Assembly (NCBI RefSeq): GCF_000019165.1
Contig: NC_010337.2
Span: 537,501 to 601,500, forward strand
Length of the DNA stretch: 64,000 nucleotides
Direction: 5' to 3'
DNA from: Heliomicrobium modesticaldum Ice1
GTDB lineage: Bacteria; Bacillota; Desulfitobacteriia; Heliobacteriales; Heliobacteriaceae
Shown: positions 1-64,000 of the stretch, piece after piece
How the letters are laid out: every line of letters begins with the position of its first letter
How positions within the stretch are numbered: position 1 is the first letter of the stretch
Made by a program: the position numbers and the translations under genes
Notes under the pieces: model-generated
Seen by the model: the letters and a program-made list of their open reading frames with translations, nothing else
Told to the model about the DNA's origin: nothing
Databases searched by the model: none

Positions 1-109
1 ATATAGGATACTAGGAAACAAAAGCGGAACTGTCTGAATCGATGGAGCCTCAGACGGAACCGGTGCGCGTAACAGAGGCGGTATAAGTAAAATTAAGGAT
101 GCGATTGCA

Positions 110-499
110 TTGAAAGATCAGAGCGGACAATCCGGATTGACTGTTATAGAAATAATCATCGCCATGACGATAATACTTCTGGGGATGTTGCCTGTGTTCA
201 AGCTGTACGACGTTCTTATGACACAGGGAGCGCTGCAGAAACAACGTGGAATCGCCATTCAGATAGCTTCGGAGATAATGGAACAAGAGAAAAAAAGCTA
301 TCTCGTAAAACACACATACGGAGGTCCGTTCCCCAAATCTATTCGCACCACCCAAGATCGAGACGGCATTTCCTATTCCATAGATCTAACGTACGATTCT
401 ATCGAAGACAGTACTAAAACCCAGTTGCTTCACGTTACCGTAGTGGTAACCTGGCCCCGAGGGGAGTACGATTTAACAACCTATTTTACGTCAAGGTGA
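110..499 (+). CDS. Prepilin-like protein (type IV pilin/pseudopilin, PilV/GspI type)
   Basis: 129 residues. The N-terminus has a short leader ending in SG, then LTVIEIIIAM and a hydrophobic helix (about residues 9-30). This is the class III signal cut and methylated by prepilin peptidase, with Glu at mature position 5. The rest is a small soluble domain without a motif I recognise. The start is a TTG at 110 with AAGGA about ten bases upstream; an ATG at 99 is closed by a stop after three codons. It is first of three plus-strand genes (110-3417) with export-type N-termini, so it is probably a minor pilin or pseudopilin. No assembly ATPase or platform gene is in view; these may lie left of the window. 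G+C is visibly lower than in the genes from 3.5 kb onward. Confidence 0.75.
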   Translation: MKDQSGQSGLTVIEIIIAMTIILLGMLPVFKLYDVLMTQGALQKQRGIAIQIASEIMEQEKKSYLVKHTYGGPFPKSIRTTQDRDGISYSIDLTYDSIEDSTKTQLLHVTVVVTWPRGEYDLTTYFTSR

Positions 500-711
500 C
501 GTTGAGAAATCCCGTCAATCATCCCTTGAAAAACAGTCGTTTTGCTTCTTGACCACTACATATAGCGTTTCTTCGATTGTTTATTGTCTGGCATTGGTGG
601 TCCTGGCCGAATGCAGGGGAACCACATTTCTGCGATCAGTGGGGTTTTTAGCTAAAAGGGCTATCTGCAGGGGCATCATTGCTGTCAAATCCGTTTTTTG
701 AGGTGTATGAG

Positions 712-1341
712 ATGAATGAGCCAAGCTATTGGGAAAAAGGCTCTGTCCCCTTGGCCTTGATTGTCCTTATCGTGCTGATTACAACGTCGACTTCACTGGC
801 CGGTTACATTTTTCGAGAGATTACCTTAGCTAAAGCCAATGCGGAAACGATCCAAATGCGCTATGTTGCAGAAGCGGGTGCAGAGCACTTCATACACCGT
901 ATTAAGGAATTGCTTCGTCAAAGGGAGCCTTTGCAGGTACCTCATCATCATTATAGCGTTGAAGAAAACCAAGTTTTTTGGATTCCGGCTACTCAAGAAT
1001 ATTTAAGTTTTAAAGACATAAATCAAATAATTGACGACTGGAATCGCGAACCACCTGAAATCAGCACATCTCAATTCAGGGCGAAGTATAACATTTCAGA
1101 TGTATCCTGGGAGCCGTCATCATCGTTTCAATCTTTAGAATCGCCTAGTCTGACCGATGTCTTTACAGTAAACTTTACTGTTACTGCAGAATGTCTTACC
1201 GGTGAAAAGAGGACTCAATCTTTACAAGTTACTGCAGAGTTCCGCGTCTCTTTCGAACCAAGCGATGATACCCTTGTGATGAAAATGAATCCGGCCGATC
1301 CGGAACCTGTGATTTCCATCAAAACCTGGCGCTGGATCTGA
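712..1341 (+). CDS. PilX-like minor pilin / type IV pilus-associated protein
   Basis: 209 residues from ATG 712, chosen because GAGGTG lies six bases upstream; a TTG at 679 is in frame but has no good site. A short polar N-terminus is followed by one hydrophobic helix (about residues 13-33) and then an amphipathic stretch with E and R (REITLAKANAE) typical of PilX/GspK-like proteins, where the helix continues into a soluble domain (RYVAEAGAEH). A canonical prepilin G-F/L-T-L-x-E site is not seen; the sequence before the helix is EKGSVPLALI, so processing after the Gly is possible but uncertain. The soluble part has no domain I recognise. Its place between two clear prepilins supports a pilus or secretion role. 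Confidence 0.55.
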   Translation: MNEPSYWEKGSVPLALIVLIVLITTSTSLAGYIFREITLAKANAETIQMRYVAEAGAEHFIHRIKELLRQREPLQVPHHHYSVEENQVFWIPATQEYLSFKDINQIIDDWNREPPEISTSQFRAKYNISDVSWEPSSSFQSLESPSLTDVFTVNFTVTAECLTGEKRTQSLQVTAEFRVSFEPSDDTLVMKMNPADPEPVISIKTWRWI

Positions 1342-1506
1342 TTAAAAATATCGCATTATAGGTAGAGGTGTATGTAAACGGTGCCTGTAAAGTTAAGGTT
1401 GCCGAAGGGGAGACCAGAGAGAGGGCTCTGCTAAAGGTCGTTTATTTGACGCAAAGGTATCGCTGAACGATGTCTCCGGAAGAAACCGGAAAGGCAGGTA
1501 TCGCCT

Positions 1507-3417
1507 ATGAAACTGTTTCCGAATTGGAGGAACTCGTCGGGCATGACATTGCTCGAGGTCCTGATATCGCTCGCGCTCTTCAGTATCGTAACAGCAGGGA
1601 TCTTCTCCCTGCTCAATGGAAACAACAACGTTTTTTTCAGAGAGACGTTGAATGCTCACTTACGGCAAGAAAGCCGTACTTCTGTGAATCAAATCCTTAA
1701 AACAATCCAAGAGGCGCACGACGAAGATATAGAGGTTGATCCAAGGGGACTATGGATGAGGATTGACAGTCCCGGAAAACCAGAAACTTTATATGAATTA
1801 ACTGCATCTGCAGATGATCCCTCGTACTATGATCTATATATCAATAAGACACGTCTCCCCGTAAAAGTGTTGTCTTCGGGAAATAAGTTTTTTATTAAAG
1901 ACGACCTTACCAAAATGGTTACTGTAAATTTGACATATCTCGACGACGCTACCCAAACAGCAGACACCGGGCCGACTCTTGCCTTAAAAGCGAGTGTTTT
2001 GCCTCGTCTAAGCAAACCGATCTCGGATATAACGAAGACGTTATGGAAAATCATTACATGTCCTGAAGAGATTTCGTTGCAAGTCGGAGAAACTGTAGGA
2101 TTTCCCTTCCAAGCATTTTCTGTGTATTCTAATGGTGCGGTTGAGGATATTACATCCGCAGTAACACCAGTGATCAGTGATCCGACGATCGTCACATTGA
2201 CCTCAGGGAGCATTACCGGCCTTACGCCGGGTACGGCCACTATATATGTATCGTATCAAGGATTTTCAGCGTCCACAAAAGTAAATGTTACCGGTGCCTC
2301 CATCGAAGCCATCAGCATCGAACCACAAACAGTGCATTTGCAAGTAGGGCAGACCATTGATTTTTCTATAGAAGTGAAAGCGAAATATGCCGATGGTCGA
2401 ATTACGGATATTACATCTCAAGTGGAACCGACCGTCAGCGATCAATCGATCATTGCATTAGAACAAGGAAAGATTACCGGGAAAAAATCAGGGATCGCTT
2501 ATGTCATTGTAAGTTACCAAGGGCTATCTGCTCAGACAACCGTAACAGTAACAGGTGACCCCCTAAAAGAGTATATATTGAGGCAGGAGGCGCCACTATT
2601 TTTGTTCGGAAATAAACTCAGTGTAACGGGTAGTTCGAGGGTTAACGGAACTGATGCTACCGCGCTTATAAAAGACCAGATAGACAATAAGAACACCTCT
2701 GTTCCTTTCGGAGATGCTGTTGACGTGAACACAAAGATCATATTCATCGATGATCATCTTTATTTTGACGGTGGTTCCAATAAAATAGGCTTGCAAGACA
2801 ATACCAGCAAGACTTATATAAAGGGCAACCTGACAACTTGGAACGGAAGACATGAGCTTTATGGAGATATATATGTTGCTGGGAATTATCGCTTAAAAGA
2901 TGCAATTGTATATGGAAATATATATGTCAATGGAAACCTTGAATTAGGTTGGACACCGACGATAAAGGGGACAATTTACTACACAGGTACTTTAACGGTC
3001 CCAAATAATTATGATTCATCTATCGTTAAAAAAACCAAAAAGGTAACTGGATTGGACGACTTCCAAATCCCAAACTTCTCTATTCCAAACTTACAGCAGG
3101 ATTCTTGGTATTTTTCTCGCGGTTATACCTCAGACCCAACCATGAAGAATAATATGAAATATTTCGGAAATAGTATTTCATTTAAAAACTGGGGGGATCC
3201 GTATTGTAATAATGTAACAATCGCCAGCAAGGGGAATATCACCTTACAAGGTAATCTCCATTTTTCAGGGATCTTGTTTGCACCTAATGGTAAAGTCACG
3301 ATCGAAGATAGTTGCACTTTTCAGGGAATAATCGTTGCAAACCAAGTGTCGGTAACCGGAAACGCCGGAGTGACCTTTCAGCGCATCATTGATGATGAAT
3401 CTAAATTGCCGTTTTAA
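1507..3417 (+). CDS. Prepilin (PilW/GspJ-like) fused to two Big-2 Ig-like domains and a repeat C-terminus
   Basis: 636 residues. The N-terminus MKLFPNWRNSSG then MTLLEVLISLALF is a clear prepilin peptidase site with Glu5 and a hydrophobic helix. Residues about 30-175 resemble the soluble part of PilW/GspJ pseudopilins. Two bacterial Ig-like (Big-2) repeats follow, about 187-263 and 268-348, each with the pattern LQVGxT...F.A...(Y)xxGxxxDIT...I....G.ITG...G.A.I.VSYQG.SA...V.VTG. Residues about 355-636 are rich in short beta-type repeats (GDIYVAGNY, GNIYVNGNL, GTIYYTGTL), resembling polymer-forming beta-helix proteins. Most pseudopilins are under 250 residues, so this is a long fusion that may display an adhesive or structural module at a pilus tip. 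The function is inferred from architecture only. Confidence 0.7.
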   Translation: MKLFPNWRNSSGMTLLEVLISLALFSIVTAGIFSLLNGNNNVFFRETLNAHLRQESRTSVNQILKTIQEAHDEDIEVDPRGLWMRIDSPGKPETLYELTASADDPSYYDLYINKTRLPVKVLSSGNKFFIKDDLTKMVTVNLTYLDDATQTADTGPTLALKASVLPRLSKPISDITKTLWKIITCPEEISLQVGETVGFPFQAFSVYSNGAVEDITSAVTPVISDPTIVTLTSGSITGLTPGTATIYVSYQGFSASTKVNVTGASIEAISIEPQTVHLQVGQTIDFSIEVKAKYADGRITDITSQVEPTVSDQSIIALEQGKITGKKSGIAYVIVSYQGLSAQTTVTVTGDPLKEYILRQEAPLFLFGNKLSVTGSSRVNGTDATALIKDQIDNKNTSVPFGDAVDVNTKIIFIDDHLYFDGGSNKIGLQDNTSKTYIKGNLTTWNGRHELYGDIYVAGNYRLKDAIVYGNIYVNGNLELGWTPTIKGTIYYTGTLTVPNNYDSSIVKKTKKVTGLDDFQIPNFSIPNLQQDSWYFSRGYTSDPTMKNNMKYFGNSISFKNWGDPYCNNVTIASKGNITLQGNLHFSGILFAPNGKVTIEDSCTFQGIIVANQVSVTGNAGVTFQRIIDDESKLPF

Positions 3418-3501
3418 TACTGTTTACAGAACATCTGTGGGTTTTATTTTAAGGCCGTGCAGGACTTCCACCTTAGAGACAACGGCCATGCCGGACGCAC
3501 C

Positions 3502-3540
3502 TGCAAGGGCCTGCAACCGGGTAGGTTGCAGGCCCTTGCA
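3502..3540. terminator. Perfect 17-bp stem-loop between convergent genes
   Basis: Arms 3502-3518 and 3524-3540 are perfectly complementary (core AAGGGCCTGCAACC), with a 5-base loop GGGTA. The hairpin lies between the plus-strand pilin cluster and minus-strand gerQ, where a shared bidirectional terminator is expected. There is no T-tract on either side, so an mRNA-stabilising or roadblock role is possible. Confidence 0.6.
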
Positions 3541-3547
3541 CATGCTG

Positions 3548-4180
3548 TTATCGCTGCCGCACCGGCGGCGCCAGGTACCCGGGGTAATCATAGGCGATAG
3601 GCTCGTCAAAGGTGACATAATCGACATTCACCATCAGCAAGAGATAGCGTTTCCCTGTCTTGGGATCGCTGAGGATGATGTGGTCGCGACCGGCGGCTTC
3701 AATACACCCGCGGAAGCACTTGGCGTTCCACTGCACATTGTTCTCGAAAGTCATATAAATGGTGGCCACTTTGCCCCGGTTGAGGCGGAGGATGTTTTCG
3801 ATGTACGACTGTTCCAGGGGCAACATGCCCGGCACCTGGGGTCCTTCCTCCACGACAGGACCGCCCGGGATCATGCCGCCGCTGGGGGGATAAGGAACCG
3901 TGGGCATCGGATAAGCGCCGATAGGGCTGACCATCCCCGGCATCATGCCGGGCATCTGGGGCATCATGCCGGGCATCTCTGGCATCATCCCAGGCATGGG
4001 ACAAGGACCGGGCGCTGCGATAGGACCGGTCATGGGACCTGGCGCCATTTCGGGCATAGGTTGGACAGGCAGCGGGTAGGGCTCTTGGCGACAAGCGTCT
4101 TGATCACAAGGACCGAGCCGACCCGTGGAATCAGACCTTCCCGCGACCGGTCTCATCTCTTCACATTGTTCGCGATCCAT
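3548..4180 (-). CDS. gerQ: Spore coat protein GerQ
   Basis: 210 residues. The C-terminal half (about 115-190) carries the GerQ core: YIENILRLNRGKVATIYMTF, then WNAKCFRG, IEAAGRDHIILSD and GKRYLLLMVNVDYVTF. GerQ is a coat protein that places the cortex lytic enzyme CwlJ in the spore and is cross-linked by transglutaminase in Bacillus. The N-terminal half is rich in Met, Pro and Gly with repeats of the type MPGMMP, unlike the Gln-rich region of Bacillus GerQ. It follows cwlJ by 15 bp, the conserved cwlJ-gerQ pair, so both are probably made in the mother cell. Confidence 0.93.
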   Translation of the reverse strand: MDREQCEEMRPVAGRSDSTGRLGPCDQDACRQEPYPLPVQPMPEMAPGPMTGPIAAPGPCPMPGMMPEMPGMMPQMPGMMPGMVSPIGAYPMPTVPYPPSGGMIPGGPVVEEGPQVPGMLPLEQSYIENILRLNRGKVATIYMTFENNVQWNAKCFRGCIEAAGRDHIILSDPKTGKRYLLLMVNVDYVTFDEPIAYDYPGYLAPPVRQR

Positions 4181-4195
4181 GCAAACACTCCCTTT

Positions 4196-4627
4196 CTAGC
4201 CTCGATACACATCAGGGCAGTTCCTCCGCAGCGGCGCAAAAAAGCAGTGTTTTTTGAATTTCCCTGTATTCGGTTGTCTGTACCAGGTGCCTGGACAGCC
4301 GGCGCCGCCGGGTCGGAAAAACCACAAGGCATTGCTGGCCGGATGACGGCGTTCCCCTCTGACGACGCGCCGCGCCAACTGCAGATCTCTTTCTCTGGCT
4401 CTCTGGTAGAAGTAGGGCCGCTGCACCGCTTCAAACCCGCCGGGCGACTGGAAGATCATGCGCTGGATCGAGCGGATGCCCCGGAAGTCAAGACAGTTGG
4501 CCCGCACGCGGTTGACACCCACGTTGCCGACCATGAGCATCCCCAGTTCGCCTTCCCCTTCCGCTTCGGCCCGCATCAGGCGGGCCAGCGTTTTTACCTG
4601 ATCCGTCGGCGCCTTGATGACAGCCAT
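4196..4627 (-). CDS. cwlJ: Spore cortex cell wall hydrolase CwlJ
   Basis: 143 residues. The sequence matches the SleB/CwlJ hydrolase domain: LARLMRAEAEGEGELGMLMV near the start with the conserved Glu residues, VGNVGVNRVRANC, FQSPGGFEAV and a C-terminal NPTGKF-like segment (QPNTGKFKKH). There is no signal peptide, as in CwlJ, which acts in the coat and degrades cortex peptidoglycan during germination. ATG 4627 has GAGGTGAGG just upstream. A SigE-like -10 lies about 35 bp upstream. It is followed directly by gerQ, whose product is needed for CwlJ localisation. Confidence 0.92.
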   Translation of the reverse strand: MAVIKAPTDQVKTLARLMRAEAEGEGELGMLMVGNVGVNRVRANCLDFRGIRSIQRMIFQSPGGFEAVQRPYFYQRARERDLQLARRVVRGERRHPASNALWFFRPGGAGCPGTWYRQPNTGKFKKHCFFAPLRRNCPDVYRG

Positions 4628-4660
4628 TTCCTCACCTCTTTGTTCCTCCTTTGCGCTCCC

Positions 4661-4668
4661 ATTGTATT
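4661..4668 (-). promoter_or_regulatory. Possible SigE-type -10 element for cwlJ-gerQ
   Basis: The minus strand reads AATACAAT, close to the SigE -10 consensus CATACAAT known from Bacillus, where cwlJ is SigE-controlled. The -35 side is T-rich and does not clearly match, so this is tentative. Confidence 0.3.
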
Positions 4669-4897
4669 CGGAAGGGAAAAAAAAGGTGCAGACAGACGAA
4701 ATCAGTGCGGCGGAACTTCCCGATGTCCCCGGGGCATCGAGCGAGGCGGGAATGGAACGGCGTTTAGGCTCCTCTTCCCTTAGGCGCCCTTTTCTTCGTG
4801 GTATTCATCCTCCGTATTGCCCCGGTATCAACCGGACTGCCATCCCACCAACCCCGGATAGTATTGCTATGCCGAGGGGTTGCCCGATAGCGCACAA

Positions 4898-4924
4898 AAG
4901 CCCGACTCACCTAGAGCCGGGCTT
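4898..4924. terminator. Stem-loop terminator
   Basis: Arms AAGCCCGACTC (4898-4908) and GAGCCGGGCTT (4914-4924) pair with one mismatch around the loop ACCTA; a T-rich tail follows on the plus strand. It lies just past the end of the minus-strand DUF3006 gene. The rest of the gap 4628-4943 holds the cwlJ upstream region and nothing else I recognise. Confidence 0.55.
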
Positions 4925-4943
4925 CATTGTTTTTATACTGCCG

Positions 4944-5156
4944 TTATGACCAGAAGTCATCTGTTCGCTTGTTCGCTTCTGCCCGAAGGCGTTTCGTTTC
5001 TGCCAAGTCAATCTCGTATCTGCCGTTAATCAGTCGAATCACATCCCCTTCCCTCGTTTGAACAGGGAGTTCTTTTCTGGGGATGTCGATGGTCCCTTTT
5101 CCATCTACCTCGACAACAGCAAATTGGCCTTCAAAACGATCAATGATGAGCGCCAA
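4944..5156 (-). CDS. DUF3006 domain protein
   Basis: 70 residues from TTG 5156, chosen because GGAGGTG lies seven bases upstream and DUF3006 proteins begin at the IIDRFEG motif. The sequence shows LIIDRFEGQFAVVEVDG, then IPRKELP, GDVI and the C-terminal acidic/basic helix DLAETKRLRAEANK. DUF3006 proteins are small, probably beta-barrel-like proteins, common in Bacillota, with no established function; some sit next to secreted nucleases or MBL-fold genes, but here the neighbours are sporulation genes. An in-frame ATG at 5210 would add 18 residues that do not fit the family. Confidence 0.75.
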   Translation of the reverse strand: MALIIDRFEGQFAVVEVDGKGTIDIPRKELPVQTREGDVIRLINGRYEIDLAETKRLRAEANKRTDDFWS

Positions 5157-5246
5157 GGGGCAACACCTCCATGTGTTCTCATTGTAGCCCACTAGCGGGT
5201 CTTCGTTCAACTACAATCAGGGGACTTAATCGCTGTCTAATGCGAA

Positions 5247-5295
5247 GGCTCACCGCCATTGACAGTCCAGGATTTTCCGTCAATGAGGGTGAGCC
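5247..5295. repeat. Long inverted repeat downstream of sigK
   Basis: Arms GGCTCACCGCCATTGAC (5247-5263) and GTCAATGAGGGTGAGCC (5279-5295) pair over 17 positions with two mismatches and a 15-base loop. There is no T-tract, so it is not a typical intrinsic terminator. It lies between sigK and the DUF3006 gene. Confidence 0.5.
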
Positions 5296-5323
5296 GCTAC
5301 AGGATCGGGTCGTTCACACAGCC

Positions 5324-6025
5324 TCAGGCCTTACTGGCTAGGTCAGACATCAACTTCATGATCGCCCGTTTCTCGATCCGACTCACATAACTCCGCGAGA
5401 TCCCCAGGTTTTTCGCAATCTCCCGCTGCGTCTGCCGGCATCCGCTCAAGAGGCCGTAGCGCAGCTCAATCACATAGCGCTCCCGTTTGCTCAACTTTTT
5501 CAGCTTGCTCAACAGGCGGGCCTGTTCGAGGGCGTTTTCCACAATATCGGACACCGCTTCCGGATCGGTGCCGAGGATATCGATGAGGGTGATCTCGTTG
5601 CCTTCCTTGTCGACGCCGATGGGGTCGTAGAGGGAAACTTCGCCGCGCATCTTTTTCATGGCTCGAAGGTGCATCAGAATCTCATTTTCAATACACCTCG
5701 CTGCATAAGTCGCCAGTTTCGTCCCCTTGCTCGCGTCAAAGGTGTTGATGGCCTTGATCAGGCCGATGGTACCGATGGAGATGAGGTCGTCGTTGTTCTC
5801 CCCGGTGCCGTCGAACTTCTTGACCAGGTGCGCCACGAGCCGCAGGTTATGTTCAATCAGCTTGTTTCTCGCCTGTTCATCCCCTTCTTTCAAGCGGGCC
5901 AGGCAGTAGGCTTCCTCTGTATCAGACAGAGGCTGCGGGAAAGCGTTGTTGGAGATGTAGCTCAACAGCGCCGTGATTCCTTTGATAAAAGGAACGATCA
6001 GCGCGCCTACGAGGGTCGGGATCAT
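5324..6025 (-). CDS. sigK: RNA polymerase sporulation sigma factor SigK (pro-sigma K)
   Basis: 233 residues from ATG 6025, preceded by GGAGGTG six bases away; upstream in-frame starts lack a site. Residues 1-22 ([20 protein letters not shown]) form the hydrophobic pro-sequence removed by SpoIVFB-type protease. Region 2 is clear: [55 protein letters not shown]. Region 4 follows: [16 protein letters not shown] and the helix-turn-helix [20 protein letters not shown]. SigK drives late mother-cell genes of sporulation. The gene is continuous, not split by a skin-type element as in some Bacillus and Clostridium strains. gerQ, a coat gene, lies just downstream on the same strand. Confidence 0.93.
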
Positions 6026-6419
6026 CCAGTCCACCTCCGGTCGCAATGCTGTCTTACATCGTATGGCGGCGACAGGCCCCAGGTGCTTATCCCTGTTTTC
6101 CCAAAATAAACCAAAAAGACACCGCGCCACCTGTTGAGATGTTTCGTTTTACAGTACAGGCGGATACAATAGGCTGGTGTGGTCTTTTATATGTTCCATG
6201 AACTCAAGGGAAAGCAGGATGTGATCAAGGGAAAGGCAAAGCAGGAACTCAGGCGCCGGCGTGTAATATCTTCATGACCCTGTCCACAACAGTGCGCTTT
6301 CGGGACGCCAATGATAGTAGCTGCACTGCCTATCTAACACGGCCGATGGGCCCGGACCTAACTAGCTTAGACGGCAACATGCTTCTGCAATAAATCTTAA
6401 TGGATAAGGAAGAGAAGAC
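6026..6419. other. Intergenic region between divergent sigK and ppx
   Basis: 394 bp carrying the upstream regions of two divergent genes. I see no ORF with a ribosome-binding site and no RNA motif. Promoters for both must lie here, but none matches a consensus well enough to place. Confidence 0.5.
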
Positions 6420-7952
6420 GTGGAAAAAATCGGGATCATCGACCTGGGCTCCAACTCAGTCCGCCTCATGATCGTCGGCATCGCGCCGGATGGATCCTAC
6501 AAACTCATCGATGAGGCCAAAGAGAGCGTTCGCCTCAGCGAACATATGGGACCGGAAGCCACCCTAAAACCAATCGCAATTGAACGAACAATTGAGGCGC
6601 TGCGCCTGTTCCAGCACCTCTGCCGAGCCCATGGCATCACCCGCACCGACTGCGTGGCCACCGCCGCCGTCCGCCAGGCAGTCAACCAGAAGGAGTTTCT
6701 TCAGCAGGTCAAAACGGCTACCGGCCTTGATTTTCGCGTTCTCACCGGCTGGGAGGAAGCGCAAGCCGCCTACAACGGCGTCATCAACACCATTGACATC
6801 GACCGAGGCGTCATCGTCGACATCGGCGGCGGGTCAACCGAGGTCATCCGCATCGAGGATCGCCGTATGGTCCAGGCGATCAGCCTGCCCTTCGGTGCCG
6901 TTACCTTGACAGAAAACCGGATCGACTCGGCGCGGGGACCGAACAAGCCCAGCGAGGAGCAACTGAAAGCCTTGGAGAGTTTCCTGGCTGACCAGTTTGC
7001 CGCCATCGATTGGCTGAAGGATATGGAATCGCCGACCATCGTCGGTCTTGGCGGCACGGTGCGCAACCTGTCCAAGATCGATCGCAAACGCAAAAAGTAC
7101 AGCCTCGACATCACCCACAACTATCGGATGACGCCGAAAGATGTGCACGAGATCTACCGTTCCGTCAAAACGGTCAACCTGGAACAGCGCAAAAAGATCC
7201 CCGGTCTCTCGAAAGACCGCGCCGACATCATCGTGGCCGGCCTGGCCATCATCAGTGCCCTCATCAACACGGCCCGAGGGGCGCAACTGGTCGTCAGCGG
7301 CTCCGGTCTTCGTGACGGTCTCTTTTACCAGTACCTGCTCCGGGAGCAACCGATCCCCGTCGTCGATGACGTCGTCCGCCATTGCGTCAACAACCTGATG
7401 CGCTACTACAGCCTGGAACGAGACCATTCTCGCCATGTGGCCGCCCTGACCCTCTCCATGTTCGATCAGCTGACCGCCCTTCATGAAATGGGCCCCTTTG
7501 AGCGCCGAATCCTGGAAGTGGCCTCCCTGCTGCACGACATCGGGATCCATGTCAACTACTACGACCACCACAAGCACAGTTTCTATCTGATCACGAGCAC
7601 CCGCTTAAACGGTCTGACCCACCGGGAGATCCTCATGGCTGCTTTTGTCGCCATGGCGCACACCAAAACCTTTTCCGGCAACCTGCTCCCCTACAAAGAC
7701 ATTCTCAGCGACGACGATGGCCGGACGATCCGCAAGCTCGGCGTCATCCTGCGCATCGCCGAAGCCTTGGAGCGCAGCGAGGCCGGCGTGGTCAGCGCGG
7801 TGCGCCTCCACCATCATGTGGAAAACGTCCATCTAGTCGCCCACACCCGCCACTCGGCCGATCTGGAGATCTGTGACGCCTACAAGGTCGCACCGGACTT
7901 TAAAAAGGTCTTTGGGCGCAACCTTCTTGTGTCGGCCCAAAGCGGCGCCTAG
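6420..7952 (+). CDS. ppx: Exopolyphosphatase / pppGpp phosphohydrolase (Ppx/GppA)
   Basis: 510 residues from GTG 6420 with AAGGAAGAG upstream. Ppx/GppA fold: IGIIDLGSNSVRLMIV (phosphate 1), residues about 137-145 DIGGGSTEVI (phosphate 2), GLGGTVRNLSKID near 205. The C-terminal part (about 310-500) is an HD-type domain with LLHDIG and H/D residues, as in the long Ppx form. The enzyme removes terminal phosphates from polyphosphate, and related enzymes convert pppGpp to ppGpp. It faces ppk across a shared terminator, so synthesis and breakdown of polyphosphate are encoded side by side but on separate transcripts. Confidence 0.9.
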   Translation: MEKIGIIDLGSNSVRLMIVGIAPDGSYKLIDEAKESVRLSEHMGPEATLKPIAIERTIEALRLFQHLCRAHGITRTDCVATAAVRQAVNQKEFLQQVKTATGLDFRVLTGWEEAQAAYNGVINTIDIDRGVIVDIGGGSTEVIRIEDRRMVQAISLPFGAVTLTENRIDSARGPNKPSEEQLKALESFLADQFAAIDWLKDMESPTIVGLGGTVRNLSKIDRKRKKYSLDITHNYRMTPKDVHEIYRSVKTVNLEQRKKIPGLSKDRADIIVAGLAIISALINTARGAQLVVSGSGLRDGLFYQYLLREQPIPVVDDVVRHCVNNLMRYYSLERDHSRHVAALTLSMFDQLTALHEMGPFERRILEVASLLHDIGIHVNYYDHHKHSFYLITSTRLNGLTHREILMAAFVAMAHTKTFSGNLLPYKDILSDDDGRTIRKLGVILRIAEALERSEAGVVSAVRLHHHVENVHLVAHTRHSADLEICDAYKVAPDFKKVFGRNLLVSAQSGA

Positions 7953-7987
7953 GCGAGAAGTGAACCCGCCAGGCGCATCGGCAAAAC

Positions 7988-8032
7988 AAAAGCAGCGGCA
8001 CCCCCTCTTTTTTGAAGATGGCCGCTGCTTTT
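7988..8032. terminator. Bidirectional terminator between ppx and ppk
   Basis: Arms AAAAGCAGCGGC (7988-7999) and GCCGCTGCTTTT (8021-8032) are perfectly complementary and end in T-runs on both strands, placed between two convergent genes. Confidence 0.88.
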
Positions 8033-8064
8033 CTGTCTCTATTTGCCAATCCCGATTTACCGCA

Positions 8065-10278
8065 TCAATGGAGCAGGTTCTTACCGTCGTCCTTCTCGTT
8101 CTCCCGCTCCACCGGGGTCGCCGCTACCGCACGGTTGCGTCTCGAACCGCGTCCGCCCCTGCGCCGCGATTGCTTGAGGAAGTAGACCTGGCTCTGCAGA
8201 ACTTCCCCTCCCTCCTGGGCCACCCGCACATAGGTCCCATCAGGGAGCAGGCGGCGGGCTTTGACGTTGTCCTTCAGCATTATTTCGAGGATGGCTTTCA
8301 CCCGCTGCGCCAGCGCCGGAGCCTTGACGGGGAAGAGCAGCTCCACCCGCCGGTCTAGGTTCCTGTCCATCCAATCGGCGCTGGACAGGTATATCTCCTC
8401 GCTGCCCCCGTTCTGGAAGTAGTAGGCACGGTGGTGTTCCAGGAAGCGGCCTACAATGCTGGTGACGCGGACGTTCTCACTCACGCCGGGAATTCCCGGG
8501 CGGAGGCAACAGATGCCCCGGACGATCAGGTCGATCTGTACACCGGCGCAGGAGGCCTTGTAGAGCATCTGGATCATATGCTCATCAGTCAGCGAGTTCA
8601 TCTTGGCGATGATGCGTCCCGGTTTTTCCGGCGTGCTCGCTTCGATCTCCCGCTCGATCAACTCGAAAAACTTCTTGCGCAGCCCCAGCGGCGCCGCCTC
8701 GATCTCCCGCCACTTAGCCGGCACGGCGTAGCCCGTCACCTCGTTAAAAAAGTCGGTGGCGTCGGCGCCGAAGCTCTCGGCGCTGGTCAGCAAGCCAAAA
8801 TCGGTATAAAAGCGCGCTGTAGCGTCATTGTAATTGCCCGTGCCGAGGTGGACATAGCGGCGGATTCTCCCTTCCTCCTGACGCACCACCAGGATGATCT
8901 TGGCGTGGGTCTTCAAGCCCACCAGCCCGTAGATGACATGGCAACCCGCCTTTTCCAGCGTCTTCGCCCAGGCGATGTTCTTCTCCTCATCGAAGCGCGC
9001 CTTCAGTTCCACCAGCACCGTCACCTGTTTTCCCTTGCGGGCCGCCTCAGCCAGCGCCTTGACGATGGATGAATCACCGCTGACCCGGTAGAGGGTCTGC
9101 TTGATCGCCAGCACCCTCGGATCCCGGGCGGCCTGGGAGACAAATTCGACGACCGGGTGGAAGGACTCATAAGGATGATGCAGCAGGATATCCTTTTTGG
9201 CAATGGCAGCGAAGAGGTCTTTCTCGCCGACCAAATCTTCCGGCTCCTGGGGCGTCATCTTCTCATGGCGCAGATTATCGTAACCCGGCAGATCGACAAT
9301 GCGCATGAAAGCCGTCAAATCCAACGGGCCGGGGATAGCATAGATGTCCTCGTCATCCAGTTCCAGATCCGCCTTCAAGTACTCCCCGATGGACGGGCCG
9401 GCGCCGGCCTCCAGTTCAAGCCGCACCTCGGCGCCCCACTTCCGTTTTTGCAGTTCCTTTTCGATGGCCTCCAAGAGATCCTCTGCGCCTTCCTCATCCA
9501 CAGTCAGGTCGGCGTTGCGGGTAATCCGGAATGTGGAAGATTCGAGGATGCGGTTGCCCCGAAACAGCACCTCCAACTGGCTCTTGATCACATCCTCCAG
9601 ATACACGAAGGCCTTGCCGCTGGCACAAGGAACCTCGATAAAACGAGGCAGCACCGAGGGCACCTGGACGACGGCAAAGAGCTGCCGCTTGACGGCCAGG
9701 TTGTTTTTTGGCTCTAAAAAAACGGCGATGTTGAGGCTCTTGTTGGCCAACAACGGAAAGGGCCGGCTCTGGTCGACGGCCAAGGGCGTCAGGACAGGGT
9801 AGATGACTTCATCAAAGTAGTTCTCTACAAAGGATTTCTGGTTGTGGTTCAATTCCTCGCACCGCAAGAAGCGGATCCCTTTGGCCTCCAGTTCGGGCAA
9901 AAGGTTGTTCATCAAGTGGGCGTACTGATCCTGCACCATGCGGTGGGTCCGTTCGGCGATCAATTTCAACTGCGCCGCCGGCGTCAAGCCGGAGGGATCA
10001 CGCTTCAGCAAACCTGCCTCTTTTTGATCCTGCACGCCGGCGACGCGCACCATGAAGAACTCGTCTAGGTTGGAGCTGACGATCGCCAAAAACTTCAAGC
10101 GTTCCAGCAAAGGATTGGTCTTGTCAATGGCCTCCTCCAAGACGCGCTGGTTGAACTCAAGCCAACTCAATTCCCGGTTGATGTAGTACTCGGCACGGTT
10201 GAAGGACTTCCGCTCCGGCCTGTTGTCAAGGCTTGGCCCGTTGGCATTTGCATCGGCTTCCAAGTTTTTTTGGCACAT
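8065..10278 (-). CDS. ppk1: Polyphosphate kinase 1
   Basis: 737 residues. N-domain: YYINRELSWLEFNQRVLEEA and LKFLAIVSSNLDEFFMVRV. Head domain: YFDEVIYPVLTPLAVD and PFPLLANKSLN. Catalytic phospholipase-D-like domains: LVELKARFDEEKNI, GLKTHAKIILVVR (His that takes up phosphate) and YVHLGTGNYND; later IVRGICCLRPG. Ppk1 makes polyphosphate from ATP reversibly. The C-terminus carries an extra basic segment (SRRRGGRGSRRNR). The start ATG 10278 has GGAGAG and AAGGG upstream. It converges on ppx. Confidence 0.95.
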   Translation of the reverse strand: MCQKNLEADANANGPSLDNRPERKSFNRAEYYINRELSWLEFNQRVLEEAIDKTNPLLERLKFLAIVSSNLDEFFMVRVAGVQDQKEAGLLKRDPSGLTPAAQLKLIAERTHRMVQDQYAHLMNNLLPELEAKGIRFLRCEELNHNQKSFVENYFDEVIYPVLTPLAVDQSRPFPLLANKSLNIAVFLEPKNNLAVKRQLFAVVQVPSVLPRFIEVPCASGKAFVYLEDVIKSQLEVLFRGNRILESSTFRITRNADLTVDEEGAEDLLEAIEKELQKRKWGAEVRLELEAGAGPSIGEYLKADLELDDEDIYAIPGPLDLTAFMRIVDLPGYDNLRHEKMTPQEPEDLVGEKDLFAAIAKKDILLHHPYESFHPVVEFVSQAARDPRVLAIKQTLYRVSGDSSIVKALAEAARKGKQVTVLVELKARFDEEKNIAWAKTLEKAGCHVIYGLVGLKTHAKIILVVRQEEGRIRRYVHLGTGNYNDATARFYTDFGLLTSAESFGADATDFFNEVTGYAVPAKWREIEAAPLGLRKKFFELIEREIEASTPEKPGRIIAKMNSLTDEHMIQMLYKASCAGVQIDLIVRGICCLRPGIPGVSENVRVTSIVGRFLEHHRAYYFQNGGSEEIYLSSADWMDRNLDRRVELLFPVKAPALAQRVKAILEIMLKDNVKARRLLPDGTYVRVAQEGGEVLQSQVYFLKQSRRRGGRGSRRNRAVAATPVERENEKDDGKNLLH

Positions 10279-10559
10279 CCCTTATCTCTCCACCTCAATG
10301 ATTTCGCGTCCAGATCCATACCGTTCATATTTCTATGATACCTAAAAGAACAGCGGCATCGCTATATGGTCGAACTGAAAGAGGCGCTGCTCTTGAGATC
10401 TCTCATGCCAAAACTGGCTTGATATCCCAATATGGCAAAAAGCGCGACGATTCGAAGAGGCATTCTCATGAGTCATGTCGAGTATACTGGAAAAAGTCGC
10501 TTCCGATGGGACCTTTGCCGCAATCTTAGTACAAAATTAACAATTTTAACAAACCGAGA
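10279..10559. other. Intergenic region upstream of ppk1
   Basis: About 280 bp between ppk1 and the fabK terminator. It holds the ppk1 promoter region; an AT-rich stretch (about 10525-10555) is the best place for it. No RNA motif or ORF with a ribosome-binding site is seen. Confidence 0.4.
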
Positions 10560-10605
10560 AAAAGCAAGAAACCGCCCCTCTCCACTTCTGCGGTGAAGGG
10601 CGGTG
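10560..10605 (-). terminator. Terminator of the fabK-like gene
   Basis: Arms ACCGCCC (10572-10578) and GGGCGGT (10599-10605) with an internal imperfect stem; on the minus strand a T-rich tail follows. It sits 11 bp past the gene's stop. Confidence 0.7.
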
Positions 10606-10615
10606 CTTCTGTCGG

Positions 10616-11566
10616 CTATGCGAGCATAGCCGCCAACCGAGCCGCTCCAGCTAAGGCCTCTCGCGTTTGACTCATCAGTTCGTCCATGATCGCCCGGGTC
10701 GGCTTGATCTCCTTCAAAGGATGCAGGCTCTGGCCGACCTGGACGAGGCCGTTCTCGATGTCGCCTTCGATGGCCGCCAGCCGGTTGGTGCCGATGGCGA
10801 GCTTGTCCAACTCGTCCTGCGGCGCGCCGGCACGCTCCAGTTCCAGGTATTTCTCGGTCATGCGGTTTCTCAAGCCGCGAACGCCGTGGCCGCGGGAGTA
10901 GCCGGTGACGATGGAATCGGTGTCCACCGCCTCGATGATCCGCTTCTTGGCGTTAGGGTGCAGCGCGCACTCTTCAGCGAGGAGAAAACGGGAACCCATC
11001 TGGACGCCGGAAGCGCCCATCAGGAGCGCGGCGGCGATCCCCCGGCCGTCAGCGATGCCGCCGGCGGCAATGACAGGGATGTTCATTTCAGGAATCACGT
11101 TAGTCAAGAGCGCCATCGTGGTCAAAGTGCCGATATGGCCGCCCGCTTCCATGCCTTCGATGACGACGGCGTCAGCGCCAGCCGCCTCGACCCGCTTGGC
11201 CAGCTTCACGTTGGGAACGACAGGGATCACCTTGATCCCGGCGCTCTTGAGCTTCTCAAAAAAGGGAACCGGGTTGCCGGCGCCGAGGGTGACGAAGGCC
11301 ACCTTTTCCTCGCAGACCACTTCTACGATCTCGTCTTTGTTGGGCGCCATCAGCATGATGTTGACGCCGAAGGGCTTGTCCGTCAAGCTGCGGGCCTTGC
11401 GGATCTCCTCGCGGACCCACTCTGTCGGCCGGCCACCAGTGGCGATGATGCCCGCCCCACCGGCGTTGGAGACGGCAGCGGTCAGGTTGGCCTCAGAGAC
11501 CCAGGCCATGCCGCCTTGGATCACAGGATATTGAATTCCCAAGAGCGCCGTCAGTTTCGTTTTCAA
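10616..11566 (-). CDS. fabK: Enoyl-ACP reductase FabK / nitronate monooxygenase family flavoprotein
   Basis: 316 residues, a TIM-barrel FMN protein. Visible motifs: IQYPVIQGGMAWVSEANLTA at the N-terminus, NAGGAGIIATGG, PFGVNIMLMAPN, EGMEAGGHIG, IPVIAAGGIADGRGIAAAL, GASGVQMGSRFLLAEE (phosphate and FMN binding). FabK reduces trans-2-enoyl-ACP in the last step of fatty-acid elongation; the same fold includes nitronate monooxygenases, and FabK is favoured by the HGxRGLRNR-type segment near 225. The gene is alone, without other fab genes, so the exact substrate is not proven. It has its own terminator and is flanked by unrelated genes. Confidence 0.8.
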   Translation of the reverse strand: MKTKLTALLGIQYPVIQGGMAWVSEANLTAAVSNAGGAGIIATGGRPTEWVREEIRKARSLTDKPFGVNIMLMAPNKDEIVEVVCEEKVAFVTLGAGNPVPFFEKLKSAGIKVIPVVPNVKLAKRVEAAGADAVVIEGMEAGGHIGTLTTMALLTNVIPEMNIPVIAAGGIADGRGIAAALLMGASGVQMGSRFLLAEECALHPNAKKRIIEAVDTDSIVTGYSRGHGVRGLRNRMTEKYLELERAGAPQDELDKLAIGTNRLAAIEGDIENGLVQVGQSLHPLKEIKPTRAIMDELMSQTREALAGAARLAAMLA

Positions 11567-11766
11567 GAAATGAATCCCCCTTCTTTTGCCATTCCCGATC
11601 TCTTTTCTCTATGTTGTTTATCGGTATGTACCTAATGATAACAAAAGAAAGGATGCAACAAAAGAGAGGCCCCTATACCCGTTTGTTCTATTCGAGCACA
11701 TTTTCGGCTCCAATCCGACAATTTGCCCTGGACGCTGCTTCACCGTCGGAGGAAGAATGCTTTCCT

Positions 11767-13317
11767 CTACTCTGCCACCACCGGCGGTCCGCCCAGTTTG
11801 CCGCCCCTCTTCTTCAGCAAAAGCGCCATCGGAATGACAAGGATGACCAATAGGGCAAAGACGAAAAAAACGTCAGCCATGGCCCAGGTGTTACTGTGCA
11901 GCTGAATCTGGCCGTACATGAGGGTCAGCGTTGTCGGCTGCAAGGGCGACCTATCTCCCGTCGCCCCCAGGATGCCATCGGCTGACTGCTGCATCATGGT
12001 CCAGCTCGGTGAGAACAGATCGAGCCCCTCGACCAGCCGGTGGGCGTGAAAGGCCTGCCGATTCTCCAGCATCGATGTGGTGATGGCGATGCCGAAGGAG
12101 CCGGCTACAGCCCGGACCAGGTTGTTCAGCGTCGACGCGGCGCCCGCTTTCATGAGCGGAACGGCGCTGACACCGGCTGTGTTCACAGGCATAAAGGTCA
12201 AACCGAGGCCAAGCCCCCGCAGGATCAGCCAAAGGTTGAAGACAGACTGGGGCGTGTCCACTGTCAGCGTATGCATCAGGTAAGTGGAGACCCCGATAAG
12301 GGGGAGACCTACCATCACTATGGGACGGGCGCCGATCTTATCGTAAAGCTTCCCGGCGACAGGCATCATCAAGCCCATGGCGATCGCCTGGGGCATCAGG
12401 ATGAGCCCCGTCTGCACAGCCGAATAGCCCCGGATGTTCTGCAGGTAGATCGGCCAGAGCAAGACGCCGCTGATGAGGATGATGTAGAGGCAACTGGAGA
12501 TGACGACGCTGTAGGTGAACTGGGGGATTTTGAACAGCCGCAGATCGAGCATGGGATGGGTGTGATTCAGCTCCACCACAACCAGCAGCGCCGCCATCGC
12601 CGTCGCAGTGAGCAGGAGCATGACGACGGTGTAGCTCGACCAGCCCCAGTCCTGCCCCTTGTCGAGGGCGAGCAGGTAGAGGAAGGCGCTGCCAGACGAG
12701 AGAAGAAGTCCCCAAAAGTCAAAATGCGCAGAAGGGATCTTCTCCGTCTCCGGCAGAAGGGTCTGACATAGGACGAAGCCGAGCACCCCGAGGGGAACGT
12801 TGATCATAAACAGCCAGCGCCAACTGAAATCCTCGACGATGAAACCGCCCAGCGAGGGACCGATCGAAGGGGCCACGGCGATGGAGAGGCCGAAGAGCCC
12901 CATGGCCATGCCCATCTTCTCTTTGGGCACAAAACGGAACATGAGGGCCATGCTGGCCGGTTGGATCAGCCCGCCGCCGAGGGCCTGAATGACCCGGAAG
13001 ACGATCAGACTCTCGTTGTTCCAGGCGAGGCCGCAGAGCAGCGAGCCTGCCGTAAAAGCGGCCAAGCAGTAGGCGTAAAGACTACGATAACCGTAGGTGT
13101 CGCCCAGGTAGGACATGATCGGGATGACGGCGCCCGATACGAGCATGTAGGCCGTCAGGATCCACTGGATCTCTTTCGTATCGACACTGAACAGCACCAT
13201 CAGTTTGGGCAAGGCCACGTTCAAGATCGATGTGTCGAGGACGGCCATGAAGGTGCCGATGACAACGACCATCGTCACCACCAACACGCCGGGATGTCCA
13301 TTCTCACGGGAGGTCAT
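11767..13317 (-). CDS. DHA2-family MFS drug exporter (EmrB/QacA type)
   Basis: 516 residues, polytopic (about 14 membrane segments). MFS signatures: near the start FMAVLDTSILNVALP (motif D1 of the DHA2 family), then IQWILTAYMLVSGAVIPIMS, LGDTYGYRSLYAYCL (motif A) and RVIQALGGGLIQPASMAL (motif B), with GPSLGGFIVEDFSWRWLFMI (motif C). Such pumps export drugs or amphipathic compounds with proton exchange. It is last in an operon tetR - adaptor - adaptor - adaptor - pump (16511 to 11767, minus strand) with gaps under 25 bp. Gram-positive DHA2 pumps usually work without an adaptor, so three of them is unusual. Confidence 0.9.
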   Translation of the reverse strand: MTSRENGHPGVLVVTMVVVIGTFMAVLDTSILNVALPKLMVLFSVDTKEIQWILTAYMLVSGAVIPIMSYLGDTYGYRSLYAYCLAAFTAGSLLCGLAWNNESLIVFRVIQALGGGLIQPASMALMFRFVPKEKMGMAMGLFGLSIAVAPSIGPSLGGFIVEDFSWRWLFMINVPLGVLGFVLCQTLLPETEKIPSAHFDFWGLLLSSGSAFLYLLALDKGQDWGWSSYTVVMLLLTATAMAALLVVVELNHTHPMLDLRLFKIPQFTYSVVISSCLYIILISGVLLWPIYLQNIRGYSAVQTGLILMPQAIAMGLMMPVAGKLYDKIGARPIVMVGLPLIGVSTYLMHTLTVDTPQSVFNLWLILRGLGLGLTFMPVNTAGVSAVPLMKAGAASTLNNLVRAVAGSFGIAITTSMLENRQAFHAHRLVEGLDLFSPSWTMMQQSADGILGATGDRSPLQPTTLTLMYGQIQLHSNTWAMADVFFVFALLVILVIPMALLLKKRGGKLGGPPVVAE

Positions 13318-13323
13318 GGGCCA

Positions 13324-13971
13324 TCACTCCTTCACCCGGATTTTGACCGCAGCGCCGGTGCCCAGGATCAGGGGCGCGCCGGGAACCTCAATGTTCACAC
13401 TCAACAGTTGATCCTCTCGCGGGTGCTGCTGCGCCGGCGTCAGCGGGATAATCGGCCAGGTGATCTGTTCCGTGTTCCGGTTGATGGACGAGACGATCCC
13501 CGTAAAGACCTGTCCGGCCGCCCCGTCGAGTTTCACCTCGACAGTCTGTCCCACCCGGATGCGGCTCGAATCCACTTCTGCAAAGCGCGCCTCTACATAG
13601 GCGGCCGCCCGATCGGCCACGGCGGCCAGCGGCTGACCGGCGGTGACGGCTTCCCCCTCGCGCGCCTCGAGCCGCAGGACCTGTCCGCTGCTCGGCACGA
13701 AAACAGGAGCGCGCAGCTTCGGCTGATTGGGTGCCGGACTTCCTTCCACGACAGCGACGATGTCGTCCTTCGCAACAGTTTCGTTCTCCCGGATCTTCAG
13801 GTCAGTGATCCGCCCGGCAATGGGCGCACGGGCTACGGCCAGGTCAACAGCCACTTTGGCGTCGTCGGTCCGGACGAAGTAAAGATGCTCGTAGCCGTAA
13901 TAGGCGGAGATCAGGGCCGTCGCCAGGAGATAGCTGCCGATGATGAAGACGATCAGCTTTTTAGCCTTCAC
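13324..13971 (-). CDS. Short HlyD/EmrA-like membrane fusion protein (adaptor 3)
   Basis: 215 residues from GTG 13971 with GGGGGA seven bases upstream. One N-terminal membrane segment (about 6-25) is followed by two biotinyl-lipoyl-like half motifs: YFVRTDDAKVAVDLAVARAPIAGRI then VFVPSSGQVLRLEAREGEAV, and a beta-barrel domain. The coiled-coil hairpin that normally separates the lipoyl halves is almost absent (the segment is only EGSPAPNQPKLR), so the protein is much shorter than EmrA (about 390). Seven bp separate it from the pump gene. It resembles adaptor 2 just upstream and may be an old duplicate. Confidence 0.8.
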   Translation of the reverse strand: MKAKKLIVFIIGSYLLATALISAYYGYEHLYFVRTDDAKVAVDLAVARAPIAGRITDLKIRENETVAKDDIVAVVEGSPAPNQPKLRAPVFVPSSGQVLRLEAREGEAVTAGQPLAAVADRAAAYVEARFAEVDSSRIRVGQTVEVKLDGAAGQVFTGIVSSINRNTEQITWPIIPLTPAQQHPREDQLLSVNIEVPGAPLILGTGAAVKIRVKE

Positions 13972-13975
13972 CGCA

Positions 13976-14629
13976 TCATCCCCCTGTGGCGATCTTGGCG
14001 ATGACGTTCATTCCGGGGAGGATGCGCAGTCCCTGGTCGTCAAGAATTTTGATTTTGATAGGGATCCGCTGGGTCACTTTGATAAAGTTTCCCGACACGT
14101 TGCTGCTCGGCAGCAGAGAAAAGACGCTGTCGGCGGCAAAGCCCACCTGTTCCACCACGCCTTGCAGCTTCCGCCCCGGGAAGGCGTCGACCGTCAAGGT
14201 GACCGGTTCGCCGACGGCCAGTCGGTGGATCTTCGTTTCCTCAATCCGGGCCGACACGTAGAGATTCCGAAAATCGGCGAGCAAAAAAAGGCGCTGCCCC
14301 GGCGAAACCAGTTCGCCGTCGTTGACATTCTTTTTTATGACCATACCCGTGCCGGGCGCCCGCACCAGGGCGGCATCGCGGTTTTGCAAGGTCGTATTTT
14401 TCTCTTCCAACCGGACCATCGTCTCGCCGGCCTGGACCTGATCACCCTCTTTGACGCGGATCTCCATGACCCTGCCGGCGATCTCCGGCCCCACCTTGAT
14501 GATGTCGGCGTCGATGCGCGCGTCGTCAGTAGTGACATAGCGGACAGAATCGACATAACTGTAACCGGCATAGCCGAGGGCGGACAGGAGCAGGACGGCG
14601 CCGGCAATTTTTGCGATCTTCTTCTTCAT
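13976..14629 (-). CDS. Short HlyD/EmrA-like membrane fusion protein (adaptor 2)
   Basis: 217 residues. One N-terminal membrane segment, then YVTTDDARIDADIIKVGPEI and AGRVMEIRVKEGDQVQAGE (first lipoyl half), a very short connector (LEEKNTTLQNRDAALVR), APGTGMVIKKNVNDGELVSP (second half) and a beta-barrel domain. It shares the layout and the TTDDA/RTDDA motif of adaptor 3 and also lacks the coiled-coil hairpin. The start overlaps the stop of the adaptor 1 gene by ATGA, so translation is coupled. It would anchor in the cytoplasmic membrane and face outward. Confidence 0.8.
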   Translation of the reverse strand: MKKKIAKIAGAVLLLSALGYAGYSYVDSVRYVTTDDARIDADIIKVGPEIAGRVMEIRVKEGDQVQAGETMVRLEEKNTTLQNRDAALVRAPGTGMVIKKNVNDGELVSPGQRLFLLADFRNLYVSARIEETKIHRLAVGEPVTLTVDAFPGRKLQGVVEQVGFAADSVFSLLPSSNVSGNFIKVTQRIPIKIKILDDQGLRILPGMNVIAKIATGG

Positions 14630-15897
14630 TGGGCCGCTCCCTTTTCAGCGATCACTTGAATGGCGTCGCCGTCTTGCAAGTCTTCTTGACCGACAGTGAT
14701 GATTTTTTCTCCGCCCTTGAGCCCGCTCAGGATCTCTATATTGCTGCCGTCGGAGCGGCCGGTCAGCACGGGGCGGCTGGTGACGGTGGAACCGTCGGTA
14801 ACCATGATGACGCGCTCGCTGCCCCGTTTGACGACGGCGTCTTTCGGGACGACGATCGGGGACTGCGCCTGCCCATCCGGCAGAGTGACCTCAGCGTACA
14901 TGCCCGATTTCCAGCGCCCCGACTGGGGCAGGCGCAGCTTGACAGGGTACTCTTTGCTGGCACTGTTGGCGATGGGGCTGACGGCGATCACCTTGGCCTC
15001 AAAGACCTCTGAAGAAACCTGTTCGATGCGCACTTTCATCGTCTGACCGACCTGGATCTGCTTGATATACTCCTCAGGAACGCTCGCTTCCACCACCGGT
15101 TCGCTGCTGACGATGGTCAGCAGCGTGTTGGCCGCAGGCGCTGTAGCCGCCATCTCCCCTTCATGGGCCAGCTTGGAGGCGATGCGGCCGTTGACGGGAG
15201 CGGTGATCACCGTCGCCTCGACGTTCAGCCGCGCCTGATCGACGACGGCGCTCATCTGGTCCACGGCGGCTCGTAAGCTCTCCAGCGTCTGGGCGGTGGC
15301 GCCTTCGAGCAACTGGCTCTGTTGCTGCAGCAGCTGTTCATAAGTGGTCTGGGCCTGTATCAGGGCCAGTTGGGCTGACTCGAGTTGTTGTTTCGAGGCT
15401 GCACCGGCGTCAAAGAGCGACTGCGTCCGTTCCATCGTCTTTTTGGCGATGTCCAGGGAGGCCGCCGCAGCAGTGACCTTTTGTTCCATCTGCTGCCGCT
15501 CCTGCGGCCGCGCGCCCTTTTCCGCGTCAGCCAGCCGCGCTCGGGCGGCCCTCAGGTTCGCTTCTGCCTGGGCGAGGGCGACGCGGTAGTCGCGGTCATC
15601 CAGTTGAATCAGCGGCTGACCGGCCGTGACTTCTTGTCCCACATCGACGAGGACCTTGACGATCCTGGCGTTGAGCTTGCTCATGACAGCCGATTCCGTT
15701 TCCCCCATGACCCGTCCGGCTACCACACGGGCCTTGTTGAGTCCCTGTTCCCCCACTGTTTCGACGACCACTTTATGTACCTTCGGATCGGGAGCTGCGC
15801 CGCCGCTGCAACCGGTCAGGGTGATCGCTGTCGCGACGACGCACCCCAGGGCGATCGCTTTGACGCCGATTTTCCGATGGATTTGTTGGTTCGGCAT
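14626..15897 (-). CDS. RND-type periplasmic adaptor-like lipoprotein (adaptor 1)
   Basis: 423 residues from ATG 15897, behind GGAGGA. A signal peptide ends in the lipobox-like TGC (ITLTGCSGG), so the mature protein is probably lipid-anchored. Then: lipoyl half VKVLVDVGQEVTAGQPLIQLD, a long coiled-coil hairpin (about 100-220, rich in Q, A and E), second half APVNGRIASKLAHEGEMA, beta-barrel and membrane-proximal domains with VIVPKDAVVKRG. This is the architecture of AcrA/MexA-like adaptors, but no RND pump gene is present. It is first structural gene behind tetR (20-bp gap). Confidence 0.87.
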   Translation of the reverse strand: MPNQQIHRKIGVKAIALGCVVATAITLTGCSGGAAPDPKVHKVVVETVGEQGLNKARVVAGRVMGETESAVMSKLNARIVKVLVDVGQEVTAGQPLIQLDDRDYRVALAQAEANLRAARARLADAEKGARPQERQQMEQKVTAAAASLDIAKKTMERTQSLFDAGAASKQQLESAQLALIQAQTTYEQLLQQQSQLLEGATAQTLESLRAAVDQMSAVVDQARLNVEATVITAPVNGRIASKLAHEGEMAATAPAANTLLTIVSSEPVVEASVPEEYIKQIQVGQTMKVRIEQVSSEVFEAKVIAVSPIANSASKEYPVKLRLPQSGRWKSGMYAEVTLPDGQAQSPIVVPKDAVVKRGSERVIMVTDGSTVTSRPVLTGRSDGSNIEILSGLKGGEKIITVGQEDLQDGDAIQVIAEKGAAQ

Positions 15898-15917
15898 GTC
15901 TGTCCTCCTCTCTTCTG

Positions 15918-16511
15918 CTATGGCTGTCTCCAACTATGCAAGAGCAAGGCGATGCTGCCGCGAACGAAGGCCTCGTCCAGCGGAGGCAGGTGTTCCATTT
16001 GCATCCGTTCCTTGTGCAGATAGGCCGTAAAGAAGTGTCCAAAAAACATCTGCACAGCGATGCGGGAATCGATGGGCGCCAGTTCGCCGGCAGCGATCTT
16101 GCGGTCGAAATAGGATTTCATCAATTCCGTGTTCTGCCGGACGATGTCCGCGAAAAGACTGCCGAATTCGCCGTTGTGCAATCCCTCACTGACGAGAATG
16201 GAGATCAGGTTCCGCCGTTCCCGCAAAAAGCCGACAAAACCCGTCGCTACCTGAAACAGACCTTCGTCGATCGGTTTCTCTTCAATCTCACCGATCAATT
16301 TTTTCAGGACCGTCGTGAAGGTCCGTTCCCGCAAGGCTTCACGAAAGAGTTCTTCCTTGTTCTCAAAGTAGTGATAGATGGTGCCGACGGTGACGCCGCA
16401 TTTCTGGGCGATGCGCTTGATGGTAGCGCCTTCATACCCGTACTGGCAGGCAAGCTCCATGGCCGCCGCCTTAAACATGTCACGCCGTTCGGAACCGCAA
16501 AGGTCCGTCAA
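15918..16511 (-). CDS. TetR-family transcriptional regulator
   Basis: 197 residues. N-terminal helix-turn-helix: MFKAAAMELACQYGYEGATI then KRIAQKCGVTVGTIYHYFEN and KEELFREAL, a textbook TetR DNA-binding domain. The C-terminal domain (about 70-197) is ligand-binding and variable. TTG 16511 has AGGAGG ten bases upstream. It heads the export operon and is likely its autorepressor, acting at the perfect palindrome at 16656-16673. The ligand is probably a substrate of the pump. Confidence 0.9.
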   Translation of the reverse strand: MTDLCGSERRDMFKAAAMELACQYGYEGATIKRIAQKCGVTVGTIYHYFENKEELFREALRERTFTTVLKKLIGEIEEKPIDEGLFQVATGFVGFLRERRNLISILVSEGLHNGEFGSLFADIVRQNTELMKSYFDRKIAAGELAPIDSRIAVQMFFGHFFTAYLHKERMQMEHLPPLDEAFVRGSIALLLHSWRQP

Positions 16512-16552
16512 CCCTGTATCGCCTCCTGCGCCTGCTGCTCTGGCGCCTTCCG

Positions 16553-16588
16553 CGCCTTATGCGACTTATGCGCCTTATGCGCCTTATG
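16553..16588. repeat. Four 9-bp tandem repeats in the tetR leader
   Basis: Units CGCCTTATG, CGACTTATG, CGCCTTATG, CGCCTTATG lie between the tetR start and its probable operator. They would be transcribed as part of the 5-prime leader. Confidence 0.8.
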
Positions 16589-16655
16589 CGACTGTCTAAG
16601 CTTCTTCCCCTTCTTAGAATCGGCGGCCTTTTAGCCGCTTCTATTCAGCCGTTCT

Positions 16656-16673
16656 TAAATGAACGTTCATTTA
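16656..16673. promoter_or_regulatory. Perfect 18-bp palindrome, probable TetR-family operator
   Basis: TAAATGAACGTTCATTTA is self-complementary over 18 bp. It lies about 145 bp upstream of tetR and just downstream of a candidate promoter, where a bound repressor would block transcription. Size and symmetry suit a TetR dimer. Confidence 0.72.
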
Positions 16674-16682
16674 GCAAGCTTC

Positions 16683-16711
16683 ATTTTTTCATGAAAGAGA
16701 AAACCTGTCAA
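16683..16711 (-). promoter_or_regulatory. Candidate sigma-A promoter of the tetR-export operon
   Basis: On the minus strand TTGACA (16711-16706), a 17-bp spacer and AAAAAT (16688-16683). The -35 is perfect, the -10 weak. The predicted start falls next to or inside the palindrome. Confidence 0.5.
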
Positions 16712-16730
16712 TATAAAAGAAAAGCCGCTA

Positions 16731-16764
16731 TAAAAGAAAAGCCGCTGACGATTCAATCAGCGGC
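16731..16764 (-). terminator. Terminator of the DUF362 gene
   Basis: Arms GCCGCTGA (16741-16748) and TCAGCGGC (16757-16764) with an 8-base loop, followed on the minus strand by CTTTTCTTTTA. The stem overlaps the last codons of the gene. Confidence 0.82.
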
Positions 16765-17902
16765 GAGAGCCGAAGAGCAACCGGCTAAGTCCCGTCTGGC
16801 GCACCTCGACAGCCCGCTCAGGGCACATCTCTTGGCAGCAGAGGCAACCGATGCACTTGTCCTTATCCAGCTGGGGGATTCTCTCCATTCGCAGCGCGTC
16901 AGCGGGACAACTCTGCAGGCAGATGCGGCAACCGATACACTTATCACGGTCGAAGGCGGGCAAGGGCCGTAGCGAACGTGAGATAGGTCTGGCCAAGAAG
17001 GGCGGCAGATGGTTTTCGACGAAGTTGACCCGGCGGTGCGAGGCCGGGCGGAAAGGAACAGGCTCAATCGTTTCACCATCGTCCAACAGGAGCAGCGGGC
17101 CGACAAGCCCCCGCGCCTGGGCGACGCGGTCCATCTCGATGTCCTTGACGGCGATCAGGGACAAGGCGTAGTGATCCAGCGTGAAGGGGCAGCGGGCGGC
17201 CAACAGATACCCGAATGGTTTCGGTTCCCCCGCCGTCGGCCCGTCTCCCTCCATGCCGATAACGCCGTCCATCACCGTCAGCACCGGACGGAGTGCCAGG
17301 TTGAGCTCCACGAGCAACTCGCCAAAAGGCTTTCGCTCCTGCACCCGGAAATGGTATTCAGCCTTGCGCATCCCCGGGATGGCGCCGTAGAGGTTTTTGA
17401 CCGCCCCCGTGTAACCCGTCTGGGCATGGGTCTTGATCTTAGGCAGGTTGATGATGGCGTCGGCTTCGTAGAGCACCTTGAGGATGGACACCTTGCGCAG
17501 CGGGCTTCGCTCCGTGAGGGGAACTTCCACTTCAGCCGTGTCATAGCTAACCTCGATGCCTAACCGCTCGGCCACGGCGGCCATGCCCGTCTTTTTATAG
17601 ACCATCCTCAATCCGGCGGCGTTGGCCGAGGGGCCGCCGGGGCTGTCGACGATGAAAGGCGTCGCCCCCAAGGCGATGACCGTCTTGGCAACAGCTTCTA
17701 CCAGCGCCGGGTGGGTCGTCACGGCGGCAGCCGGGTCTTTTCCCATCACGAGATTGGGTTTAAGGGCGACCCGCATGCCCGGGCGGATCGTGACGGCTAA
17801 GCCGCCCAGACGCTCCAACAGGCGTCCGACAGCGGCCTCTATCTCGCCCGGTTCATAACTCCGACAGGCCGTGATCGCCACTGCTTTTCCTTTTTCGGTC
17901 AA
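16757..17902 (-). CDS. DUF362 protein with two C-terminal 4Fe-4S clusters
   Basis: 381 residues. The N-terminal part (about 5-300) matches DUF362: RVALKPNLVMGKDP, TTHPALVEAVAKTVIALGA, VDSPGG, INLPKIKTHAQTGYTGAVKN and GMRKAEYHFR. The C-terminus (about 318-370) has two ferredoxin motifs, CIGCRICLQSCP and CIGCLCCQEMCP. DUF362 iron-sulfur proteins are common in anaerobes; their reaction is not established. The gene stands alone with its own terminator, divergent from nothing and followed by the pump operon on the same strand. Confidence 0.85.
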   Translation of the reverse strand: MTEKGKAVAITACRSYEPGEIEAAVGRLLERLGGLAVTIRPGMRVALKPNLVMGKDPAAAVTTHPALVEAVAKTVIALGATPFIVDSPGGPSANAAGLRMVYKKTGMAAVAERLGIEVSYDTAEVEVPLTERSPLRKVSILKVLYEADAIINLPKIKTHAQTGYTGAVKNLYGAIPGMRKAEYHFRVQERKPFGELLVELNLALRPVLTVMDGVIGMEGDGPTAGEPKPFGYLLAARCPFTLDHYALSLIAVKDIEMDRVAQARGLVGPLLLLDDGETIEPVPFRPASHRRVNFVENHLPPFLARPISRSLRPLPAFDRDKCIGCRICLQSCPADALRMERIPQLDKDKCIGCLCCQEMCPERAVEVRQTGLSRLLFGSRR

Positions 17903-17941
17903 ATTCTATCACCTCGAATCGCTTTCACCAGCAGCATGTCT

Positions 17942-18027
17942 GATGCAGGGATGGAGCTCGCCCTGCCATCATGCCCACCAAGACACTGATTACTTCTACC
18001 AGTATCATACCCGATGCAGGGATGGAG
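17942..18027. repeat. Two 15-bp direct repeats
   Basis: GATGCAGGGATGGAG occurs at 17942-17956 and 18013-18027 in the short gap between the DUF362 gene and the Mn exporter gene; flanking bases are also partly alike, suggesting a decayed 71-bp duplication. Confidence 0.6.
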
Positions 18028-18035
18028 TCGAACCG

Positions 18036-18695
18036 TCACTCCGAACGGCTAGGTTTCTTTTCCTCCCTTGTCAGCATGTATACAGCGATCCCCGTGAGCA
18101 CAGTGACCACCGCCAGCACCCCGTAGCGCGTCGCCGGATCGAAAACGGTGGCGATGATGCCGGCGTAACCGAAGAGGATAAAAATCGCCGCCGAAGCGTA
18201 TTTGACGATCCGTTCGGGGATCTTTTTGCCGAGGACGACACCGATGAGGATGCCGATCACATTCGAGATCATCATCCCTGTCGTCGTGCCCATCCAGACG
18301 GGGATCAGGTTGTGATACTTGGCCGCCAGGGCGACGCTGGCCAATTGGGTCTTGTCCCCCATCTCTGCGATAAAAAAGGCGATCGTCACCGTTAAGAAAG
18401 GGCCAAAGTACTCCTTCTCGTCCTCCCCCTCCAACTCATCGCCGCGGATCGTCCAGAGACCGAAGAAGATAAAGGAAATGGCCGCCGCCAGTTGAACCGT
18501 CTCCATCGGAACGAAGGCGGTCAGGTAATCGCCCAGCGCCACCGCCAGGAAATGGTTGAGCAGCGTAGCCACGAAGACACCGGCCAGGACTGTCGCCGCC
18601 TTGTAGCGGGTGGCAAAGGCCATGCCCAGCAATTGTGTCTTGTCCCCCATTTCCGCCAGCACAACAAAGATGGTGGATGCCCAGAATGCTTCCAT
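18036..18695 (-). CDS. TMEM165/GDT1 (UPF0016) family manganese exporter
   Basis: 219 residues from ATG 18695 with GGGAGG upstream. Two homologous halves each carry the family motif: VVLAEMGDKTQLLGMAFA (about 10-27) and FFIAEMGDKTQLASVALA (about 115-132), with six or seven membrane segments. E-x-G-D-K-T forms the cation path. Family members export Mn2+ (or Ca2+) from the cytoplasm. The 5-prime leader holds a yybP-ykoY Mn2+ riboswitch followed by an intrinsic terminator, which strongly supports a manganese role and on-switch regulation by high Mn. Confidence 0.9.
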   Translation of the reverse strand: MEAFWASTIFVVLAEMGDKTQLLGMAFATRYKAATVLAGVFVATLLNHFLAVALGDYLTAFVPMETVQLAAAISFIFFGLWTIRGDELEGEDEKEYFGPFLTVTIAFFIAEMGDKTQLASVALAAKYHNLIPVWMGTTTGMMISNVIGILIGVVLGKKIPERIVKYASAAIFILFGYAGIIATVFDPATRYGVLAVVTVLTGIAVYMLTREEKKPSRSE

Positions 18696-18831
18696 ACAGT
18701 TTCCTCCCTTAATGCATTGGTCATAAGCGGACAATGCTATGACTTTATTCGCCTGGGGGGTTACAGAAAGGGGCGCAAAGAGAAAGGCAACAAAAAGAAG
18801 AGAGAAAGAAGAGAAAAGCAACAAAACAGAA

Positions 18832-18965
18832 AGACCTTGGACACGCCAAAAAACGTGTCCAAGGTCTCGTTAAGCCGGAACGGCAGATACGGCTCGTCCT
18901 GGCCGGCAAGGCCAGGCGCTGACGCCAGTTTGTTGACCTTGCCCGTGAAACTACTCCCCTCAGGC
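18832..18965 (-). ncRNA. yybP-ykoY manganese riboswitch with terminator
   Basis: The minus strand shows the family signatures GGGGAGTAG near 18952-18960, followed by CAAGGTCAACA and GGCGTCAGCGCC and GGCCTTGCCGGCC. The expression platform is a 14-bp perfect stem, AGACCTTGGACACG (18832-18845) with 18854-18867, followed by a T-rich tail. In known examples Mn2+ binding prevents terminator formation. It lies 137 bp or more before the exporter start. Confidence 0.85.
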
Positions 18966-18971
18966 AGTATT

Positions 18972-19000
18972 ATCGTAATCCAAAAATCGGGCCCTGTCAA
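18972..19000 (-). promoter_or_regulatory. Sigma-A promoter for the riboswitch-exporter transcript
   Basis: TTGACA (19000-18995), 17-bp spacer, TACGAT (18977-18972) on the minus strand, overlapping the last codon of trmB and just ahead of the riboswitch. Confidence 0.65.
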
Positions 19001-19686
19001 TCCCGAGAGCACAGCACCGCCTCGCAGCGATAGATCGGCATGCCCCGACGGGAGAATCGGCGCTCATACTCCGTCATCACCCTTGCCGACAACTCCATCG
19101 ATGACAGCGCCGGATCGTTGTGCAGATCAAAGGTGACCTCTTGGAGCGCAAAGCCGTTCGCCTCGAATTCCTCCAGGGAAAACCGGAAGAGATCCTCATT
19201 GTCCGTCTTGAAGCGGATCTTGCCGCCGACCTTCAGATAGCGTCGGTATCGTTCCAAAAAGCGCCGGTGGGTCAGCCGCCGCTTGGCATGACGGGCTTTG
19301 GGCCAGGGATCGGAGAAGTTTAAGTAGATGCCGTCGACCTCGCCGACGCCAAAGATGTCGACAGTCTGCTCCACATTGATCCACAGAAAAGCCAGGTTAG
19401 GCGTCTCCCCCTTTTTCGCCAGTTCCAGGGCGTTGAGGAGGACCTCCTCCCGCAGTTCGGCGCCGATCCAGAAGTGGTCGGAACAGTCGCGGGCCATTTC
19501 ATTGATAAACCGTCCCCTGCCGGTGCCGAGTTCCAGATGGATCTCCATCGGCTCCGCCTGTTGACTGCCAAGCCGACCGGCGATGTAGTCCTGCCACCGG
19601 CCCTGCCACGCCGTCGGCTCTGTCACCAGCCAGGGGGTATACTGCAAAATCTTTTCCCGCGTACCCGGGATTCGTCGTAACCGCAT
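18997..19686 (-). CDS. trmB: tRNA (guanine-46-N7)-methyltransferase
   Basis: 229 residues. SAM-binding fold: IHLELGTGRGRFINEMA (about 48-64), FWIGAELREEVLL; active-site region GIYLNFSDPWPKARHAKRRL (about 118-137) followed by THRRFLERYRRYLKVGG and FKTDNEDLF; C-terminal TEYERRF. TrmB methylates G46 of tRNA. Length fits the family. It lies between the RluD-type gene and the Mn exporter on the same strand. Confidence 0.95.
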   Translation of the reverse strand: MRLRRIPGTREKILQYTPWLVTEPTAWQGRWQDYIAGRLGSQQAEPMEIHLELGTGRGRFINEMARDCSDHFWIGAELREEVLLNALELAKKGETPNLAFLWINVEQTVDIFGVGEVDGIYLNFSDPWPKARHAKRRLTHRRFLERYRRYLKVGGKIRFKTDNEDLFRFSLEEFEANGFALQEVTFDLHNDPALSSMELSARVMTEYERRFSRRGMPIYRCEAVLCSRD

Positions 19687-19750
19687 ATTAACCTCGTCTT
19701 TTCAGGCGAATCGATTTTTTTTTGCACGATGTCGTTGCAGTGATGTCCTT

Positions 19751-20782
19751 TTAACCGTCTTCTGTTTTTCCGTCTTCTGTTTTTCCGTCTTCTGTTTTTC
19801 TGTCTTCGTTTTTACTTCCGTCGTTTGCCTTCCCGCCGAGCAGGCGGGCCATATCTTCAGGCAGTTCGGCGGTGACCTTCACCGCCTCACCGCTGCGAGG
19901 CTGGAGAAGCGTCACCCAGGCTGAGTGCAGCGCCTGGCGGTCGATGCGGGGCGAGTCGCCGCCATAGAGCCGGTCCCCAAGGAGCGGCGTGCCCAGATGG
20001 CGGAAGTGCACCCGGATCTGGTGGGTTCGACCCGTCTCCAAAATCACCTCCGCCAATGCCCAATGCCCTTCCGATTCCGCTGCGCCCTTCATCTCCAAGC
20101 CTGAAGGTTCAATAACCTGCGTCACCCGGTAGCGGGTGATCGCCCTTTCCCCGTCATCGCGGACCATGCGCCGCATGTGATGCTCGGGGTCGCGGCCGAT
20201 GGGCGCGTCGATGACTCCCACCAGCTCCGCCGGCAGGCCGCGCAGGATCGCCAAGTAACCGCGCTGCAAGCTCCCATTGCGGAGTTGCCGATCCAGCGCC
20301 TGGTGAGCGAAGGCGTTCTTGGCGAAAACACAGATGCCTGTCGTGTCTTTATCCAGCCGGTGGAGCGGACGAACCCTCGCCTTGATCCCCTTCTCGGCGA
20401 AGTAGTGGGCTACACCATGGGCCAGCGTCGGGCGGAAGCGGGCGCGCTGCTCCGGCGGGTGCACCTCGATCCCCGGCGGCTTGTCCAGGATGAGCAGGTC
20501 GGCGTCTTCGTAGAGCACCTTCAGTTCCATGGCGACTGGCGCCAGATTGCCTTCCTCCTCCTGGTGGAGGCAGACTTCGAGCAGATCGCCTTCCTTGACA
20601 CGCCGGTCGAGATGGGCCCGTTTTCCATTGAGACGAAAACCGTCGGTCCGGGTCAGGATCTGCAAGCGCCGGCGGGAAAAGCCCAGGCAGAACTGCAGGA
20701 TACTGCCGATCCGCCGCCCCTCCTCCTCCGGCTTAACGCGATGAGCCAACCATTCCTTCGACACGGCCACGATCCTTTCCAT
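19751..20782 (-). CDS. RluA/RluD-family pseudouridine synthase with a repeat tail
   Basis: 343 residues. An S4-like N-terminal part (about 20-70) precedes the catalytic domain: LILDKPPGIEVHPP, then PLHRLDKDTTGICVFAKN (the HRLDxxTSG motif with the catalytic Asp) and ETGRTHQIRVHFRHLG, GDRLYGG. These enzymes modify uridines in rRNA or tRNA. The last residues are KTEDG repeats coded by 15-bp tandem units, an extension not expected for the family. ATG 20782 has a weak site; GTG 20770 or 20764 behind GAAAGGA are alternatives. A flavodoxin-fold gene remnant lies directly upstream. Confidence 0.88.
   Translation of the reverse strand: MERIVAVSKEWLAHRVKPEEEGRRIGSILQFCLGFSRRRLQILTRTDGFRLNGKRAHLDRRVKEGDLLEVCLHQEEEGNLAPVAMELKVLYEDADLLILDKPPGIEVHPPEQRARFRPTLAHGVAHYFAEKGIKARVRPLHRLDKDTTGICVFAKNAFAHQALDRQLRNGSLQRGYLAILRGLPAELVGVIDAPIGRDPEHHMRRMVRDDGERAITRYRVTQVIEPSGLEMKGAAESEGHWALAEVILETGRTHQIRVHFRHLGTPLLGDRLYGGDSPRIDRQALHSAWVTLLQPRSGEAVKVTAELPEDMARLLGGKANDGSKNEDRKTEDGKTEDGKTEDG
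19755..19814. repeat. 15-bp tandem repeats at the 3-prime end of the pseudouridine synthase gene
   Basis: Three perfect copies of CCGTCTTCTGTTTTT (19755-19799) and a fourth diverged copy (19800-19814). In the coding strand they give the pentapeptide KTEDG, extending the protein without a frame change. Confidence 0.85.
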
Positions 20783-20802
20783 AGGGGACGATACGCTACG
20801 CC

Positions 20803-20880
20803 CGAAGCACAGGCTCGCAGCGCCTGCATCGTATTGCCTTTTTGACGAGGGCTTCCAGAGATGAGAATGGCTTTCTTCAT
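20803..20880 (-). pseudogene. N-terminal remnant of an NAD(P)H-dependent FMN reductase-like protein
   Basis: From ATG 20880 the minus strand reads MKKAILISGSPRQKGNTMQA, the N-terminus and phosphate-binding loop of the flavodoxin-like NADPH-dependent FMN reductase family (usually 180-200 residues). After about 26 residues similarity stops and the frame runs into the start of the pseudouridine synthase gene. Only the first beta-strand and FMN loop remain, so it is a decayed fragment or the product of a deletion. Confidence 0.6.
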
Positions 20881-20940
20881 ACTCTGTCCCTCCATCGTCC
20901 GTTCCTATGCGCCGGCAGTTCCGGCGCTGCTGTCAGATCC

Positions 20941-21336
20941 TCTAGAGAGTGTATCATAATCTCCCTCTTCAGGGAATCGGGCGGTCTCTTCCGAAAAGCG
21001 CCTCTTATCTTTACCGATCCCTGGCGCCCGGAGAACTGGGCAGAGTGGAAACTTCAGCAAAGCACCGCAACGGATCGGGTCGCCGGGGATATCTACGGGT
21101 GTCAAAACTCCGCCTATGGCTTCACGGTCCGCTTTGATCGCAATGGCGACGGTTCGGGCAAACCACAAGCGTATCAACGGGAAAGCCATCGCCTCGCCCT
21201 GGAAGCGATGCTGGCCAAAGCCGCCCTCTATTCCCACCGCTTCGCTGATCCCAACCCTTTGGCTGCACGCTCGAACCGGCCCGACGAGGAGCCACCAGCG
21301 CGAAAACAGCGACTTATCGCTCTTTATAAAAGCTGA
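20941..21336 (+). CDS. Unrecognised protein, start unclear (possibly partial)
   Basis: The frame open to 21336 contains a protein-like sequence (FTDPWRPENWAEWKLQQST, GDIYGCQNSAYGFTVRFDRN, ALEAMLAKAALYSHRFADPN) with codon use like the neighbouring genes. I do not recognise the family. No ATG, GTG or TTG with a ribosome-binding site is seen near the plausible beginning; the in-frame ATG at 20842 lies inside the antisense of the flavoprotein remnant. It may be a gene whose 5-prime end was lost in the same event that truncated that neighbour, or it may be non-coding. Confidence 0.3.
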   Translation, partial: SRECIIISLFRESGGLFRKAPLIFTDPWRPENWAEWKLQQSTATDRVAGDIYGCQNSAYGFTVRFDRNGDGSGKPQAYQRESHRLALEAMLAKAALYSHRFADPNPLAARSNRPDEEPPARKQRLIALYKS

Positions 21337-21360
21337 ATAAAGAAAAGAGAGGCAAAAGAC

Positions 21361-21400
21361 GAAAAGCGGAGAAGCCGACAACCCGGATTCTCCGCTTTTC
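21361..21400. terminator. Bidirectional terminator downstream of glgP
   Basis: Arms GAAAAGCGGAGAA (21361-21373) and TTCTCCGCTTTTC (21388-21400) are perfect; T-rich tails on both strands, best on the minus strand (glgP side). Confidence 0.8.
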
Positions 21401-21474
21401 CCATCCACAAGCGCACCTGAGCGCGCCTTACCGCTTCCTTCGGCCCGATCCTATCAGAGGCGCATTCGAAGGAG

Positions 21475-23142
21475 TCACACCGACTGGTTGAGCAACTGCC
21501 GCTTATTCGTCGTCACCGGCGTGTACATCAGGTCATAATACTCGCGGCACATCCGATGGGAGGAGAACTGCCAGCGCGACATGTCGATGCTGAGCATCAT
21601 CATCTCCACCCAGTGCTTGCGGTTGTGGTAGTACATGGGCAACACTTCCTCCAGCAGCACCCGATAGAGGGACTTCATGTCCAACTCATCCTGCTCCTGC
21701 GGCGAAAGGTTCTCGCCGGGATGGAAATCCAGCAGCCAGCCGTTGATGCCGTGCTGCACCCCTTCGCCAACCCAGCCGTCTTCGACGCTCAGGTTCAGCA
21801 CGCCGTTCATGGCCGCCTTCATCCCCGAAGTGCCCGAGGCCTCCTGGGGGCGGCGCGGGTTGTTCAGCCAGATGTCGCAGCCGCGCACCAGCAACGTGGC
21901 GATGTCCATGTTGTAGTTCTCGATGAAAACGACATTGTCGGGATACCGCTTCTGGAATTCTACCAACCGAGCGATGATCTCTTTGCCCATCATATCGGCC
22001 GGGTGCGCCTTGGCCGAGAAGATGATCTGGATCTTCCCCGTCTTCAGGTAAGGATCGATCACCTCCGGATTACGGAAGATCAGATCACCGCGCTTGTAGG
22101 AGGCGGCGCGGCGGGCAAATCCGATCAAGAGGGTGTCTTCCCGCAGGTTCCCCAACCCTTTTTCCTTGACATACTCGATCAGCTTTCGCTTGTTGTCCAT
22201 GTGGATGGACCACAGATCCCCTCGCGTCTCGAAAGCCTGTTTGATCCGAGGGTCCTGCCAGGTGCCCGGGTGGACGCCGTTGGTGATGGAAAAGATCAGC
22301 GGAATCGACTCCAGGTGCCCCCACATGCGGTGGACCGTGCGGCCATGCAGCTTGGAAACGCCGTTGGCCATGTAGGAGAGGCGCAAACCGGCCACAGTCA
22401 TGCTGAAGGGATCGCCGCCGAGGTCGCGCATCTGGTTATAATCAAGGCCGTTGTAGGCGCCCATCCGCCCCAGCGTATCATGATCGTGAACCTCATTGCC
22501 GGCGGCAACCGGCGTGTGGGTCGTGAAGACGATCTCCTGGCGGGTATTGTGCCAGGCGCGCTCGAAGGATTGGCCTTGGCTCATCTTCTCCCGGATCAGT
22601 TCTAACCCGGCAAAAACAGCATGGCCCTCATTGAAATGATAGACATCGATCAACAAACCGAGAGCGCGCAATGCCCGGATCCCGCCGATGCCCAGGATCA
22701 TCTCAGCTGCGATGCGTTCCTGCCGCCCCCCGCCATAGAGGCGCTGAGTCATCCACCCGTGAGGGCTGCCCGGAAAACCGGCGTCCAGCAGGTAAAGGGG
22801 CACATTTCCCTGGTTATCGAGCACCCAGACCTTGCAGACCACATCATGTTCCCAGATGCGGACCGATACAGTCACACCTGTATCCCTCAGATCCGGGAAG
22901 GCATAATCGCGATATACATCATAAGGTTGACCATTGCTGTCAATGTGCTGTTCTGTATATCCCTGGCGCCAAAGGATCCCGACGGCCACCATCGGTCGTC
23001 CCAGTTCCCGGGCCGCCTTGATGTAATCACCCGCTAGAATGCCCAGACCGCCCGAGTAGATCGGTATAGAAGCGTTCAAACCATATTCCATGCAAAAATA
23101 GGCCACATGTGGCAATTCCGTGCCCGAACAGAAAGCGTTCAA
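21475..23142 (-). CDS. glgP: Alpha-glucan (glycogen) phosphorylase, short type
   Basis: 555 residues from TTG 23142. GT35 family: VAYFCMEYGLNASIPIYSGG and LGILAGDYIKAARELG at the N-terminus, FNEGHAVF and FTTHTPVAAGNEVHD in the middle, then SITNGVHPGTW, FARRAASYKRGDLI, IIFSAKAHPAD and RRPQEASGTSGMKAAMNGVL. The last segment holds the pyridoxal-phosphate lysine. It releases glucose-1-phosphate from alpha-1,4-glucans. At 555 residues it belongs to the shorter bacterial/archaeal branch rather than the 800-residue type. No other glycogen gene is adjacent. Confidence 0.92.
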   Translation of the reverse strand: MNAFCSGTELPHVAYFCMEYGLNASIPIYSGGLGILAGDYIKAARELGRPMVAVGILWRQGYTEQHIDSNGQPYDVYRDYAFPDLRDTGVTVSVRIWEHDVVCKVWVLDNQGNVPLYLLDAGFPGSPHGWMTQRLYGGGRQERIAAEMILGIGGIRALRALGLLIDVYHFNEGHAVFAGLELIREKMSQGQSFERAWHNTRQEIVFTTHTPVAAGNEVHDHDTLGRMGAYNGLDYNQMRDLGGDPFSMTVAGLRLSYMANGVSKLHGRTVHRMWGHLESIPLIFSITNGVHPGTWQDPRIKQAFETRGDLWSIHMDNKRKLIEYVKEKGLGNLREDTLLIGFARRAASYKRGDLIFRNPEVIDPYLKTGKIQIIFSAKAHPADMMGKEIIARLVEFQKRYPDNVVFIENYNMDIATLLVRGCDIWLNNPRRPQEASGTSGMKAAMNGVLNLSVEDGWVGEGVQHGINGWLLDFHPGENLSPQEQDELDMKSLYRVLLEEVLPMYYHNRKHWVEMMMLSIDMSRWQFSSHRMCREYYDLMYTPVTTNKRQLLNQSV

Positions 23143-23323
23143 TCCCCTTCACCTCTTCTCGCGCATTTACCCACAAGTCTATAATAACGGAATCAGCTTC
23201 CAATGGCTATATTTTTCTGGATTCTTTTTCTGTGTGGAAGAAAAAAAAAAGAGCCGACCATTTTGCCGACCCCGTTCGTTGAACCGATAAGCGGTCTATT
23301 CAACTGTACGATGCGCCTGTTGA

Positions 23324-23500
23324 TCAGGCCACATGGTCCCGCAGCTCGCGAAGGCCTTCCTGTTCGCAGTAGGGGCAGGTCCGGGTGCGTTCGATCTCGC
23401 CCAGCATATCTACAGCCAGTTCCGCCTGGGAACAGGCGGGAACGATCACGTTGCGCACGGTGCCGCATTCAGTGCATACCGCCGTAAACCGCTTGATCAC
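23324..23500 (-). CDS. Small zinc-ribbon-like protein
   Basis: 58 residues from GTG 23500, with AAGGAAG about seven bases upstream. It has two Cys pairs, CTEC (residues 8-11) and CPYC (about 43-46), plus a single Cys between, which suggests a metal-binding ribbon. It lies between divergent glgP-side DNA and the HD-GYP gene. I do not recognise a family; upstream in-frame codons lack a ribosome-binding site and overlap the divergent gene. Confidence 0.6.
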   Translation of the reverse strand: MIKRFTAVCTECGTVRNVIVPACSQAELAVDMLGEIERTRTCPYCEQEGLRELRDHVA

Positions 23501-23622
23501 AATATCACTTCCTTTGCCGGTTGAGAAAAATAAGAGGCGGCAAGGCGACTTTATCTTATGGTAATATGAATATGAATCTATGTAGGTCCCACGAAAAATC
23601 TGCAACCAATGGAGGTATCCGG

Positions 23623-24846
23623 ATGGCATCCTACACCCCCGTCGACCTCTCTCGGTTGCTCGGCGCCCTCTCCATGGCCCTGGACTTCACCACCCACGGA
23701 CTGTCGCGCCACCACCGCCGGGTTGCATACATGGCAGTCACACTCGGACGGGCGATAGCGCTTCCGGTCAAAACACTGAAGACCCTCTATTGCGCAGCCA
23801 GCATTCACGATATCGGCGCCGTCACCTTTGCCCAGAAGAACGCCCTCTCCCGCTTTGAGATCCACTCGCCCAAGAGCCATTGCCAACTCGGTCGACAAAT
23901 GCTCGCAAGTTCGCCCCAACTGAGAGAAGTCGCCATCATCATCGAACACCACCATGACCATTGGGACGAACCGGGCCGGCAGGATTCTCCCGTCGATCCC
24001 ACACTGCTGCTGCTGGGCGACTTGATCCACCTGGCCGACCGCATCGAGGTCCTCCTGACGCCTGCCCATATCCTCTCCCAGCGTCGCCAGGTCATGGACA
24101 CCATCAACAGCCTATTCGGAACAGTCTTCCGCCCCGAATGGAAAGACCTTCTCAACGAGCTGGCAGAGAGAGAGAGTTTTTGGCTTGACCTGGACTCCCC
24201 TTTCATCGACGAACTGACCCGGCAGGCTGTCGGCGCCGACGAGCATATCATCCAGCTCCCTTATTGCGAGTTGAAAGGTCTGGCATCGATCTTCGCCCGC
24301 ATTATCGACAGCAAGAGCCGCTTCACCCTCCGCCACTCGCGGCTCGTCTCGGCCTCGGCGACACTTCTCAGCCAGCTGGCCGGCTTCTCTCCTGCCGACG
24401 CCGCCCGCATGGAAGTCGCCAGCCTCCTCCACGACATCGGCAAACTGAGCATCCCTGAAGAGATTTTAGAAAAACCGGCTCAACTGACACCGGAGGAGTA
24501 TCTGATCATCAAACAGCACACCTATCACAGCTACCACATCCTGAATCAGGTCCCCGGTTTTTCCGAGATCGCCCAGTGGGCCGCCTACCACCACGAGCGC
24601 CTCGACGGCAAAGGTTACCCCTTTCACATCCCAGGGGAAGAACTCAGCGTCGGCAGCCGGATCGTGGCCGTCGCCGATATCTTCTCGGCCCTCGTAGAAG
24701 ACCGCCCATACCGGGATGGCCTTTCCCGCGAAAAGGTCGAATCGATCCTGAAAAAGATGGTCCTGGAAAAGGCCATCGACGGCGATCTGGCCGATCTGCT
24801 CTGCCAACACTACGACGACTTCGAAGCGTTGAAACAAACCACGTAA
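23623..24846 (+). CDS. Protein with two HD domains, the second HD-GYP (c-di-GMP phosphodiesterase type)
   Basis: 407 residues from ATG 23623 with GGAGGT upstream. N-terminal HD-like domain (about 20-190): HHRRVAYMA, AASIHDIGAV, IIIEHHHDHW. C-terminal HD-GYP domain (about 225-400): ASLLHDIGKLSIPEEILEKP, QLTPEEYLIIKQHTYHSYHI, AAYHHERLDGKGYPFHIPG, IVAVADIFSALVEDRPYR. The HHExxDGxGYP motif is intact, so c-di-GMP hydrolysis is plausible. No REC or sensor domain is attached. It ends before a strong terminator. Confidence 0.85.
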   Translation: MASYTPVDLSRLLGALSMALDFTTHGLSRHHRRVAYMAVTLGRAIALPVKTLKTLYCAASIHDIGAVTFAQKNALSRFEIHSPKSHCQLGRQMLASSPQLREVAIIIEHHHDHWDEPGRQDSPVDPTLLLLGDLIHLADRIEVLLTPAHILSQRRQVMDTINSLFGTVFRPEWKDLLNELAERESFWLDLDSPFIDELTRQAVGADEHIIQLPYCELKGLASIFARIIDSKSRFTLRHSRLVSASATLLSQLAGFSPADAARMEVASLLHDIGKLSIPEEILEKPAQLTPEEYLIIKQHTYHSYHILNQVPGFSEIAQWAAYHHERLDGKGYPFHIPGEELSVGSRIVAVADIFSALVEDRPYRDGLSREKVESILKKMVLEKAIDGDLADLLCQHYDDFEALKQTT

Positions 24847-24880
24847 GCCCTGTTGATTCAAATCAAATCAATGCCATTAG

Positions 24881-24909
24881 AAAAAGCCTGGCGATGACCA
24901 GGCTTTTTT
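24881..24909. terminator. Intrinsic terminator between HD-GYP gene and speD
   Basis: AAAAAGCCTGG and CCAGGCTTTTTT around a 6-base loop, T-runs on both strands; serves two convergent genes. Confidence 0.92.
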
Positions 24910-24921
24910 CACGCGCCGTCG

Positions 24922-25293
24922 TTATTTCAGAACCTCAATCGGTCCGTCGCCGCGTTTGAGCAGCTTTACCGACGTCTTCTTGGGAACCAGCACCTTGATC
25001 ATGTGGCTGATAGCCACTTCCGGATCCACTGTCTCCCCGCAGGTGTAACAGTCAAGGGCGGCAAAACCCTTCTCAGGATAGGTGTGGATGGAGATGTGGC
25101 TCTCGGACAACAGGACCAGAACCGTCGCGCCTTGCGGCTCAAACTGCTGCTTCTGGGACGAGAGAACTGTCGCTCCGGCCGCCCTGGCAGCTTCAATCAT
25201 CTGTTCCTCCAGAAAGCGGGCGTCGTTCAACTTTTCAAAATCTACGCCCCAAGTGTCAACGGTGACATGTCGTCCGAAAGTGGAGTAATCCAT
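24922..25293 (-). CDS. speD: S-adenosylmethionine decarboxylase proenzyme
   Basis: 123 residues from ATG 25293. Prokaryotic class 1B SpeD: GRHVTVDTWGVDFEKLND, then LLSESHISIHTYPEKGFAAL with the Glu-Ser self-cleavage site that makes the pyruvoyl group, and DCYTCGETVDPEVA with the conserved Cys. It supplies decarboxylated SAM for spermidine synthesis. No spermidine synthase is adjacent, so it is a single-gene unit. The start at 25344 used by a longer frame has no family support. Confidence 0.93.
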   Translation of the reverse strand: MDYSTFGRHVTVDTWGVDFEKLNDARFLEEQMIEAARAAGATVLSSQKQQFEPQGATVLVLLSESHISIHTYPEKGFAALDCYTCGETVDPEVAISHMIKVLVPKKTSVKLLKRGDGPIEVLK

Positions 25294-25517
25294 CTTTTCG
25301 GCCCCCTTCCCAGCAAATTGGATGCCGGGACCTACGTGATCCATCCGGGGGTGGGTCTAGACCCGCCCTAACAGGGACGTCGGTCTGTCGAAGCAATCCA
25401 AACCCGATTTGGATGAATCCTGGTTCCCACCACAATGAATACATTATTATCATAAAAGGCGGGGCAAATCAATACTTTTCTTATGAAAAACCGCTTTCAT
25501 CATCGCTTGCGACCCCC

Positions 25518-25546
25518 TTGCCCCGGGCGCCCTGACGTGTTACGAT
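25518..25546 (+). promoter_or_regulatory. Candidate promoter of the cbi operon
   Basis: TTGCCC (25518-25523), 17-bp spacer, TACGAT (25541-25546), placed about 50 bp before the cobalamin riboswitch. Confidence 0.5.
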
Positions 25547-25591
25547 TACATATGGATAGTGCTTTCCATAGCTATCTGAAAAATCGAACAC

Positions 25592-25760
25592 GGTTACCCT
25601 TGTTGCAGGTGCCGCTGAGCGGCTGAAAAGGGAATGAGGTGTAAAGCCTCAGCAGCCCCCGCTACTGTAAGGGAAGACGACCCGCCACAGATCCACTGGA
25701 CTTCGGTCTGGGAAGGAGGCGGGAGCGGATGACGCCCGAGCCAGGAGACCTGCCTGCGAC
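25592..25760 (+). ncRNA. Cobalamin (AdoCbl) riboswitch
   Basis: Conserved elements in order: GGTGCCGC near 25609, GAAAAGGGAAT, GCAGCCCCCGCTACTGTA, GCCACAGATCCACTGG, CTGGGAAGG, and near the end GATGACGCCCGAGCCAGGAG then ACCTGCC. This is the B12-box core of cobalamin aptamers, which repress cobalt transport or B12 genes when cobalamin is plentiful. It precedes cbiMNQO, a cobalt importer that feeds B12 synthesis. Confidence 0.93.
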
Positions 25761-25921
25761 AAACGAAAGACCTACTTCGGGAGGAAGGGAGGGCTTTATT
25801 TTGTTGCCTACGGAGACCGGCGCGGACAATCTATCGCTTGGCTTTAAGGCGATGACCGGGATCGGGGAGCCTGCAAACATGCGATTGTGGTTTTTAGCGC
25901 ACATCCGGAGCGATACCGCAG

Positions 25922-26021
25922 GCGATGCAACCATCGGACTGTAGAAGCGATGCAACCATTGAACTGTAGAAGCGATGCAACCATTGAACTGTAGCAGCGA
26001 TGCAACCATCGGACTGTAGAA
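25922..26021 (+). repeat. Four 25-bp tandem repeats in the cbi leader
   Basis: Four head-to-tail units of exactly 25 bp (25922-25946, 25947-25971, 25972-25996, 25997-26021), each starting GCGATGCAACCAT and ending ACTGTAGAA or ACTGTAGCA. Units 2 and 3 share TTGA where 1 and 4 have TCGG. They lie between the riboswitch and cbiM, in the transcribed leader, 47 bp before the start codon. Confidence 0.9.
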
Positions 26022-26068
26022 TAGGAAATCCTCCACAACCACCCCTACACGAAAAGGAGTGTCTGCGA

Positions 26069-26743
26069 ATGCATATCATGGAGGGCTACCTGCCCCTTAG
26101 CCATGCCGTTGCCTGGACAGCCGCCTCAACGCCCTTTGTCGTCCATGGGCTGCGGTCGATCCAAAAAACTGTTCGGGCCAATCCGGAAGCCAAAATGCTC
26201 CTCGGCGTCACCGGAGCCTTCTCCTTCGTGCTATCGGCGCTGAAACTGCCTTCCGTCACCGGCAGTTCCTCCCACCCGACCGGCACCGGCTTGGGCGCCG
26301 TCCTCTTCGGCCCCACCGTGATGGCCGTCATCGGCGCCATCGTGCTGCTCTTTCAGGCTCTCCTGCTGGCCCACGGCGGGATCACCACCCTGGGCGCCAA
26401 TGTGTTCTCCATGGGCATCGTAGGACCTTTTGCCGCCTACGGCCTCTATCGATTGGGACAGCGCTTGAGCCTTCCCTCCAATATTTCCCTTTTCGCCGCC
26501 GCCGCCATCGGCGATCTGGCAACCTATTTCACCACGTCGCTGCAACTTGCCCTCGCCTTCCCAGACACCGCCACCGGCATCGCCGGGTCCTTCGCTAAAT
26601 TCGCTTCCATCTTCCTGGTGACGCAATTGCCCCTGGCCCTGGCTGAAGGCTTGTTGACCCTTGTCATCTTCAACGCCCTCTCGAAGTACTCGGCAGACGA
26701 ACTGTCAGCCCTGAACATCTTCTCGAAAGAGGTGAAAGCATGA
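26069..26743 (+). CDS. cbiM: Cobalt ECF transporter substrate-capture protein CbiM
   Basis: 224 residues from ATG 26069 with AAAAGGAG upstream. It begins MHIMEGYLP, the conserved N-terminus whose His2 helps bind Co2+. Several membrane segments follow, with [52 protein letters not shown] (all CbiM signatures). CbiM with CbiN forms the substrate-specific part of the Co2+ ECF transporter; CbiQ and CbiO supply the energy-coupling module. It is preceded by a cobalamin riboswitch and overlaps cbiN by ATGA. Confidence 0.95.
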
Positions 26744-26982
26744 GCTGGCTCCGAAACAAGAGCGTCCTGATCGTGGCAGCCCTGTTTTTGACGGGCGTTC
26801 CCCTGATCATGCATTTCACCCAGGATTTTGCCGGCGCCGATGACCAGGCGGGCGAAATGATCCAAAGCGTCGCTCCCTCCTATACGCCCTGGTTCGAATC
26901 CCTCTGGGAACCGGGTGAATCAGCGGAACCGCTGCTCTTCGGCCTTCAGGCCGCCGCCGGTGCAGCCTTCATCGCCTACTAG
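26740..26982 (+). pseudogene. cbiN: CbiN, 3-prime end cut off by IS insertion
   Basis: The remaining frame codes for 80 residues: an N-terminal membrane segment (VLIVAALFLTGVPLIM), an extracellular loop with GADDQAGEMI and PWFESLWEPGE, and the second membrane segment (LLFGLQAAAGAAFIAY). It stops at a TAG made by the IS junction, within codon 81. The missing tail is found past the element at 28896-28973; removing the IS and one TACTA restores a 104-residue CbiN ending in a TGA at 28971. The truncated protein keeps both membrane helices but loses the cytoplasmic tail, so partial function cannot be excluded. Confidence 0.88.
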
Positions 26983-28895
26983 AGTCTGTCTAAAAACCCC
27001 CTCAAGAGAGGGCAAAAAGCAAGACGTTTTTATATGGAAATTGGTGGAATTTAAAGGGAATTCGACTCTTCGCGTCGAAGGATATAGGTACAAAGACTGT
27101 TTATAGCGAGGCGATGTACCTTGTTTCGATTCGATGTGGACCCCCAAGTTAGCTTTTACGACTTTGCAGCCCTCTGGGACCAACTTGTGCCTGCCGATTC
27201 CGTCTTTCGCCTGTTTCGTGAATTGGCGCCCCTATTAATACAACCGGAGGATTTTACAGGTCTCTATTGCCTTGACAACGGACGTCCCAGTCATGCGGCC
27301 CGGCAGATGACGATGGCCTGCATGTTACAGGAAATGCTGGGCGAAACAGACCGGGGGATGGAAGCACAGACACGTGTGAACATCGAGGTCAAGTTTGCGT
27401 TAGGAATGGCCCTCGATGAACCGGGCATTGATCACGCCAATTTTGGCGTCCACCGGCAACGGCTCATCCAAAAGGAACTTGATAAGGTCTATCTCGATCG
27501 CTTTATCCGGTTGATGTACTACCTGGGCGTTTTGACAGGGAAAGAACCTTGGATAACGGACACGACCCATGTCATAGCTCCCATCAGTGCCCCCACGACC
27601 ATCGAACTGATCCGCCAAGCCATGCGCCTGTTGGTGCGTCTTTTGGCGAAGCAATACAGTGTTCCATGGCATGCAATCCCCCATGCCCCTCGGGCGGTAC
27701 GTTACCTGGAAACAGTGACGGAAGTGAAAGAGCATAACCTGGACGATAAGGCCAAAATGGAACGGCTTGTTGAAGTGGTCAGCGAGGCTGACGAACTGCT
27801 GGCCTACGTGGAGTCATCGGAGGCTTCGTGGAAGAAGAAGCCCGATGTCATTCATTACGCCCTTTTGCTTTGCCGTATCCTCCGTGAACGAATCATTCGG
27901 AAAGATGATGGAACTCTTGAGATAGCCCCCGGCGGTTCTGTCAAAGATATGATAGTTTCGGCTGTAGACAGCGAAGCCCGTTTCGGTTGTAAGGGCAAGA
28001 CGAAATGGCGCGGGTATAAGATGGCCATCGTCGAAGTCGGAAATTCCGGATTTATCGCCGCCGCCGAGGCCATGAAAGCCAACGACTATGACGGCTCCAG
28101 TCTGGTGCCGTTAGCGGATCAGCTTCCCACCGATTGTGTAGAAAACCCGACGATCATTGGAGATACCCACTATGGTGCGGGCGATGACCGTGTCACCCTC
28201 AAGGAAAAAGGCATTGACGTAGTGGCGCCACTTTCACCAAAGACAAAATGTGATATCCTCGCGGGCGAGGGATTTCAAGTTTCCGAAGACCAAACACAAC
28301 TGATCTGCCCGAGAGGAAAAGTCATCACCACCTATTCGGAAGTGGCAGATGGGAAGAACTTCGTGCTTCGCGCCAAGGACCATGATTGCAAGCACTGCCC
28401 TCGTTACACGACCTGTTTTAAAGAAAAGAAACATCGGCGCACGATTTTTATTCACAACGCCTATGGTGTCATGCTCGAGGCGGCAAAGCACTCCCAAACG
28501 AAAATCTATAAGGAACAGATGCGTCTTCGCAGCCGCATCGAAGCCAAGCAAAATGAACTGGTCAACCGTTACGGACTGCGCCGGGTTCGCCGTATCGGAA
28601 AACGAAATCTGGCTTATGCCGCCCGGCTCAGCGCGTTAGCGGCGAACTTTCAAAAACTCAACCGTCTACGAAATGATAAGAATGCAACCATGGTGTTGGA
28701 GGTGAGTGCCTTACGCGGTGTTGCTTTCAAAAAAGCCGCATAAGGTGCAAGGGGGAGATCTGCCCTTTTTGAGGAAAATCCTCAAAAAGGGCCGGTGAGA
28801 CCGATAAAAAGACTCTAGTTTTTTGCTGTTTGTATTAAAAAATCATGCTTTTGCAAGGGCTGGCTAGGGAATTTGCTTATTTTCTAGACGGCCTC
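26982..28895 (+). mobile_element. IS1182-like insertion sequence, copy 1
   Basis: 1914 bp. Imperfect terminal inverted repeats: left GAGTCTGTCTAAAAA, right (reverse complement) GAGGCCGTCTAGAAA. Flanked by a 5-bp target duplication TACTA (26977-26981 and 28896-28900); if a terminal T belongs to the element the duplication is 4 bp. A hairpin (28762-28792, arms GCCCTTTTTGAGGA and TCCTCAAAAAGGGC) follows the transposase gene, and a small hairpin (26999-27012) lies near the left end. Inserted in cbiN. It appears identical to copy 2 at 61045-62958. Confidence 0.95.
27121..28743 (+). CDS. IS1182-family transposase (copy 1)
   Basis: 540 residues from TTG 27121. N-terminal segment (FRLFRELAPLL, GRPSHAARQMTMACMLQEML) is the transposase InsH-type N-domain; then the DDE core: TDTTHVIAPIS (first Asp, about residue 143), FIGDTHYGAGDDR-like stretch (GDTHYGAGDDRV, about 350) and a C-terminal Cys-rich region (CKHCPRYTTC) followed by RLRSRIEAKQNELVNRYGLR with the final Glu region. 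It moves the element by DDE chemistry. Its product is identical to that of copy 2, so both are probably active or recent. Confidence 0.93.
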   Translation: MFRFDVDPQVSFYDFAALWDQLVPADSVFRLFRELAPLLIQPEDFTGLYCLDNGRPSHAARQMTMACMLQEMLGETDRGMEAQTRVNIEVKFALGMALDEPGIDHANFGVHRQRLIQKELDKVYLDRFIRLMYYLGVLTGKEPWITDTTHVIAPISAPTTIELIRQAMRLLVRLLAKQYSVPWHAIPHAPRAVRYLETVTEVKEHNLDDKAKMERLVEVVSEADELLAYVESSEASWKKKPDVIHYALLLCRILRERIIRKDDGTLEIAPGGSVKDMIVSAVDSEARFGCKGKTKWRGYKMAIVEVGNSGFIAAAEAMKANDYDGSSLVPLADQLPTDCVENPTIIGDTHYGAGDDRVTLKEKGIDVVAPLSPKTKCDILAGEGFQVSEDQTQLICPRGKVITTYSEVADGKNFVLRAKDHDCKHCPRYTTCFKEKKHRRTIFIHNAYGVMLEAAKHSQTKIYKEQMRLRSRIEAKQNELVNRYGLRRVRRIGKRNLAYAARLSALAANFQKLNRLRNDKNATMVLEVSALRGVAFKKAA

Positions 28896-28973
28896 TACTA
28901 CTTCTCCCGCCGCCACAGCAACGGCGCCGGCGCGAACTCGGGCATGGGACGCAAACCTGCCGAAGACGCCTGA
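28896..28973 (+). pseudogene. cbiN: 3-prime remnant of cbiN
   Basis: Starts with the second TACTA duplication and continues in the cbiN frame as YFSRRHSNGAG..., ending PAEDA and TGA (28971-28973). It has no start codon of its own and is the tail removed from cbiN by the IS. Confidence 0.85.
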
Positions 28974-29019
28974 CGCGTACGGAGAAACCTAACCCTACGC
29001 ACGCCGATCCAAACGAACA

Positions 29020-29157
29020 CACCTGACCTGACGAAGACACCTGACCCGACGAAGCACCTGACCCGACGAAGACACCTGACCCGACGAAGACACCTGACCC
29101 GACAAAGACACCTGACCCGACGAAGACACCTGACCTGACAAAGACACCTGACCTGAA
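29020..29157. repeat. 18-bp tandem repeats between cbiN and cbiQ
   Basis: About seven and a half units of CACCTGACCCGACGAAGA with small variants (one unit is 17 bp; CCC/CCT and CGA/CAA changes). The unit resembles the cbiN 3-prime end: GAAGACGCCTGACGC there and GAAGACACCTGACCC in the repeat differ at two of 15 positions. The tract fills most of the unusually long cbiN-cbiQ gap and would be transcribed. Confidence 0.88.
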
Positions 29158-29168
29158 ACGCTAACATT

Positions 29169-29903
29169 ATGGGGTCAAAAGATATGCTTTTTACCATCGA
29201 TCAGTGGGCTTGGGCCAACAAACTGCGAGACAAGCCACCGACACTGAAAGGGCTGATCGCCCTCGCCGGCTTGCTGGTCAGCATGATAGCGCCCACACCA
29301 TGGCTGTCGGGCGCTATCACGCTCCTCTATGGGGCGCTGCTCGCCTTTGCGGCCCGCATCCCCCTGTCCCTATTCTTGACGCTGATGACCGTGCCGGGGC
29401 TCTTCCTCTTCACAGGCTGCTTCACCGTGGCCTTCTCGCCGTCCCCGCTTGACCCTGTCGTGCAGGTCACCTTCGGCCCCTATTCACCGGGAATATCCGC
29501 CGCCGGACTTAAACAGGCCGGTGTGCTCTTCTTTCGCTCTCTTGGCGCCACAGCCAGCCTCTACTTCCTCGTGCTTACCACGCCGATGGTCGATGTGATC
29601 GAGCTGGTGAGCCGCTTGCGAGCCCCCAGACTCGTCACCGAACTGATGCTCCTCATCTACCGCTTCATTTTCGTCCTCATGGAGACGACGCAGGCCATCG
29701 TCGTGGCCCAAGAGTCCCGACTTGGCTACTCCACGAGAGCCAACAGCCTTCGCGCCCTCGGTATCCTGGCGGCGAACCTCTTCGTCCGCTCCCTCATCCG
29801 TTCCCGCGAGCTCTACATCGCCTTGTCGGCCCGGGGGTACGAGGAAGAGCTGCGTGTACTGCCACGCGCTAGAACGCCGAAGAATAGCGCCGGAACTCTC
29901 TAA
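29169..29903 (+). CDS. cbiQ: Cobalt ECF transporter T component CbiQ
   Basis: 244 residues (239 if ATG 29184 is used). Begins IDQWAWANKLRDKPPTLKGL, typical of CbiQ. Several membrane segments follow; the coupling motif is in RSRELYIALSARGYEEEL, the Ala-Arg-Gly signature of T components that contacts the ATPase, with a second one at QESRLGYSTRANSLRALG. It works with CbiO to energise CbiMN. It is separated from cbiN by the IS and the 18-bp repeats, so its expression may be reduced or driven by read-through. Confidence 0.92.
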   Translation: MGSKDMLFTIDQWAWANKLRDKPPTLKGLIALAGLLVSMIAPTPWLSGAITLLYGALLAFAARIPLSLFLTLMTVPGLFLFTGCFTVAFSPSPLDPVVQVTFGPYSPGISAAGLKQAGVLFFRSLGATASLYFLVLTTPMVDVIELVSRLRAPRLVTELMLLIYRFIFVLMETTQAIVVAQESRLGYSTRANSLRALGILAANLFVRSLIRSRELYIALSARGYEEELRVLPRARTPKNSAGTL

Positions 29904-29911
29904 AAAAGAGG

Positions 29912-30796
29912 ATGGTTTTCATCGTGACAGCCCTGTTGGAAACGGAGCAAGTGGAATACAACTACCCCGACGGCAACAGCGGCCTTCGGGGTATCAATTT
30001 TTCCCTCTTGGCAGGACGCAAGATCGCCGTCGTCGGCGCCAACGGCGCCGGCAAATCGACCCTCTTCCTTCATCTCAATGGCCTTTTGAAACCGCGCCGA
30101 GGTGTCGTCCGTTTCCGGGGTAAGCCTATCGATTACTCCCGCCGGGGCTTGCGCGAACTGCGCAGCCATGTCGGCCTCGTCTTTCAGGATCCTGACGCCC
30201 AGCTTTTCTCCGCCTCCGTGGAGCAGGACATCTCCTTCGGCCCCCTCAACATGGGTCTTCCCGAGGCCGAGGTGCGCCGCCGCGTCAACGCGGCCATGGC
30301 AGCAACAGGGATTACCGAACTGCGCCACCGGCCTGTCCACGCCCTCAGCTATGGCCAAAAAAAACGGGTCTGTATCGCCGGTGTCGCGGCGATGCGCCCA
30401 CAGGTCATCATCCTGGACGAACCGCTGGCCTGGCTCGACCCCGCCGGAGCGAAGAGCATCCTTGACCTGCTGGAGCAGTTGAACCAAGAGGGGACCACCA
30501 TCGTCATGTCCCTGCACCAGATGGACATCGTGGCCCGCTGGTCGGACGAGGTGGTCCTGCTGGATCAGGGACAGCGGCTTTTCCAGGGCGCTCCCCGGGA
30601 GCTCTTCGCCCGGCAGGATCTACTGACCCAAGCCGGACTGGAGCTGCCCTGGCCTATGGCGTTGTATCAGGCGCTGGCGGAAAGGTCGATTCTTCCCCCT
30701 CCGAATGAGCTAAAAGGCGCAGAGCTCCCGATGGATCAAGAAAGCCTGCTCCCTTTGATCGAGCAGGCCTGGCTGAGTCATAAAGAAAGCAAATAG
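29912..30796 (+). CDS. cbiO: Cobalt ECF transporter ATPase CbiO
   Basis: 294 residues; GTG 29924 is an alternative start closer to a normal spacing from AGAGG. ABC ATPase motifs: Walker A VVGANGAGKSTLFLHL, Q-loop VGLVFQDPDAQLFSASVEQD, signature LSYGQKKRVCIAGV, Walker B VIILDEPLAWLDP, H-loop MSLHQMD. ECF-type ATPase with the FxDPxxQ pattern usual in cobalt and biotin systems. Last gene of the cbi operon, 8 bp after cbiQ. Confidence 0.93.
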   Translation: MVFIVTALLETEQVEYNYPDGNSGLRGINFSLLAGRKIAVVGANGAGKSTLFLHLNGLLKPRRGVVRFRGKPIDYSRRGLRELRSHVGLVFQDPDAQLFSASVEQDISFGPLNMGLPEAEVRRRVNAAMAATGITELRHRPVHALSYGQKKRVCIAGVAAMRPQVIILDEPLAWLDPAGAKSILDLLEQLNQEGTTIVMSLHQMDIVARWSDEVVLLDQGQRLFQGAPRELFARQDLLTQAGLELPWPMALYQALAERSILPPPNELKGAELPMDQESLLPLIEQAWLSHKESK

Positions 30797-30853
30797 ATAG
30801 ACCTTCCGGCCGACAGAAAGACAGCAAAGCCACTCAACGGAGACGGCCCGATT

Positions 30854-31537
30854 TCATTCTTCGCAGCGAAACTTATACCCGCTCACCATGGATGACAAGG
30901 TGCCATTTCGGGCGAACATGTCATGGCGCAGAGACAGGTAGAGGTGGACGACCACAAAGCCGGCGATCCCCCAAGCCATCAGGCGGTGCAGCATGTGGAT
31001 GGTGTAACTGGGACCGAAGACTTGAAAGACCCACTGTAGATTGCCGAAGAAACCGTTCGGGTGGAGTTCTCCATACATGGCAAATCCCGTCAGCGCCATA
31101 AACACCGATCCCACCATGATGAAGCCGAAGTAGGCCAGATTGGCCACTGGGTTATGACCCAGGTGTTCGTCTTTATGGTGCTTCAAGAAGAGGTAACTCA
31201 ACAGCACATCAAAAAACTCCAGCCAGAATGCCTTCTGCCAGGGCCAGTGGTGACTGCGGGCGTACTCGTTGCCGACAAAGGCCCAGTAAAGACGGAACAG
31301 GTAGTTGGCGATGAAGACGTAGCCGGCAGCGATGTGGATCATGAAGGCATAACCCATGAAAAAGTGGGTGACCGCTTCACCGGTAACCACGGCCGGCCGG
31401 AGCATCGGGTTGCCGATATAGAGGCCCGACACCATCAACAGGACGATACAAAGGGCATTTATCCAATGATAGATGCGCACCGGCAGTTCCCACACGTACA
31501 CCGTGTTCAGGCATTTGAGGTCTTTGGAGTCCCTCAT
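30854..31537 (-). CDS. hupC: Ni,Fe-hydrogenase cytochrome b subunit
   Basis: 227 residues. HupC/HyaC family: WELPVRIYHWINALCIVLLM at the start, GEAVTHFFMGYAFMIHIAAGY, GFAMYGELHPNG and IHMLHRLMAW followed by HLYLSLRHDMF. Four membrane helices hold two b hemes through these His residues. It anchors the exported HupSL dimer and passes electrons to the quinone pool. Third gene of hupSLC, 12 bp after hupL; none of the maturation genes follow. Confidence 0.93.
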   Translation of the reverse strand: MRDSKDLKCLNTVYVWELPVRIYHWINALCIVLLMVSGLYIGNPMLRPAVVTGEAVTHFFMGYAFMIHIAAGYVFIANYLFRLYWAFVGNEYARSHHWPWQKAFWLEFFDVLLSYLFLKHHKDEHLGHNPVANLAYFGFIMVGSVFMALTGFAMYGELHPNGFFGNLQWVFQVFGPSYTIHMLHRLMAWGIAGFVVVHLYLSLRHDMFARNGTLSSMVSGYKFRCEE

Positions 31538-31549
31538 GCCACTCCCTCC

Positions 31550-33286
31550 TCAGCGCAGGATTTCCACCTTTGTCGTTTGCTGACTTTCCGTATCGATAAT
31601 ATGGGCGGCGCAAGCGAGGCAAGGATCAAAGGAGTGAATCGTCCGCAACAATTCCACAGGCTGGTCTGCCTTGGCCATGGGGACACCGAGCAGAGAGGCC
31701 TCATAGGCGCCATGTTGGCCTTTCAGATCCTTCGGCGAGGCGTTCCATGTGCTGGGCACGACACACTGATAGTTGGTCACCTTGCCGTCTTTGATGCGCA
31801 CCCAGTGACCTAAAGCGCCCCGGGGTGCTTCCGTCAGTCCCACGCCCTTGCTCTCTTTCGGCCATGTGGAAGGTTCCCATTTTTCTTGATTAAAAGTCTT
31901 CCGGTCCCCCCCTTTGACATTGGCGATCAGTTCATTGAAAAACTGCTTCAGCCACAGGGCGCAGAGCTTCGACTCAATGCCGCGGGCGGCCGTTCTTCCC
32001 AGCGTAGAGAAAAGCGCCTCGACGCCGACACCAAGACCTTGGAGTGCCTTGTCTATCTCGTCCTTGATGAGGGCATGGGAAGGTGCATCTTTCTTAGCAT
32101 AGCCGACGAGCATCCGCGCCAGCGGCCCCACTTCCATGGCATGCCCTTTCCAACGGGGCGACTTGATCCACGAGTAGGGTTTATCGAAGGCGCCGGTCTC
32201 ATCGAGGGTCTCATAGGGCGCCTTCGGACCGGTGTATTTGAGGTTGGTCTCTCCTTCCCAAGGATGGAGACCCTTTGGGGCCTTCTCGTACCAGGAATGA
32301 TCGGTGTACTCCAGGATCTGTTGGGGATCGCGGGGATCGACGTCAAGCACTTCTGAGAGGTTTTTGTTGAGGATGGCGCCTCGAGGCAAGAGAAATCCCG
32401 AAGGGTCGTTGTTCGGGGCAGTGGAAAAATCGCCGAAACAAAGGTAGTTGCCCAAACCGCCGCCGTAGGCGGCCGTATCTTTATAAAATGCGGCGATGGC
32501 GAGCAGGTCGGGCAGGTAGACCTCCAGTACAAATTCCAAGGCTTCGTCGATGAGCTTGCCGACGAGGTTGAATCGTTCGATATTGATCGCATTGTCGCCG
32601 TCGATGTTGATGGCCGAGGCCATGCCGCCGACCAGATAGTTGGGATGGGGATTCTTGCCGCCAAAGACGGTGTGGATTTTGACGATCTCTTTCTGCCAAT
32701 CGAGCGCCTCCAGGTAGTGGGCGACCGCCATCAGGTTGGCTTCCGGCGGCAGTTTATAGGCGGGATGCCCCCAGTAGGCGTTGGCAAAAATCCCGAGTTG
32801 ACCGTTGGCCACGAAAGCCTTCAATTTGTCTTGCACATCGCGGAAGTAGCCGGCCGTCGACTTGGGCCAGCGGGAGATGCTCTGCGCCAGTTCGGCTGTC
32901 CGCCTTGGATCAGCCTGTAGCGCCTTGGGGACGTCAACCCAATCCGGCGCATGAAGATGATAAAAGTGAACGACATGATCGTGGATATGGATGACCGCCA
33001 ACATTATCTTTCTGATCAGTTCAGCATTTTTCGGGACGCGGATCTGCAAGGCCTCTTCCACCGCCCGGATCGAGGTGAGGGCATGGGTGGTGGTGCAGAC
33101 GCCGCAGATGCGTTGGACAAGCGCCCAGACATCACGGGGATCCCGATCCCGGGCGATGATCTCAATGCCTCGAATCATGGTGCCGCTGCTGGCCGCATCA
33201 ATAATTTTTCCGCCTTCCACCTTGGCTTCGACACGCAGGTGACCTTCGATCCGGGTAATGGGATCGACAACAATCCGTTCAGCCAC
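31550..33286 (-). CDS. hupL: Uptake [NiFe]-hydrogenase large subunit
   Basis: 578 residues, group 1 hydrogenase. N-terminal motif RICGVCTTTHALTSIRAVE and C-terminal DPCLACAAH supply the four Cys ligands of the NiFe centre; the last 15 residues after the His (IIDTESQQTTKVEIL) are expected to be cut by a specific protease. ITRIEGHLRVE near the start is typical. It takes up H2 outside the membrane. Gap to hupS is 7 bp. Nickel insertion and cleavage need HypA-F and a HupD-type protease that are not in this window. Confidence 0.95.
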   Translation of the reverse strand: MAERIVVDPITRIEGHLRVEAKVEGGKIIDAASSGTMIRGIEIIARDRDPRDVWALVQRICGVCTTTHALTSIRAVEEALQIRVPKNAELIRKIMLAVIHIHDHVVHFYHLHAPDWVDVPKALQADPRRTAELAQSISRWPKSTAGYFRDVQDKLKAFVANGQLGIFANAYWGHPAYKLPPEANLMAVAHYLEALDWQKEIVKIHTVFGGKNPHPNYLVGGMASAINIDGDNAINIERFNLVGKLIDEALEFVLEVYLPDLLAIAAFYKDTAAYGGGLGNYLCFGDFSTAPNNDPSGFLLPRGAILNKNLSEVLDVDPRDPQQILEYTDHSWYEKAPKGLHPWEGETNLKYTGPKAPYETLDETGAFDKPYSWIKSPRWKGHAMEVGPLARMLVGYAKKDAPSHALIKDEIDKALQGLGVGVEALFSTLGRTAARGIESKLCALWLKQFFNELIANVKGGDRKTFNQEKWEPSTWPKESKGVGLTEAPRGALGHWVRIKDGKVTNYQCVVPSTWNASPKDLKGQHGAYEASLLGVPMAKADQPVELLRTIHSFDPCLACAAHIIDTESQQTTKVEILR

Positions 33287-33293
33287 GCTCGCT

Positions 33294-34409
33294 TCACCCC
33301 TCTACTTTGTTTTTGCAGTTTTTTTCATTTTCTTGTCTATCCATTTGCTTCTTCGTGACAGCCGATAACCCGGCATGAACGGCGGCTCCAGCGATGGCAG
33401 CCCCGACGGCGGCGGCGCCGAAGGCGTCCACGTTGACCCCGATTTTCAGACCGGGCACTTCTGACAGGTGAGCATACATGGACGTTCCGCCCGTATTGTC
33501 CCAGAATCCAAACTCTGAACAACCGATGCATGGGTGGCCGGATTTGATGGGATAACTCAGGCCACCGTTCCACTCAAGGTTAGAACAGGAGTTGTAGGTG
33601 TTGGGGCCTTTGCAGCCCAGCTTGTAAAGACACCAGCCCTCTTTGGCGCCCTGGTCATCGAAGTTTTCCACAAACATCCCGGCATCGAAGTAGGCCCGGC
33701 GGTTGCACTTGTCGTGAATACGATGACCGTAGAAGGCCTTGGGTCGGCCTTGGCTGTCCAGTTCCGGCAACCGTTCAAAGGTAAGCACATGGGTAATGAC
33801 GCCAGCCATGACTTCGGCGATGGCCGGACAGCCTGGAACATTGATGATCGGCTTGTCCTTGATGATGTCCTGGACCGGCACGGCCCCGGTAGGGTTGGGG
33901 TTCGCCGCCTGCACACAGCCGTTGACGGCACAGGAACCCCAGGCGATGATCGCTTTGGCGTGCTTCGCTTCTTCCTTGAGCATGTCGACAGCCGTTCGAC
34001 CGGCGATGCAGCAATAAATCCCGCCATCTTTGACAGGGATCGCCCCTTCGACGGCCAGTATGTAATTGCCTCTGTTGTCTTCAATCGCCTTGGCGACAGC
34101 CTCTTCGGCCTGGTGGCCGGCGGCGACCATGAGGGTCTCATGATAATCGAGAGAGATCATCGTCATGATGATGTCCGACGCCTTGGGGTGTTGTGTCCGG
34201 ATGAAGGACTCGGTGCAACAGGTGCATTCTTGAAAATTGCGCCAAATGACCGGCATGCGCCTTTTCGTTTCGAGGGCCTCGGCAATGGCGCCTGCCGCCC
34301 CCGGTTCCAGCCCGAGAGATGCCGCCATCACGGTGCAGAACTTGATAAAATCCCGGCGGCTGACACCTCGGTTCCGGAGGTACTGATAAAATGAATCCTG
34401 TGATGCCAT
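33294..34409 (-). CDS. hupS: Uptake [NiFe]-hydrogenase small subunit with Tat signal
   Basis: 371 residues from ATG 34409 behind TGGAGGTGG. Twin-arginine signal SRRDFIKFCTVMAASLGL (about 17-34). Proximal Fe-S cluster ligands start with ECTCCTES; further Cys in WGSCAVNGCVQAA, NVPGCP, and near the end HDKCNRR, GWCLYKLGCKGP, YNSCSN, HPCIGCSEFGFWD. The C-terminus has a hydrophobic stretch (about 335-355) likely to anchor it to the membrane. Folded HupSL would be exported together. First gene of hupSLC. Confidence 0.94.
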   Translation of the reverse strand: MASQDSFYQYLRNRGVSRRDFIKFCTVMAASLGLEPGAAGAIAEALETKRRMPVIWRNFQECTCCTESFIRTQHPKASDIIMTMISLDYHETLMVAAGHQAEEAVAKAIEDNRGNYILAVEGAIPVKDGGIYCCIAGRTAVDMLKEEAKHAKAIIAWGSCAVNGCVQAANPNPTGAVPVQDIIKDKPIINVPGCPAIAEVMAGVITHVLTFERLPELDSQGRPKAFYGHRIHDKCNRRAYFDAGMFVENFDDQGAKEGWCLYKLGCKGPNTYNSCSNLEWNGGLSYPIKSGHPCIGCSEFGFWDNTGGTSMYAHLSEVPGLKIGVNVDAFGAAAVGAAIAGAAVHAGLSAVTKKQMDRQENEKNCKNKVEG

Positions 34410-34704
34410 CAATCGCCACCTCCAATATTCTGTTTTTTCTGATAAAACAGTGAACAAGGTTCCCCTTTTTGCCTTGTCCACTCGGCACGAAGGAAACTTC
34501 GTCGACGCCTGGTTGCAGTTTCCTATACTTATCTTACATGCCAATGGAATGATCCGACAAGTGCTTTTTTCGCTTCTCAGTCAACTTATCCTTCCCCCTC
34601 GTTCCCACTGCAAAGAGCACATCCATCTCCGGCTGGGACAAACAAAATAGCCCGGATCCGTGTCCGAGCCATCGTTTTTTCAGGTGCTTTGTTTCAGTTA
34701 TGTC

Positions 34705-35577
34705 CTACTCCCTTTTTTCCTCAAGCTTCTGACAGACCACGCCCCGTCCCTGACCGACAAACAGAGGACTGCCGATCCGCTGGCGCAACCATTCGACAGC
34801 CCTGGCAGCCGCCACCGGCACGGGAAGGCCTAGGGCAAGACAGGCGGCCAGTGCAGAGGCCAAGGAACAGCCGGTGCCATGCAGATCAGCCCTCGGCACC
34901 CGTTGTCCCCACAACCAGCGCCGTTCCTCCCGGCTGATCAGCAGGTCGGCGATCCGATCGCCCTCCCACTCGGGGAGATGACCGCCCTTCAGGAGGACCC
35001 ACTGTGGGCCGAATTGAAGGAGCCTCTCCGCCGCGCCGATCATGTCGCCGCTGTCTCGAATGGCCATGCCGGTCAATGCCTCCGCCTCCGGCACATTGGG
35101 GGTCAGCACGGTGGTCACAGGCAACAGGTCCTCCCGAAAGGCCGCCAATCCGCCGCCGTCCACCAGGCTCACCCCGGCGCCGGAACTGAGAACAGGGTCG
35201 ACGACAAGGATGGGAAGGGTCGGGGCAGGAGTCGTCGATGAAGCAGGCGGTAGTACCTGCGCCGCTGTATCTCTGTATTCCTGCAGATAGGCGCCCCACA
35301 ATCGACCGAGACCGCTGATCACTGCCGGCTGTTGCAGCATGCCGGTCTTCACCACCGGCGGGCGCAGGTCCCAGAGGACATCGCTGATCTGTTCCAGCAC
35401 CCATGCGGCCGGCAGGGGAAACAGCCCCAGCACACCGGCGCTTGTCTGGCGCGTCAATGCCGTGACGGCTGCGCCGCCGTAGACGCCGAACTGGGCCAGA
35501 ACCTTAAGGTCTGCCTGGATGCCGGCGCCGCCGCTCGGATCAGATCCGGCGATCGTGACTACTTTGGGCAATTTCAT
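34705..35577 (-). CDS. thiD: Hydroxymethylpyrimidine (phosphate) kinase
   Basis: 290 residues. Ribokinase-like: TIAGSDPSGGAGIQADLKVL at the N-terminus, GGAAVTALTRQTSAGV, VVKTGML, VVDPVLSSGAG, LTPNVPEAEALTG, VLLKGGHL and DLHGTGCSLASALAACLA (anion hole and catalytic Asp). It phosphorylates HMP and HMP-P for thiamine synthesis. Somewhat longer than usual (about 265) because of a Ser/Thr/Pro-rich loop (ASSTTPAPT). Third in a thiC-thiL-thiD series on the minus strand. Confidence 0.93.
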   Translation of the reverse strand: MKLPKVVTIAGSDPSGGAGIQADLKVLAQFGVYGGAAVTALTRQTSAGVLGLFPLPAAWVLEQISDVLWDLRPPVVKTGMLQQPAVISGLGRLWGAYLQEYRDTAAQVLPPASSTTPAPTLPILVVDPVLSSGAGVSLVDGGGLAAFREDLLPVTTVLTPNVPEAEALTGMAIRDSGDMIGAAERLLQFGPQWVLLKGGHLPEWEGDRIADLLISREERRWLWGQRVPRADLHGTGCSLASALAACLALGLPVPVAAARAVEWLRQRIGSPLFVGQGRGVVCQKLEEKRE

Positions 35578-35725
35578 GGGCGATCCCGTTCCTCAACCGA
35601 AATATTTTGGCTAAAAACGCCCCTGCTGCCGATGCAAGGCCCGCAATGAATACTTTCATGACCCGCCGGGCAGCAGGCTTTGAGCAAAATGCTCTTTTAT
35701 AAAAAAAGTTGGCCATCGATGCACA

Positions 35726-36847
35726 CTATCGAAAATGATTGTAGCCTTTAGCTGCTAGGGGAACCGCATCGCCGCCCATTTCGTCGGGATAGACGGCCAT
35801 GACGCCGGCAGTCCCGTCAGTCAGCCGTCCGATTACAGTCACACCTGTTCCCGTCTCCCGGCGCACATGATCGATCAAACCGGGAACCCGTTCTTCCGGC
35901 GCCGTGAAGATCAGTTCGTAATCCTCGCCGCCGGAAAGCGCCCAAGCAAACACCTCACGTCCTTCCCTCCGCGCGAGCCGGCGCACCGCCGGACTGATCG
36001 GCAGATTCGCCAGATCGATGCGGGCACCGCAGCCTGAGTTCCGGCACAGATGGTGGACTTCGCTGCTAACCCCGTCGCTCACATCCATCATGGCCGTGAC
36101 CCCGCCATAGTCGACGAGCGCCCTCGCTTCCGCCACACGGGGGATCGGATCCAGGTGCCGCAACAGCAATGCCTGCCGATCGGCTTCACCGATAGGGGCT
36201 TCTCTCATCTGCGCGTCCATTTTCTCAGCTTGGCTCATCTTTGTTTCCATAAGCAAAAGGTGCAGTCCCGCTGCCGCATCCCCCACCGTGCCTGTCACGA
36301 GGATCAAATCCCCCGGCCTGCCCCCGCTCCGGCCGATGGGCGCTTTTACCGCCAGGCCGAGCAGGGTCACGTTGATCACCCACTTGTCGGAACGGACTGT
36401 ATCGCCGCCGGCGAGCTCGACACCAAACTGCGCCGCCATCTCCCCCATGCCGGCGTACAACCCTTCCACTTCCTCCACCTTTGCGCTGGCGGGAACGCCA
36501 ATAGAGAGAAAGGCCCACGCCGGGATGCCGCCCATGGCGGCGATGTCGCTGATGTTGACAGCCAGCGCCTTCCGGCCGAGCAAACGCCGCCGTATTGGCG
36601 ACCAGAGAAAGTGCACGCCCTCGACCAGCATGTCGGTTGTGACCAGCAGGGGTTTTCCACCCGGCACGTCGATCACAGCGGCGTCATCGCCGATGCCCAA
36701 GCGCAATCCCTGCGATGGGATGACCGGCGATAAGCCTCCACGCTCTCCCTGGGAGGCGGCGCCCTGCCATGCCCGGGCCAACCGTCCAATCAGACCGAAC
36801 TCGCCGATGGATGCCAAGGGCGTCCCTGCTTGTCGCTTAACGTCCAC
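35726..36847 (-). CDS. thiL: Thiamine-monophosphate kinase
   Basis: 373 residues from GTG 36847, with AGGAG eight bases upstream; a longer frame from ATG 36907 adds residues not found in the family. Motifs: IGEFGLIGRL, LRLGIGDDAAVIDVPGG, LVTTDMLVEGVHFLW, AVNISDIAAMGGIPAWAFLS, LAGGDTVRSDKWVINVT, GRSGGRPGDLILVTG, MDVSDGVSSEVHHLC, LSGGEDYELIFT. ATP-dependent formation of thiamine diphosphate. A 39-codon ORF overlaps its start. Confidence 0.93.
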   Translation of the reverse strand: MDVKRQAGTPLASIGEFGLIGRLARAWQGAASQGERGGLSPVIPSQGLRLGIGDDAAVIDVPGGKPLLVTTDMLVEGVHFLWSPIRRRLLGRKALAVNISDIAAMGGIPAWAFLSIGVPASAKVEEVEGLYAGMGEMAAQFGVELAGGDTVRSDKWVINVTLLGLAVKAPIGRSGGRPGDLILVTGTVGDAAAGLHLLLMETKMSQAEKMDAQMREAPIGEADRQALLLRHLDPIPRVAEARALVDYGGVTAMMDVSDGVSSEVHHLCRNSGCGARIDLANLPISPAVRRLARREGREVFAWALSGGEDYELIFTAPEERVPGLIDHVRRETGTGVTVIGRLTDGTAGVMAVYPDEMGGDAVPLAAKGYNHFR

Positions 36848-36956
36848 CTTCAGCTCTCCTGCATCCGCATATTCTCGGGTCCATCTTCCGAGCCGCACCG
36901 CCAGCACCCCCGACCGCCAGTTTTCCTGTCAGGCAAGGGCGAACCGGGGCAGGCAT
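36837..36956 (-). CDS. Small ORF between thiC and thiL (uncertain)
   Basis: 39 residues from ATG 36956, behind an excellent GAGGAGG site seven or eight bases away, ending in TAA at 36837-36839 and overlapping the thiL start. Composition is Gly/Arg-rich with a CGC motif near the end. No family recognised. It may be a coupling peptide that brings ribosomes to thiL, or chance. Confidence 0.3.
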   Translation of the reverse strand: MPAPVRPCLTGKLAVGGAGGAARKMDPRICGCRRAEGGR

Positions 36957-37011
36957 CGGAATTCCTCCTCTGGACTCTTCTCCAAAGAAAACACACGACG
37001 GGCCTACACTG

Positions 37012-38322
37012 CTAGCAGGGACCCACCGCTCTCCCCAGGTAATCACTGACAATGCGCATGGCGCAGTAGGGGCCGCACATGGAGCAGCCGGTCTTGTCGC
37101 GCGTGTGCGGGTGCTTGTCAAAGACCGTCGGATCCATCGCCAGACGGCGCTGTTCACCCCAGTCGAGATCCTTGCGGGCTTTGCCCATCGCTTTGTCCCA
37201 GTCCATAGCCCCTTTGATCCCTTTCGCCAGGTCGGCGGCATGGGCGGCGATGCGCGAGGCGATGACGCCCTGGCGGACATCCTGCTCATCGGGCAAGCCC
37301 AGGTGCTCCGCCGGGGTCACATAGCAGAGGAAATCGGCGCCGGCCGCCGCCGCGATGGCGCCACCGATGGCCGACGTGATGTGGTCATAGCCGGGGGCCA
37401 CATCAGTGACGAGAGGACCGAGCACGTAGAAGGGCGCTTCTTCACAGAGCCGCTTCTGCAGCTTGATGTTCATTTCCACCTGATCCATGGGCACGTGACC
37501 GGGCCCCTCAACGATCACCTGCACACCGGCGGCACGGCAGCGCTGGACCAATTCGCCGAGGATCATCAGTTCCTGCACCTGGCCTCGGTCGGTGGCGTCA
37601 GCGAGGCAACCGGGCCGCAGCGCGTCACCGAGGCTTAGGGTGATGTCATACTCCCGGGCTATCTCCAAGATGCGGTCGAACTGCGCATAAAAGGGGTTCT
37701 GGCGCTGGTGGTGGAGCATCCAACCGGTGAGGAAGGAGCCCCCCCGGGAGACGATATCGGCGATGCGCGGATGCTTGCGCAAGCGTTCGACAGCTTCCAT
37801 CGTCAAGCCGCAGTGGATAGTCATGAAATCGACACCATCCTCGGCCTGCTTCTGAACGGCCCGCAGGATATCCTCCTCGGTCATGTTGATGATGGCGCCC
37901 TTCATCTCCTGCGCCTCGACCGTGGCCTGGTAGATGGGCACGGTGCCGAAGGCGATGGGGCACCCGTCGATGAGCGCCCGGCGCACGCCGTCGATGTCGG
38001 GACCGGTGCTCAAGTCCATGACGGCGTCTGCGCCGCACTCGATGCTGATATCGAGCTTGCGCTTTTCAAAGTCGATGCCGGACGTTCCCTTCGAGGTGCC
38101 GATATTGGCGTTGACCTTCGTCCGCAAGCCCCGTCCCACACCGCAATAGGACTCGCGGGGACGGCGGTTGTTGGCCGGGATGACGATCCGCCCGGCGGCG
38201 ATCTCTGCCATCAGCGCTTCCGGTTGCCATCCTTCTGATTCGGCCACCTGAACCATCTCGGGCGTAACTTCCCCTCGCAGAGCCCTCTCCATTTGTGTTC
38301 CATAATGTCTGCCTCGCTGCAT
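37012..38322 (-). CDS. thiC: Phosphomethylpyrimidine synthase ThiC
   Basis: 436 residues from ATG 38322 with GAGGAGAA upstream. Radical-SAM enzyme making HMP-P from aminoimidazole ribotide. Motifs: VNANIGTS, DLSTGPDIDGVRRALI, GTVPIYQA, DFMTIHCG, SRGGSFLTGWMLHH, LSLGDALRPGCLADATD, VEGPGHVPMDQVE, APFYVLGPLVTDVAPGYDHI, TPAEHLGLPD and the C-terminal cluster motif CSMCGPYCAM. The leader carries a TPP riboswitch and terminator. Short (bacterial anaerobe) form lacking the long N-terminal extension. Confidence 0.96.
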   Translation of the reverse strand: MQRGRHYGTQMERALRGEVTPEMVQVAESEGWQPEALMAEIAAGRIVIPANNRRPRESYCGVGRGLRTKVNANIGTSKGTSGIDFEKRKLDISIECGADAVMDLSTGPDIDGVRRALIDGCPIAFGTVPIYQATVEAQEMKGAIINMTEEDILRAVQKQAEDGVDFMTIHCGLTMEAVERLRKHPRIADIVSRGGSFLTGWMLHHQRQNPFYAQFDRILEIAREYDITLSLGDALRPGCLADATDRGQVQELMILGELVQRCRAAGVQVIVEGPGHVPMDQVEMNIKLQKRLCEEAPFYVLGPLVTDVAPGYDHITSAIGGAIAAAAGADFLCYVTPAEHLGLPDEQDVRQGVIASRIAAHAADLAKGIKGAMDWDKAMGKARKDLDWGEQRRLAMDPTVFDKHPHTRDKTGCSMCGPYCAMRIVSDYLGRAVGPC

Positions 38323-38361
38323 TGCGATTCTCCTCCTCACTTGATTCTGCCCTGCGCGGAT

Positions 38362-38393
38362 AAAGAAATCCCTTCCCGATTTCAGGAAGGGAA
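38362..38393 (-). terminator. Riboswitch-controlled terminator before thiC
   Basis: Minus strand stem TCCCTTCC / GGAAGGGA (38392-38385 and 38376-38369) followed by TTTCTTT. It sits between the TPP aptamer and the thiC start, the usual place of an expression platform. Confidence 0.75.
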
Positions 38394-38418
38394 TAGGCGC
38401 GCAAAAACTCGCGTTATC

Positions 38419-38520
38419 CGCTTTCCTCCGCTGGCATTCCTCCAGATCAGGTGCAAAGGGTCGACGCCGCCGCCGGCGCCCTCTCAGCCCGGGCATCGTC
38501 CGGGCTCCCCTAGCGGTAAA
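38419..38520 (-). ncRNA. TPP riboswitch (THI element)
   Basis: Minus strand shows CTAGGGGAGCC, GGGCTGAGAGGGCGCC, then ACCCTTTGCACCTGATCTGG and GGAATGCCAGCGGAGG, the conserved aptamer core. It controls thiC (and perhaps thiL, thiD) by early termination when thiamine diphosphate is plentiful. Confidence 0.94.
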
Positions 38521-38864
38521 CCTTATGAAGTTGCGATTGCCTGCTGTTGCTTCTATTCGACAAGAACAGGGATATTCCTTTTTCCATCCAATCAGAGCCG
38601 CCAAAGTTAATGCAACATTCGCAAATTGCCTTGAACTGCTCCATCGCTCTTAGTTCATCGTCCGCAGGGGCATGGTATGTTACGATCACGAATTCTTACC
38701 GCCTTCCCGGCAAAGGGGCAGGATTTTTGTCCGGCAGAAGCGAATGATTTCCCATCGTTGCTTCTTCTTTCGGGGTCTGTTCCGGGACTTGTGTTACATC
38801 GCTTATGGCGCTTGTATGAAGGCCGATATCGTCACAACGCCATTGACAGAAGGGGGCCGCCCGG
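38521..38864. other. Intergenic region between TPP riboswitch and HD-GYP gene
   Basis: About 345 bp containing the upstream regions of two divergent transcripts. No ORF with a ribosome-binding site or RNA motif recognised. Confidence 0.4.
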
Positions 38865-39980
38865 TTGAGAAAAGTGTCCATCGACTTCGTTGAGCCGGGC
38901 ATGATCCTTGCGCGCAGCATCTATAGCGCCGACGGGCGAACCTTGCTCGGCGCCGGCATCACCCTGTCTATGCCCTTCATCCGTCGTCTGAAGGAACTGG
39001 GGGTTCCGGCAGTGCTGATCAAGGATCAGGTGATCGGCGAGCTTACGGTGCCCGACGTCCTTAGCGAGCAGGTTCGCCTCGCTGCAGTACAGACGATCCG
39101 CCGCTCCTTCGCCCGGGTTCAACTGCACCCAGATGGGGGTCTGGAACCGGTGGCCGTCAAGAGGGCCACCTCGGCCATCATCGACGAGGTGCTGCGCAAC
39201 CGCCATGTCATGTATCATGTGGCCGACATCCGCACCTTTGACGACTACACCTTCGGTCATTCTGTCAACGTCTGTTTGCTGTCCGTGTTAACGGGCATAG
39301 CCATGGGATATAACGAACTGGAACTTTACGACCTCGCCTGCGGCGCCATCCTCCATGATATCGGCAAGATGCTGGTCCCCCATGAGGTGCTGAACAAGCC
39401 TGGCCGTCTGACCCCAGAGGAGTTTGCGGAGATCCGCCGGCATTGCGAATACGGCTTCGAGATCATCCGTCATCAATCGGAGTTTTCCCTGGCGGCGGCC
39501 CATGTGGCCCTCCAGCACCAGGAACGCTTTGACGGGTCAGGATACCCGCGCCAACTGAAAGGTGAGGAGATCCACGAGTACGCCCGCATCGTCGCCATCG
39601 CCGACATGTACGACGCCTTGGTTGCCGATCGGGTCTACCGGAAGGGCTACCTCCCCTATCAGGCCCATGAGATCATCCTCGCTGCCAGCTGCCGTGAACT
39701 GGACCCGCGCATCTCCCAAATTTTCTTGCAGAACATCGCCATCTACCCTATCGGCAGCACCGTTCAGCTGAACACCGGCGATATCGGCGTCGTCGTCGAC
39801 GTGAACAAAGCCTTTCAAAGCCGCCCCGTCGTTCGACTGCTCTATGACGCTGACGGGACCCCCTTAAAGCGTCCTTATGAGCTGGACTTAACGAGGCACT
39901 TGACTGTTTTTGTTGACAAGGTTCTTTTTGAGGAACATATTCGAGCCCTTACAGCTTCTGAGCATCGAAAGGCAACATAG
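38865..39980 (+). CDS. HD-GYP domain protein (c-di-GMP phosphodiesterase type)
   Basis: 371 residues from TTG 38865 with AGAAGGGGG upstream. N-terminal module (about 1-60, FVEPGMILARSIYSADGRTL, LGAGITLSMPFIRRLKEL) then HD-GYP (about 120-310): FGHSVNVCLLSV, GAILHDIGKMLVPHEVLNKP, GRLTPEEFAEIRRHCEYGFE, LQHQERFDGSGYPRQLKG, RIVAIADMYDALVADRVYRK. The motif is HQE rather than HHE before DGxGYP, a common variant. The C-terminal 60 residues hold a small beta domain. Close paralogue of the gene at 47558-48598. Confidence 0.88.
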   Translation: MRKVSIDFVEPGMILARSIYSADGRTLLGAGITLSMPFIRRLKELGVPAVLIKDQVIGELTVPDVLSEQVRLAAVQTIRRSFARVQLHPDGGLEPVAVKRATSAIIDEVLRNRHVMYHVADIRTFDDYTFGHSVNVCLLSVLTGIAMGYNELELYDLACGAILHDIGKMLVPHEVLNKPGRLTPEEFAEIRRHCEYGFEIIRHQSEFSLAAAHVALQHQERFDGSGYPRQLKGEEIHEYARIVAIADMYDALVADRVYRKGYLPYQAHEIILAASCRELDPRISQIFLQNIAIYPIGSTVQLNTGDIGVVVDVNKAFQSRPVVRLLYDADGTPLKRPYELDLTRHLTVFVDKVLFEEHIRALTASEHRKAT

Positions 39981-40353
39981 ATTGCTTTTCATAAACACGC
40001 CAACAGAACCACTGCGATCCAATATCACGGCAAGAACATCGGTGCTTCTTAATAATATCGGTGCTGCCTCCCTAATAATAATACCAGATGCTTTCATACT
40101 TCTGCCGATCCTCTCCACGTTGCTCTATAGCATGTAAAAAATCTAAAATAGCCCCATTGGTAAACAGTGACTTTTACAGGTAAAAAAGCCCTCGGCATGG
40201 TGAGCCGGGGGCTTAATAAACGCTATAAAAGGGAGCCTGAACAAGATTTCAGACTTTCGCGCCCCAACCACGCTGACGAAGTTAGCTGACGGATTCGGGT
40301 GGAAAGGATCACCCTACCGAATTGCCGTGGTGTCGCGCTATCGGGGAATAGGG
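39981..40353. other. Intergenic region with terminator (40187-40214)
   Basis: 373 bp between convergent genes. It contains a hairpin with arms AAGCCCTCGGC and GCCGGGGGCTT, preceded by an A-run that becomes a T-run on the minus strand, suited to ending hcp. The remainder is AT-rich with no ORF or RNA motif I recognise. Confidence 0.6.
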
Positions 40354-41646
40354 CTATCGAGGGGACTCGCCGAGCATCTTCTTCAGGTCCGCTTCCACGT
40401 TGTCGATCAGGTTGAGGCCGAAGTTCTGCACCAGCACGTCGACCACGTTGGCCGTCAGGAATTCAGGCGCCCGGCCGCCCAGGAAGATGTTCTTCACGCC
40501 GAGGCTGAAGAGGCCGAGGAGGATGGCGCAGGCCTTCTGCTCAAACCAGCTGAGCACGATCGACAGGGGCAGGTCGTTGACGCCGCAGCCGAAGGCGTCG
40601 GCCAGAGCGAGGGCGATCTTGACGGCCGAACCGGAGTTATTGCACTGGCCCAGGTCGATGTAGCGGGGGATGCCGTCGATGTCGCCGAAATCGATATCAT
40701 TGAAGCGGAACTTGCCGCAAGAGGTGGTGATGATGACACAATCCTTCGGTAGGGCCAGCGCAAGTTCGCGGTAGTACTCCTGTTCCTTGATCGGCGCATC
40801 GCAGCCGGCGATGACGAAGAAACGGCGGATCCTGCCGCTTTTGACAGCTTCGATGATCTGAGGGGCCAGCGCCAGCACGTTCACATGGTGGTAACCGGTC
40901 GTCATCGTCTTGTCCGACGCCCAGTTGGCTTCCGGCAGGGAGAGGGCCTTTTCGATCAGCGCCGAGAAGTCGTCATTGACGATCTTGGGCACGCCTTCCA
41001 GACCGGCGCAGCCGTAGGTCCACATGCGGTCGCTGTAGGAGCCGCGAATCGGCATGACGCAGTTGGTCGTCCCCAAGATGGCACCGGGGAAGGACGCAAA
41101 GAGCTTGCGCTGATCGTGCCAGGCTTTGCCCACATTCCCCTTCAGATGCGGGTACTTTTTCAGTTCCGGGTAGCCGTGGGCCGGCAACATCTCTGAGTGG
41201 GTGTAGACGTTGATGCCTTTGCCTTCCGTCTGCTTGAGCAGCTCCAGCAGGGCATGCAGGTTGTGGCCGGTGACAAGGATGCACTTGCCTTCCACCTTGT
41301 CGGAGGAGACGGTGACAGGGACGGGGATGCCGAACTTATCTGTATGGGCGCGGTCGAGCAGGTCCATCACCTTGACGGTGGCCGTACCCACCTTCAGGGC
41401 CATGGCCACATGCTCGCCGAGATTGAAGTTGGAGTTGGTCAGCGTCGAGTAGAGGGCCTCCTGAGTGATGGCGTCCACCTCAGGGTCGCTGTAGCCCAGT
41501 TCGCGGGCGTGGGTCGCATAGGCGGCGACGCCCTTGAGGCCGAAGAGGATCGTATCCTGAAGGCTGGCGATGTCCTCATTCTTGCCGCAGACGCCGATCT
41601 TGGTGCAACCGCCCTTGACGGTTTGCGCGCACTGGTAACAGAACAT
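40354..41646 (-). CDS. hcp: Hybrid cluster protein (hydroxylamine/NO reductase type), short class
   Basis: 430 residues. N-terminal [4Fe-4S] ligands C3, C6, C14 and C20 (spacing x2, x7, x5). Hybrid-cluster region: GHNLHALLELLKQTEG, HSEMLPAHGYPELK, GTTNCVMPI, TYGCAGLEGVPKI, IAGCDAP, TTSCGKFRFNDIDFG and LGQCNNSGSAVKIALALADA. The total is about 120 residues shorter than E. coli Hcp, as in class III enzymes that lack part of the N-terminal helical domain. Hcp protects against NO and hydroxylamine. An FNR-like site lies upstream; no hcr reductase is adjacent. Confidence 0.92.
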   Translation of the reverse strand: MFCYQCAQTVKGGCTKIGVCGKNEDIASLQDTILFGLKGVAAYATHARELGYSDPEVDAITQEALYSTLTNSNFNLGEHVAMALKVGTATVKVMDLLDRAHTDKFGIPVPVTVSSDKVEGKCILVTGHNLHALLELLKQTEGKGINVYTHSEMLPAHGYPELKKYPHLKGNVGKAWHDQRKLFASFPGAILGTTNCVMPIRGSYSDRMWTYGCAGLEGVPKIVNDDFSALIEKALSLPEANWASDKTMTTGYHHVNVLALAPQIIEAVKSGRIRRFFVIAGCDAPIKEQEYYRELALALPKDCVIITTSCGKFRFNDIDFGDIDGIPRYIDLGQCNNSGSAVKIALALADAFGCGVNDLPLSIVLSWFEQKACAILLGLFSLGVKNIFLGGRAPEFLTANVVDVLVQNFGLNLIDNVEADLKKMLGESPR

Positions 41647-41689
41647 ATGCGATTCCCCTTTCGTTTTTATAACTTAGTAACTTACTTAT

Positions 41690-41731
41690 ATAATAACCTG
41701 CCTTCTGCGGCGAATCGGTGATGGGAATCAC
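41690..41731 (-). promoter_or_regulatory. FNR/CRP-type site and -10 box upstream of hcp
   Basis: GTGAT-N4-ATCAC (41718-41731) matches the FNR core TGAT-N4-ATCA. A -10 TATTAT (41695-41690) puts the predicted transcription start near 41683, so the site is centred at about -41.5, the classic class II activator position; the -35 is poor, which suits activator dependence. Confidence 0.55.
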
Positions 41732-41948
41732 ATTTAGGCAAAAATATGTCTGCAGCCATTGCGGCGCTGAAAGCCCGATGATAGAGTAATGGATACAAAA
41801 ATGCAAAGGGTCGCATTTGCCTTCCGTTTACGCAACGGCGCGAAGCCCTCTGGATAACAGATGCCGAGACGCCTGCGTGACCGCCGAAGCGACCTGGCTG
41901 AACGCCCTTTCAGGCAATCTTACTTATATGAAAGAGAGGGATCTCCCC

Positions 41949-43421
41949 GTGCTCGTCCACGAACTGATCCGGCAGGGCACTCCGGAAAAAACGGCCCTCA
42001 TCGAAAAACACAGCCGCTACAGCTACGCCGCCCTTCAGGAGACGGTCGACCGCTACCGCCGCTGCCTCTACGCCCGCGGCGTGCGCCCCGGCGAGCGGGT
42101 CGGGCTCTTTTGCCGCAACTCGGCCGATTTCATCTTCGCCTACATGGCCATCGCCAGCCTCGGCGCCGTCGTCATCCCCCTCAACATCATGTTCCGCCCG
42201 AGGGAAATCGGCTACATCCTCAGTGACGCCGGTTCCCGCCACGTCGTCACCGACCGCCTACTGGAGCTGGCCAGCGCCGAGTTGAACGACAGCGACCTGC
42301 CGGCCCAGCACCTCCTGTCCGAACTGCGAGAGACAGCCCCCGCTTACAGCCACCACCCCGCTCCCGATGTTCCCATCACCCCGGAAGACCCTTGTGTCAT
42401 CCTCTACACCTCCGGGACGACGGGTCGTCCGAAGGGCGCCGTCCTCTCCCACCGCAACCTGATCAGCAACGCCCGTTCCTACACGGAGACGATCGGGGCC
42501 GCGGAAGCGGACAACTACCTTTGCGTGCTGCCCCTGTTCCACAGCTTCGCTTGGACCTGCTGCGTCACCACGGCGCTGCTCAACGGCGCAACGATCACGA
42601 TCATGGAGGCCTTCCAACCCAAGGAAGCGCTGGCGATGATCCAGACACATGGCGTCAATGTCGTCACCGGCGTGCCGGCCATGTACGGGATCTACACCTC
42701 TGTCGCCCGGCCCGAGGACCTGGCCGGTGTCCGCCTCTTCGTCTCCGGCGGCGCCTCCTTGCCGGTTGAGACGCTCAACAGTTTCAAAGAAAAAACAGGT
42801 CAGCCCATCGTCGAGGGTTACGGCCTCTCCGAGGCATCGCCGGTGGTCACCTTCAACCCCATCGGCCGGACGAAGCCGGGCTCCATCGGCCTACAGATCC
42901 CCGCCGTCTCCGTGAAGATCGTCGACGCCGAAGGCCGGGAACTGCCCCCCGGCGAGGTAGGCGAACTGATCTGTCAGGGGCCGAACGTCATGTCCGGCTA
43001 TCTCGGCCTGCCCCAAGAGACGGCGGCGGCCATCCGTGACGGCTGGCTCCACACGGGCGATCTGGCCTACAAGGATGACGAGGGGTACCTTTTCATCGTC
43101 GACCGAAAAAAGGACCTGATCATCGTCGGCGGCCTCAACGTCTATCCCCGGGAGGTTGAAGAAGTCCTCTATTCCCACCCCTCCGTGAAGGAAGCCGCCG
43201 TGATCGGCACGCCCGACAAGACGCGCGGCGAGGCCGTCCGCGCCTTTGTCGTTGTCCGGGAAGGCATGGCGTTGAACCGAAAGGAGCTGATGGCCTACCT
43301 GCGGACCAACCTGGCCACTTACAAACTGCCCCGGGAGATCGTCGAGTTGGAGGCCTTGCCGAGGAACGCGACGGGGAAGGTGCTGAAGAAGGAATTGAGA
43401 ACCTATCAGCCTTTGCAGTAA
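41949..43421 (+). CDS. Acyl-CoA synthetase (AMP-binding, long-chain fatty acid-CoA ligase type)
   Basis: 490 residues from GTG 41949, chosen for AGAGAGGGA seven bases upstream and because family members begin near LVHELI; ATG 41928 is possible. AMP-binding motifs: LYTSGTTGRPKGAVLSHRNL (P-loop, about 150-169), PLFHSFAWTCCV, VTGVPAMYGI, SGGASLPVETL, EGYGLSEASPV (A5), DGWLHTGDLAYKDDEGYLFI, VDRKKDLIIVGGLNVYPREV, and Lys in RNATGKVLKKEL. It activates a carboxylic acid as acyl-AMP then CoA thioester. The substrate cannot be read from sequence. Divergent from hcp. Confidence 0.88.
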   Translation: MLVHELIRQGTPEKTALIEKHSRYSYAALQETVDRYRRCLYARGVRPGERVGLFCRNSADFIFAYMAIASLGAVVIPLNIMFRPREIGYILSDAGSRHVVTDRLLELASAELNDSDLPAQHLLSELRETAPAYSHHPAPDVPITPEDPCVILYTSGTTGRPKGAVLSHRNLISNARSYTETIGAAEADNYLCVLPLFHSFAWTCCVTTALLNGATITIMEAFQPKEALAMIQTHGVNVVTGVPAMYGIYTSVARPEDLAGVRLFVSGGASLPVETLNSFKEKTGQPIVEGYGLSEASPVVTFNPIGRTKPGSIGLQIPAVSVKIVDAEGRELPPGEVGELICQGPNVMSGYLGLPQETAAAIRDGWLHTGDLAYKDDEGYLFIVDRKKDLIIVGGLNVYPREVEEVLYSHPSVKEAAVIGTPDKTRGEAVRAFVVVREGMALNRKELMAYLRTNLATYKLPREIVELEALPRNATGKVLKKELRTYQPLQ

Positions 43422-43488
43422 ACGGAGCGGCTTGATCTCCTTGATGAGATCAGGCCTGATTCGTATTCGTCACCCTGCACGGCGCCTT

Positions 43489-46400
43489 CTAGGCCATCCG
43501 ATTTTCCGACCCCGACCTCTCCAACACCCGCCACAAACAGGCATACAATTCGTTCAGCGCCACCGGTTTGGCCGTCAACTCATCCGCGTAGGCCCGCCAA
43601 TGACCAGTCTGGTTCACCTGGAAAATGTCGCTCGTCACCAGCACCACCGGCGGGCTGGCCCCCATCAGCTTGGTGATGGCGCTGATCATGTCGGCGGCGT
43701 AGCCGTCGGGAAGCTCCGCTTCAGTCAGAATCAGGTCAGGCGGCTGGACAGTCGACGCCGCGATGGCCTCCTCCGTCCCTCGGGCCACCGCAGGCTGGCC
43801 GCCCAGAACGGTGATGACGCGGCTTAAGAGCAGCAACGATGTGGCGTCTTCGTCGACGATCAGCACGCGGCGTCCGGTCATGCTCGCTTTCAGCCGTTCC
43901 ATGTCGATGGGGCCCCGAGCGTCGGCTTCAGCCGGCATTTCCAGGTAACGAACCGGCATTGCGACGGTGACTGTGGTGCCTACACCTTCCCGGGACTCGA
44001 CGTGGATCTCCCCTTTGAGCGTTTGGACCAACTGCTGCGTGATGGCCATTCCCAAACCGGAGCCGGTGATCTTGGAAACGCCTTTGGCCCGATAGAAGGG
44101 GTCGAAGATATGGGCCACCGTCTCGGGGCTCATCCCGATGCCACGATCGGCGATGATCAGCTGCAGCCGATCGCCGTCCCGGCTGATGCGGAAGGTCACC
44201 TCACCGCCGGCCTGGGAGTACTTGACGGCGTTGTCGAGCAGGTTGAGCAGGATCTGGCAGAGCTTGCTGAAGTCGCTCTCCACCAAGAGCCGCGGCGGCA
44301 CTCGGTTGTCGACGTTGTAGTCCACCCGAGCGCGGCGCGCCTTGTAGGCGATGACAGCGCTCACCTGATCGGCCAGCTGGGGGATGGAGAAGACCTTGTT
44401 CTCGACAGCCTTTTTCCCTAACTCGATGGAGGAGAGCTCCAGCACCTGGGTCAGCAGGTTGTTCAGGTTTTCGGCCGCTTTGCGGATCATATCGAAGTAG
44501 GTGGCGATCTCCTCCCGAAAAGCCTCCCGCTCCGGGAGCGCTTCCCCCTCCGAAAGGCCTTTCCCCTCTTGACGCCCTTTCCCCTCCTGGGCCGGTTGGC
44601 TCGTTGTCTCCACGCCCAGCTGGGTCACGCCGAGGATCACGTTCAATGAACCGCGAAGGTCATGAGACAGTTCGGCGATGAAGCGCGTCTTCATATGATT
44701 GGCCCGTTCGGCATCCGCTTTGGCCATCGCCAGTTCCTCAGCGAGGTTGTGCTCCTTCTCCAGGGCCGCCTGCAACTGCCGCTGCAATTCGTGCTGTTCG
44801 GTGATATCGTAGGCGACGATCAATAGGCCCACAATCTGCTGCTCCTCGTTGTAGAGAGGGACATAATCGACATTGAAGGACTTGTTCCGCCAAGGGATGA
44901 CGGTCCGGCTGACGGTCTCGTTCTCCCCTTCGATCAGCCGCGTCAGGTGGGGTTTCAGTTCTTCGAAGAAAGGCGGCACCTGCAAGCCGAAGAGGTTGTT
45001 ATTGACAGCCTTGTAGCTGGGGATGTCGAAGAGCTTTGTCGCCGCCGGGTTCCACTCGAGCACCCGGCCTTCCAGGTCGATGGCGATGACGGCCACGTTG
45101 ATGCTCGTCAGCACGCTGTTTTTCAAGGCCGATACGGCCAGCAGTTCCAGCGTGCGGACCTCCAGTTCCTCGTTGATCGTCTCCAGTTCCTCGTTAGCCG
45201 CCTCAAGCTCTTCGTTGGTCGTCTCCAGTTCCTCGTTGGCCGATTCCAATTCTTCGTTGGTCGTCTCCAACTCCTCGTTGGCCGCCTGCAGTTCCTCGTT
45301 GGTCGTCTCTAACTCTTCGTTGGTTGACTGCAACTCTTCGGCCAGCGAGAGGGCGTCGGAGAGCTCTTTTTCCATGCTGTCGATCTCCCGCTCCGTCAAG
45401 AGGACGGGGCCTGCCGTCCGGCGGATGACGGGGGTGAAGGTGAGGATCAAGACCGGTTTGCGGTCCTCATCGGCGTCAAGGAAGAAAGAGAGCACATAGT
45501 GGCGCGGCATTTCGCGCCACGTGGCGCTGATGTCCCGCGAGGGCGGGACGAGCCCGCTTTGAAAGCACTCCTGCATCTCCGCCTGCATCGTCCCGCCGAG
45601 CAGTCGAAAGAGCAGCGGTTCCCGCTCCAGCTCGGCTTTATCCGCCTCGGCGATGTCGTTGGTGAGCAGTTCGTCAGCCCGGCGGTTGATGAGCACGATC
45701 TTCATCTGTTCGTTGAGGACGATCACCGGCGCCGCCAGATTTTCCAAGACGCTGTCAGCCACAAAGCGGCGGTTGAGCCGGTTGTCGCTTTCAGAGAGGT
45801 GGATCCAACTGTTGCGCGGACGCAAATAAGGAACACGGCGCGTAGGGACAGGACGAGCCCGATAGATCTTCCAGCGCCGGTCGACAAAATCGAAGAGCTC
45901 CGGTACGACCGAGGTGGTCTCCGACTTGCCCAGGAAGAGAAATCCCCCGGGGTTTAAGGCGTAGTGGAACATGGTCAGGACTTTTTTCTGCAGTTCCTTA
46001 TCAAAGTAGATGAGCAGGTTGCGGCAGATGAGCAGATCCACCTTGGCGATCGGCGCCGAGTGCACGATGTCCTGCACGCCAAAAATCACGCAGGAGCGGA
46101 TGTGCTTTTTCACTTTATAAAAATCGCCGCAGGCGATCATGTACTTTTCGCGGTAGGCCTCCGGCAGGCTCCGCACTTTAGACTCATTGTAGAGGCCGCG
46201 CCGCGCCTCCAAGATGGCCGCCTCGTCAAGGTCGGTGGCGTAGATCTTCAGTTCGAGCTTTTTCTGCGACGCCTCCAGCATATCGGCGATCATGAAGGCG
46301 ACCGAGTAGGGCTCTTCCCCGGTCGAACAGCCGACTGACCAGACACGCAGGGTGTCGCCGTCCTTCGCCCGGGCGATCAGCGGCTCCAGACAGTTGAGGC

Positions 46401-47262
46401 GCAGCGATTCATAGGCGGCCTCGTCGCGCAAAAACTGGGTCACGTTGATCAGCAGGTCATCGTGCAGTTCGTCCAGTTCTTCCGGGTATTGCTTGAGGTG
46501 CTCGATATACTCCTGCACCGATGCATAGTGCAGTTGAGACATGCGCTTGCGCACGCGCCGCTTGAAGGTGGAGCGCCGGTAGTTGATCACATCGATGTTC
46601 AGTCGGCGGCGCAGCATGTCGGCGATCTCCATGTGTTCGTCCAGGGTGAGTTCCCGGCGCACTGTATCCGGTTCCTTGAGGATCTGGGAGACGATCTTCG
46701 GGATCTCATTGAGGGGCAGCACGAAGTCGATGGCCCCCGTGTTGATGGCGTTCTGAGGCATGGCGTTATAATGGCTGTTCGATGAATCCTGGGCGATGGT
46801 GAAGCCGCCATGTTCCTTGATGCTGATGATGCCGTTGCTGCCGTCCGAACCGGTGCCCGAGAGGACGACGCCGATCACCCGCGACCCGAAGGCTTCAGCG
46901 GCAGACTCAAAGAGCACGTCGATGGAAGGACGAGCGAACTTCACCTTTTCCGATTCGGCGTCCAAATGAATTCGGTTTCCATGCAGGACCAGGTGGTGGT
47001 TAGGCGTGGCCACATAGATCGTCCCGCCGCAGATGACCTCGTCCTGGACGGCCTCTTTCACATCCATGAGAGATGTGCGCTTCAAGATAGCCGTCAAGTG
47101 GGAGGGGTAGCGGGGGGACAGGTGTTGAACAACGAAGACGGCGAGGTTTTTGTCCGGGCTCAACCGGTTGAGGACTTCCTGGATAGCCCGCAACCCGCCT
47201 GCCGAGGCGCCGATGGCCAGCACCCACAAGGCTTGTTCGTTGTCCCGGTTTCTCTCTTCCAT
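43489..47262 (-). CDS. CheB/CheR fusion with PAS, histidine kinase and receiver domains
   Basis: 1257 residues. CheB methylesterase (about 10-195): IGASAGGLRAIQ, VQHLSP, GTGSDG triad. CheR methyltransferase (about 205-475): LRVWSVGCSTGEEPYSVAFM. A PAS-like linker, then a coiled coil of seven-residue NEELE-type repeats (about 625-705), PAS (about 705-815), DHp helix with SHDLRGSLNV (His about 867), ATPase domain (SDFSKLCQILLNLLDNAVKY, DRGIGMSPETV, GSGLGMAITQQLV, about 980-1090) and a C-terminal receiver (about 1124-1250). The receiver reads DLILTEAELPDG, with Glu where the phospho-Asp should be. A low-complexity insert (EGKGRQEGKGLSEGE) sits in the DHp hairpin. Likely a chemotaxis-like signalling hub. 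No other che genes are near. Confidence 0.9.
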   Translation of the reverse strand: MEERNRDNEQALWVLAIGASAGGLRAIQEVLNRLSPDKNLAVFVVQHLSPRYPSHLTAILKRTSLMDVKEAVQDEVICGGTIYVATPNHHLVLHGNRIHLDAESEKVKFARPSIDVLFESAAEAFGSRVIGVVLSGTGSDGSNGIISIKEHGGFTIAQDSSNSHYNAMPQNAINTGAIDFVLPLNEIPKIVSQILKEPDTVRRELTLDEHMEIADMLRRRLNIDVINYRRSTFKRRVRKRMSQLHYASVQEYIEHLKQYPEELDELHDDLLINVTQFLRDEAAYESLRLNCLEPLIARAKDGDTLRVWSVGCSTGEEPYSVAFMIADMLEASQKKLELKIYATDLDEAAILEARRGLYNESKVRSLPEAYREKYMIACGDFYKVKKHIRSCVIFGVQDIVHSAPIAKVDLLICRNLLIYFDKELQKKVLTMFHYALNPGGFLFLGKSETTSVVPELFDFVDRRWKIYRARPVPTRRVPYLRPRNSWIHLSESDNRLNRRFVADSVLENLAAPVIVLNEQMKIVLINRRADELLTNDIAEADKAELEREPLLFRLLGGTMQAEMQECFQSGLVPPSRDISATWREMPRHYVLSFFLDADEDRKPVLILTFTPVIRRTAGPVLLTEREIDSMEKELSDALSLAEELQSTNEELETTNEELQAANEELETTNEELESANEELETTNEELEAANEELETINEELEVRTLELLAVSALKNSVLTSINVAVIAIDLEGRVLEWNPAATKLFDIPSYKAVNNNLFGLQVPPFFEELKPHLTRLIEGENETVSRTVIPWRNKSFNVDYVPLYNEEQQIVGLLIVAYDITEQHELQRQLQAALEKEHNLAEELAMAKADAERANHMKTRFIAELSHDLRGSLNVILGVTQLGVETTSQPAQEGKGRQEGKGLSEGEALPEREAFREEIATYFDMIRKAAENLNNLLTQVLELSSIELGKKAVENKVFSIPQLADQVSAVIAYKARRARVDYNVDNRVPPRLLVESDFSKLCQILLNLLDNAVKYSQAGGEVTFRISRDGDRLQLIIADRGIGMSPETVAHIFDPFYRAKGVSKITGSGLGMAITQQLVQTLKGEIHVESREGVGTTVTVAMPVRYLEMPAEADARGPIDMERLKASMTGRRVLIVDEDATSLLLLSRVITVLGGQPAVARGTEEAIAASTVQPPDLILTEAELPDGYAADMISAITKLMGASPPVVLVTSDIFQVNQTGHWRAYADELTAKPVALNELYACLWRVLERSGSENRMA

Positions 47263-47440
47263 CCGGTGTCGGCCTCCTCATTCCCGGGGGCTGCCATCCG
47301 GTGAGGTACCCATATACTGCTAGGTTTACGCCAGCGGCGATGAAGCAACTTTTTTCCTGCCGGCCCTATAAATAGTTATTGCAATTTCAATCGCTCTGAT
47401 GATCCGATTCTTTTCCCGCGCGAAATTTCCTGCTGTTTCG

Positions 47441-47466
47441 AAAAAAAAAGCCTCGCCTTTTGGCGA
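47441..47466 (-). terminator. Terminator downstream of the HD-GYP gene
   Basis: Minus strand TCGCC-AAAA-GGCGA stem then GGCTTTTTTTTT. The surrounding gap 47263-47557 holds nothing else I recognise. Confidence 0.65.
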
Positions 47467-47557
47467 CAGCGTTGCAGATTCCACCAATACATTGACGCTG
47501 GGCGATCACCGCCTGGCGTCAGCCCACGACCCGGTGTGACGCCACCATATTCCGGTG

Positions 47558-48598
47558 TCAGGCCACGATGACCAGACCTGACTGGGCCTCGTCCATAAGG
47601 TCGATGATTTTAGAGACACGGTTGTCTTCGAGGAGACAGATGACGGGACGAAGAGGCCAGCCGGCATTTTGCTTGACCACCAGGCCTTTTTTTCCGTCAC
47701 ACAACTCGACGAGGCTTCCATTGGGGTAAATGGCCACAGTGCCGCAAAAGTGGCGCACCATGGCAGGGTCGAAGTGGGTGCCTGACTGGGACCAGATATA
47801 TTCATAAGCCTTGTTCCCCGGCATCGGTTGGCGGTAAGGTCTTCGCGACGTGAGGGCGTCATAAACGTCAGCTACGGCGGAGATGCGACCGAAGAGATGA
47901 ATGTCCGCGCCTTTGACGCCGCGGGGATAGCCAGTGCCGTCGAATTTCTCCTGGTGCTGAAAGGCCACATGGGCCGCCAACAGGGTGGTGCTTTTGCGCA
48001 GCAGGTCATAGCCAAAGCGGGTGTGTTCTTTCATGATGGCATATTCCTCAGCCGTCAGTTTGCCGGGCTTATTCAGGATCTCGACAGGGATCCGGGTTTT
48101 GCCGATATCATGCAGGAGCGCGCCCATCCCTAAGAGGGCCAGTTCATTCCGGCTCAGACCGACGCTCATGCCGATGATGATCGAGATAACACAGACGGAA
48201 ACGCAATGGGTGAAGGTGTATTCGTCATAATCGTGGAGGGCGCTCACATCGAGCAGGACGCCGCGATTGCGGATCAGCTCGTCGACGAGCATCTCGACGC
48301 TCTTTTGGGCGCTGGACAGATCCATATTCGCCCGAGGTGACGCCAGCAGCTTCACCAGGTGGCGCGTGTTTTTCATGACCTCCGTGAAAACCGGGTCAGA
48401 AAGAGCCGTCTCGTAATTGATCAGGTCGTCAAAGGGGCTTTCGATAAAAACCGACTGGATGTTCAGATCCTTCAAGCGCCGGATGTAACCTCCGGTCAGT
48501 TCAACCCCCCTGGCCAACAAGACGTTGCCTCGGCCGTCATAGACTGGTTTGGCCAGCACGTTGCCCGGCTCCACCAGGCTGACGGATATTCGCATCAT
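47558..48598 (-). CDS. HD-GYP domain protein (c-di-GMP phosphodiesterase type)
   Basis: 346 residues (start at the first or second of two adjacent ATGs; AAGGAT is just upstream). Same layout as the protein at 38865: LVEPGNVLAKPVYDGRGNVL and GGYIRRLKDLNIQSVF at the N-terminus, then HD-GYP with GALLHDIGKTRIPVEILNKP, GKLTAEEYAIMKEHTRFGYD, FQHQEKFDGTGYPRGVKG, RISAVADVYDALTSRRPYRQ. C-terminal beta domain like its paralogue. It lies upstream of the CheB/CheR hybrid on the same strand but with a terminator between them. Confidence 0.88.
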   Translation of the reverse strand: MMRISVSLVEPGNVLAKPVYDGRGNVLLARGVELTGGYIRRLKDLNIQSVFIESPFDDLINYETALSDPVFTEVMKNTRHLVKLLASPRANMDLSSAQKSVEMLVDELIRNRGVLLDVSALHDYDEYTFTHCVSVCVISIIIGMSVGLSRNELALLGMGALLHDIGKTRIPVEILNKPGKLTAEEYAIMKEHTRFGYDLLRKSTTLLAAHVAFQHQEKFDGTGYPRGVKGADIHLFGRISAVADVYDALTSRRPYRQPMPGNKAYEYIWSQSGTHFDPAMVRHFCGTVAIYPNGSLVELCDGKKGLVVKQNAGWPLRPVICLLEDNRVSKIIDLMDEAQSGLVIVA

Positions 48599-48761
48599 AT
48601 CCTTGGTGCCTCCCTGATGCTATCCTTTGCCGCCGGGTGGTGTCGCGGCCAAAGCGCGGCCTGACCCGTTTCCCGTCAACGTGAGTGATGACCACACGAA
48701 AACATTATAAAAAAGTTTCCGATGATTGGGAATACGGGCTTGGGGCTTTTTGTATAGCAAT

Positions 48762-49913
48762 TCAACAAGTTTTATTCAACCCGGCGCCGAGGGCGACGAG
48801 CCGGAATGCGGCCTTGGCGGCGGCGGAAAGAAAGGACTCCGCCCGGGCCATCGCCGTCGTCACGTCGACGGGAAGACGGGTGCAGGATACGAGGACGGAA
48901 AAGGCCGATTCCAATTCCCCATGGTCGTCGATGCCGCCGGAGATGACGATGACCGGTTTGCCATGCTCCTCGGCGATCTTCGCCACGCCGTAAGGGACCT
49001 TACCGTAGGCCGTCTGCCGGTCCGTCTTGCCCTCTCCCGTCACCACCAGATCAGCGGCGGCTACCTTGGCCTCCAGCCCGGTGATCTCGCTGACCAGGCT
49101 GAAACCGCGCTCCAGCCGGGCGTCGAGAAAGGCCATCAAGCCGGCACCCAGGCCGCCGGCGGCGCCGGCGCCCGGTTTTTCGGCCGTCTGACGGCCCAGG
49201 TCTCTTTCGACAACCGTCGCCAGAAGGCGCAGATTGGCATCTAACAGTTCCACCATCTCCGGCGTGGCGCCTTTTTGGGGACCGAAGACGGCCGAGGCGC
49301 CGGTGGGACCGCAGAGGGGGTTAGTGACATCACAGGCGGCGACGACGGTCACCTCCCCGGAAGCGATGGCCGGATGAAGTCCTGTCATGTCGATCCGCTG
49401 CAAGCGCGCCAAACCAGCGCCACCGCGCGGGATGCCCTTCCCTTCCGCATCGAGCAGCCTCACGCCCAGCGCCTCGGCCATGCCGGCACCGCCGTCATTG
49501 GTGGCCGAACCGCCGATGCCGATATAGACGGTGTGGCATCCGGCGTCGATGGCAGCGGCGATCAACTCGCCGGTGCCGAAGGTGGTCGTGTTCCGGGGAT
49601 CCCGCTTATCCCGTGGGACGAGATGCAGTCCCGAGGCGGCTGCCATCTCGATGACGGCACTTTTTCCATCCTTGAGAATGCCGTAGTGGGCGCTCACCGG
49701 TTCCCCCAGGGGTCCCGTCACCTCTCGCTCGACAATACGACCGCCGGCCCCCTTGACCATGGCCTCGACGAACCCCTCGCCGCCGTCGGCCAGGGGAACG
49801 AGATCGACCACCGCCGACGGCCAGACCGCCCGGGCTGCCCGATCGATGATCTCGGCCACCTCCAGCGCCGAGAGGGACTCTTTGTACGAATCCGGTGCGA
49901 CAACGATGCGCAT
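48762..49913 (-). CDS. glxK: Glycerate kinase (GlxK/GarK family)
   Basis: 383 residues with GTGAGGGG upstream of ATG 49913. Motifs: APDSYKESLSALEVAEII at the N-terminus, VPLADGGEGFVEAMV, MAAASGLHLVP, TTFGTGELI, IYIGIGGSATNDGGAGMAEA and LVVTGEGKTDRQTAYGKVP near 290, then GKPVIVISGGI. It phosphorylates glycerate, giving 2-phosphoglycerate in this family. Stand-alone gene. Confidence 0.92.
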   Translation of the reverse strand: MRIVVAPDSYKESLSALEVAEIIDRAARAVWPSAVVDLVPLADGGEGFVEAMVKGAGGRIVEREVTGPLGEPVSAHYGILKDGKSAVIEMAAASGLHLVPRDKRDPRNTTTFGTGELIAAAIDAGCHTVYIGIGGSATNDGGAGMAEALGVRLLDAEGKGIPRGGAGLARLQRIDMTGLHPAIASGEVTVVAACDVTNPLCGPTGASAVFGPQKGATPEMVELLDANLRLLATVVERDLGRQTAEKPGAGAAGGLGAGLMAFLDARLERGFSLVSEITGLEAKVAAADLVVTGEGKTDRQTAYGKVPYGVAKIAEEHGKPVIVISGGIDDHGELESAFSVLVSCTRLPVDVTTAMARAESFLSAAAKAAFRLVALGAGLNKTC

Positions 49914-50465
49914 GCTATCCCCTCACTTCATCTCTTGCTGCATGGGCGAGCCGTCCAGCAGCGGGGCCCTGGTCTTTGTTTGGACTCCATTTCTGTTCCC
50001 TGTTCTCTGGTCCGTTGGGGCGGTCTCCCGGGCGTCAGCGTGCCTTCCTTTGCTCCTTCCGGATGGCCTCCATCAACAACTGGGAAAATCCTTTTGGTTT
50101 TCCCTTGGTCGTTGGGAGGACCTCTTTTGCCCGTCCCCTCTCTTTTTGGGGAAAGTACTGTGGAGAGAAAACGGGGACGACGCGGATGCCATCCATGGCC
50201 ATCTCTCCCTTCGGGTACCCCTACCCAAGTCCCTCACCGTTACTATCGTCTTCCCTTGGAACCAGGTTTAGCCGTTCACACATAAAATTTGTCATTATTT
50301 TCACGTTTTTTCTCTTTGGCTGCGCCGGCATCGCCGGCGGATTTTTTACGGCCCCCATACAGTCGCTGCATACCATTGCCGATCATTTGTTCTTGTGATT
50401 TTATGCTCAAACTTGTATAATATGCCCGTATGTCAAAAGCCAACGCGAAAGGGAGGACCTATCAA
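49914..50465. other. Intergenic region, no recognised feature
   Basis: About 550 bp between divergent genes. It is pyrimidine-rich on the plus strand and holds a small hairpin GGGAAAA...TTTTCCC (50082-50104). Frames that stay open here lack ribosome-binding sites and protein-like composition. No riboswitch or tRNA is recognised. Confidence 0.4.
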
Positions 50466-51251
50466 ATGAACAAATGGATGCGCATCGGCTGCACTGCAGC
50501 GCTCGCCGCAGGCCTGCTCGTCAGTCTCGCTGGATGCGGCGGCAATGCCCCCGCCACGACTGCGACGGCCAAGAAGAAAATCGTCGTCGGCACAGAAGCC
50601 ACCTACCGCCCCTTTGAATGGAAAGACGAACAAGGCGAAATCATCGGCTTCGACGTCGACCTGGCGAGGGAGATCGGCAAGGAGATCGGCGTCGAGGTAG
50701 AGATCAAAAATACGCCCTTCGACAACCTGATCGCCGAGCTGCAAAACCAGAGCATCGACATGATCGCCTCGGCGATGACGATCACGGAAAAGCGCAAAGA
50801 GAGCATCGGCTTCTCCAAGCCTTATTACGATTCCGTCCAGGCCATCATTGTCAAGGAAGGTTCTCCCATCAAGACCCTCGCCGATCTGAAAGATAAAAAC
50901 GTGGGCGTCCAAAACGGCACGACCGGCATGGGCGTGGCTGAAAAACTGTTGGGTGAGCGCAGCACCAGGATCAAGCGCTTTGAAACCTTACCTGACGCGC
51001 TGAACACCCTGCGGATCGACGGACTTGACGCCGTCATCGCCGACAAGCCGGTGGCCCAGAACTATCTGGTCAACAACCCTGATGCAAAACTCCTCATCCT
51101 TGAAGACACCAGCCTGGAAAAGGAACAGTTCGGCTTCGCCGTCCGCAAGGGCGACAGGGAACTGCAGCAACAGATCAACGACGCCCTGGACAAGCTCGAA
51201 AAGAACGGCAAGATCAAAGAACTGTCCCTCAAGTACTTCGGCGCGAAGTAA
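50466..51251 (+). CDS. Amino-acid ABC transporter substrate-binding lipoprotein
   Basis: 261 residues from ATG 50466, behind GGGAGG nine bases away. Signal peptide with lipobox (LLVSLAGCGG). Type 2 periplasmic-binding fold: VVGTEATYRPFEWKDEQGEI, IGFDVDLAREIGKEIG, PFDNLIAELQNQSIDMIASA, MTITEKRKESIGFSKPYYDS, LKDKNVGVQNGTTGMGVAEK, DALNTLRIDGLDAVIADKPV, QINDALDKLEKNGKIKEL. GlnH/polar amino-acid type. No permease or ATPase is adjacent; a strong terminator follows directly, so it is an orphan binding protein here. Confidence 0.93.
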   Translation: MNKWMRIGCTAALAAGLLVSLAGCGGNAPATTATAKKKIVVGTEATYRPFEWKDEQGEIIGFDVDLAREIGKEIGVEVEIKNTPFDNLIAELQNQSIDMIASAMTITEKRKESIGFSKPYYDSVQAIIVKEGSPIKTLADLKDKNVGVQNGTTGMGVAEKLLGERSTRIKRFETLPDALNTLRIDGLDAVIADKPVAQNYLVNNPDAKLLILEDTSLEKEQFGFAVRKGDRELQQQINDALDKLEKNGKIKELSLKYFGAK

Positions 51252-51281
51252 CGCCGTTCGGGCGAATACCTGGCTCACATC

Positions 51282-51312
51282 AGGCGCAGCGCATCATCGC
51301 TGCGCCTTTTTG
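51282..51312 (+). terminator. Intrinsic terminator
   Basis: AGGCGCAGCG / CGCTGCGCCT around CATCAT, then TTTTTG. Confidence 0.93.
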
Positions 51313-51501
51313 ACGTGATTTAGGCAAGCATTATCCCATGTAAAGTCGCCGCTAAAGAACATCTTGTACATATCCTATTCGAAGGCACAAAAAGGTCTCT
51401 ACCATATGAGGGCTTATTGTTTCACCGTTTGGGTCGAAAGTATCGTCCATATCTCCTGGTGGAATTGAATGAATGTAGAGGTGTCGACGTGAATCCTTTT
51501 T

Positions 51502-51531
51502 GTTCTTTACAATTTATTTTTTATAAAGAAC
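51502..51531. promoter_or_regulatory. Inverted repeat GTTCTTTA-N14-TAAAGAAC
   Basis: Perfect 8-bp arms at 51502-51509 and 51524-51531, with a third TAAAGAAC at 51353-51360. A -10-like TATAAT (51567-51572) lies 36 bp downstream. Position fits an operator for the gene at 51616, but a stem-loop is also possible. Confidence 0.45.
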
Positions 51532-51615
51532 ATTGATTTTTTGTTTTAGAAAAGGTAAATTTGATATATAATATACCAGAACATCAGAAAACGAATCTAA
51601 AGGATGGGAGCGTAC

Positions 51616-52281
51616 ATGCGTCAATTTAATGAGTTTTCCCCCCATGATAAGGCGTTGCTGCAACTGGACGCCGATTATCAACGTTACCGCCAGTCCGTTG
51701 AGTTCGCCTTCCAACTGGCCCAAGACCTGGTTAACCGCGCCCTTGAGCCGGTTATGAACGAGCTGACCGCTCTTCGTCAGGCCTTGGAAGAGCTCAAAGC
51801 CACCGTCAAGGAAGAGAGCGAGCGCCAAGCCAGCGCCGCCTCAGCGACCCCTGAGGCGGCTACCGAAGCCGTAGAAACCATCAGTGGACTGGTCGGCGAA
51901 ACGCCCCGCCGCGGCCGCCGCCGCAGAGCGGCCGGGCCGGTCGCCGTGAAACCGCCCCGCATCCGCTGGGGCAACAGCGAAGACGAGATCAAGGCGACGA
52001 TCTTCGAACAACTCCGCCTCCTGGAAGAGCGGGGCAAGGAGATCACCGTCACCAACATCAAAGAAGAAGTCCCCAGCATGATGCGCTTCCTCTATGGCAA
52101 GGACGCCATGTTCCAGGGGATCAGCGCGCTCTTTGAAGAGTACCAGCGCAGGAAGAGCGCCAGCGAGCTACCCGTCCAGACTGCCGCCGAAGCCGACGAC
52201 GCCACGGTTCCGGAAGGCGGCGTGATGGACGAGTTGGTGGAAGCGGAAGACCTGGCTGTGGAGCAGGGCGCCGCGGAGTGA
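51616..52281 (+). CDS. Unrecognised protein with coiled coil and possible HTH region
   Basis: 221 residues from ATG 51616 (GGGAG six bases upstream; ATG 51604 is too close to its site). Residues about 1-65 look helical, with a coiled-coil part (MNELTALRQALEELKATVKE). An Ala/Glu-rich stretch leads to a basic patch RRGRRRRAAG (about 98-107). Then IRWGNSEDEIKATIFEQLRL and EERGKEITVTNIKEEVP resemble a helix-turn-helix of regulator type. The C-terminus is very acidic. I do not know the family. It is monocistronic with an AT-rich promoter region and its own terminator. Nucleic-acid binding is a guess from the basic patch. Confidence 0.65.
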   Translation: MRQFNEFSPHDKALLQLDADYQRYRQSVEFAFQLAQDLVNRALEPVMNELTALRQALEELKATVKEESERQASAASATPEAATEAVETISGLVGETPRRGRRRRAAGPVAVKPPRIRWGNSEDEIKATIFEQLRLLEERGKEITVTNIKEEVPSMMRFLYGKDAMFQGISALFEEYQRRKSASELPVQTAAEADDATVPEGGVMDELVEAEDLAVEQGAAE

Positions 52282-52340
52282 GTTGGCGCTTAGGGGTTAC
52301 GGGTTCTGAATACGGTTTACGTACATGACATAAGACATAA

Positions 52341-52386
52341 AAGAGGCGCCGCCCATGCGTTAGGTTTGGGCGTCGCTTCTTTTATT
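52341..52386 (+). terminator. Intrinsic terminator
   Basis: 15-bp stem (52341-52355 with 52367-52381; one G-U and one mismatch) followed by TTTTATTT; 60 bp past the gene at 51616. Confidence 0.78.
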
Positions 52387-52402
52387 TCCCTTATCGCACT
52401 AC

Positions 52403-52416
52403 ATTCGTATACGAAT
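52403..52416. repeat. Perfect 14-bp palindrome near the CRISPR
   Basis: ATTCGTATACGAAT in the AT-rich 52387-52506 stretch between the terminator and the first CRISPR repeat. No gene starts nearby; the role is unknown. Confidence 0.4.
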
Positions 52417-52506
52417 TATAAAAGTTTTTTACCGAAAAAAAAAAGACCGTACGATTGTTCACTCGACAAATCACAAGATGGTCAAAAAATACGCGGATTA
52501 TGCGAA

Positions 52507-52594
52507 CAACTCACCCCCGCGCGCGGGGAACATTTCTTCTGCGCCCGACCGAAGATGGTATTCCCCGGTTCACCACCGCGTGCGCGGGGAGCAT
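52507..52594 (-). CRISPR. Minimal type I-E CRISPR: two repeats, one 32-nt spacer
   Basis: Repeat A 52507-52533 (27 nt, core CACCCCCGCGCGCGGGGAAC) and repeat B 52566-52594 (29 nt, core TTCACCACCGCGTGCGCGGG) flank a spacer of exactly 32 nt, the normal I-E size. Repeat A lacks two bases at the stem tip and B has a stem mismatch, so both are degenerate. The reverse complement starts with TTCCCCGC as in E. coli repeats, so the array would be transcribed leftward like the cas genes. Only 18 bp separate repeat B from cas2, leaving no room for a leader. Confidence 0.82.
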
Positions 52595-52612
52595 ACTAGA
52601 AAAACCTAATAA

Positions 52613-52882
52613 TTACGGGGCTTCCGCCAAGAAAACACCTTCCAAGTCTACGATACGATACCGGCTCTTTCCGTTGGTTTTCACCGCAAAACCTTGTTCC
52701 GTATTCGTTGTGTAAATGAGTGTCGCCCCACCTCCCGCTGGAACACAGATGCGTTCCCAGAGTTTTTCTCGCACCACCGCAGAAATGCGACCAACAAAAA
52801 CGCCTGATTTGACTTCCACGAGCCACCGGGATAATTCACCTCGGGCAGAAGAGGAGACACGTTCCATAAGAATAACGACCAT
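52613..52882 (-). CDS. cas2: CRISPR-associated endoribonuclease Cas2, type I-E
   Basis: 89 residues from ATG 52882; family alignment (MVVILMERVSSSARGELSRW) favours this start, but ATG 52906 overlapping the cas1 stop would add eight residues. CasE-type Cas2: WLVEVKSGVFVGRISAVVRE and a C-terminal QGFAVKTNGKSRYRIVDLEG. Cas2 forms the integrase complex with Cas1 that adds spacers. Last gene of the operon. Confidence 0.9.
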   Translation of the reverse strand: MVVILMERVSSSARGELSRWLVEVKSGVFVGRISAVVREKLWERICVPAGGGATLIYTTNTEQGFAVKTNGKSRYRIVDLEGVFLAEAP

Positions 52883-52902
52883 TCCCCTCTTAATCCCCTT
52901 TC

Positions 52903-53835
52903 TCATTCATCAGAATAGTTCTTCCCGCCAGATACGATGCCATCCTGATCGTCCCAGATGCCTCCCGGCTTATCGTCGGATCCATCGTACCCTTCTATCA
53001 CCTCAGGCAGATTGATCCCCGAAAACAGCATCGATAAATCTTTGGCAACCCGCTCCAATAACCGTTTGTCATGAAATTGTTGACGACACGCCAACCGAAC
53101 TTCCCTCTCGATGTTTGCGACATCGTTTTTGCCGGCCACGGTGAATGCCACCGGTATTGTGGTGTCCGTTTTGTATATATCCGCCACGTCGTATACGAAA
53201 GACAACTGCTTTCCGGTGTGAATAAATCCAACCGCCGGAGAGTATCCCATCGATACGATAGCCGCATGGCAAACACCGTAGAGGCACGCATTAGCTGCTG
53301 ACAGCGCGCGATTGACGGGATCGGCGCTATTCCAATTTCCCCGGTCATAATTCCTGCCGGTCCATACGACACCATGTTCCTTGGCTAACCTGGCGTATAT
53401 CTGCCGGACGCGACCGCCTTCCATTCCGCGAATCTGCCGCAACGTCATCTCCGGCGAGACAGGTTCCCGGAACCTTAACTCGTACATTCTGCGAACGACC
53501 GCCATGCGAGTATCTGGATTACTCCATAATGACACTTGACGAAGCAGATTTGATGAACTGCGAGTTTCACCCATCCCTTGACCATATACCCGCAGCCCTC
53601 CCTCACCCACCCAAAGGACGCTACATCCACAGTCAGCAAGCGTACGCATGGCGGCATGGGAGACTTTTGTCCCTGGCCCCAACATCAACACACTTAAAGA
53701 CGCGCATGGAACCTGGACTTTTCCATCTTCCCGCCATAAGGCTATCGCTTTCGCCTCTTGCTCCACCACGGCATGCTCAACATAGAGGTAACTGATGCTG
53801 TCCGTCAGCCTGGGAAGTTCATGTAGATCGCGCAT
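52903..53835 (-). CDS. cas1: CRISPR integrase Cas1, type I-E
   Basis: 310 residues. N-terminal beta domain (SYLYVEHAVVEQEAKAIALW, LMLGPGTKVSHAAM) and a helical catalytic domain: RQIRGMEGGRVRQIYARLAK with the metal-binding Glu, then AVGFIHTGKQLSFVYDVADI with His and Asp. A slightly extended C-terminus rich in Asp/Gly. Cas1-Cas2 catalyses spacer acquisition. Three bases separate it from cas6e. All catalytic positions I can see are intact. Confidence 0.95.
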   Translation of the reverse strand: MRDLHELPRLTDSISYLYVEHAVVEQEAKAIALWREDGKVQVPCASLSVLMLGPGTKVSHAAMRTLADCGCSVLWVGEGGLRVYGQGMGETRSSSNLLRQVSLWSNPDTRMAVVRRMYELRFREPVSPEMTLRQIRGMEGGRVRQIYARLAKEHGVVWTGRNYDRGNWNSADPVNRALSAANACLYGVCHAAIVSMGYSPAVGFIHTGKQLSFVYDVADIYKTDTTIPVAFTVAGKNDVANIEREVRLACRQQFHDKRLLERVAKDLSMLFSGINLPEVIEGYDGSDDKPGGIWDDQDGIVSGGKNYSDE

Positions 53836-53837
53836 GC

Positions 53838-54524
53838 TTATCTCCGTTCCAGCAACATCATCATTCCGCAGCCATAACTTTTCGCGGGACCAATTCCCTC
53901 GATAAGAGCCGTTCGAAACCGTTCATCATCAGTCACCTGCAACAAGCCGTAATAATCCACATGGATAACCTGCCCCTTTCCACCCTTACCTAAAAGCAGG
54001 GATTGAGAAGCTCCGATACGGATGCTGGGGGCGCCGGTATGGTCTACAAGCGTTTGAAAGCCGTATTTCTCTCCCTGGCGCATAAGCCATTCCGCCTGTG
54101 CCTCTTGACCGACAAGGAATATTCGTTTGCTATTACGTTTCGGTTCTCCACTTTGCCGCTCTTCTTTGCTGGTGCCGCCTCGTTTGAGTGTTGGATTTGC
54201 GCGCAGGCGAAACCGGAAGACTTGTCCCTGTTGGATGGAATCAAATAGCGGTGCTATATTCTTTACCGCTGCCGGGCGAGTTAAATATCCGGACGGAAGC
54301 TGTTCCCAGGTTGGCGGAAGCCGTGACTGGGCCAAGAGCGTAACGTCTCTTTCTCCAGATGTGTCCAACCAGTAGAGAACGCCATAATGACTGCGGGCGG
54401 ATTCTGTTCCCGATTGAACTTCAGGAAAAGCCCGAAGAAGCGTCCGATGCATCTCGTGCCCACGGGCGATGTCTTTTCGCACCTGGGAGTGTCGGATGTT
54501 CAATAACAACTTACTTAGATACAT
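53838..54524 (-). CDS. cas6e: CRISPR RNA endonuclease Cas6e (CasE)
   Basis: 228 residues from ATG 54524, overlapping the cas5e end by 14 bp. MYLSKLLLNIRHSQVRKDIA and GHEMHRTLLRAFPE carry the conserved His region for crRNA cutting; the C-terminal glycine-rich loop GIGPAKSYGCGMMML is the RAMP signature. Middle segment has a Lys/Arg/Glu-rich loop (TSKEERQSGEPKRNSKR). It processes the pre-crRNA hairpin and stays in Cascade. Confidence 0.93.
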   Translation of the reverse strand: MYLSKLLLNIRHSQVRKDIARGHEMHRTLLRAFPEVQSGTESARSHYGVLYWLDTSGERDVTLLAQSRLPPTWEQLPSGYLTRPAAVKNIAPLFDSIQQGQVFRFRLRANPTLKRGGTSKEERQSGEPKRNSKRIFLVGQEAQAEWLMRQGEKYGFQTLVDHTGAPSIRIGASQSLLLGKGGKGQVIHVDYYGLLQVTDDERFRTALIEGIGPAKSYGCGMMMLLERR

Positions 54525-55203
54525 CCGGATCCCTCCTCCGGTCAAGGTCAACCCAGCCGACGCTGACACGCCGCCGTCCGTACATGCGGGCGCCGTTGAT
54601 CCGCAGTACATCTTGCCGCCATTCCCTTCCGCCCTCGTCCTCCATGACATAGCGGAGTCTGATCGGACCTGCCGCAGGCGCGCTTGACCAAGGGATGGAT
54701 CTCATTGCTTCAAGAACATCCCTAAAATCACCCTCGTAAAAGCTGTCAAACAACGGACGGGCAGGGGGACAACTTTTCCGACCGAGAAAAACCGGCCAAA
54801 CGGGATCGTTTAGCGCCTTTTTGCATTGGTGCAGCGCACCCTGCTCCCCCGTCAACAGCGCCAGAAAAGATGCCTCTTGCAAGTACACGCGCCGGGAAAC
54901 AACTGTATACATATCATTGCCGCTTTTCTTCTGTTTCCCTTCGGCCATAAGGAGATATCCTTGCACCGTATGAAAGTCGATTAACGGCGTTCCCGGCTTA
55001 TCAATACGAACCGTCAACCGAAGGGCGGCATCCAGTGACTCCAGACGCTTGTCGTTTCGGGACCAGCCCAACGCGCAGCCCAACAAGCCGATGATTCCCG
55101 ACTTGGTGGGTTCTAGCGCGCTGTCGCGGTAATCCCAACGGGAGCGGCTGCCCCAGGATTGCAAGGGGCCTTCCAGGCGAAGTGCCAGAATGGGTATCCC
55201 CAT
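54511..55203 (-). CDS. cas5e: Cascade subunit Cas5e (CasD)
   Basis: 230 residues from ATG 55203 (GGAGG seven bases upstream; a nearer ATG is too close). ILALRLEGPLQSWGSRSRWD, RDSALEPTKSGIIGLLGCAL and GWSRND are typical of Cas5e, then a C-terminal GRRRVSVGWVDLD segment. Caps the 5-prime handle of crRNA in Cascade. Overlaps cas6e and nearly abuts cas7e. Confidence 0.93.
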   Translation of the reverse strand: MGIPILALRLEGPLQSWGSRSRWDYRDSALEPTKSGIIGLLGCALGWSRNDKRLESLDAALRLTVRIDKPGTPLIDFHTVQGYLLMAEGKQKKSGNDMYTVVSRRVYLQEASFLALLTGEQGALHQCKKALNDPVWPVFLGRKSCPPARPLFDSFYEGDFRDVLEAMRSIPWSSAPAAGPIRLRYVMEDEGGREWRQDVLRINGARMYGRRRVSVGWVDLDRRRDPDVSK

Positions 55204-55205
55204 TC

Positions 55206-56366
55206 TCATTCCTCCCCTTGCTGCAACGCCGCCGTCAGTTCTTCCACCAACGCAGGAAAAGTGGATACCTGATCTGTTGTCATTTTCGGAGACTCGCATC
55301 CCATCAACAACAACCATCTCCGGTTTGGAGTTAGGCCGAAGCACTTTTCCGTCTCTTTCACATGATCAAGAAATGCGTTTACGCTGGCCTGCACCAAATC
55401 CATTTCCCCCCGAGCCGTAACCGGTTTGACGAAAGCGTTGGCGTAGCTGACAGGAATTTTTCGCTTTTTTACTTCCACCAGTACTGCCGAGGGCAGTTGC
55501 CGCGCCGCAAAGGAATTCTGTTTGCCGTCAGGTGAACAAAACACAAGCGATTCAATAAAGGCTTTTACGATATGCGCTGCATCCCTGGCAAGGTCCTGCC
55601 GTTCTTCAGCGGTGAGTTTTTTCAAGCGATCCGGACCGGCCAGATTGCGTTTCAACTCATCCATATCCACATTGAAGTACTTGTAATAGCAACAGGAATT
55701 GAACTCGGTGTCTCCGATCATGTCGGCGCCGCTATCACCGTCCCCCATTAAATCGTCAACAGCCGTAAAGTAATCAAACTCGCTGTCCACGCGGTGGGTA
55801 GAGATCGCATGTCCGACCTGAACCGATGCCTCCACATCGTTAAAGGCGGTAGAGGTGGTCATCCTGCCGAAAAGAGCCACATCCACCGTTACAGGACGCC
55901 AACCAACCAGTTCCGGGTCTTTTTGCAGTTCCTGCGCTTTGATCGCTTTCGCCTGCTTTACCGTCTTGTCCTTCAAATGGCGGAACAAACAGCGTGCGAT
56001 GACGCTCACATCTTCCTGAGTAAGAAAAATCGCCTGCGCTGTGATCTCATCGTCCCGCTCTTTCCCGTCTTTATTGCCTAAGCCGCTCGCCTTCCGAGCG
56101 CCGATTTTGGCCAGTTCCTCACTCAGGCCTAAGCGCATCAGTTCTTCTTTGACGAGAAAAGGCAGTTTGCGCGTGCGCATCCCCAACCGGCTCTCACCAA
56201 TGCTGTCTTGAAACAGCGGCGAACAGCGAATTGTGCGCTTCTGGCACTGACTGGAGATGCGACCCCGACGCACGCCGCCAAACATACAGTCTTTCGGGCT
56301 TCCGCTCTCATCCCGGTTCAGATTAGCCGGCGCATGGTTCTGCAGCACATGAATCTCTACCAACAT
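55206..56366 (-). CDS. cas7e: Cascade backbone subunit Cas7e (CasC)
   Basis: 386 residues. EIHVLQNHAPANLNRDESGS and PKDCMFGGVRRGRISSQCQK are the characteristic N-terminus of Cas7e; later FGRMTTSTAFNDVEASVQVG, HAISTHRVDSEFDYFTAVDD, and a C-terminal LPSAVLVEVKKRKIPVSYANAF. Six copies coat the crRNA spacer. Start overlaps the cas11 stop (TGATG). Confidence 0.94.
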   Translation of the reverse strand: MLVEIHVLQNHAPANLNRDESGSPKDCMFGGVRRGRISSQCQKRTIRCSPLFQDSIGESRLGMRTRKLPFLVKEELMRLGLSEELAKIGARKASGLGNKDGKERDDEITAQAIFLTQEDVSVIARCLFRHLKDKTVKQAKAIKAQELQKDPELVGWRPVTVDVALFGRMTTSTAFNDVEASVQVGHAISTHRVDSEFDYFTAVDDLMGDGDSGADMIGDTEFNSCCYYKYFNVDMDELKRNLAGPDRLKKLTAEERQDLARDAAHIVKAFIESLVFCSPDGKQNSFAARQLPSAVLVEVKKRKIPVSYANAFVKPVTARGEMDLVQASVNAFLDHVKETEKCFGLTPNRRWLLLMGCESPKMTTDQVSTFPALVEELTAALQQGEE

Positions 56367-56929
56367 CAGTTGTCCCCTCCGTCGTTTTCTTGTTCTTCTC
56401 CCGTACCATTAGATTTTGAGCCGAAAAATTCCCTGGCCCAGCGCTTTTGCACAATCCGACTCTTCCAGTGCCAAATTCGCAAGTCTGTCAGCAGTCCCGC
56501 CCAGTCAATGGGCACACGATTATCCACGAGACGCTTTACCACCTGAGGCAACCGATAAAACAACTCTTCCTGTGACGCATCCAACAATTTTGTGACCTTG
56601 CGCTGCCAACCATTGGCCCCATCCGCTTCAAACCCGTCTTTGCCTAGAAAATCGAGGAGAGAGCGGGCAAAAGACCGTTCCTCGGCCTCTTTTTCGGAGC
56701 GGTCAAGACAGCAAAGGCAGGCGATGAGAAACCAAATGTCCTCCTCCCATTCAGGGATGCTTCTCGGACACAGGCGGTAGAACAGCGGCAACGCGCCCCG
56801 TGATTCGGACAGCCGGCAGCCTGCGTTTCGTTTGAGCAAGGCCCGCTCCCCCGGCGTCAAGCTCTTAACACGTTGAATGAAGTCTTCCGCTTTATTTCGG
56901 ATCGCGTCTCCCCGGTTTGCATCATTCAT
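56366..56929 (-). CDS. cas11e: Cascade small subunit Cas11e (Cse2/CasB)
   Basis: 187 residues, helical. FIQRVKSLTPGERALLKRNAG and LPLFYRLCP, FLIACLCC, LPQVVKRLVDNRVPIDWAGL with WHWKSRIVQKRWAREFFG fit Cse2. It stabilises the R-loop in Cascade. Located between cas8e and cas7e, the standard I-E order. Confidence 0.92.
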   Translation of the reverse strand: MNDANRGDAIRNKAEDFIQRVKSLTPGERALLKRNAGCRLSESRGALPLFYRLCPRSIPEWEEDIWFLIACLCCLDRSEKEAEERSFARSLLDFLGKDGFEADGANGWQRKVTKLLDASQEELFYRLPQVVKRLVDNRVPIDWAGLLTDLRIWHWKSRIVQKRWAREFFGSKSNGTGEEQENDGGDN

Positions 56930-56938
56930 GACTGATGA

Positions 56939-58510
56939 TCACCGTCCTTTCTTTGCCGCATCTTCATCCTTCGAGGGAGACTTTACGCCGATGAACCTCA
57001 ATGAACGTCGCAGGTACTGTTCCGCCTGAATCTGACGGCGCATCGCCTCCGCGTCCGATACGTTTTCTTTCGTCGCTTCGGTAAAATAATCACTGGCTTT
57101 ATTTCTGATCTCTTTTGTCCATGCTTCCATAAGGGTCTCTAGGTGCTTGTCAGGGTCCTCTTCTTTCGCCGTCCCTGCCAGAACGCTTAGAAAAGCCAGA
57201 TAAGGCGCCTCCAGACTTAGCCAGTAGGCATCCTCAACACGCTGTCCCCATTCACCCGGCCAGATTTTTTGTTCCTTTTTTCCTTTTTTCTGTTTGATTT
57301 GAACACACATGTTGACGGCCTTGCGAAGCGCCCACGCCGCTTTTTCCGCATTGTTCATCGCCTGAAGCGCGAATTCTTCTCCGTTGGGGACTTGCTCTAA
57401 GCCGGCGGGCAACTGCAATTCCTCATAGCGCCAATCCAGGTACTTCATATTGCCATCCGTTTGAAGCCCATATACCTCGATGGTGGTCGTTTGTTGTTCA
57501 CATTCTAAGTAGATCGATGCTTGATTCAAGATGGGCGCTCGTTCATAACTGTTCTTCTCTTGAACGCCTTTACCGGCGCCGTCGATCAGCGCCAGCGGTC
57601 CTACATCCCGCCAAGTCTGTCGACCCCAGCGAGGTCTTACGAAACTCCGCCCTTTGTCGGTATTCACGACAGCGACATTGGGATCTCTCCACGTGTCCAC
57701 TCTCGCCTGAAACCCGGCTTCGAACACCATCTGCCGGACTCCCCATTGACAACTCCTGCCGCTGTATGTGCATTGGAACGGTCCCATTTCGGGAATCAAA
57801 GTGACACGACGCGGCTGCCATGTGAGCCCTTCCAAGAGCCTCGCCTCTGACCTTGTTTCCCCTCGTGAGGGACGCCGGTCTCGCCAGGCGGGAATGCCTC
57901 GATCTTGATCGGTAATCCAGTAATTCAGCAGCAGTGTTTCGAAGAGGTTATCTCCCTTTCTCCACACGTAATAAGGAGGGTTGCCGTTGATACTGGGAGA
58001 GAGTCCCTGCCCGCCGGCCGTAGTGAAGGGCGAAAGTGTGGTCATTATTCGGGCGCAAACGTCCGGCGCGAGGACATATTCGTCCTGAAGCCGGTGGTGA
58101 AAATGGATGACATTCGTTCCCGTCGGCAATTGGTGAAACAGTTCGGCAACTGACTTTCGTTTTACCTTTTCTTGTTCCCGAGGCGGAACCTGTAAAAAGG
58201 GCCGCTCCGCATCAAACAGGTCAAAATAGACACCGTATTTTTCCCAGTAGGCGTTCAGTTTCGTTTCGTCAAACTGCCCTTCTTCCATCAGTTCGAGTCG
58301 ACCCCGTTGACCTTTTAGCGGGAAAATATCGATTATAAGGGCCTGTAAAAAGCGATACAAACCAAACTGGATCAAGGGTGATTCATCAATGACTTCGCTC
58401 CATTCATGGGCTTTGGCAAGCACATCCCGCAAGTGAACGACGCAAATCCGTCCCTTCACATCCCGGACCGTCACCCATGGTTCTGTCAGTAAATCAAAGG
58501 CTGGTTGCAT
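56939..58510 (-). CDS. cas8e: Cascade large subunit Cas8e (Cse1/CasA)
   Basis: 523 residues. N-terminus FDLLTEPWVTVRDVKGRICV is typical of Cse1; then LIQFGLYRFLQALIIDIFP, PTGTNVIHFHH, RIMTTLSPFTTAGGQGLSPS, INGNPPYYVW, DQDRGIPAWRDRR. Recognises the PAM and recruits Cas3. Start overlaps the cas3 end by 17 bp, so translation is likely coupled to cas3, which matters because cas3 is broken upstream. Confidence 0.93.
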   Translation of the reverse strand: MQPAFDLLTEPWVTVRDVKGRICVVHLRDVLAKAHEWSEVIDESPLIQFGLYRFLQALIIDIFPLKGQRGRLELMEEGQFDETKLNAYWEKYGVYFDLFDAERPFLQVPPREQEKVKRKSVAELFHQLPTGTNVIHFHHRLQDEYVLAPDVCARIMTTLSPFTTAGGQGLSPSINGNPPYYVWRKGDNLFETLLLNYWITDQDRGIPAWRDRRPSRGETRSEARLLEGLTWQPRRVTLIPEMGPFQCTYSGRSCQWGVRQMVFEAGFQARVDTWRDPNVAVVNTDKGRSFVRPRWGRQTWRDVGPLALIDGAGKGVQEKNSYERAPILNQASIYLECEQQTTTIEVYGLQTDGNMKYLDWRYEELQLPAGLEQVPNGEEFALQAMNNAEKAAWALRKAVNMCVQIKQKKGKKEQKIWPGEWGQRVEDAYWLSLEAPYLAFLSVLAGTAKEEDPDKHLETLMEAWTKEIRNKASDYFTEATKENVSDAEAMRRQIQAEQYLRRSLRFIGVKSPSKDEDAAKKGR

Positions 58511-61044
58511 TGGGTTCCTCCTTCCCTAACCGAAATCCCAGTTCATCGTCGTACTCAATGCGGATTACATTTCCCCCTTTGCTTGTCCCCTCCCAAAATG
58601 AAGGAGAGCCTGGATGCATTGGCATCACACTCCACTGGCGATATGGCTTCAATGCTGGGAGTTCGCACCCGCTCAACCATTTTTCTGGCAATGACACATG
58701 ATACTTCATCCAATGATGCAATTGTTCGTGAGAAACGAGGCCTTGTCCCACCCGTTCCCATTCGTCCTTCGGCACCGCCAGCACGCTGCGCGTTTCACTA
58801 CCTATTCGCGTGACCGCATGCAGGTGACTGGAAACCTCTCCTTCGGAGACTTCTTCATTGACTGCAAAAATGGGCGTAACGGCCAACTCACTTTTCAACG
58901 GTTTTGGATATAGCGACTCCCGCGCTCGTTGCTGCTGTTCCACTTGATTTTTTCGATACTCCTCCCGGACCGACGCTAACGAGTAGAGCCATTCGTCCGG
59001 CACGTTTGCGATTTCATCATCATAAACGGATTCAATAAGGGGACGGAAATCTTGGGGTAACTGGAATTGGTTTCGTTTTTGCAAGACAGCCAGGGTTTTC
59101 AGCAGCACAAGTGGTTCGTACACTGCCCCTGTCTTTCCCCAATAGAATCGTTCCGCTATTTCAGGCGCAAAGATGGAAACATTTGCTTTGCTCTCGGCGT
59201 GATTCAACCGTCTTGGTCGTTCGTGCCGCCAGAGACGACCGATGCGCTGGAGCAACAAATCGATGGGGGCCAGTTCCGTGAACAGCACATCAAAGTCGAT
59301 GTCCAGCGATTGCTCGACTACCTGAGTGGCCACCAAAACAGCCCGTTTCGGCCGACGTGCGGGATCCTGCAAACTGCCTTTATCCAACCAACGGAGAACC
59401 TTGTCCTCAATTGCTTTGCGCCGTCCCGCAGTGAAACGGGCGTGGTACAGCAGCAACTCAACATCACTCGGCAAGCGACCTTTTCTATGTAGTTTTTTTA
59501 GTTTTCGGAAAACTTGTTGCGCCATATACACGGTGTTGACTACCACGCCAGCACAACCACTATCATGTGCGTCTGCCCAGTCCAAAACGGCGTTGACGAT
59601 CGCTTCAGCGTTTTCTAACGCGCCGGGAAGCATTCGCAGGTTGTACTCCTGATTTGGCCGCGAGGGTAAGACAGGAAATTCGCAAGTCTTGGCGTCAACG
59701 GCTACGGTGACCAACGGATACTGTTGATTCACTGCACCTTCTATGACATCCCCGCCATATGCCTCAAGCAGTTGTTTACGCCGCTTAACTGGGAGCGTCG
59801 CCGATAAAAGAACAACGGGAATGCTCAGATGTCCGCACCAGGCAAGCAATTGATCAATGATGGTGTTCATATAGGTGTCATAGGCGTGGACTTCGTCGAT
59901 CAACAGTCCCTTCCCCGCAAGTCCCAACAACCGCAGGCAGCCGAACTTCACGCGCATGGCGGCCAGCATCGCCTGATCCACCGTGCCCACCCCGTAAGGG
60001 GCCAATAGCGCCCGCTTTTTCGGACGGAACCAGTCTTCGCGCTCGTCTTCCTCCCAATATTGTTTTTGCAAATCCAACAACCAAGCCATCCCGTGAACGA
60101 GTCGCAACCCTTTCTCGGTTCCTTGATTGGAGAGCAACTCTTGCACCCGAGAATACATCTGATTGGCCGTCGCCGCAGTCGGCAGCGCCACATACATACC
60201 ATCCCCACCGCTGCCAGCGACCCAACAGTTTAATAGATAGATGCCAGCCTCAGACTTCCCTTCTCCCATCGGGGCTTCGATGATCGCCAACCCTCCGGTT
60301 TTCTCACTGCGGGCAATTTGTTCACATAGGGCTTGCAGCGGCCTCAGGGACGGCAAGTGGAGATGTCTCCAAAAGCGGAGAAAGGAGTCCTCTTCTGTCA
60401 TCTCTGCGTTTATTGGTTTTTTGCCGCTTAAACCTACTTGGTCAAGGAATTGCAACGCTAGGACTTCGAAGTTCTTCTGCTTGGCCTGGTGCCAATCAGG
60501 AATATCCCCTCCAAAAAACGCTTCGGAAGACGCTATCCAATCAGCCAGCACGGTGATTCCAGACAGCAACATGCCAAAGGTACTGTGATCGGGGAAATCT
60601 TGTTGCTTCCAAATATCCATTTGAAAAAAACGAAGCAACTCTTCCACTACCTGTAATCTCAGTTGTTTCCAAAGTTCATTTATACTCGCACTACCGTCGT
60701 CAACCCGCTTGCAAGGGACAACAAATGAACCATGGTGTCCCTGTAACGCCAGACCCACTGTTCCGGAGCTAAAACGCCCCCATCCCTTCGATCTCAGCCA
60801 TTGTTCCAGCCAAAGGCGTGTATAAGCCTCATGGCGAATGTCGACGCGCGAGGCATGTGGGAGAAGCTCTCGTTCAATCCAATCCTGGACAACGGGCAGC
60901 CCTATGCCTTTTACCTGAAATTGCGCATGACACTTTCCAATATCATGCATAGCAGCGAGAAAAGCAGTGCGAATAATCGCTTCTTCTTTCGTCCAACCGG
61001 AAGCACGTTGCAGTTTGTCGACCAGACCGGAAAATGGGCTACGT
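58494..61044 (-). pseudogene. cas3: Cas3 helicase-nuclease, main part (5-prime end cut off by IS)
   Basis: From the IS junction (last original base 61039) the frame reads SPFSGLVDKLQRASGW, KEEAIIRTAFLAAMHDIGKC and then 818 more residues from ATG 60950. HD nuclease motif MHDIGK is present. Helicase motifs: APMGEGKSEAGIYLL (Walker A), LLIDEVHAYDTYM (DEVH), LSATLPVKRR, QVVEQSLDIDFDVLFTELAP, QRIGRLWRHERP. The upstream 32 codons lie at 62959-63055. With the IS removed the protein is 880 residues, normal for I-E Cas3. An internal start at 60950 could give a protein lacking the first HD-domain helices. Confidence 0.92.
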
Positions 61045-62958
61045 GAGTCTGTCTAAAAACCCCCTCAAGAGAGGGCAAAAAGCAAGACGTTTTTATATGG
61101 AAATTGGTGGAATTTAAAGGGAATTCGACTCTTCGCGTCGAAGGATATAGGTACAAAGACTGTTTATAGCGAGGCGATGTACCTTGTTTCGATTCGATGT
61201 GGACCCCCAAGTTAGCTTTTACGACTTTGCAGCCCTCTGGGACCAACTTGTGCCTGCCGATTCCGTCTTTCGCCTGTTTCGTGAATTGGCGCCCCTATTA
61301 ATACAACCGGAGGATTTTACAGGTCTCTATTGCCTTGACAACGGACGTCCCAGTCATGCGGCCCGGCAGATGACGATGGCCTGCATGTTACAGGAAATGC
61401 TGGGCGAAACAGACCGGGGGATGGAAGCACAGACACGTGTGAACATCGAGGTCAAGTTTGCGTTAGGAATGGCCCTCGATGAACCGGGCATTGATCACGC
61501 CAATTTTGGCGTCCACCGGCAACGGCTCATCCAAAAGGAACTTGATAAGGTCTATCTCGATCGCTTTATCCGGTTGATGTACTACCTGGGCGTTTTGACA
61601 GGGAAAGAACCTTGGATAACGGACACGACCCATGTCATAGCTCCCATCAGTGCCCCCACGACCATCGAACTGATCCGCCAAGCCATGCGCCTGTTGGTGC
61701 GTCTTTTGGCGAAGCAATACAGTGTTCCATGGCATGCAATCCCCCATGCCCCTCGGGCGGTACGTTACCTGGAAACAGTGACGGAAGTGAAAGAGCATAA
61801 CCTGGACGATAAGGCCAAAATGGAACGGCTTGTTGAAGTGGTCAGCGAGGCTGACGAACTGCTGGCCTACGTGGAGTCATCGGAGGCTTCGTGGAAGAAG
61901 AAGCCCGATGTCATTCATTACGCCCTTTTGCTTTGCCGTATCCTCCGTGAACGAATCATTCGGAAAGATGATGGAACTCTTGAGATAGCCCCCGGCGGTT
62001 CTGTCAAAGATATGATAGTTTCGGCTGTAGACAGCGAAGCCCGTTTCGGTTGTAAGGGCAAGACGAAATGGCGCGGGTATAAGATGGCCATCGTCGAAGT
62101 CGGAAATTCCGGATTTATCGCCGCCGCCGAGGCCATGAAAGCCAACGACTATGACGGCTCCAGTCTGGTGCCGTTAGCGGATCAGCTTCCCACCGATTGT
62201 GTAGAAAACCCGACGATCATTGGAGATACCCACTATGGTGCGGGCGATGACCGTGTCACCCTCAAGGAAAAAGGCATTGACGTAGTGGCGCCACTTTCAC
62301 CAAAGACAAAATGTGATATCCTCGCGGGCGAGGGATTTCAAGTTTCCGAAGACCAAACACAACTGATCTGCCCGAGAGGAAAAGTCATCACCACCTATTC
62401 GGAAGTGGCAGATGGGAAGAACTTCGTGCTTCGCGCCAAGGACCATGATTGCAAGCACTGCCCTCGTTACACGACCTGTTTTAAAGAAAAGAAACATCGG
62501 CGCACGATTTTTATTCACAACGCCTATGGTGTCATGCTCGAGGCGGCAAAGCACTCCCAAACGAAAATCTATAAGGAACAGATGCGTCTTCGCAGCCGCA
62601 TCGAAGCCAAGCAAAATGAACTGGTCAACCGTTACGGACTGCGCCGGGTTCGCCGTATCGGAAAACGAAATCTGGCTTATGCCGCCCGGCTCAGCGCGTT
62701 AGCGGCGAACTTTCAAAAACTCAACCGTCTACGAAATGATAAGAATGCAACCATGGTGTTGGAGGTGAGTGCCTTACGCGGTGTTGCTTTCAAAAAAGCC
62801 GCATAAGGTGCAAGGGGGAGATCTGCCCTTTTTGAGGAAAATCCTCAAAAAGGGCCGGTGAGACCGATAAAAAGACTCTAGTTTTTTGCTGTTTGTATTA
62901 AAAAATCATGCTTTTGCAAGGGCTGGCTAGGGAATTTGCTTATTTTCTAGACGGCCTC
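61045..62958 (+). mobile_element. IS1182-like insertion sequence, copy 2
   Basis: 1914 bp, as copy 1, in the same orientation. Terminal repeats as in copy 1. Flanked by the 5-bp duplication TACGT (61040-61044 and 62959-62963). Inserted in codon 33 of cas3, with its transposase antisense to the cas operon. A stem CCCTC-AAGA-GAGGG with flanking A-run near the left end (61062-61075) could act as a weak terminator on the minus strand. Confidence 0.95.
61184..62806 (+). CDS. IS1182-family transposase (copy 2)
   Basis: 540 residues from TTG 61184, identical in translation to the copy at 27121. Same DDE and Cys-rich features. Confidence 0.93.
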   Translation: MFRFDVDPQVSFYDFAALWDQLVPADSVFRLFRELAPLLIQPEDFTGLYCLDNGRPSHAARQMTMACMLQEMLGETDRGMEAQTRVNIEVKFALGMALDEPGIDHANFGVHRQRLIQKELDKVYLDRFIRLMYYLGVLTGKEPWITDTTHVIAPISAPTTIELIRQAMRLLVRLLAKQYSVPWHAIPHAPRAVRYLETVTEVKEHNLDDKAKMERLVEVVSEADELLAYVESSEASWKKKPDVIHYALLLCRILRERIIRKDDGTLEIAPGGSVKDMIVSAVDSEARFGCKGKTKWRGYKMAIVEVGNSGFIAAAEAMKANDYDGSSLVPLADQLPTDCVENPTIIGDTHYGAGDDRVTLKEKGIDVVAPLSPKTKCDILAGEGFQVSEDQTQLICPRGKVITTYSEVADGKNFVLRAKDHDCKHCPRYTTCFKEKKHRRTIFIHNAYGVMLEAAKHSQTKIYKEQMRLRSRIEAKQNELVNRYGLRRVRRIGKRNLAYAARLSALAANFQKLNRLRNDKNATMVLEVSALRGVAFKKAA

Positions 62959-63055
62959 TACGTGTCAATAGACATCGAACCGTGCATCCGACGGCAGCCA
63001 TATGGACCAACAGGGGTTGAAAAGGATCTGACTTAGCCCAAATTTTATGTAACAT
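62959..63055 (-). pseudogene. cas3: 5-prime fragment of cas3 with native start
   Basis: ATG 63055 lies six or seven bases behind GGGGAGG. The frame reads MLHKIWAKSDPFQPLLVHMA, then AVGCTVRCLLTR, and is interrupted in codon 33 at the TACGT duplication. HMAAV is the H...V pattern of the first conserved His in Cas3 HD domains (HLxDVA in relatives). In the present allele the frame continues 10 codons into the IS and stops at TAG. Joining it to 61039 keeps the frame. Confidence 0.88.
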
Positions 63056-63352
63056 CAGAACCTCCCCAAGTGTTTTCTCGTTTTATTGATTTATTGAATT
63101 CGTGTAGCGCTGCTACTATAGCATTTTGTACTTTATTGCTATACCCCACCCAGAACCTACGCAATCGAAATAGCACCAAGCAAATGAGCGACCTCTTACG
63201 GTTAACCGATTTAATGGCGATACCAATTCTCTCTTTAAATGTTTAAATTATCCAGTCGACAGTTGCATTTATCCTACGCAAGTTTATGGAAAAAAACACC
63301 TTGTTTATACCAGTGCTTCGATAGGCAATCCCACCCTTTCACCCTTGGTCAG
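63056..63352. other. Upstream region of the cas operon
   Basis: About 300 bp, AT-rich. A -10-like TATAGT or TATAGC occurs on the minus strand around 63110-63150, but no -35 is good enough to fix the promoter. No ORF recognised. The native cas promoter should be here. Confidence 0.4.
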
Positions 63353-64000
63353 CTAGGCAGTAGATAAGCCCCACTCCCAGACCCAACGATATAGATGTAA
63401 AGATACCCACCTCGTCGCTTCGCGCATCTCATCAATGAGATATCGAAGCGGCACATCTCGATGACGAGAGGCAGGGAGGTGGTGAAAGAAAAACAATCGC
63501 TTAAGATTAAAAGCCAGCACTTGAAATCCGATCATCGCTTTGATCGCCACCGAATCGTGCACGAAGCAGTGGTCCAAGGCGTTGAACGTCTTAAGGTTGC
63601 GAAATCCAATATTCTCAATATCCCAACGAGCGGCGGCAATTTGTGCGATCGTCTGGGTATCCGCTTTTTCGGATGAGCATGTGGTTGCTATCCAGCGCTC
63701 CACCACATCAGTGACAAAGACTTCTTTGTTTGCTTCGATGACTGTCTTGTTGGTATGACGAATGATTTTTACGATTCGCATGGGCACGCGAACTTGCGGC
63801 CATTGTGCCAATCCCTCTTCGTCCCAAGCTTGAACGTAAACGGTATTCCCTTTTCCATCTCTTTCTTCCCAAGTGGAGTCCGGAAGCCGGTTCGCAAAGC
63901 AGGCATTTGCCTCTTTCATTATCCGTCGACGTTCTTCTTTCATGCGAACAACTACATGAGCGCCTGCATCCAGAGCGGCATGAATGACGGGTGCTTTGGC
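63353..64000 (-). CDS. Transposase, DDE type (IS4-like superfamily), partial at window edge
   Basis: The frame is open to the right edge; codons before ATG 63943 read AKAPVIHAALDAGAHVVVRM, so the true start lies outside. The visible part has AARWDIENIGFRNLKTFNAL, the C-terminal catalytic Glu region (Y/W-x2-RW-x-IE), and a hydrophobic LAFNLKRLFFFHH tail. It is unrelated to the IS1182-like copies. Its end faces the cas operon promoter region about 300 bp away. Confidence 0.78.
   Translation of the reverse strand, partial: AKAPVIHAALDAGAHVVVRMKEERRRIMKEANACFANRLPDSTWEERDGKGNTVYVQAWDEEGLAQWPQVRVPMRIVKIIRHTNKTVIEANKEVFVTDVVERWIATTCSSEKADTQTIAQIAAARWDIENIGFRNLKTFNALDHCFVHDSVAIKAMIGFQVLAFNLKRLFFFHHLPASRHRDVPLRYLIDEMREATRWVSLHLYRWVWEWGLSTA

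Follow-up and report, generated by a model that had tools for sequence, protein, structure and literature searches.

The window, by which we mean the whole stretch of 64,000 nucleotides analysed here, contains a gene (A) that is real, conserved and under purifying selection, and that is an ordinary member of an uncatalogued, lineage-specific family. As far as our homology searches indicate, this family is small and nearly confined to the heliobacteria, most of which carry two to three paralogs. We put at about one half the probability that A encodes a coiled-coil, helix-turn-helix-like DNA-binding protein that serves as a local transcription regulator or DNA-architectural protein and is not itself regulated via the TAAAGAAC words found upstream of it. 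The work names and delimits an uncatalogued family nearly limited to the sole phototrophic Firmicutes, and each of the three paralogs could be deleted by an existing method, the native CRISPR procedure for H. modesticaldum described in PMC12016533.

A conserved gene with its own promoter

The gene and the signals around it are as follows.

51289 to 51305, plus strand: terminator-like hairpin of the upstream SBP_bac_3 gene, weak because one was found and shuffles lead one to expect 1.5
51561 to 51576, plus strand: promoter core TTGATATATAATATAC with TATAAT at 51567-51572, identical in 5/5 subfamily A loci
51599 to 51604, plus strand: likely ribosome-binding site AAAGGA; TAAAGGA is invariant in the aligned A loci
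51616 to 52281, plus strand: coding sequence of 221 amino acids, subfamily A of the heliobacterial family
52337 to 52385, plus strand: terminator-like hairpin with a U-rich 3' arm (-29.8 kcal/mol, z -6.1)

The original prediction of an unrecognised 221-residue gene holds: the open reading frame is real, and its protein reaches E 0.01 with no model of Pfam, NCBIfam or PHROGs. Starting from the in-frame ATG further upstream, at 51604, would lengthen the protein to 225 amino acids, but 51616 is the better start: AAAGGA precedes it at a distance of 11 bases, and 2/4 orthologs lack the ATG at 51604. Against the two nearest orthologs, dN/dS is 0.22 (0.057/0.263, sister species G004) and 0.14 (0.100/0.732, G003).

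With a conserved promoter core before it and a terminator-like hairpin after it, A probably forms a transcription unit by itself. TTGATATATAATATAC, TGTTTT and TAAAGGA are identical in all five aligned A upstream regions. We ruled out a regulon of the promoter core, since the genome holds no second close copy: there is one exact place, and four places at 3 mismatches compare with 8 control matches. A search of positions 50000-53000 with Rfam returned two matches, both far below gathering scores.

Upstream repeats are not conserved

Attention had been drawn to this locus by three half-sites upstream of the gene, which were read as an operator set, possibly autoregulatory. All three TAAAGAAC words are present, at 51353-51360 (plus), 51502-51509 (minus) and 51524-51531 (plus), and they make up two features.

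51353 to 51360, plus strand: third TAAAGAAC copy, not conserved in orthologs
51501 to 51532, no strand: perfect inverted pair TGTTCTTTA-N14-TAAAGAACA with 9+9 bp arms, absent in orthologs and probably accidental

An autoregulator acting on these words would account for a perfect pair that lies 5' of the promoter core, is unique in the 3,075,407-bp genome as an exact inverted pair and is accompanied by a third copy. We nevertheless regard this explanation as very improbable. Across the 330 bases that precede the start codon, none of the four orthologs (G004, G003, G001 and G002) has an 8-bp inverted pair or a TAAAGAAC on either strand, even though the promoter core is identical and the sister species G004 encodes a protein 88% identical; its arm positions read GTTCTTCA and TAAAAAAA in the alignment. 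Because the core is identical in 5/5 loci and the words are kept in 0/4, we take the former to be selected and the latter not. The scan for the 8-bp arms that had been suggested as a check also speaks against an operator: TAAAGAAC occurs at 48 places genome-wide, fewer than the 69 of a reversed-pattern control, and therefore marks no regulon.

Chance could produce the arrangement at a moderate rate. In 2000 dinucleotide shuffles of the 352-bp intergenic stretch, a pair with 8-bp arms (loop 3-30) appeared 349 times, such a pair plus a third copy 26 times, and a pair with 9-bp arms 101 times. Across the 64 kb, TAAAGAAC has 3 copies where 1.05 are expected, and at least three arise in 6/100 shuffles; 9-bp inverted-repeat seeds (loop 3-30) number 55 where shuffles average 10.2, which makes inverted repeats in general a common feature of the window. 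The TAAAGAAC set is thus not clearly above chance, being unusual at the few-per-cent level for a feature picked by eye in 64 kb. Its words look accidental rather than selected, and we see no need for more work on them.

Protein architecture

Four segments can be distinguished in the protein.

51640 to 51846, plus strand: long N-terminal helix, residues 9-77, with heptads and a predicted coiled coil (AlphaFold2 model, heptad test)
51907 to 51957, plus strand: basic linker RRGRRRR..., residues 98-114, net charge +7 by count
51958 to 52164, plus strand: conserved C-terminal domain, residues 115-183, starting RIRWG, with four predicted helices and weakly helix-turn-helix-like (alignment, models)
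52171 to 52278, plus strand: acidic tail, residues 186-221, net charge -11 by count, poorly predicted by the model

The coiled coil, basic patch and acidic tail that had been proposed from the sequence are all borne out. AlphaFold2 modelled the whole protein from 15 rows with a mean pLDDT of 72 and placed helices at residues 9-77, 122-138, 145-151, 153-160 and 169-183, the long helix having block pLDDT values of 82-95 over residues 11-70. Its heptad contrast was reached in 0/1000 letter shuffles, and that of the four A orthologs in 0 to 5 of 1000. Modelled alone (pLDDT 78, pTM 0.61), the C-terminal domain takes up the same four helices, at 10-26, 33-39, 41-48 and 57-71 in the numbering of that model.

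The N-terminal helix has a net charge of -4, the C-terminal domain is neutral with 13 basic and 13 acidic residues, and the whole protein carries -13. RIRWG and other C-terminal residues are invariant in 22/22 aligned rows, covering all paralogs. A basic RGR-type linker is found in every row of subfamilies A, B and D, sequence drift aside, and is missing from the C paralogs. The core of an AT-hook is RGRP; the A linker lacks it, as RRGRRRR has no P after RGR.

Comparison with known folds and families

The profile searches, a kind of check that had been suggested for this gene, revealed no clear known family; with Pfam, NCBIfam and PHROGs, A and its paralogs gave only weak coiled-coil-like or chance matches. 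A sequence-profile search of the PDB with the A protein returned keratins, designed bundles and similar at E 0.03 or worse, and the C-terminal domain alone had two matches at E 0.18-0.25. No match was found in phage and plasmid collections with tblastn, and the family is not mentioned in what a literature search returned, including passages of PMC9145376 and PMC12016533.

The possible helix-turn-helix of the original prediction survives as a weak resemblance of fold but has no counterpart among Pfam helix-turn-helix models, none of which matches the C-terminal domain of A; HTH_15 appears at E 0.26 in 1/15 relatives. Foldseek gave nothing below E 0.4 against the PDB or viral models (best E 0.43). 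A second structural aligner placed the TetR protein PfmR (PDB 3vpr) at the top for the C-terminal domain, with Z 4.5 over 68 residues and rmsd 5.0, a Z in the range of common helix arrangements and below the level that stands out. Eight of the 12 structures listed (3vpr, 4ets, 5icn, 7ao8, 8pnc, 3anp, 1ftt and 6wig) are, by their titles or as we presume, of helix-turn-helix, homeodomain or SANT type.

Kinship with TetR, suspected from this top row, was rejected at the sequence level. Comparison by hhalign with four TetR domains of the same genome scored 10.8 bits against a permuted-control median of 10.65, a weak test with a small profile, and TetR_N is absent from the Pfam matches of 15/15 domain rows to E 10, matches above about 0.1 having mostly been filtered out. 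A weakly resembles the TetR DNA-binding domain in its predicted succession of four helices but differs in layout: TetR proteins have an N-terminal helix-turn-helix followed by an all-helical ligand domain, whereas in A the similar domain lies at residues 115-183 of 221, with a low-confidence acidic tail after it and no ligand-binding domain. KfrA-type plasmid proteins join a DNA-binding domain to a long coiled coil, a combination that A would share if its domain binds DNA; A, however, has the reverse order, is chromosomal, is present in all heliobacteria examined and has no Pfam match. Coiled-coil proteins of histone-like or phasin-like type whose tails are basic, PhaF for example, have an amphipathic helix and a basic stretch as A does, but A differs by its conserved globular C-terminal domain and has no Pfam phasin match.

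Distribution of the family

The genome, a single contig, carries three paralogs, and the other two lie away from A. The family is present in 9/9 genomes of its own taxonomic family, with two to three paralogs in eight of them. At class level it occurs in 9/82 genomes, all within that taxonomic family, and in a phylum-level draw in 6/398: four are again heliobacterial, and two (G113 and G189) belong to f36 and match weakly, with best E values of 2.3e-8 and 1.8e-5. A search of the 398 genomes for the C-terminal domain in other architectures gave only the four own-family genomes and a 21-residue match in G455 (E 0.002), which was taken as chance. Named contigs yielded no relative when scanned with the A protein alone and 14 loci when searched with the family alignment, 11 heliobacterial and three in MAGs of other Bacillota (L034, L035 and L039).

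Subfamily A is found in five genomes, and its orthologs share the same neighbourhood, with identities over aligned residues of 88% (G004) and 81% (G003) in the same genus and 58% in G001 and G002. In a tree with several long branches, whose deeper joins are unsure, a Heliorestis pair, D, joins A (support 99/99), and the three MAG proteins, X, group beside subfamily C (C+X 100/100), which occurs in 6/9 genomes. Subfamily B is found in 9/9 genomes and forms a single clade in 26% of bootstrap trees, so it is not shown as one.

An N-terminal module missing from A and B is present in C, X (L034 and L035) and the f36 proteins. This basic module, TG..KG..G.VG.M..P.DL, is common to paralog C and the Firmicute proteins L059, L060, L062 and L063, which end differently. 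The latter resemble subfamily C in the module but have no RIRWG domain, and the A protein does not have their module. They give weak profile matches only, among them HTH_23 near threshold in L062 (E 1.8e-4).

Possible functions of the protein

In the reading we prefer, the N-terminal helix would form a dimeric or larger coiled coil and so pair two C-terminal domains, which together with the preceding basic linker would contact DNA as a helix-turn-helix-like unit. A would thereby act as a local transcription regulator or DNA-architectural protein, expressed from its own promoter core as a single-gene unit and not controlled through the TAAAGAAC words. The original suggestion of a DNA-binding or nucleoid protein named the most likely kind, because a coiled coil, a basic linker and a C-terminal domain with a predicted fold weakly like a helix-turn-helix occur together, but DNA binding itself, likely as it is, is something we infer. 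We count in favour of this reading the family's presence in 9/9 genomes, its three paralogs in this genome, the strong grouping of A+D and of C+X, the dN/dS ratios (0.22 and 0.14), the heptads (0/1000), RIRWG (22/22), the four-helix model (pLDDT 78), the 8/12 structures of DNA-binding type, the +7 linker and HTH_23 in L062. Counted against it are a commonplace Z of 4.5, a best Foldseek E of 0.43, a TetR profile score of 10.8 against 10.65, an uncharged C-terminal domain, atypical for a DNA-binding protein, the lack of a basic linker in the C paralogs and the lack of a Pfam helix-turn-helix match to the A domain.

The neutral domain would suit a protein that does not bind DNA at all, namely a coiled-coil scaffold or adaptor that uses its C-terminal domain to bind another protein, as would the lack of any homology-level tie to a DNA-binding family, the fold matches being weak only. 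We give this explanation some weight and hold it unlikely, given the basic linker kept in all A, B and D rows and the helix-turn-helix-like layout of the helices. Somewhat less plausible is a nucleoid protein without sequence specificity, an oligomer bridging DNA through its basic linker: coiled coil, linker and acidic tail are all compatible with it, as are the two to three paralogs in 8/9 genomes, but the overall net charge is -13, and of all parts the C-terminal domain is conserved best, ahead of the linker's charge, which points to a specific surface.

Nitrogen-related neighbours

A further possibility concerns the genes on which the paralogs might act. A adjoins a gene for an amino-acid binding protein (SBP_bac_3), of which the whole genome has three, in 5/5 loci; B lies near asnB in 8/9 loci and near livK in 6/9; and C lies near glnA in 6/6. 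Outside the heliobacteria, the MAG contig L034 likewise carries glnA near a C-type gene, and L035 has an SBP_bac_3-like gene (43% over 226 residues) near one. These neighbours would fit regulators linked to nitrogen or amino acids, with A acting on the amino-acid binding protein, B on asnB and C on glnA. We consider this doubtful, however, as the pattern was noticed post hoc with no preset category, and within each subfamily adjacency is largely one inherited event. Moreover, none of the four neighbour queries was found at the Heliorestis A orthologs (D, 2/2), L031, L039, L085 or L086, which include two distant f36 loci, and no shared operator or motif was seen among the upstream regions of A, B, C, glnA, asnB, livK and SBP3. 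It is more improbable still that the three would be lineage-specific coiled-coil regulators making up a home-grown nitrogen control of amino-acid uptake, asnB and glnA, unrelated in sequence to known nitrogen regulators, with a C-type ancestor already beside glnA outside the heliobacteria. If the neighbour pattern does reflect function, the family would offer a handle on nitrogen control in heliobacteria.

Several upstream regions are conserved in their own right. The region before glnA (L075 upstream of 1695, minus strand; L069 upstream of 11115; and orthologs) keeps the blocks GTCAC...GTGAC and GGCAA.G.CGC.TTC across two genera; Rfam gave no family at gathering score in L075, and a cis-acting RNA before glnA is possible. 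Before asnB (L068 upstream of 12014, minus strand, and orthologs), the blocks GGACAGGC.CA, CATA, GCTAC and TGAAAATGAAA.TCA are kept across two genera, and L068 likewise yielded no Rfam match at gathering score. Paralog B (L068 upstream of 9885, minus strand, and orthologs) has a conserved promoter-like stretch, TTGCAT.ATGTATTGAATATT.CAA..A.GC..ATACTATTTCC, in 5/5 aligned loci; within it lies TTGAATATTTCAA, which in three of the five is an inverted repeat.

CRISPR neighbourhood

The gene had also been described as lying beside a CRISPR array. This is true in the window and in G004, where a type I-E-like array with cas genes follows as the next downstream locus, but the association is unsupported, since it concerns only 2/5 orthologous loci. 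No open reading frames similar to these cas genes were found at the G003, G001 and G002 loci; 3' of the A ortholog, the G001 locus (L026, H. chlorum) carries a prismane-family gene and a pyridine nucleotide oxidoreductase gene. All five loci retain the same upstream neighbours: the SBP_bac_3 gene, an HD-domain gene and a CheB/CheR fusion. With the other two paralogs of the genome located elsewhere as well, a CRISPR accessory role for A is extremely unlikely.

The array at 52515-52594 of the window is reduced to two diverged repeats, and the same place in G004 (L066 7620-9080) has about two dozen, counted by eye. Between window positions 52906-60950 and L066 33-7308, the putative cas1 reading frame is 98% identical, and the putative effector frames beside it are just 25-37% identical (the cas names are those we presume), a pattern that would fit a swap of the effector module with the adaptation genes left in place. 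The repeat core given for Heliomicrobium modesticaldum in a passage of PMC12016533 has 20 exact copies in the genome.

What the first reader, a model, noticed from the sequence alone, without database searches (positions are those of the whole stretch)
58494..63055. cas3 broken by an IS that can be removed on paper to restore an exact 880-residue gene
The 5-bp duplication TACGT marks the insertion. Removing 61045-62958 plus one TACGT joins 32 codons behind a good ribosome-binding site (start 63055) to the rest of cas3 without frame change. The insertion lies inside the HD nuclease domain, between the first conserved His (LVHMAAV) and the MHDIGK motif. All other cas genes look intact, so the break is recent or the rest is kept for another use.
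Basis: partly seen in the sequence, partly recalled or inferred. Interest (0 to 1): 0.72.

Follow-up and report, generated by a model that had tools for sequence, protein, structure and literature searches.

The report
Jumping gene broke a CRISPR nuclease
A recently multiplied jumping gene has cut the DNA-shredding gene (cas3) of one of two CRISPR immune systems in the photosynthetic soil bacterium Heliomicrobium modesticaldum; this is a known way for such systems to die, but here a sister species shows the same chromosomal slot with the same memory-writing genes and a completely different set of attack genes.

Summary
A 1914-bp IS1182-family element (61045-62958), flanked by the 5-bp duplication TACGT, interrupts type I-E cas3. 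The flanks without the IS and one TACGT read as one 880-codon ORF. It aligns across the junction without a gap to other type I-E Cas3 proteins and completes the Cas3 HD-domain match. The genome has 31 copies of this IS. Of the 30 with exact ends, 19 are identical over 1914 bp and 23 keep a perfect 5-bp duplication, so the hit is recent. A second IS sits 96 bp upstream of the cas3 start. The array behind cas2 is down to one spacer. Three of 18 spacers match elements in a congeneric genome, all next to the I-E motif AAG, so the system once worked. The sister species carries, at the same site, orthologous cas1-cas2 (98-99% amino-acid identity, dS like the flanks) with an unrelated cas3-to-cas6 block (25-36%): a clean effector-module exchange. 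Both IS loss of cas genes and I-E module exchange are documented kinds, so this is a well-resolved new example. "Kept for another use" has no positive support.

The parts
62964..63055 (-). 5' fragment of cas3 (start codon ATG at 63055; with the adjoining TACGT copy, 32 codons, first HD-domain His18)
   Evidence: alignment to type I-E Cas3 homologues and to Tfu Cas3 His37
61045..62958 (+). IS1182-family insertion sequence, 1914 bp, imperfect terminal repeats GAGTCTGTCTA / GAGGCCGTCTA
   Evidence: 31 copies in the genome
61184..62806 (+). IS1182 transposase, 540 aa, opposite to cas3
   Evidence: NF033551 313 bits, cut-off 270
61040..61044 (.). target duplication TACGT (left)
62959..62963 (.). 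target duplication TACGT (right)
58494..61044 (-). 3' part of cas3, open from the IS edge; first ATG 60950 (818 codons); HD, Walker A (GEGKS), DEVH, SAT and QRIGR motifs kept
56939..58510 (-). cas8e (cse1), 523 aa; start overlaps the end of cas3
   Evidence: TIGR02547, PF09481 full length
56366..56929 (-). cse2 (cas11), 187 aa
   Evidence: TIGR02548
55206..56366 (-). cas7e, 386 aa
   Evidence: TIGR01869
54511..55281 (-). cas5e
   Evidence: TIGR01868
53838..54524 (-). cas6e, 228 aa from the internal Met
   Evidence: TIGR01907, profile starts at residue 43 of the long ORF
52903..53835 (-). cas1e, 310 aa; 98% identical to the sister species
   Evidence: TIGR03638
52613..52906 (-). cas2e, 97 aa; 99% identical to the sister species
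   Evidence: TIGR01873
52507..52594 (-). collapsed second CRISPR array: two degenerate repeats around one spacer, leader end of 19 nt shared with array 1
   Evidence: the sister species has about 22 repeats here
63151..64000 (-). part within the window of a second IS (IS4-like, 1765 bp in all, to position 64915 beyond the window), 9-bp duplication TACCCCACC, transposase on - strand, 96 bp upstream of the cas3 start
   Evidence: 11 near-full copies in the genome
63056..63150 (-). remaining cas3 upstream region with an extended -10-like TGCTATAGT; the main I-E array (18 repeats, positions 65008-66096) lies beyond the second IS, outside the window
   Evidence: promoter reading is inference

Best explanation
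[quoted passage not shown] The IS separates the first metal-binding His of the HD nuclease from the rest of the enzyme. The 5' reading frame stops ten codons into the IS, and the 3' ORF has no good start site, so no working Cas3 can be made (shown by sequence; loss of function inferred). Because cas8e starts inside the end of cas3 and the following genes overlap or abut, and the IS end facing them carries a hairpin with a T run, the insertion probably also lowers expression of Cascade and cas1-cas2 (inference). The system had worked before: its spacers match plasmid-like elements in a sister species, all with AAG motifs. The broken effector block is itself one of two alternative blocks that have occupied this slot, between a vertically inherited array and cas1-cas2, since the two species diverged.
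For: Exact IS ends and duplication, 31 copies, 19 identical. 880-aa join with gapless homology across the junction. Complete HD profile only when joined. His18 aligns with His37 of the solved Tfu Cas3; that His37 binds metal is from my own knowledge. No other I-E-like cas3 in the genome; the only other cas3-like gene is the distant one of the second CRISPR system. 5' frame ends '...TRRGRLENKQIP*' in the IS, and no in-frame ATG, GTG or TTG lies between the IS edge and the Met of MHDIGK. Hairpin plus T run at the IS edge. Protospacers with AAG. Effector block exchanged, cas1-cas2 orthologous.
Against: No expression or activity data could be examined. An outward promoter in the IS or a promoter inside cas3 could keep Cascade expressed. 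The joined protein has Ala where nearly all homologues have Asp in the HxxD motif, so full activity before the insertion is not certain. No IS-free allele of the same species was available.
Confidence: 0.92

Rival explanations
1. Cascade, crRNAs and Cas1-Cas2 are kept and used without Cas3, for example for transcriptional silencing or for recording spacers only.
For: All other cas genes are full length and cas1-cas2 show dN far below dS against the sister species, so they were under purifying selection for most of their history.
Against: No spacer matches the own genome above chance; the downstream array has shrunk to one spacer; two ISs lie in the promoter-proximal part; the gene overlaps predict polarity. 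Intact neighbours are expected anyway if the break is young.
Confidence: 0.07
2. The 818-codon 3' ORF is translated from ATG 60950 and gives a shortened but useful Cas3 (helicase without full nuclease).
For: The ORF is open and keeps the HD, Walker A and helicase motifs; its first Met sits exactly before HDIGK.
Against: No ribosome-binding site upstream of 60950, the first metal-binding His and about 62 residues of the HD domain are missing, and a hairpin with a T run lies at the IS edge.
Confidence: 0.04
3. The insertion was selected, not merely tolerated: losing I-E interference let the cell keep an element or chromosome segment that the array targets.
For: This is shown experimentally for type I-E loci elsewhere (PMC10359306). 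Two ISs in about 10 kb of I-E locus against 0.14 expected, P about 0.009 (post hoc). The matched elements live in a sister species.
Against: No spacer of this array matches the present genome. A neutral IS burst also broke other genes, e.g. cbiN, and entered the type I-A array.
Confidence: 0.2
4. Assembly artefact: the IS copy was placed wrongly in an intact cas3.
For: Multicopy IS elements are classic mis-assembly sites (general knowledge).
Against: The single-contig genome places most of the 30 exact-ended copies with their own locus-specific 5-bp duplications (23 of 30), including this one.
Confidence: 0.02

Closest known systems
Natural IS transposition into cas genes (PMC10359306: 163 cases, 20 IS families, 57 genera, incl. 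IS10 in type I-E of Erwinia amylovora)
   Same: IS with target duplication inside a cas gene of an otherwise complete locus; the authors likewise rebuilt the gene by removing the IS and one duplication, and showed loss of interference.
   Different: Here an IS1182-family element hits cas3 in a heliobacterium, with a second IS upstream and a collapsed array. The main text does not name this case; its supplement could not be read, so it may be listed there.
[quoted passage not shown] coli type I-E (Almendros et al. 2014, not held; cited in PMC4390879 and PMC12736100)
   Same: cas3-to-cas6 block replaced by a block of about 30% identity while cas1-cas2 stay.
   Different: In E. coli the two cas1/cas2 versions are 84-86% identical as proteins (PMC12736100); here they are 98-99% with dS equal to the flanking genes, so the exchange is dated after the species split and the boundary is at the cas1 start codon.
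Type I-E CRISPR-Cas of Thermobifida fusca / E. coli
   Same: Gene order cas3-cas8e-cse2-cas7-cas5-cas6-cas1-cas2, 29-nt repeats, AAG motif.
   Different: cas3 interrupted; spacers in array 1 of 32-35 nt rather than 32-33.
Type I-A system of the same genome, used for genome editing (reviewed in PMC10758571; repeat in PMC12016533)
   Same: Second CRISPR-Cas of the cell, at about 267-284 kb; published repeat found there exactly.
   Different: Different cas3, repeats and effector; reported active, so the cell is not without CRISPR defence.

Membership tests
Type I-E CRISPR-Cas | Complete gene set cas3, cas8e, cse2, cas7, cas5, cas6e, cas1e, cas2e in one operon | tested here: met
   NCBIfam and Pfam, subtype-specific cut-offs passed for all genes except the full-length Cas3 model
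Type I-E CRISPR-Cas | 29-nt GC-rich palindromic repeats with 32-33-nt spacers | tested here: inconclusive
   18 repeats of 29 nt; spacers are 32-35 nt, 7 of 18 of 34 nt or more
Type I-E CRISPR-Cas | AAG-type protospacer-adjacent motif | tested here: met
   4 of 4 protospacer sites (3 spacers) have 5'-AAG
Type I-E CRISPR-Cas | Working Cas3 nuclease-helicase | tested here: not met
   gene interrupted by the IS; the locus is a broken member by sequence, activity not assayed
IS1182 family insertion sequence | IS1182-type DDE transposase | tested here: met
   NF033551 313 bits, cut-off 270
IS1182 family insertion sequence | Terminal inverted repeats and short target duplication | tested here: met
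   imperfect terminal repeats; 5-bp duplications in 23 of 30 exact-ended copies
Type I-E effector-module exchange | Orthologous cas1-cas2 and flanks, non-orthologous effector block at one site | tested here: met
   identities, dS, DNA match beginning at the cas1 start codon, trees and AU tests for cas3 and cas7

The most novel reading that the evidence does not exclude
H. modesticaldum would then be caught in the broken stage and its sister in the renewed stage.
Probability: 0.12. Interest if true: 0.55.

Novelty: new member of a known kind. Interest (0 to 1): 0.33.

Why it matters
H. modesticaldum is the genetic model of the only phototrophic Firmicutes and is edited with its own CRISPR system. 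The result says that its type I-E system most likely cannot cut and why, and gives ready spacer-protospacer pairs with AAG motifs to test it. The pair of species is also a clean natural experiment on effector-module exchange, because cas1-cas2 diverged as the flanking genes did while everything from cas3 to cas6 was replaced.

Tried and rejected
Self-targeting as the reason for the break: no spacer match in the own genome above chance. Matches to known phages or plasmids: none. IS-free allele of the same gene in relatives: the family search finds no close orthologue, best 34% in G004; genome contigs with Cas3 found nothing, and with Cas1 only distant relatives, since near genomes are left out. 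Naming the sister species G004: not possible with unnamed handles. Polarising the exchange (which species holds the newcomer): G+C at third positions is low for all cas genes in both species, and the Cas1 tree does not resolve the outgroup. Outward sigma-70 promoter at the IS edge facing cas3: no convincing match. The Baker 2019, Sattley 2008 and Almendros 2014 papers are not held.

Full report
Identity of the genome. The window is bases 537501-601500 of a single-contig 3,075,407-base genome. The type I-A CRISPR repeat published for H. modesticaldum (PMC12016533) occurs exactly, 19 times, in this genome.

The insertion. On the + strand the IS starts GAGTCTGTCTA at 61045 and ends TAGACGGCCTC at 62958, with TACGT on both sides. 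Twenty copies taken from the genome share both ends exactly, and almost every one has its own 5-bp duplication. Of 31 copies in all, 30 have exact ends, 23 an exact duplication, and 19 are identical over all 1914 bp, including the one in cas3. The transposase passes the IS1182 model cut-off. A burst this uniform is recent.

The gene. The flanks without the IS and one TACGT give 880 codons with no stop. Aligned with type I-E Cas3 proteins from the phylum, the 5' piece supplies the WAK...H motif and the junction is gapless. The HD profile becomes complete, 116 against 73 bits. His18 aligns with His37 of Thermobifida fusca Cas3, a metal ligand by my knowledge of that structure. All other nuclease and helicase motifs are present. 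One oddity is Ala21 where nearly all homologues have Asp (HxxD).

Consequences. Read from its own start, the gene makes 32 Cas3 residues and stops ten codons into the IS. Downstream there is a stop just inside the IS, then no ATG, GTG or TTG until Met 60950, which has no ribosome-binding site. The IS end facing the rest of cas3 carries a hairpin followed by a T run. cas8e begins within the last codons of cas3 and the later genes overlap or abut, so polarity on Cascade and on cas1-cas2 is likely, but this is inference.

A 1765-bp IS4-like element with a 9-bp duplication (TACCCCACC) occupies 63151-64915, 96 bp from the cas3 start codon, between the main array and cas3. The main array (18 repeats) lies just outside the window at 65008-66096. 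The array behind cas2 consists of two degenerate repeats and one spacer; the sister species has about 22 repeats between the same leader and the same terminal repeat.

The system once worked. Of 18 spacers none matches the own genome above chance, a phage record or a plasmid record. Three match the congeneric genome G004 at four places: sp1 33/33, sp8 31/32 and 30/32, sp15 29/33. All four protospacers are preceded by AAG, the type I-E motif. The sp1 site lies in a gene next to a TraG/VirD4-like coupling protein, an actin-like segregation protein and a replication-relaxation protein; a ParB-like gene lies near the sp15 site.

The surroundings. The genes on both sides of the locus (SpoVR; a 225-aa protein and an amino-acid-binding protein) are 94, 88 and 93% identical in G004, and G004 has a type I-E locus between them. 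There cas1 and cas2 are 98 and 99% identical, with dS 0.21 and 0.13 against 0.20-0.26 for the flanks, so they came down vertically. But cas3, cas8e, cse2, cas7, cas5 and cas6 are only 25-36% identical. The DNA match begins at the start codon of cas1. For cas3, cas8e, cse2, cas7 and cas5 the H. modesticaldum proteins fit genome G122 best (cas3 also G149), while those of G004 fit a second group (G027, G316, G354, G198). Trees place the two Cas1 together (100/99), while Cas7 and Cas3 of H. modesticaldum group with G122 (and G149) at 100/100, and a clade of the two species is rejected (AU p < 1e-60 for both). The third congener, G003, has the same flanks without the locus. So the effector block was exchanged in one of the two lineages after they split. 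Which one is unresolved. A decayed second copy of the SpoVR end and leader lies before cas3 in G004, a possible scar of the exchange.

Known or new. IS inactivation of cas genes is common (163 natural cases; PMC10359306). Type I-E effector exchange is documented in E. coli (Almendros 2014, cited in PMC4390879 and PMC12736100). Both parts of this case are new members of known kinds. The chance of two ISs in the 9.9 kb of the I-E locus is about 0.009 under uniform insertion, which hints at relaxed constraint but is post hoc.

Verdict. 'Kept for another use' is not excluded but has no support. The specific value is a sequence-level ruling-out of the I-E interference step in a genetic model organism and a well-dated effector exchange beside it.

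Noticed in passing
26982-28895: A second copy of the same IS1182 element, duplication TACTA, interrupts cbiN of a CbiM-N-Q-O cobalt transporter near its C-terminus; the flanks without IS and one duplication read a full CbiN (PF02553).
   Followed up: partly
L128:3100-14101 and window 52613-66096: Sister species G004 has the same leaders, repeats and cas1-cas2 (98-99%) at the same site but a non-orthologous cas3-cas6 block; the exchange boundary is at the cas1 start codon.
   Followed up: yes
L128:5111-5280: Decayed second copy of the SpoVR 3' end and CRISPR leader between array 1 and cas3 in G004 (78% over 65 nt, 77% over 52 nt), a possible scar of recombination.
   Followed up: partly
L043:13508-14597 (window positions 65008-66096): H. 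modesticaldum I-E spacers are 32-35 nt (7 of 18 of 34 nt or more) against 32-33 nt in G004 (0 of 37), Fisher p 0.00016, although Cas1 differs at 6 residues and Cas2 at 1. Unexplained.
   Followed up: partly
L230:12970-15007: IS1182 copies also lie inside the type I-A CRISPR array and next to it (in a broken copy of the second IS), and the IS4-like element lies between cas1 and the effector genes of the I-A system, which is nevertheless reported active.
   Followed up: partly
window 62993-63004 (codons 18-21 of cas3): HxxD motif of Cas3 reads HMAA: Ala in place of an Asp conserved in nearly all homologues aligned; effect unknown.
   Followed up: no
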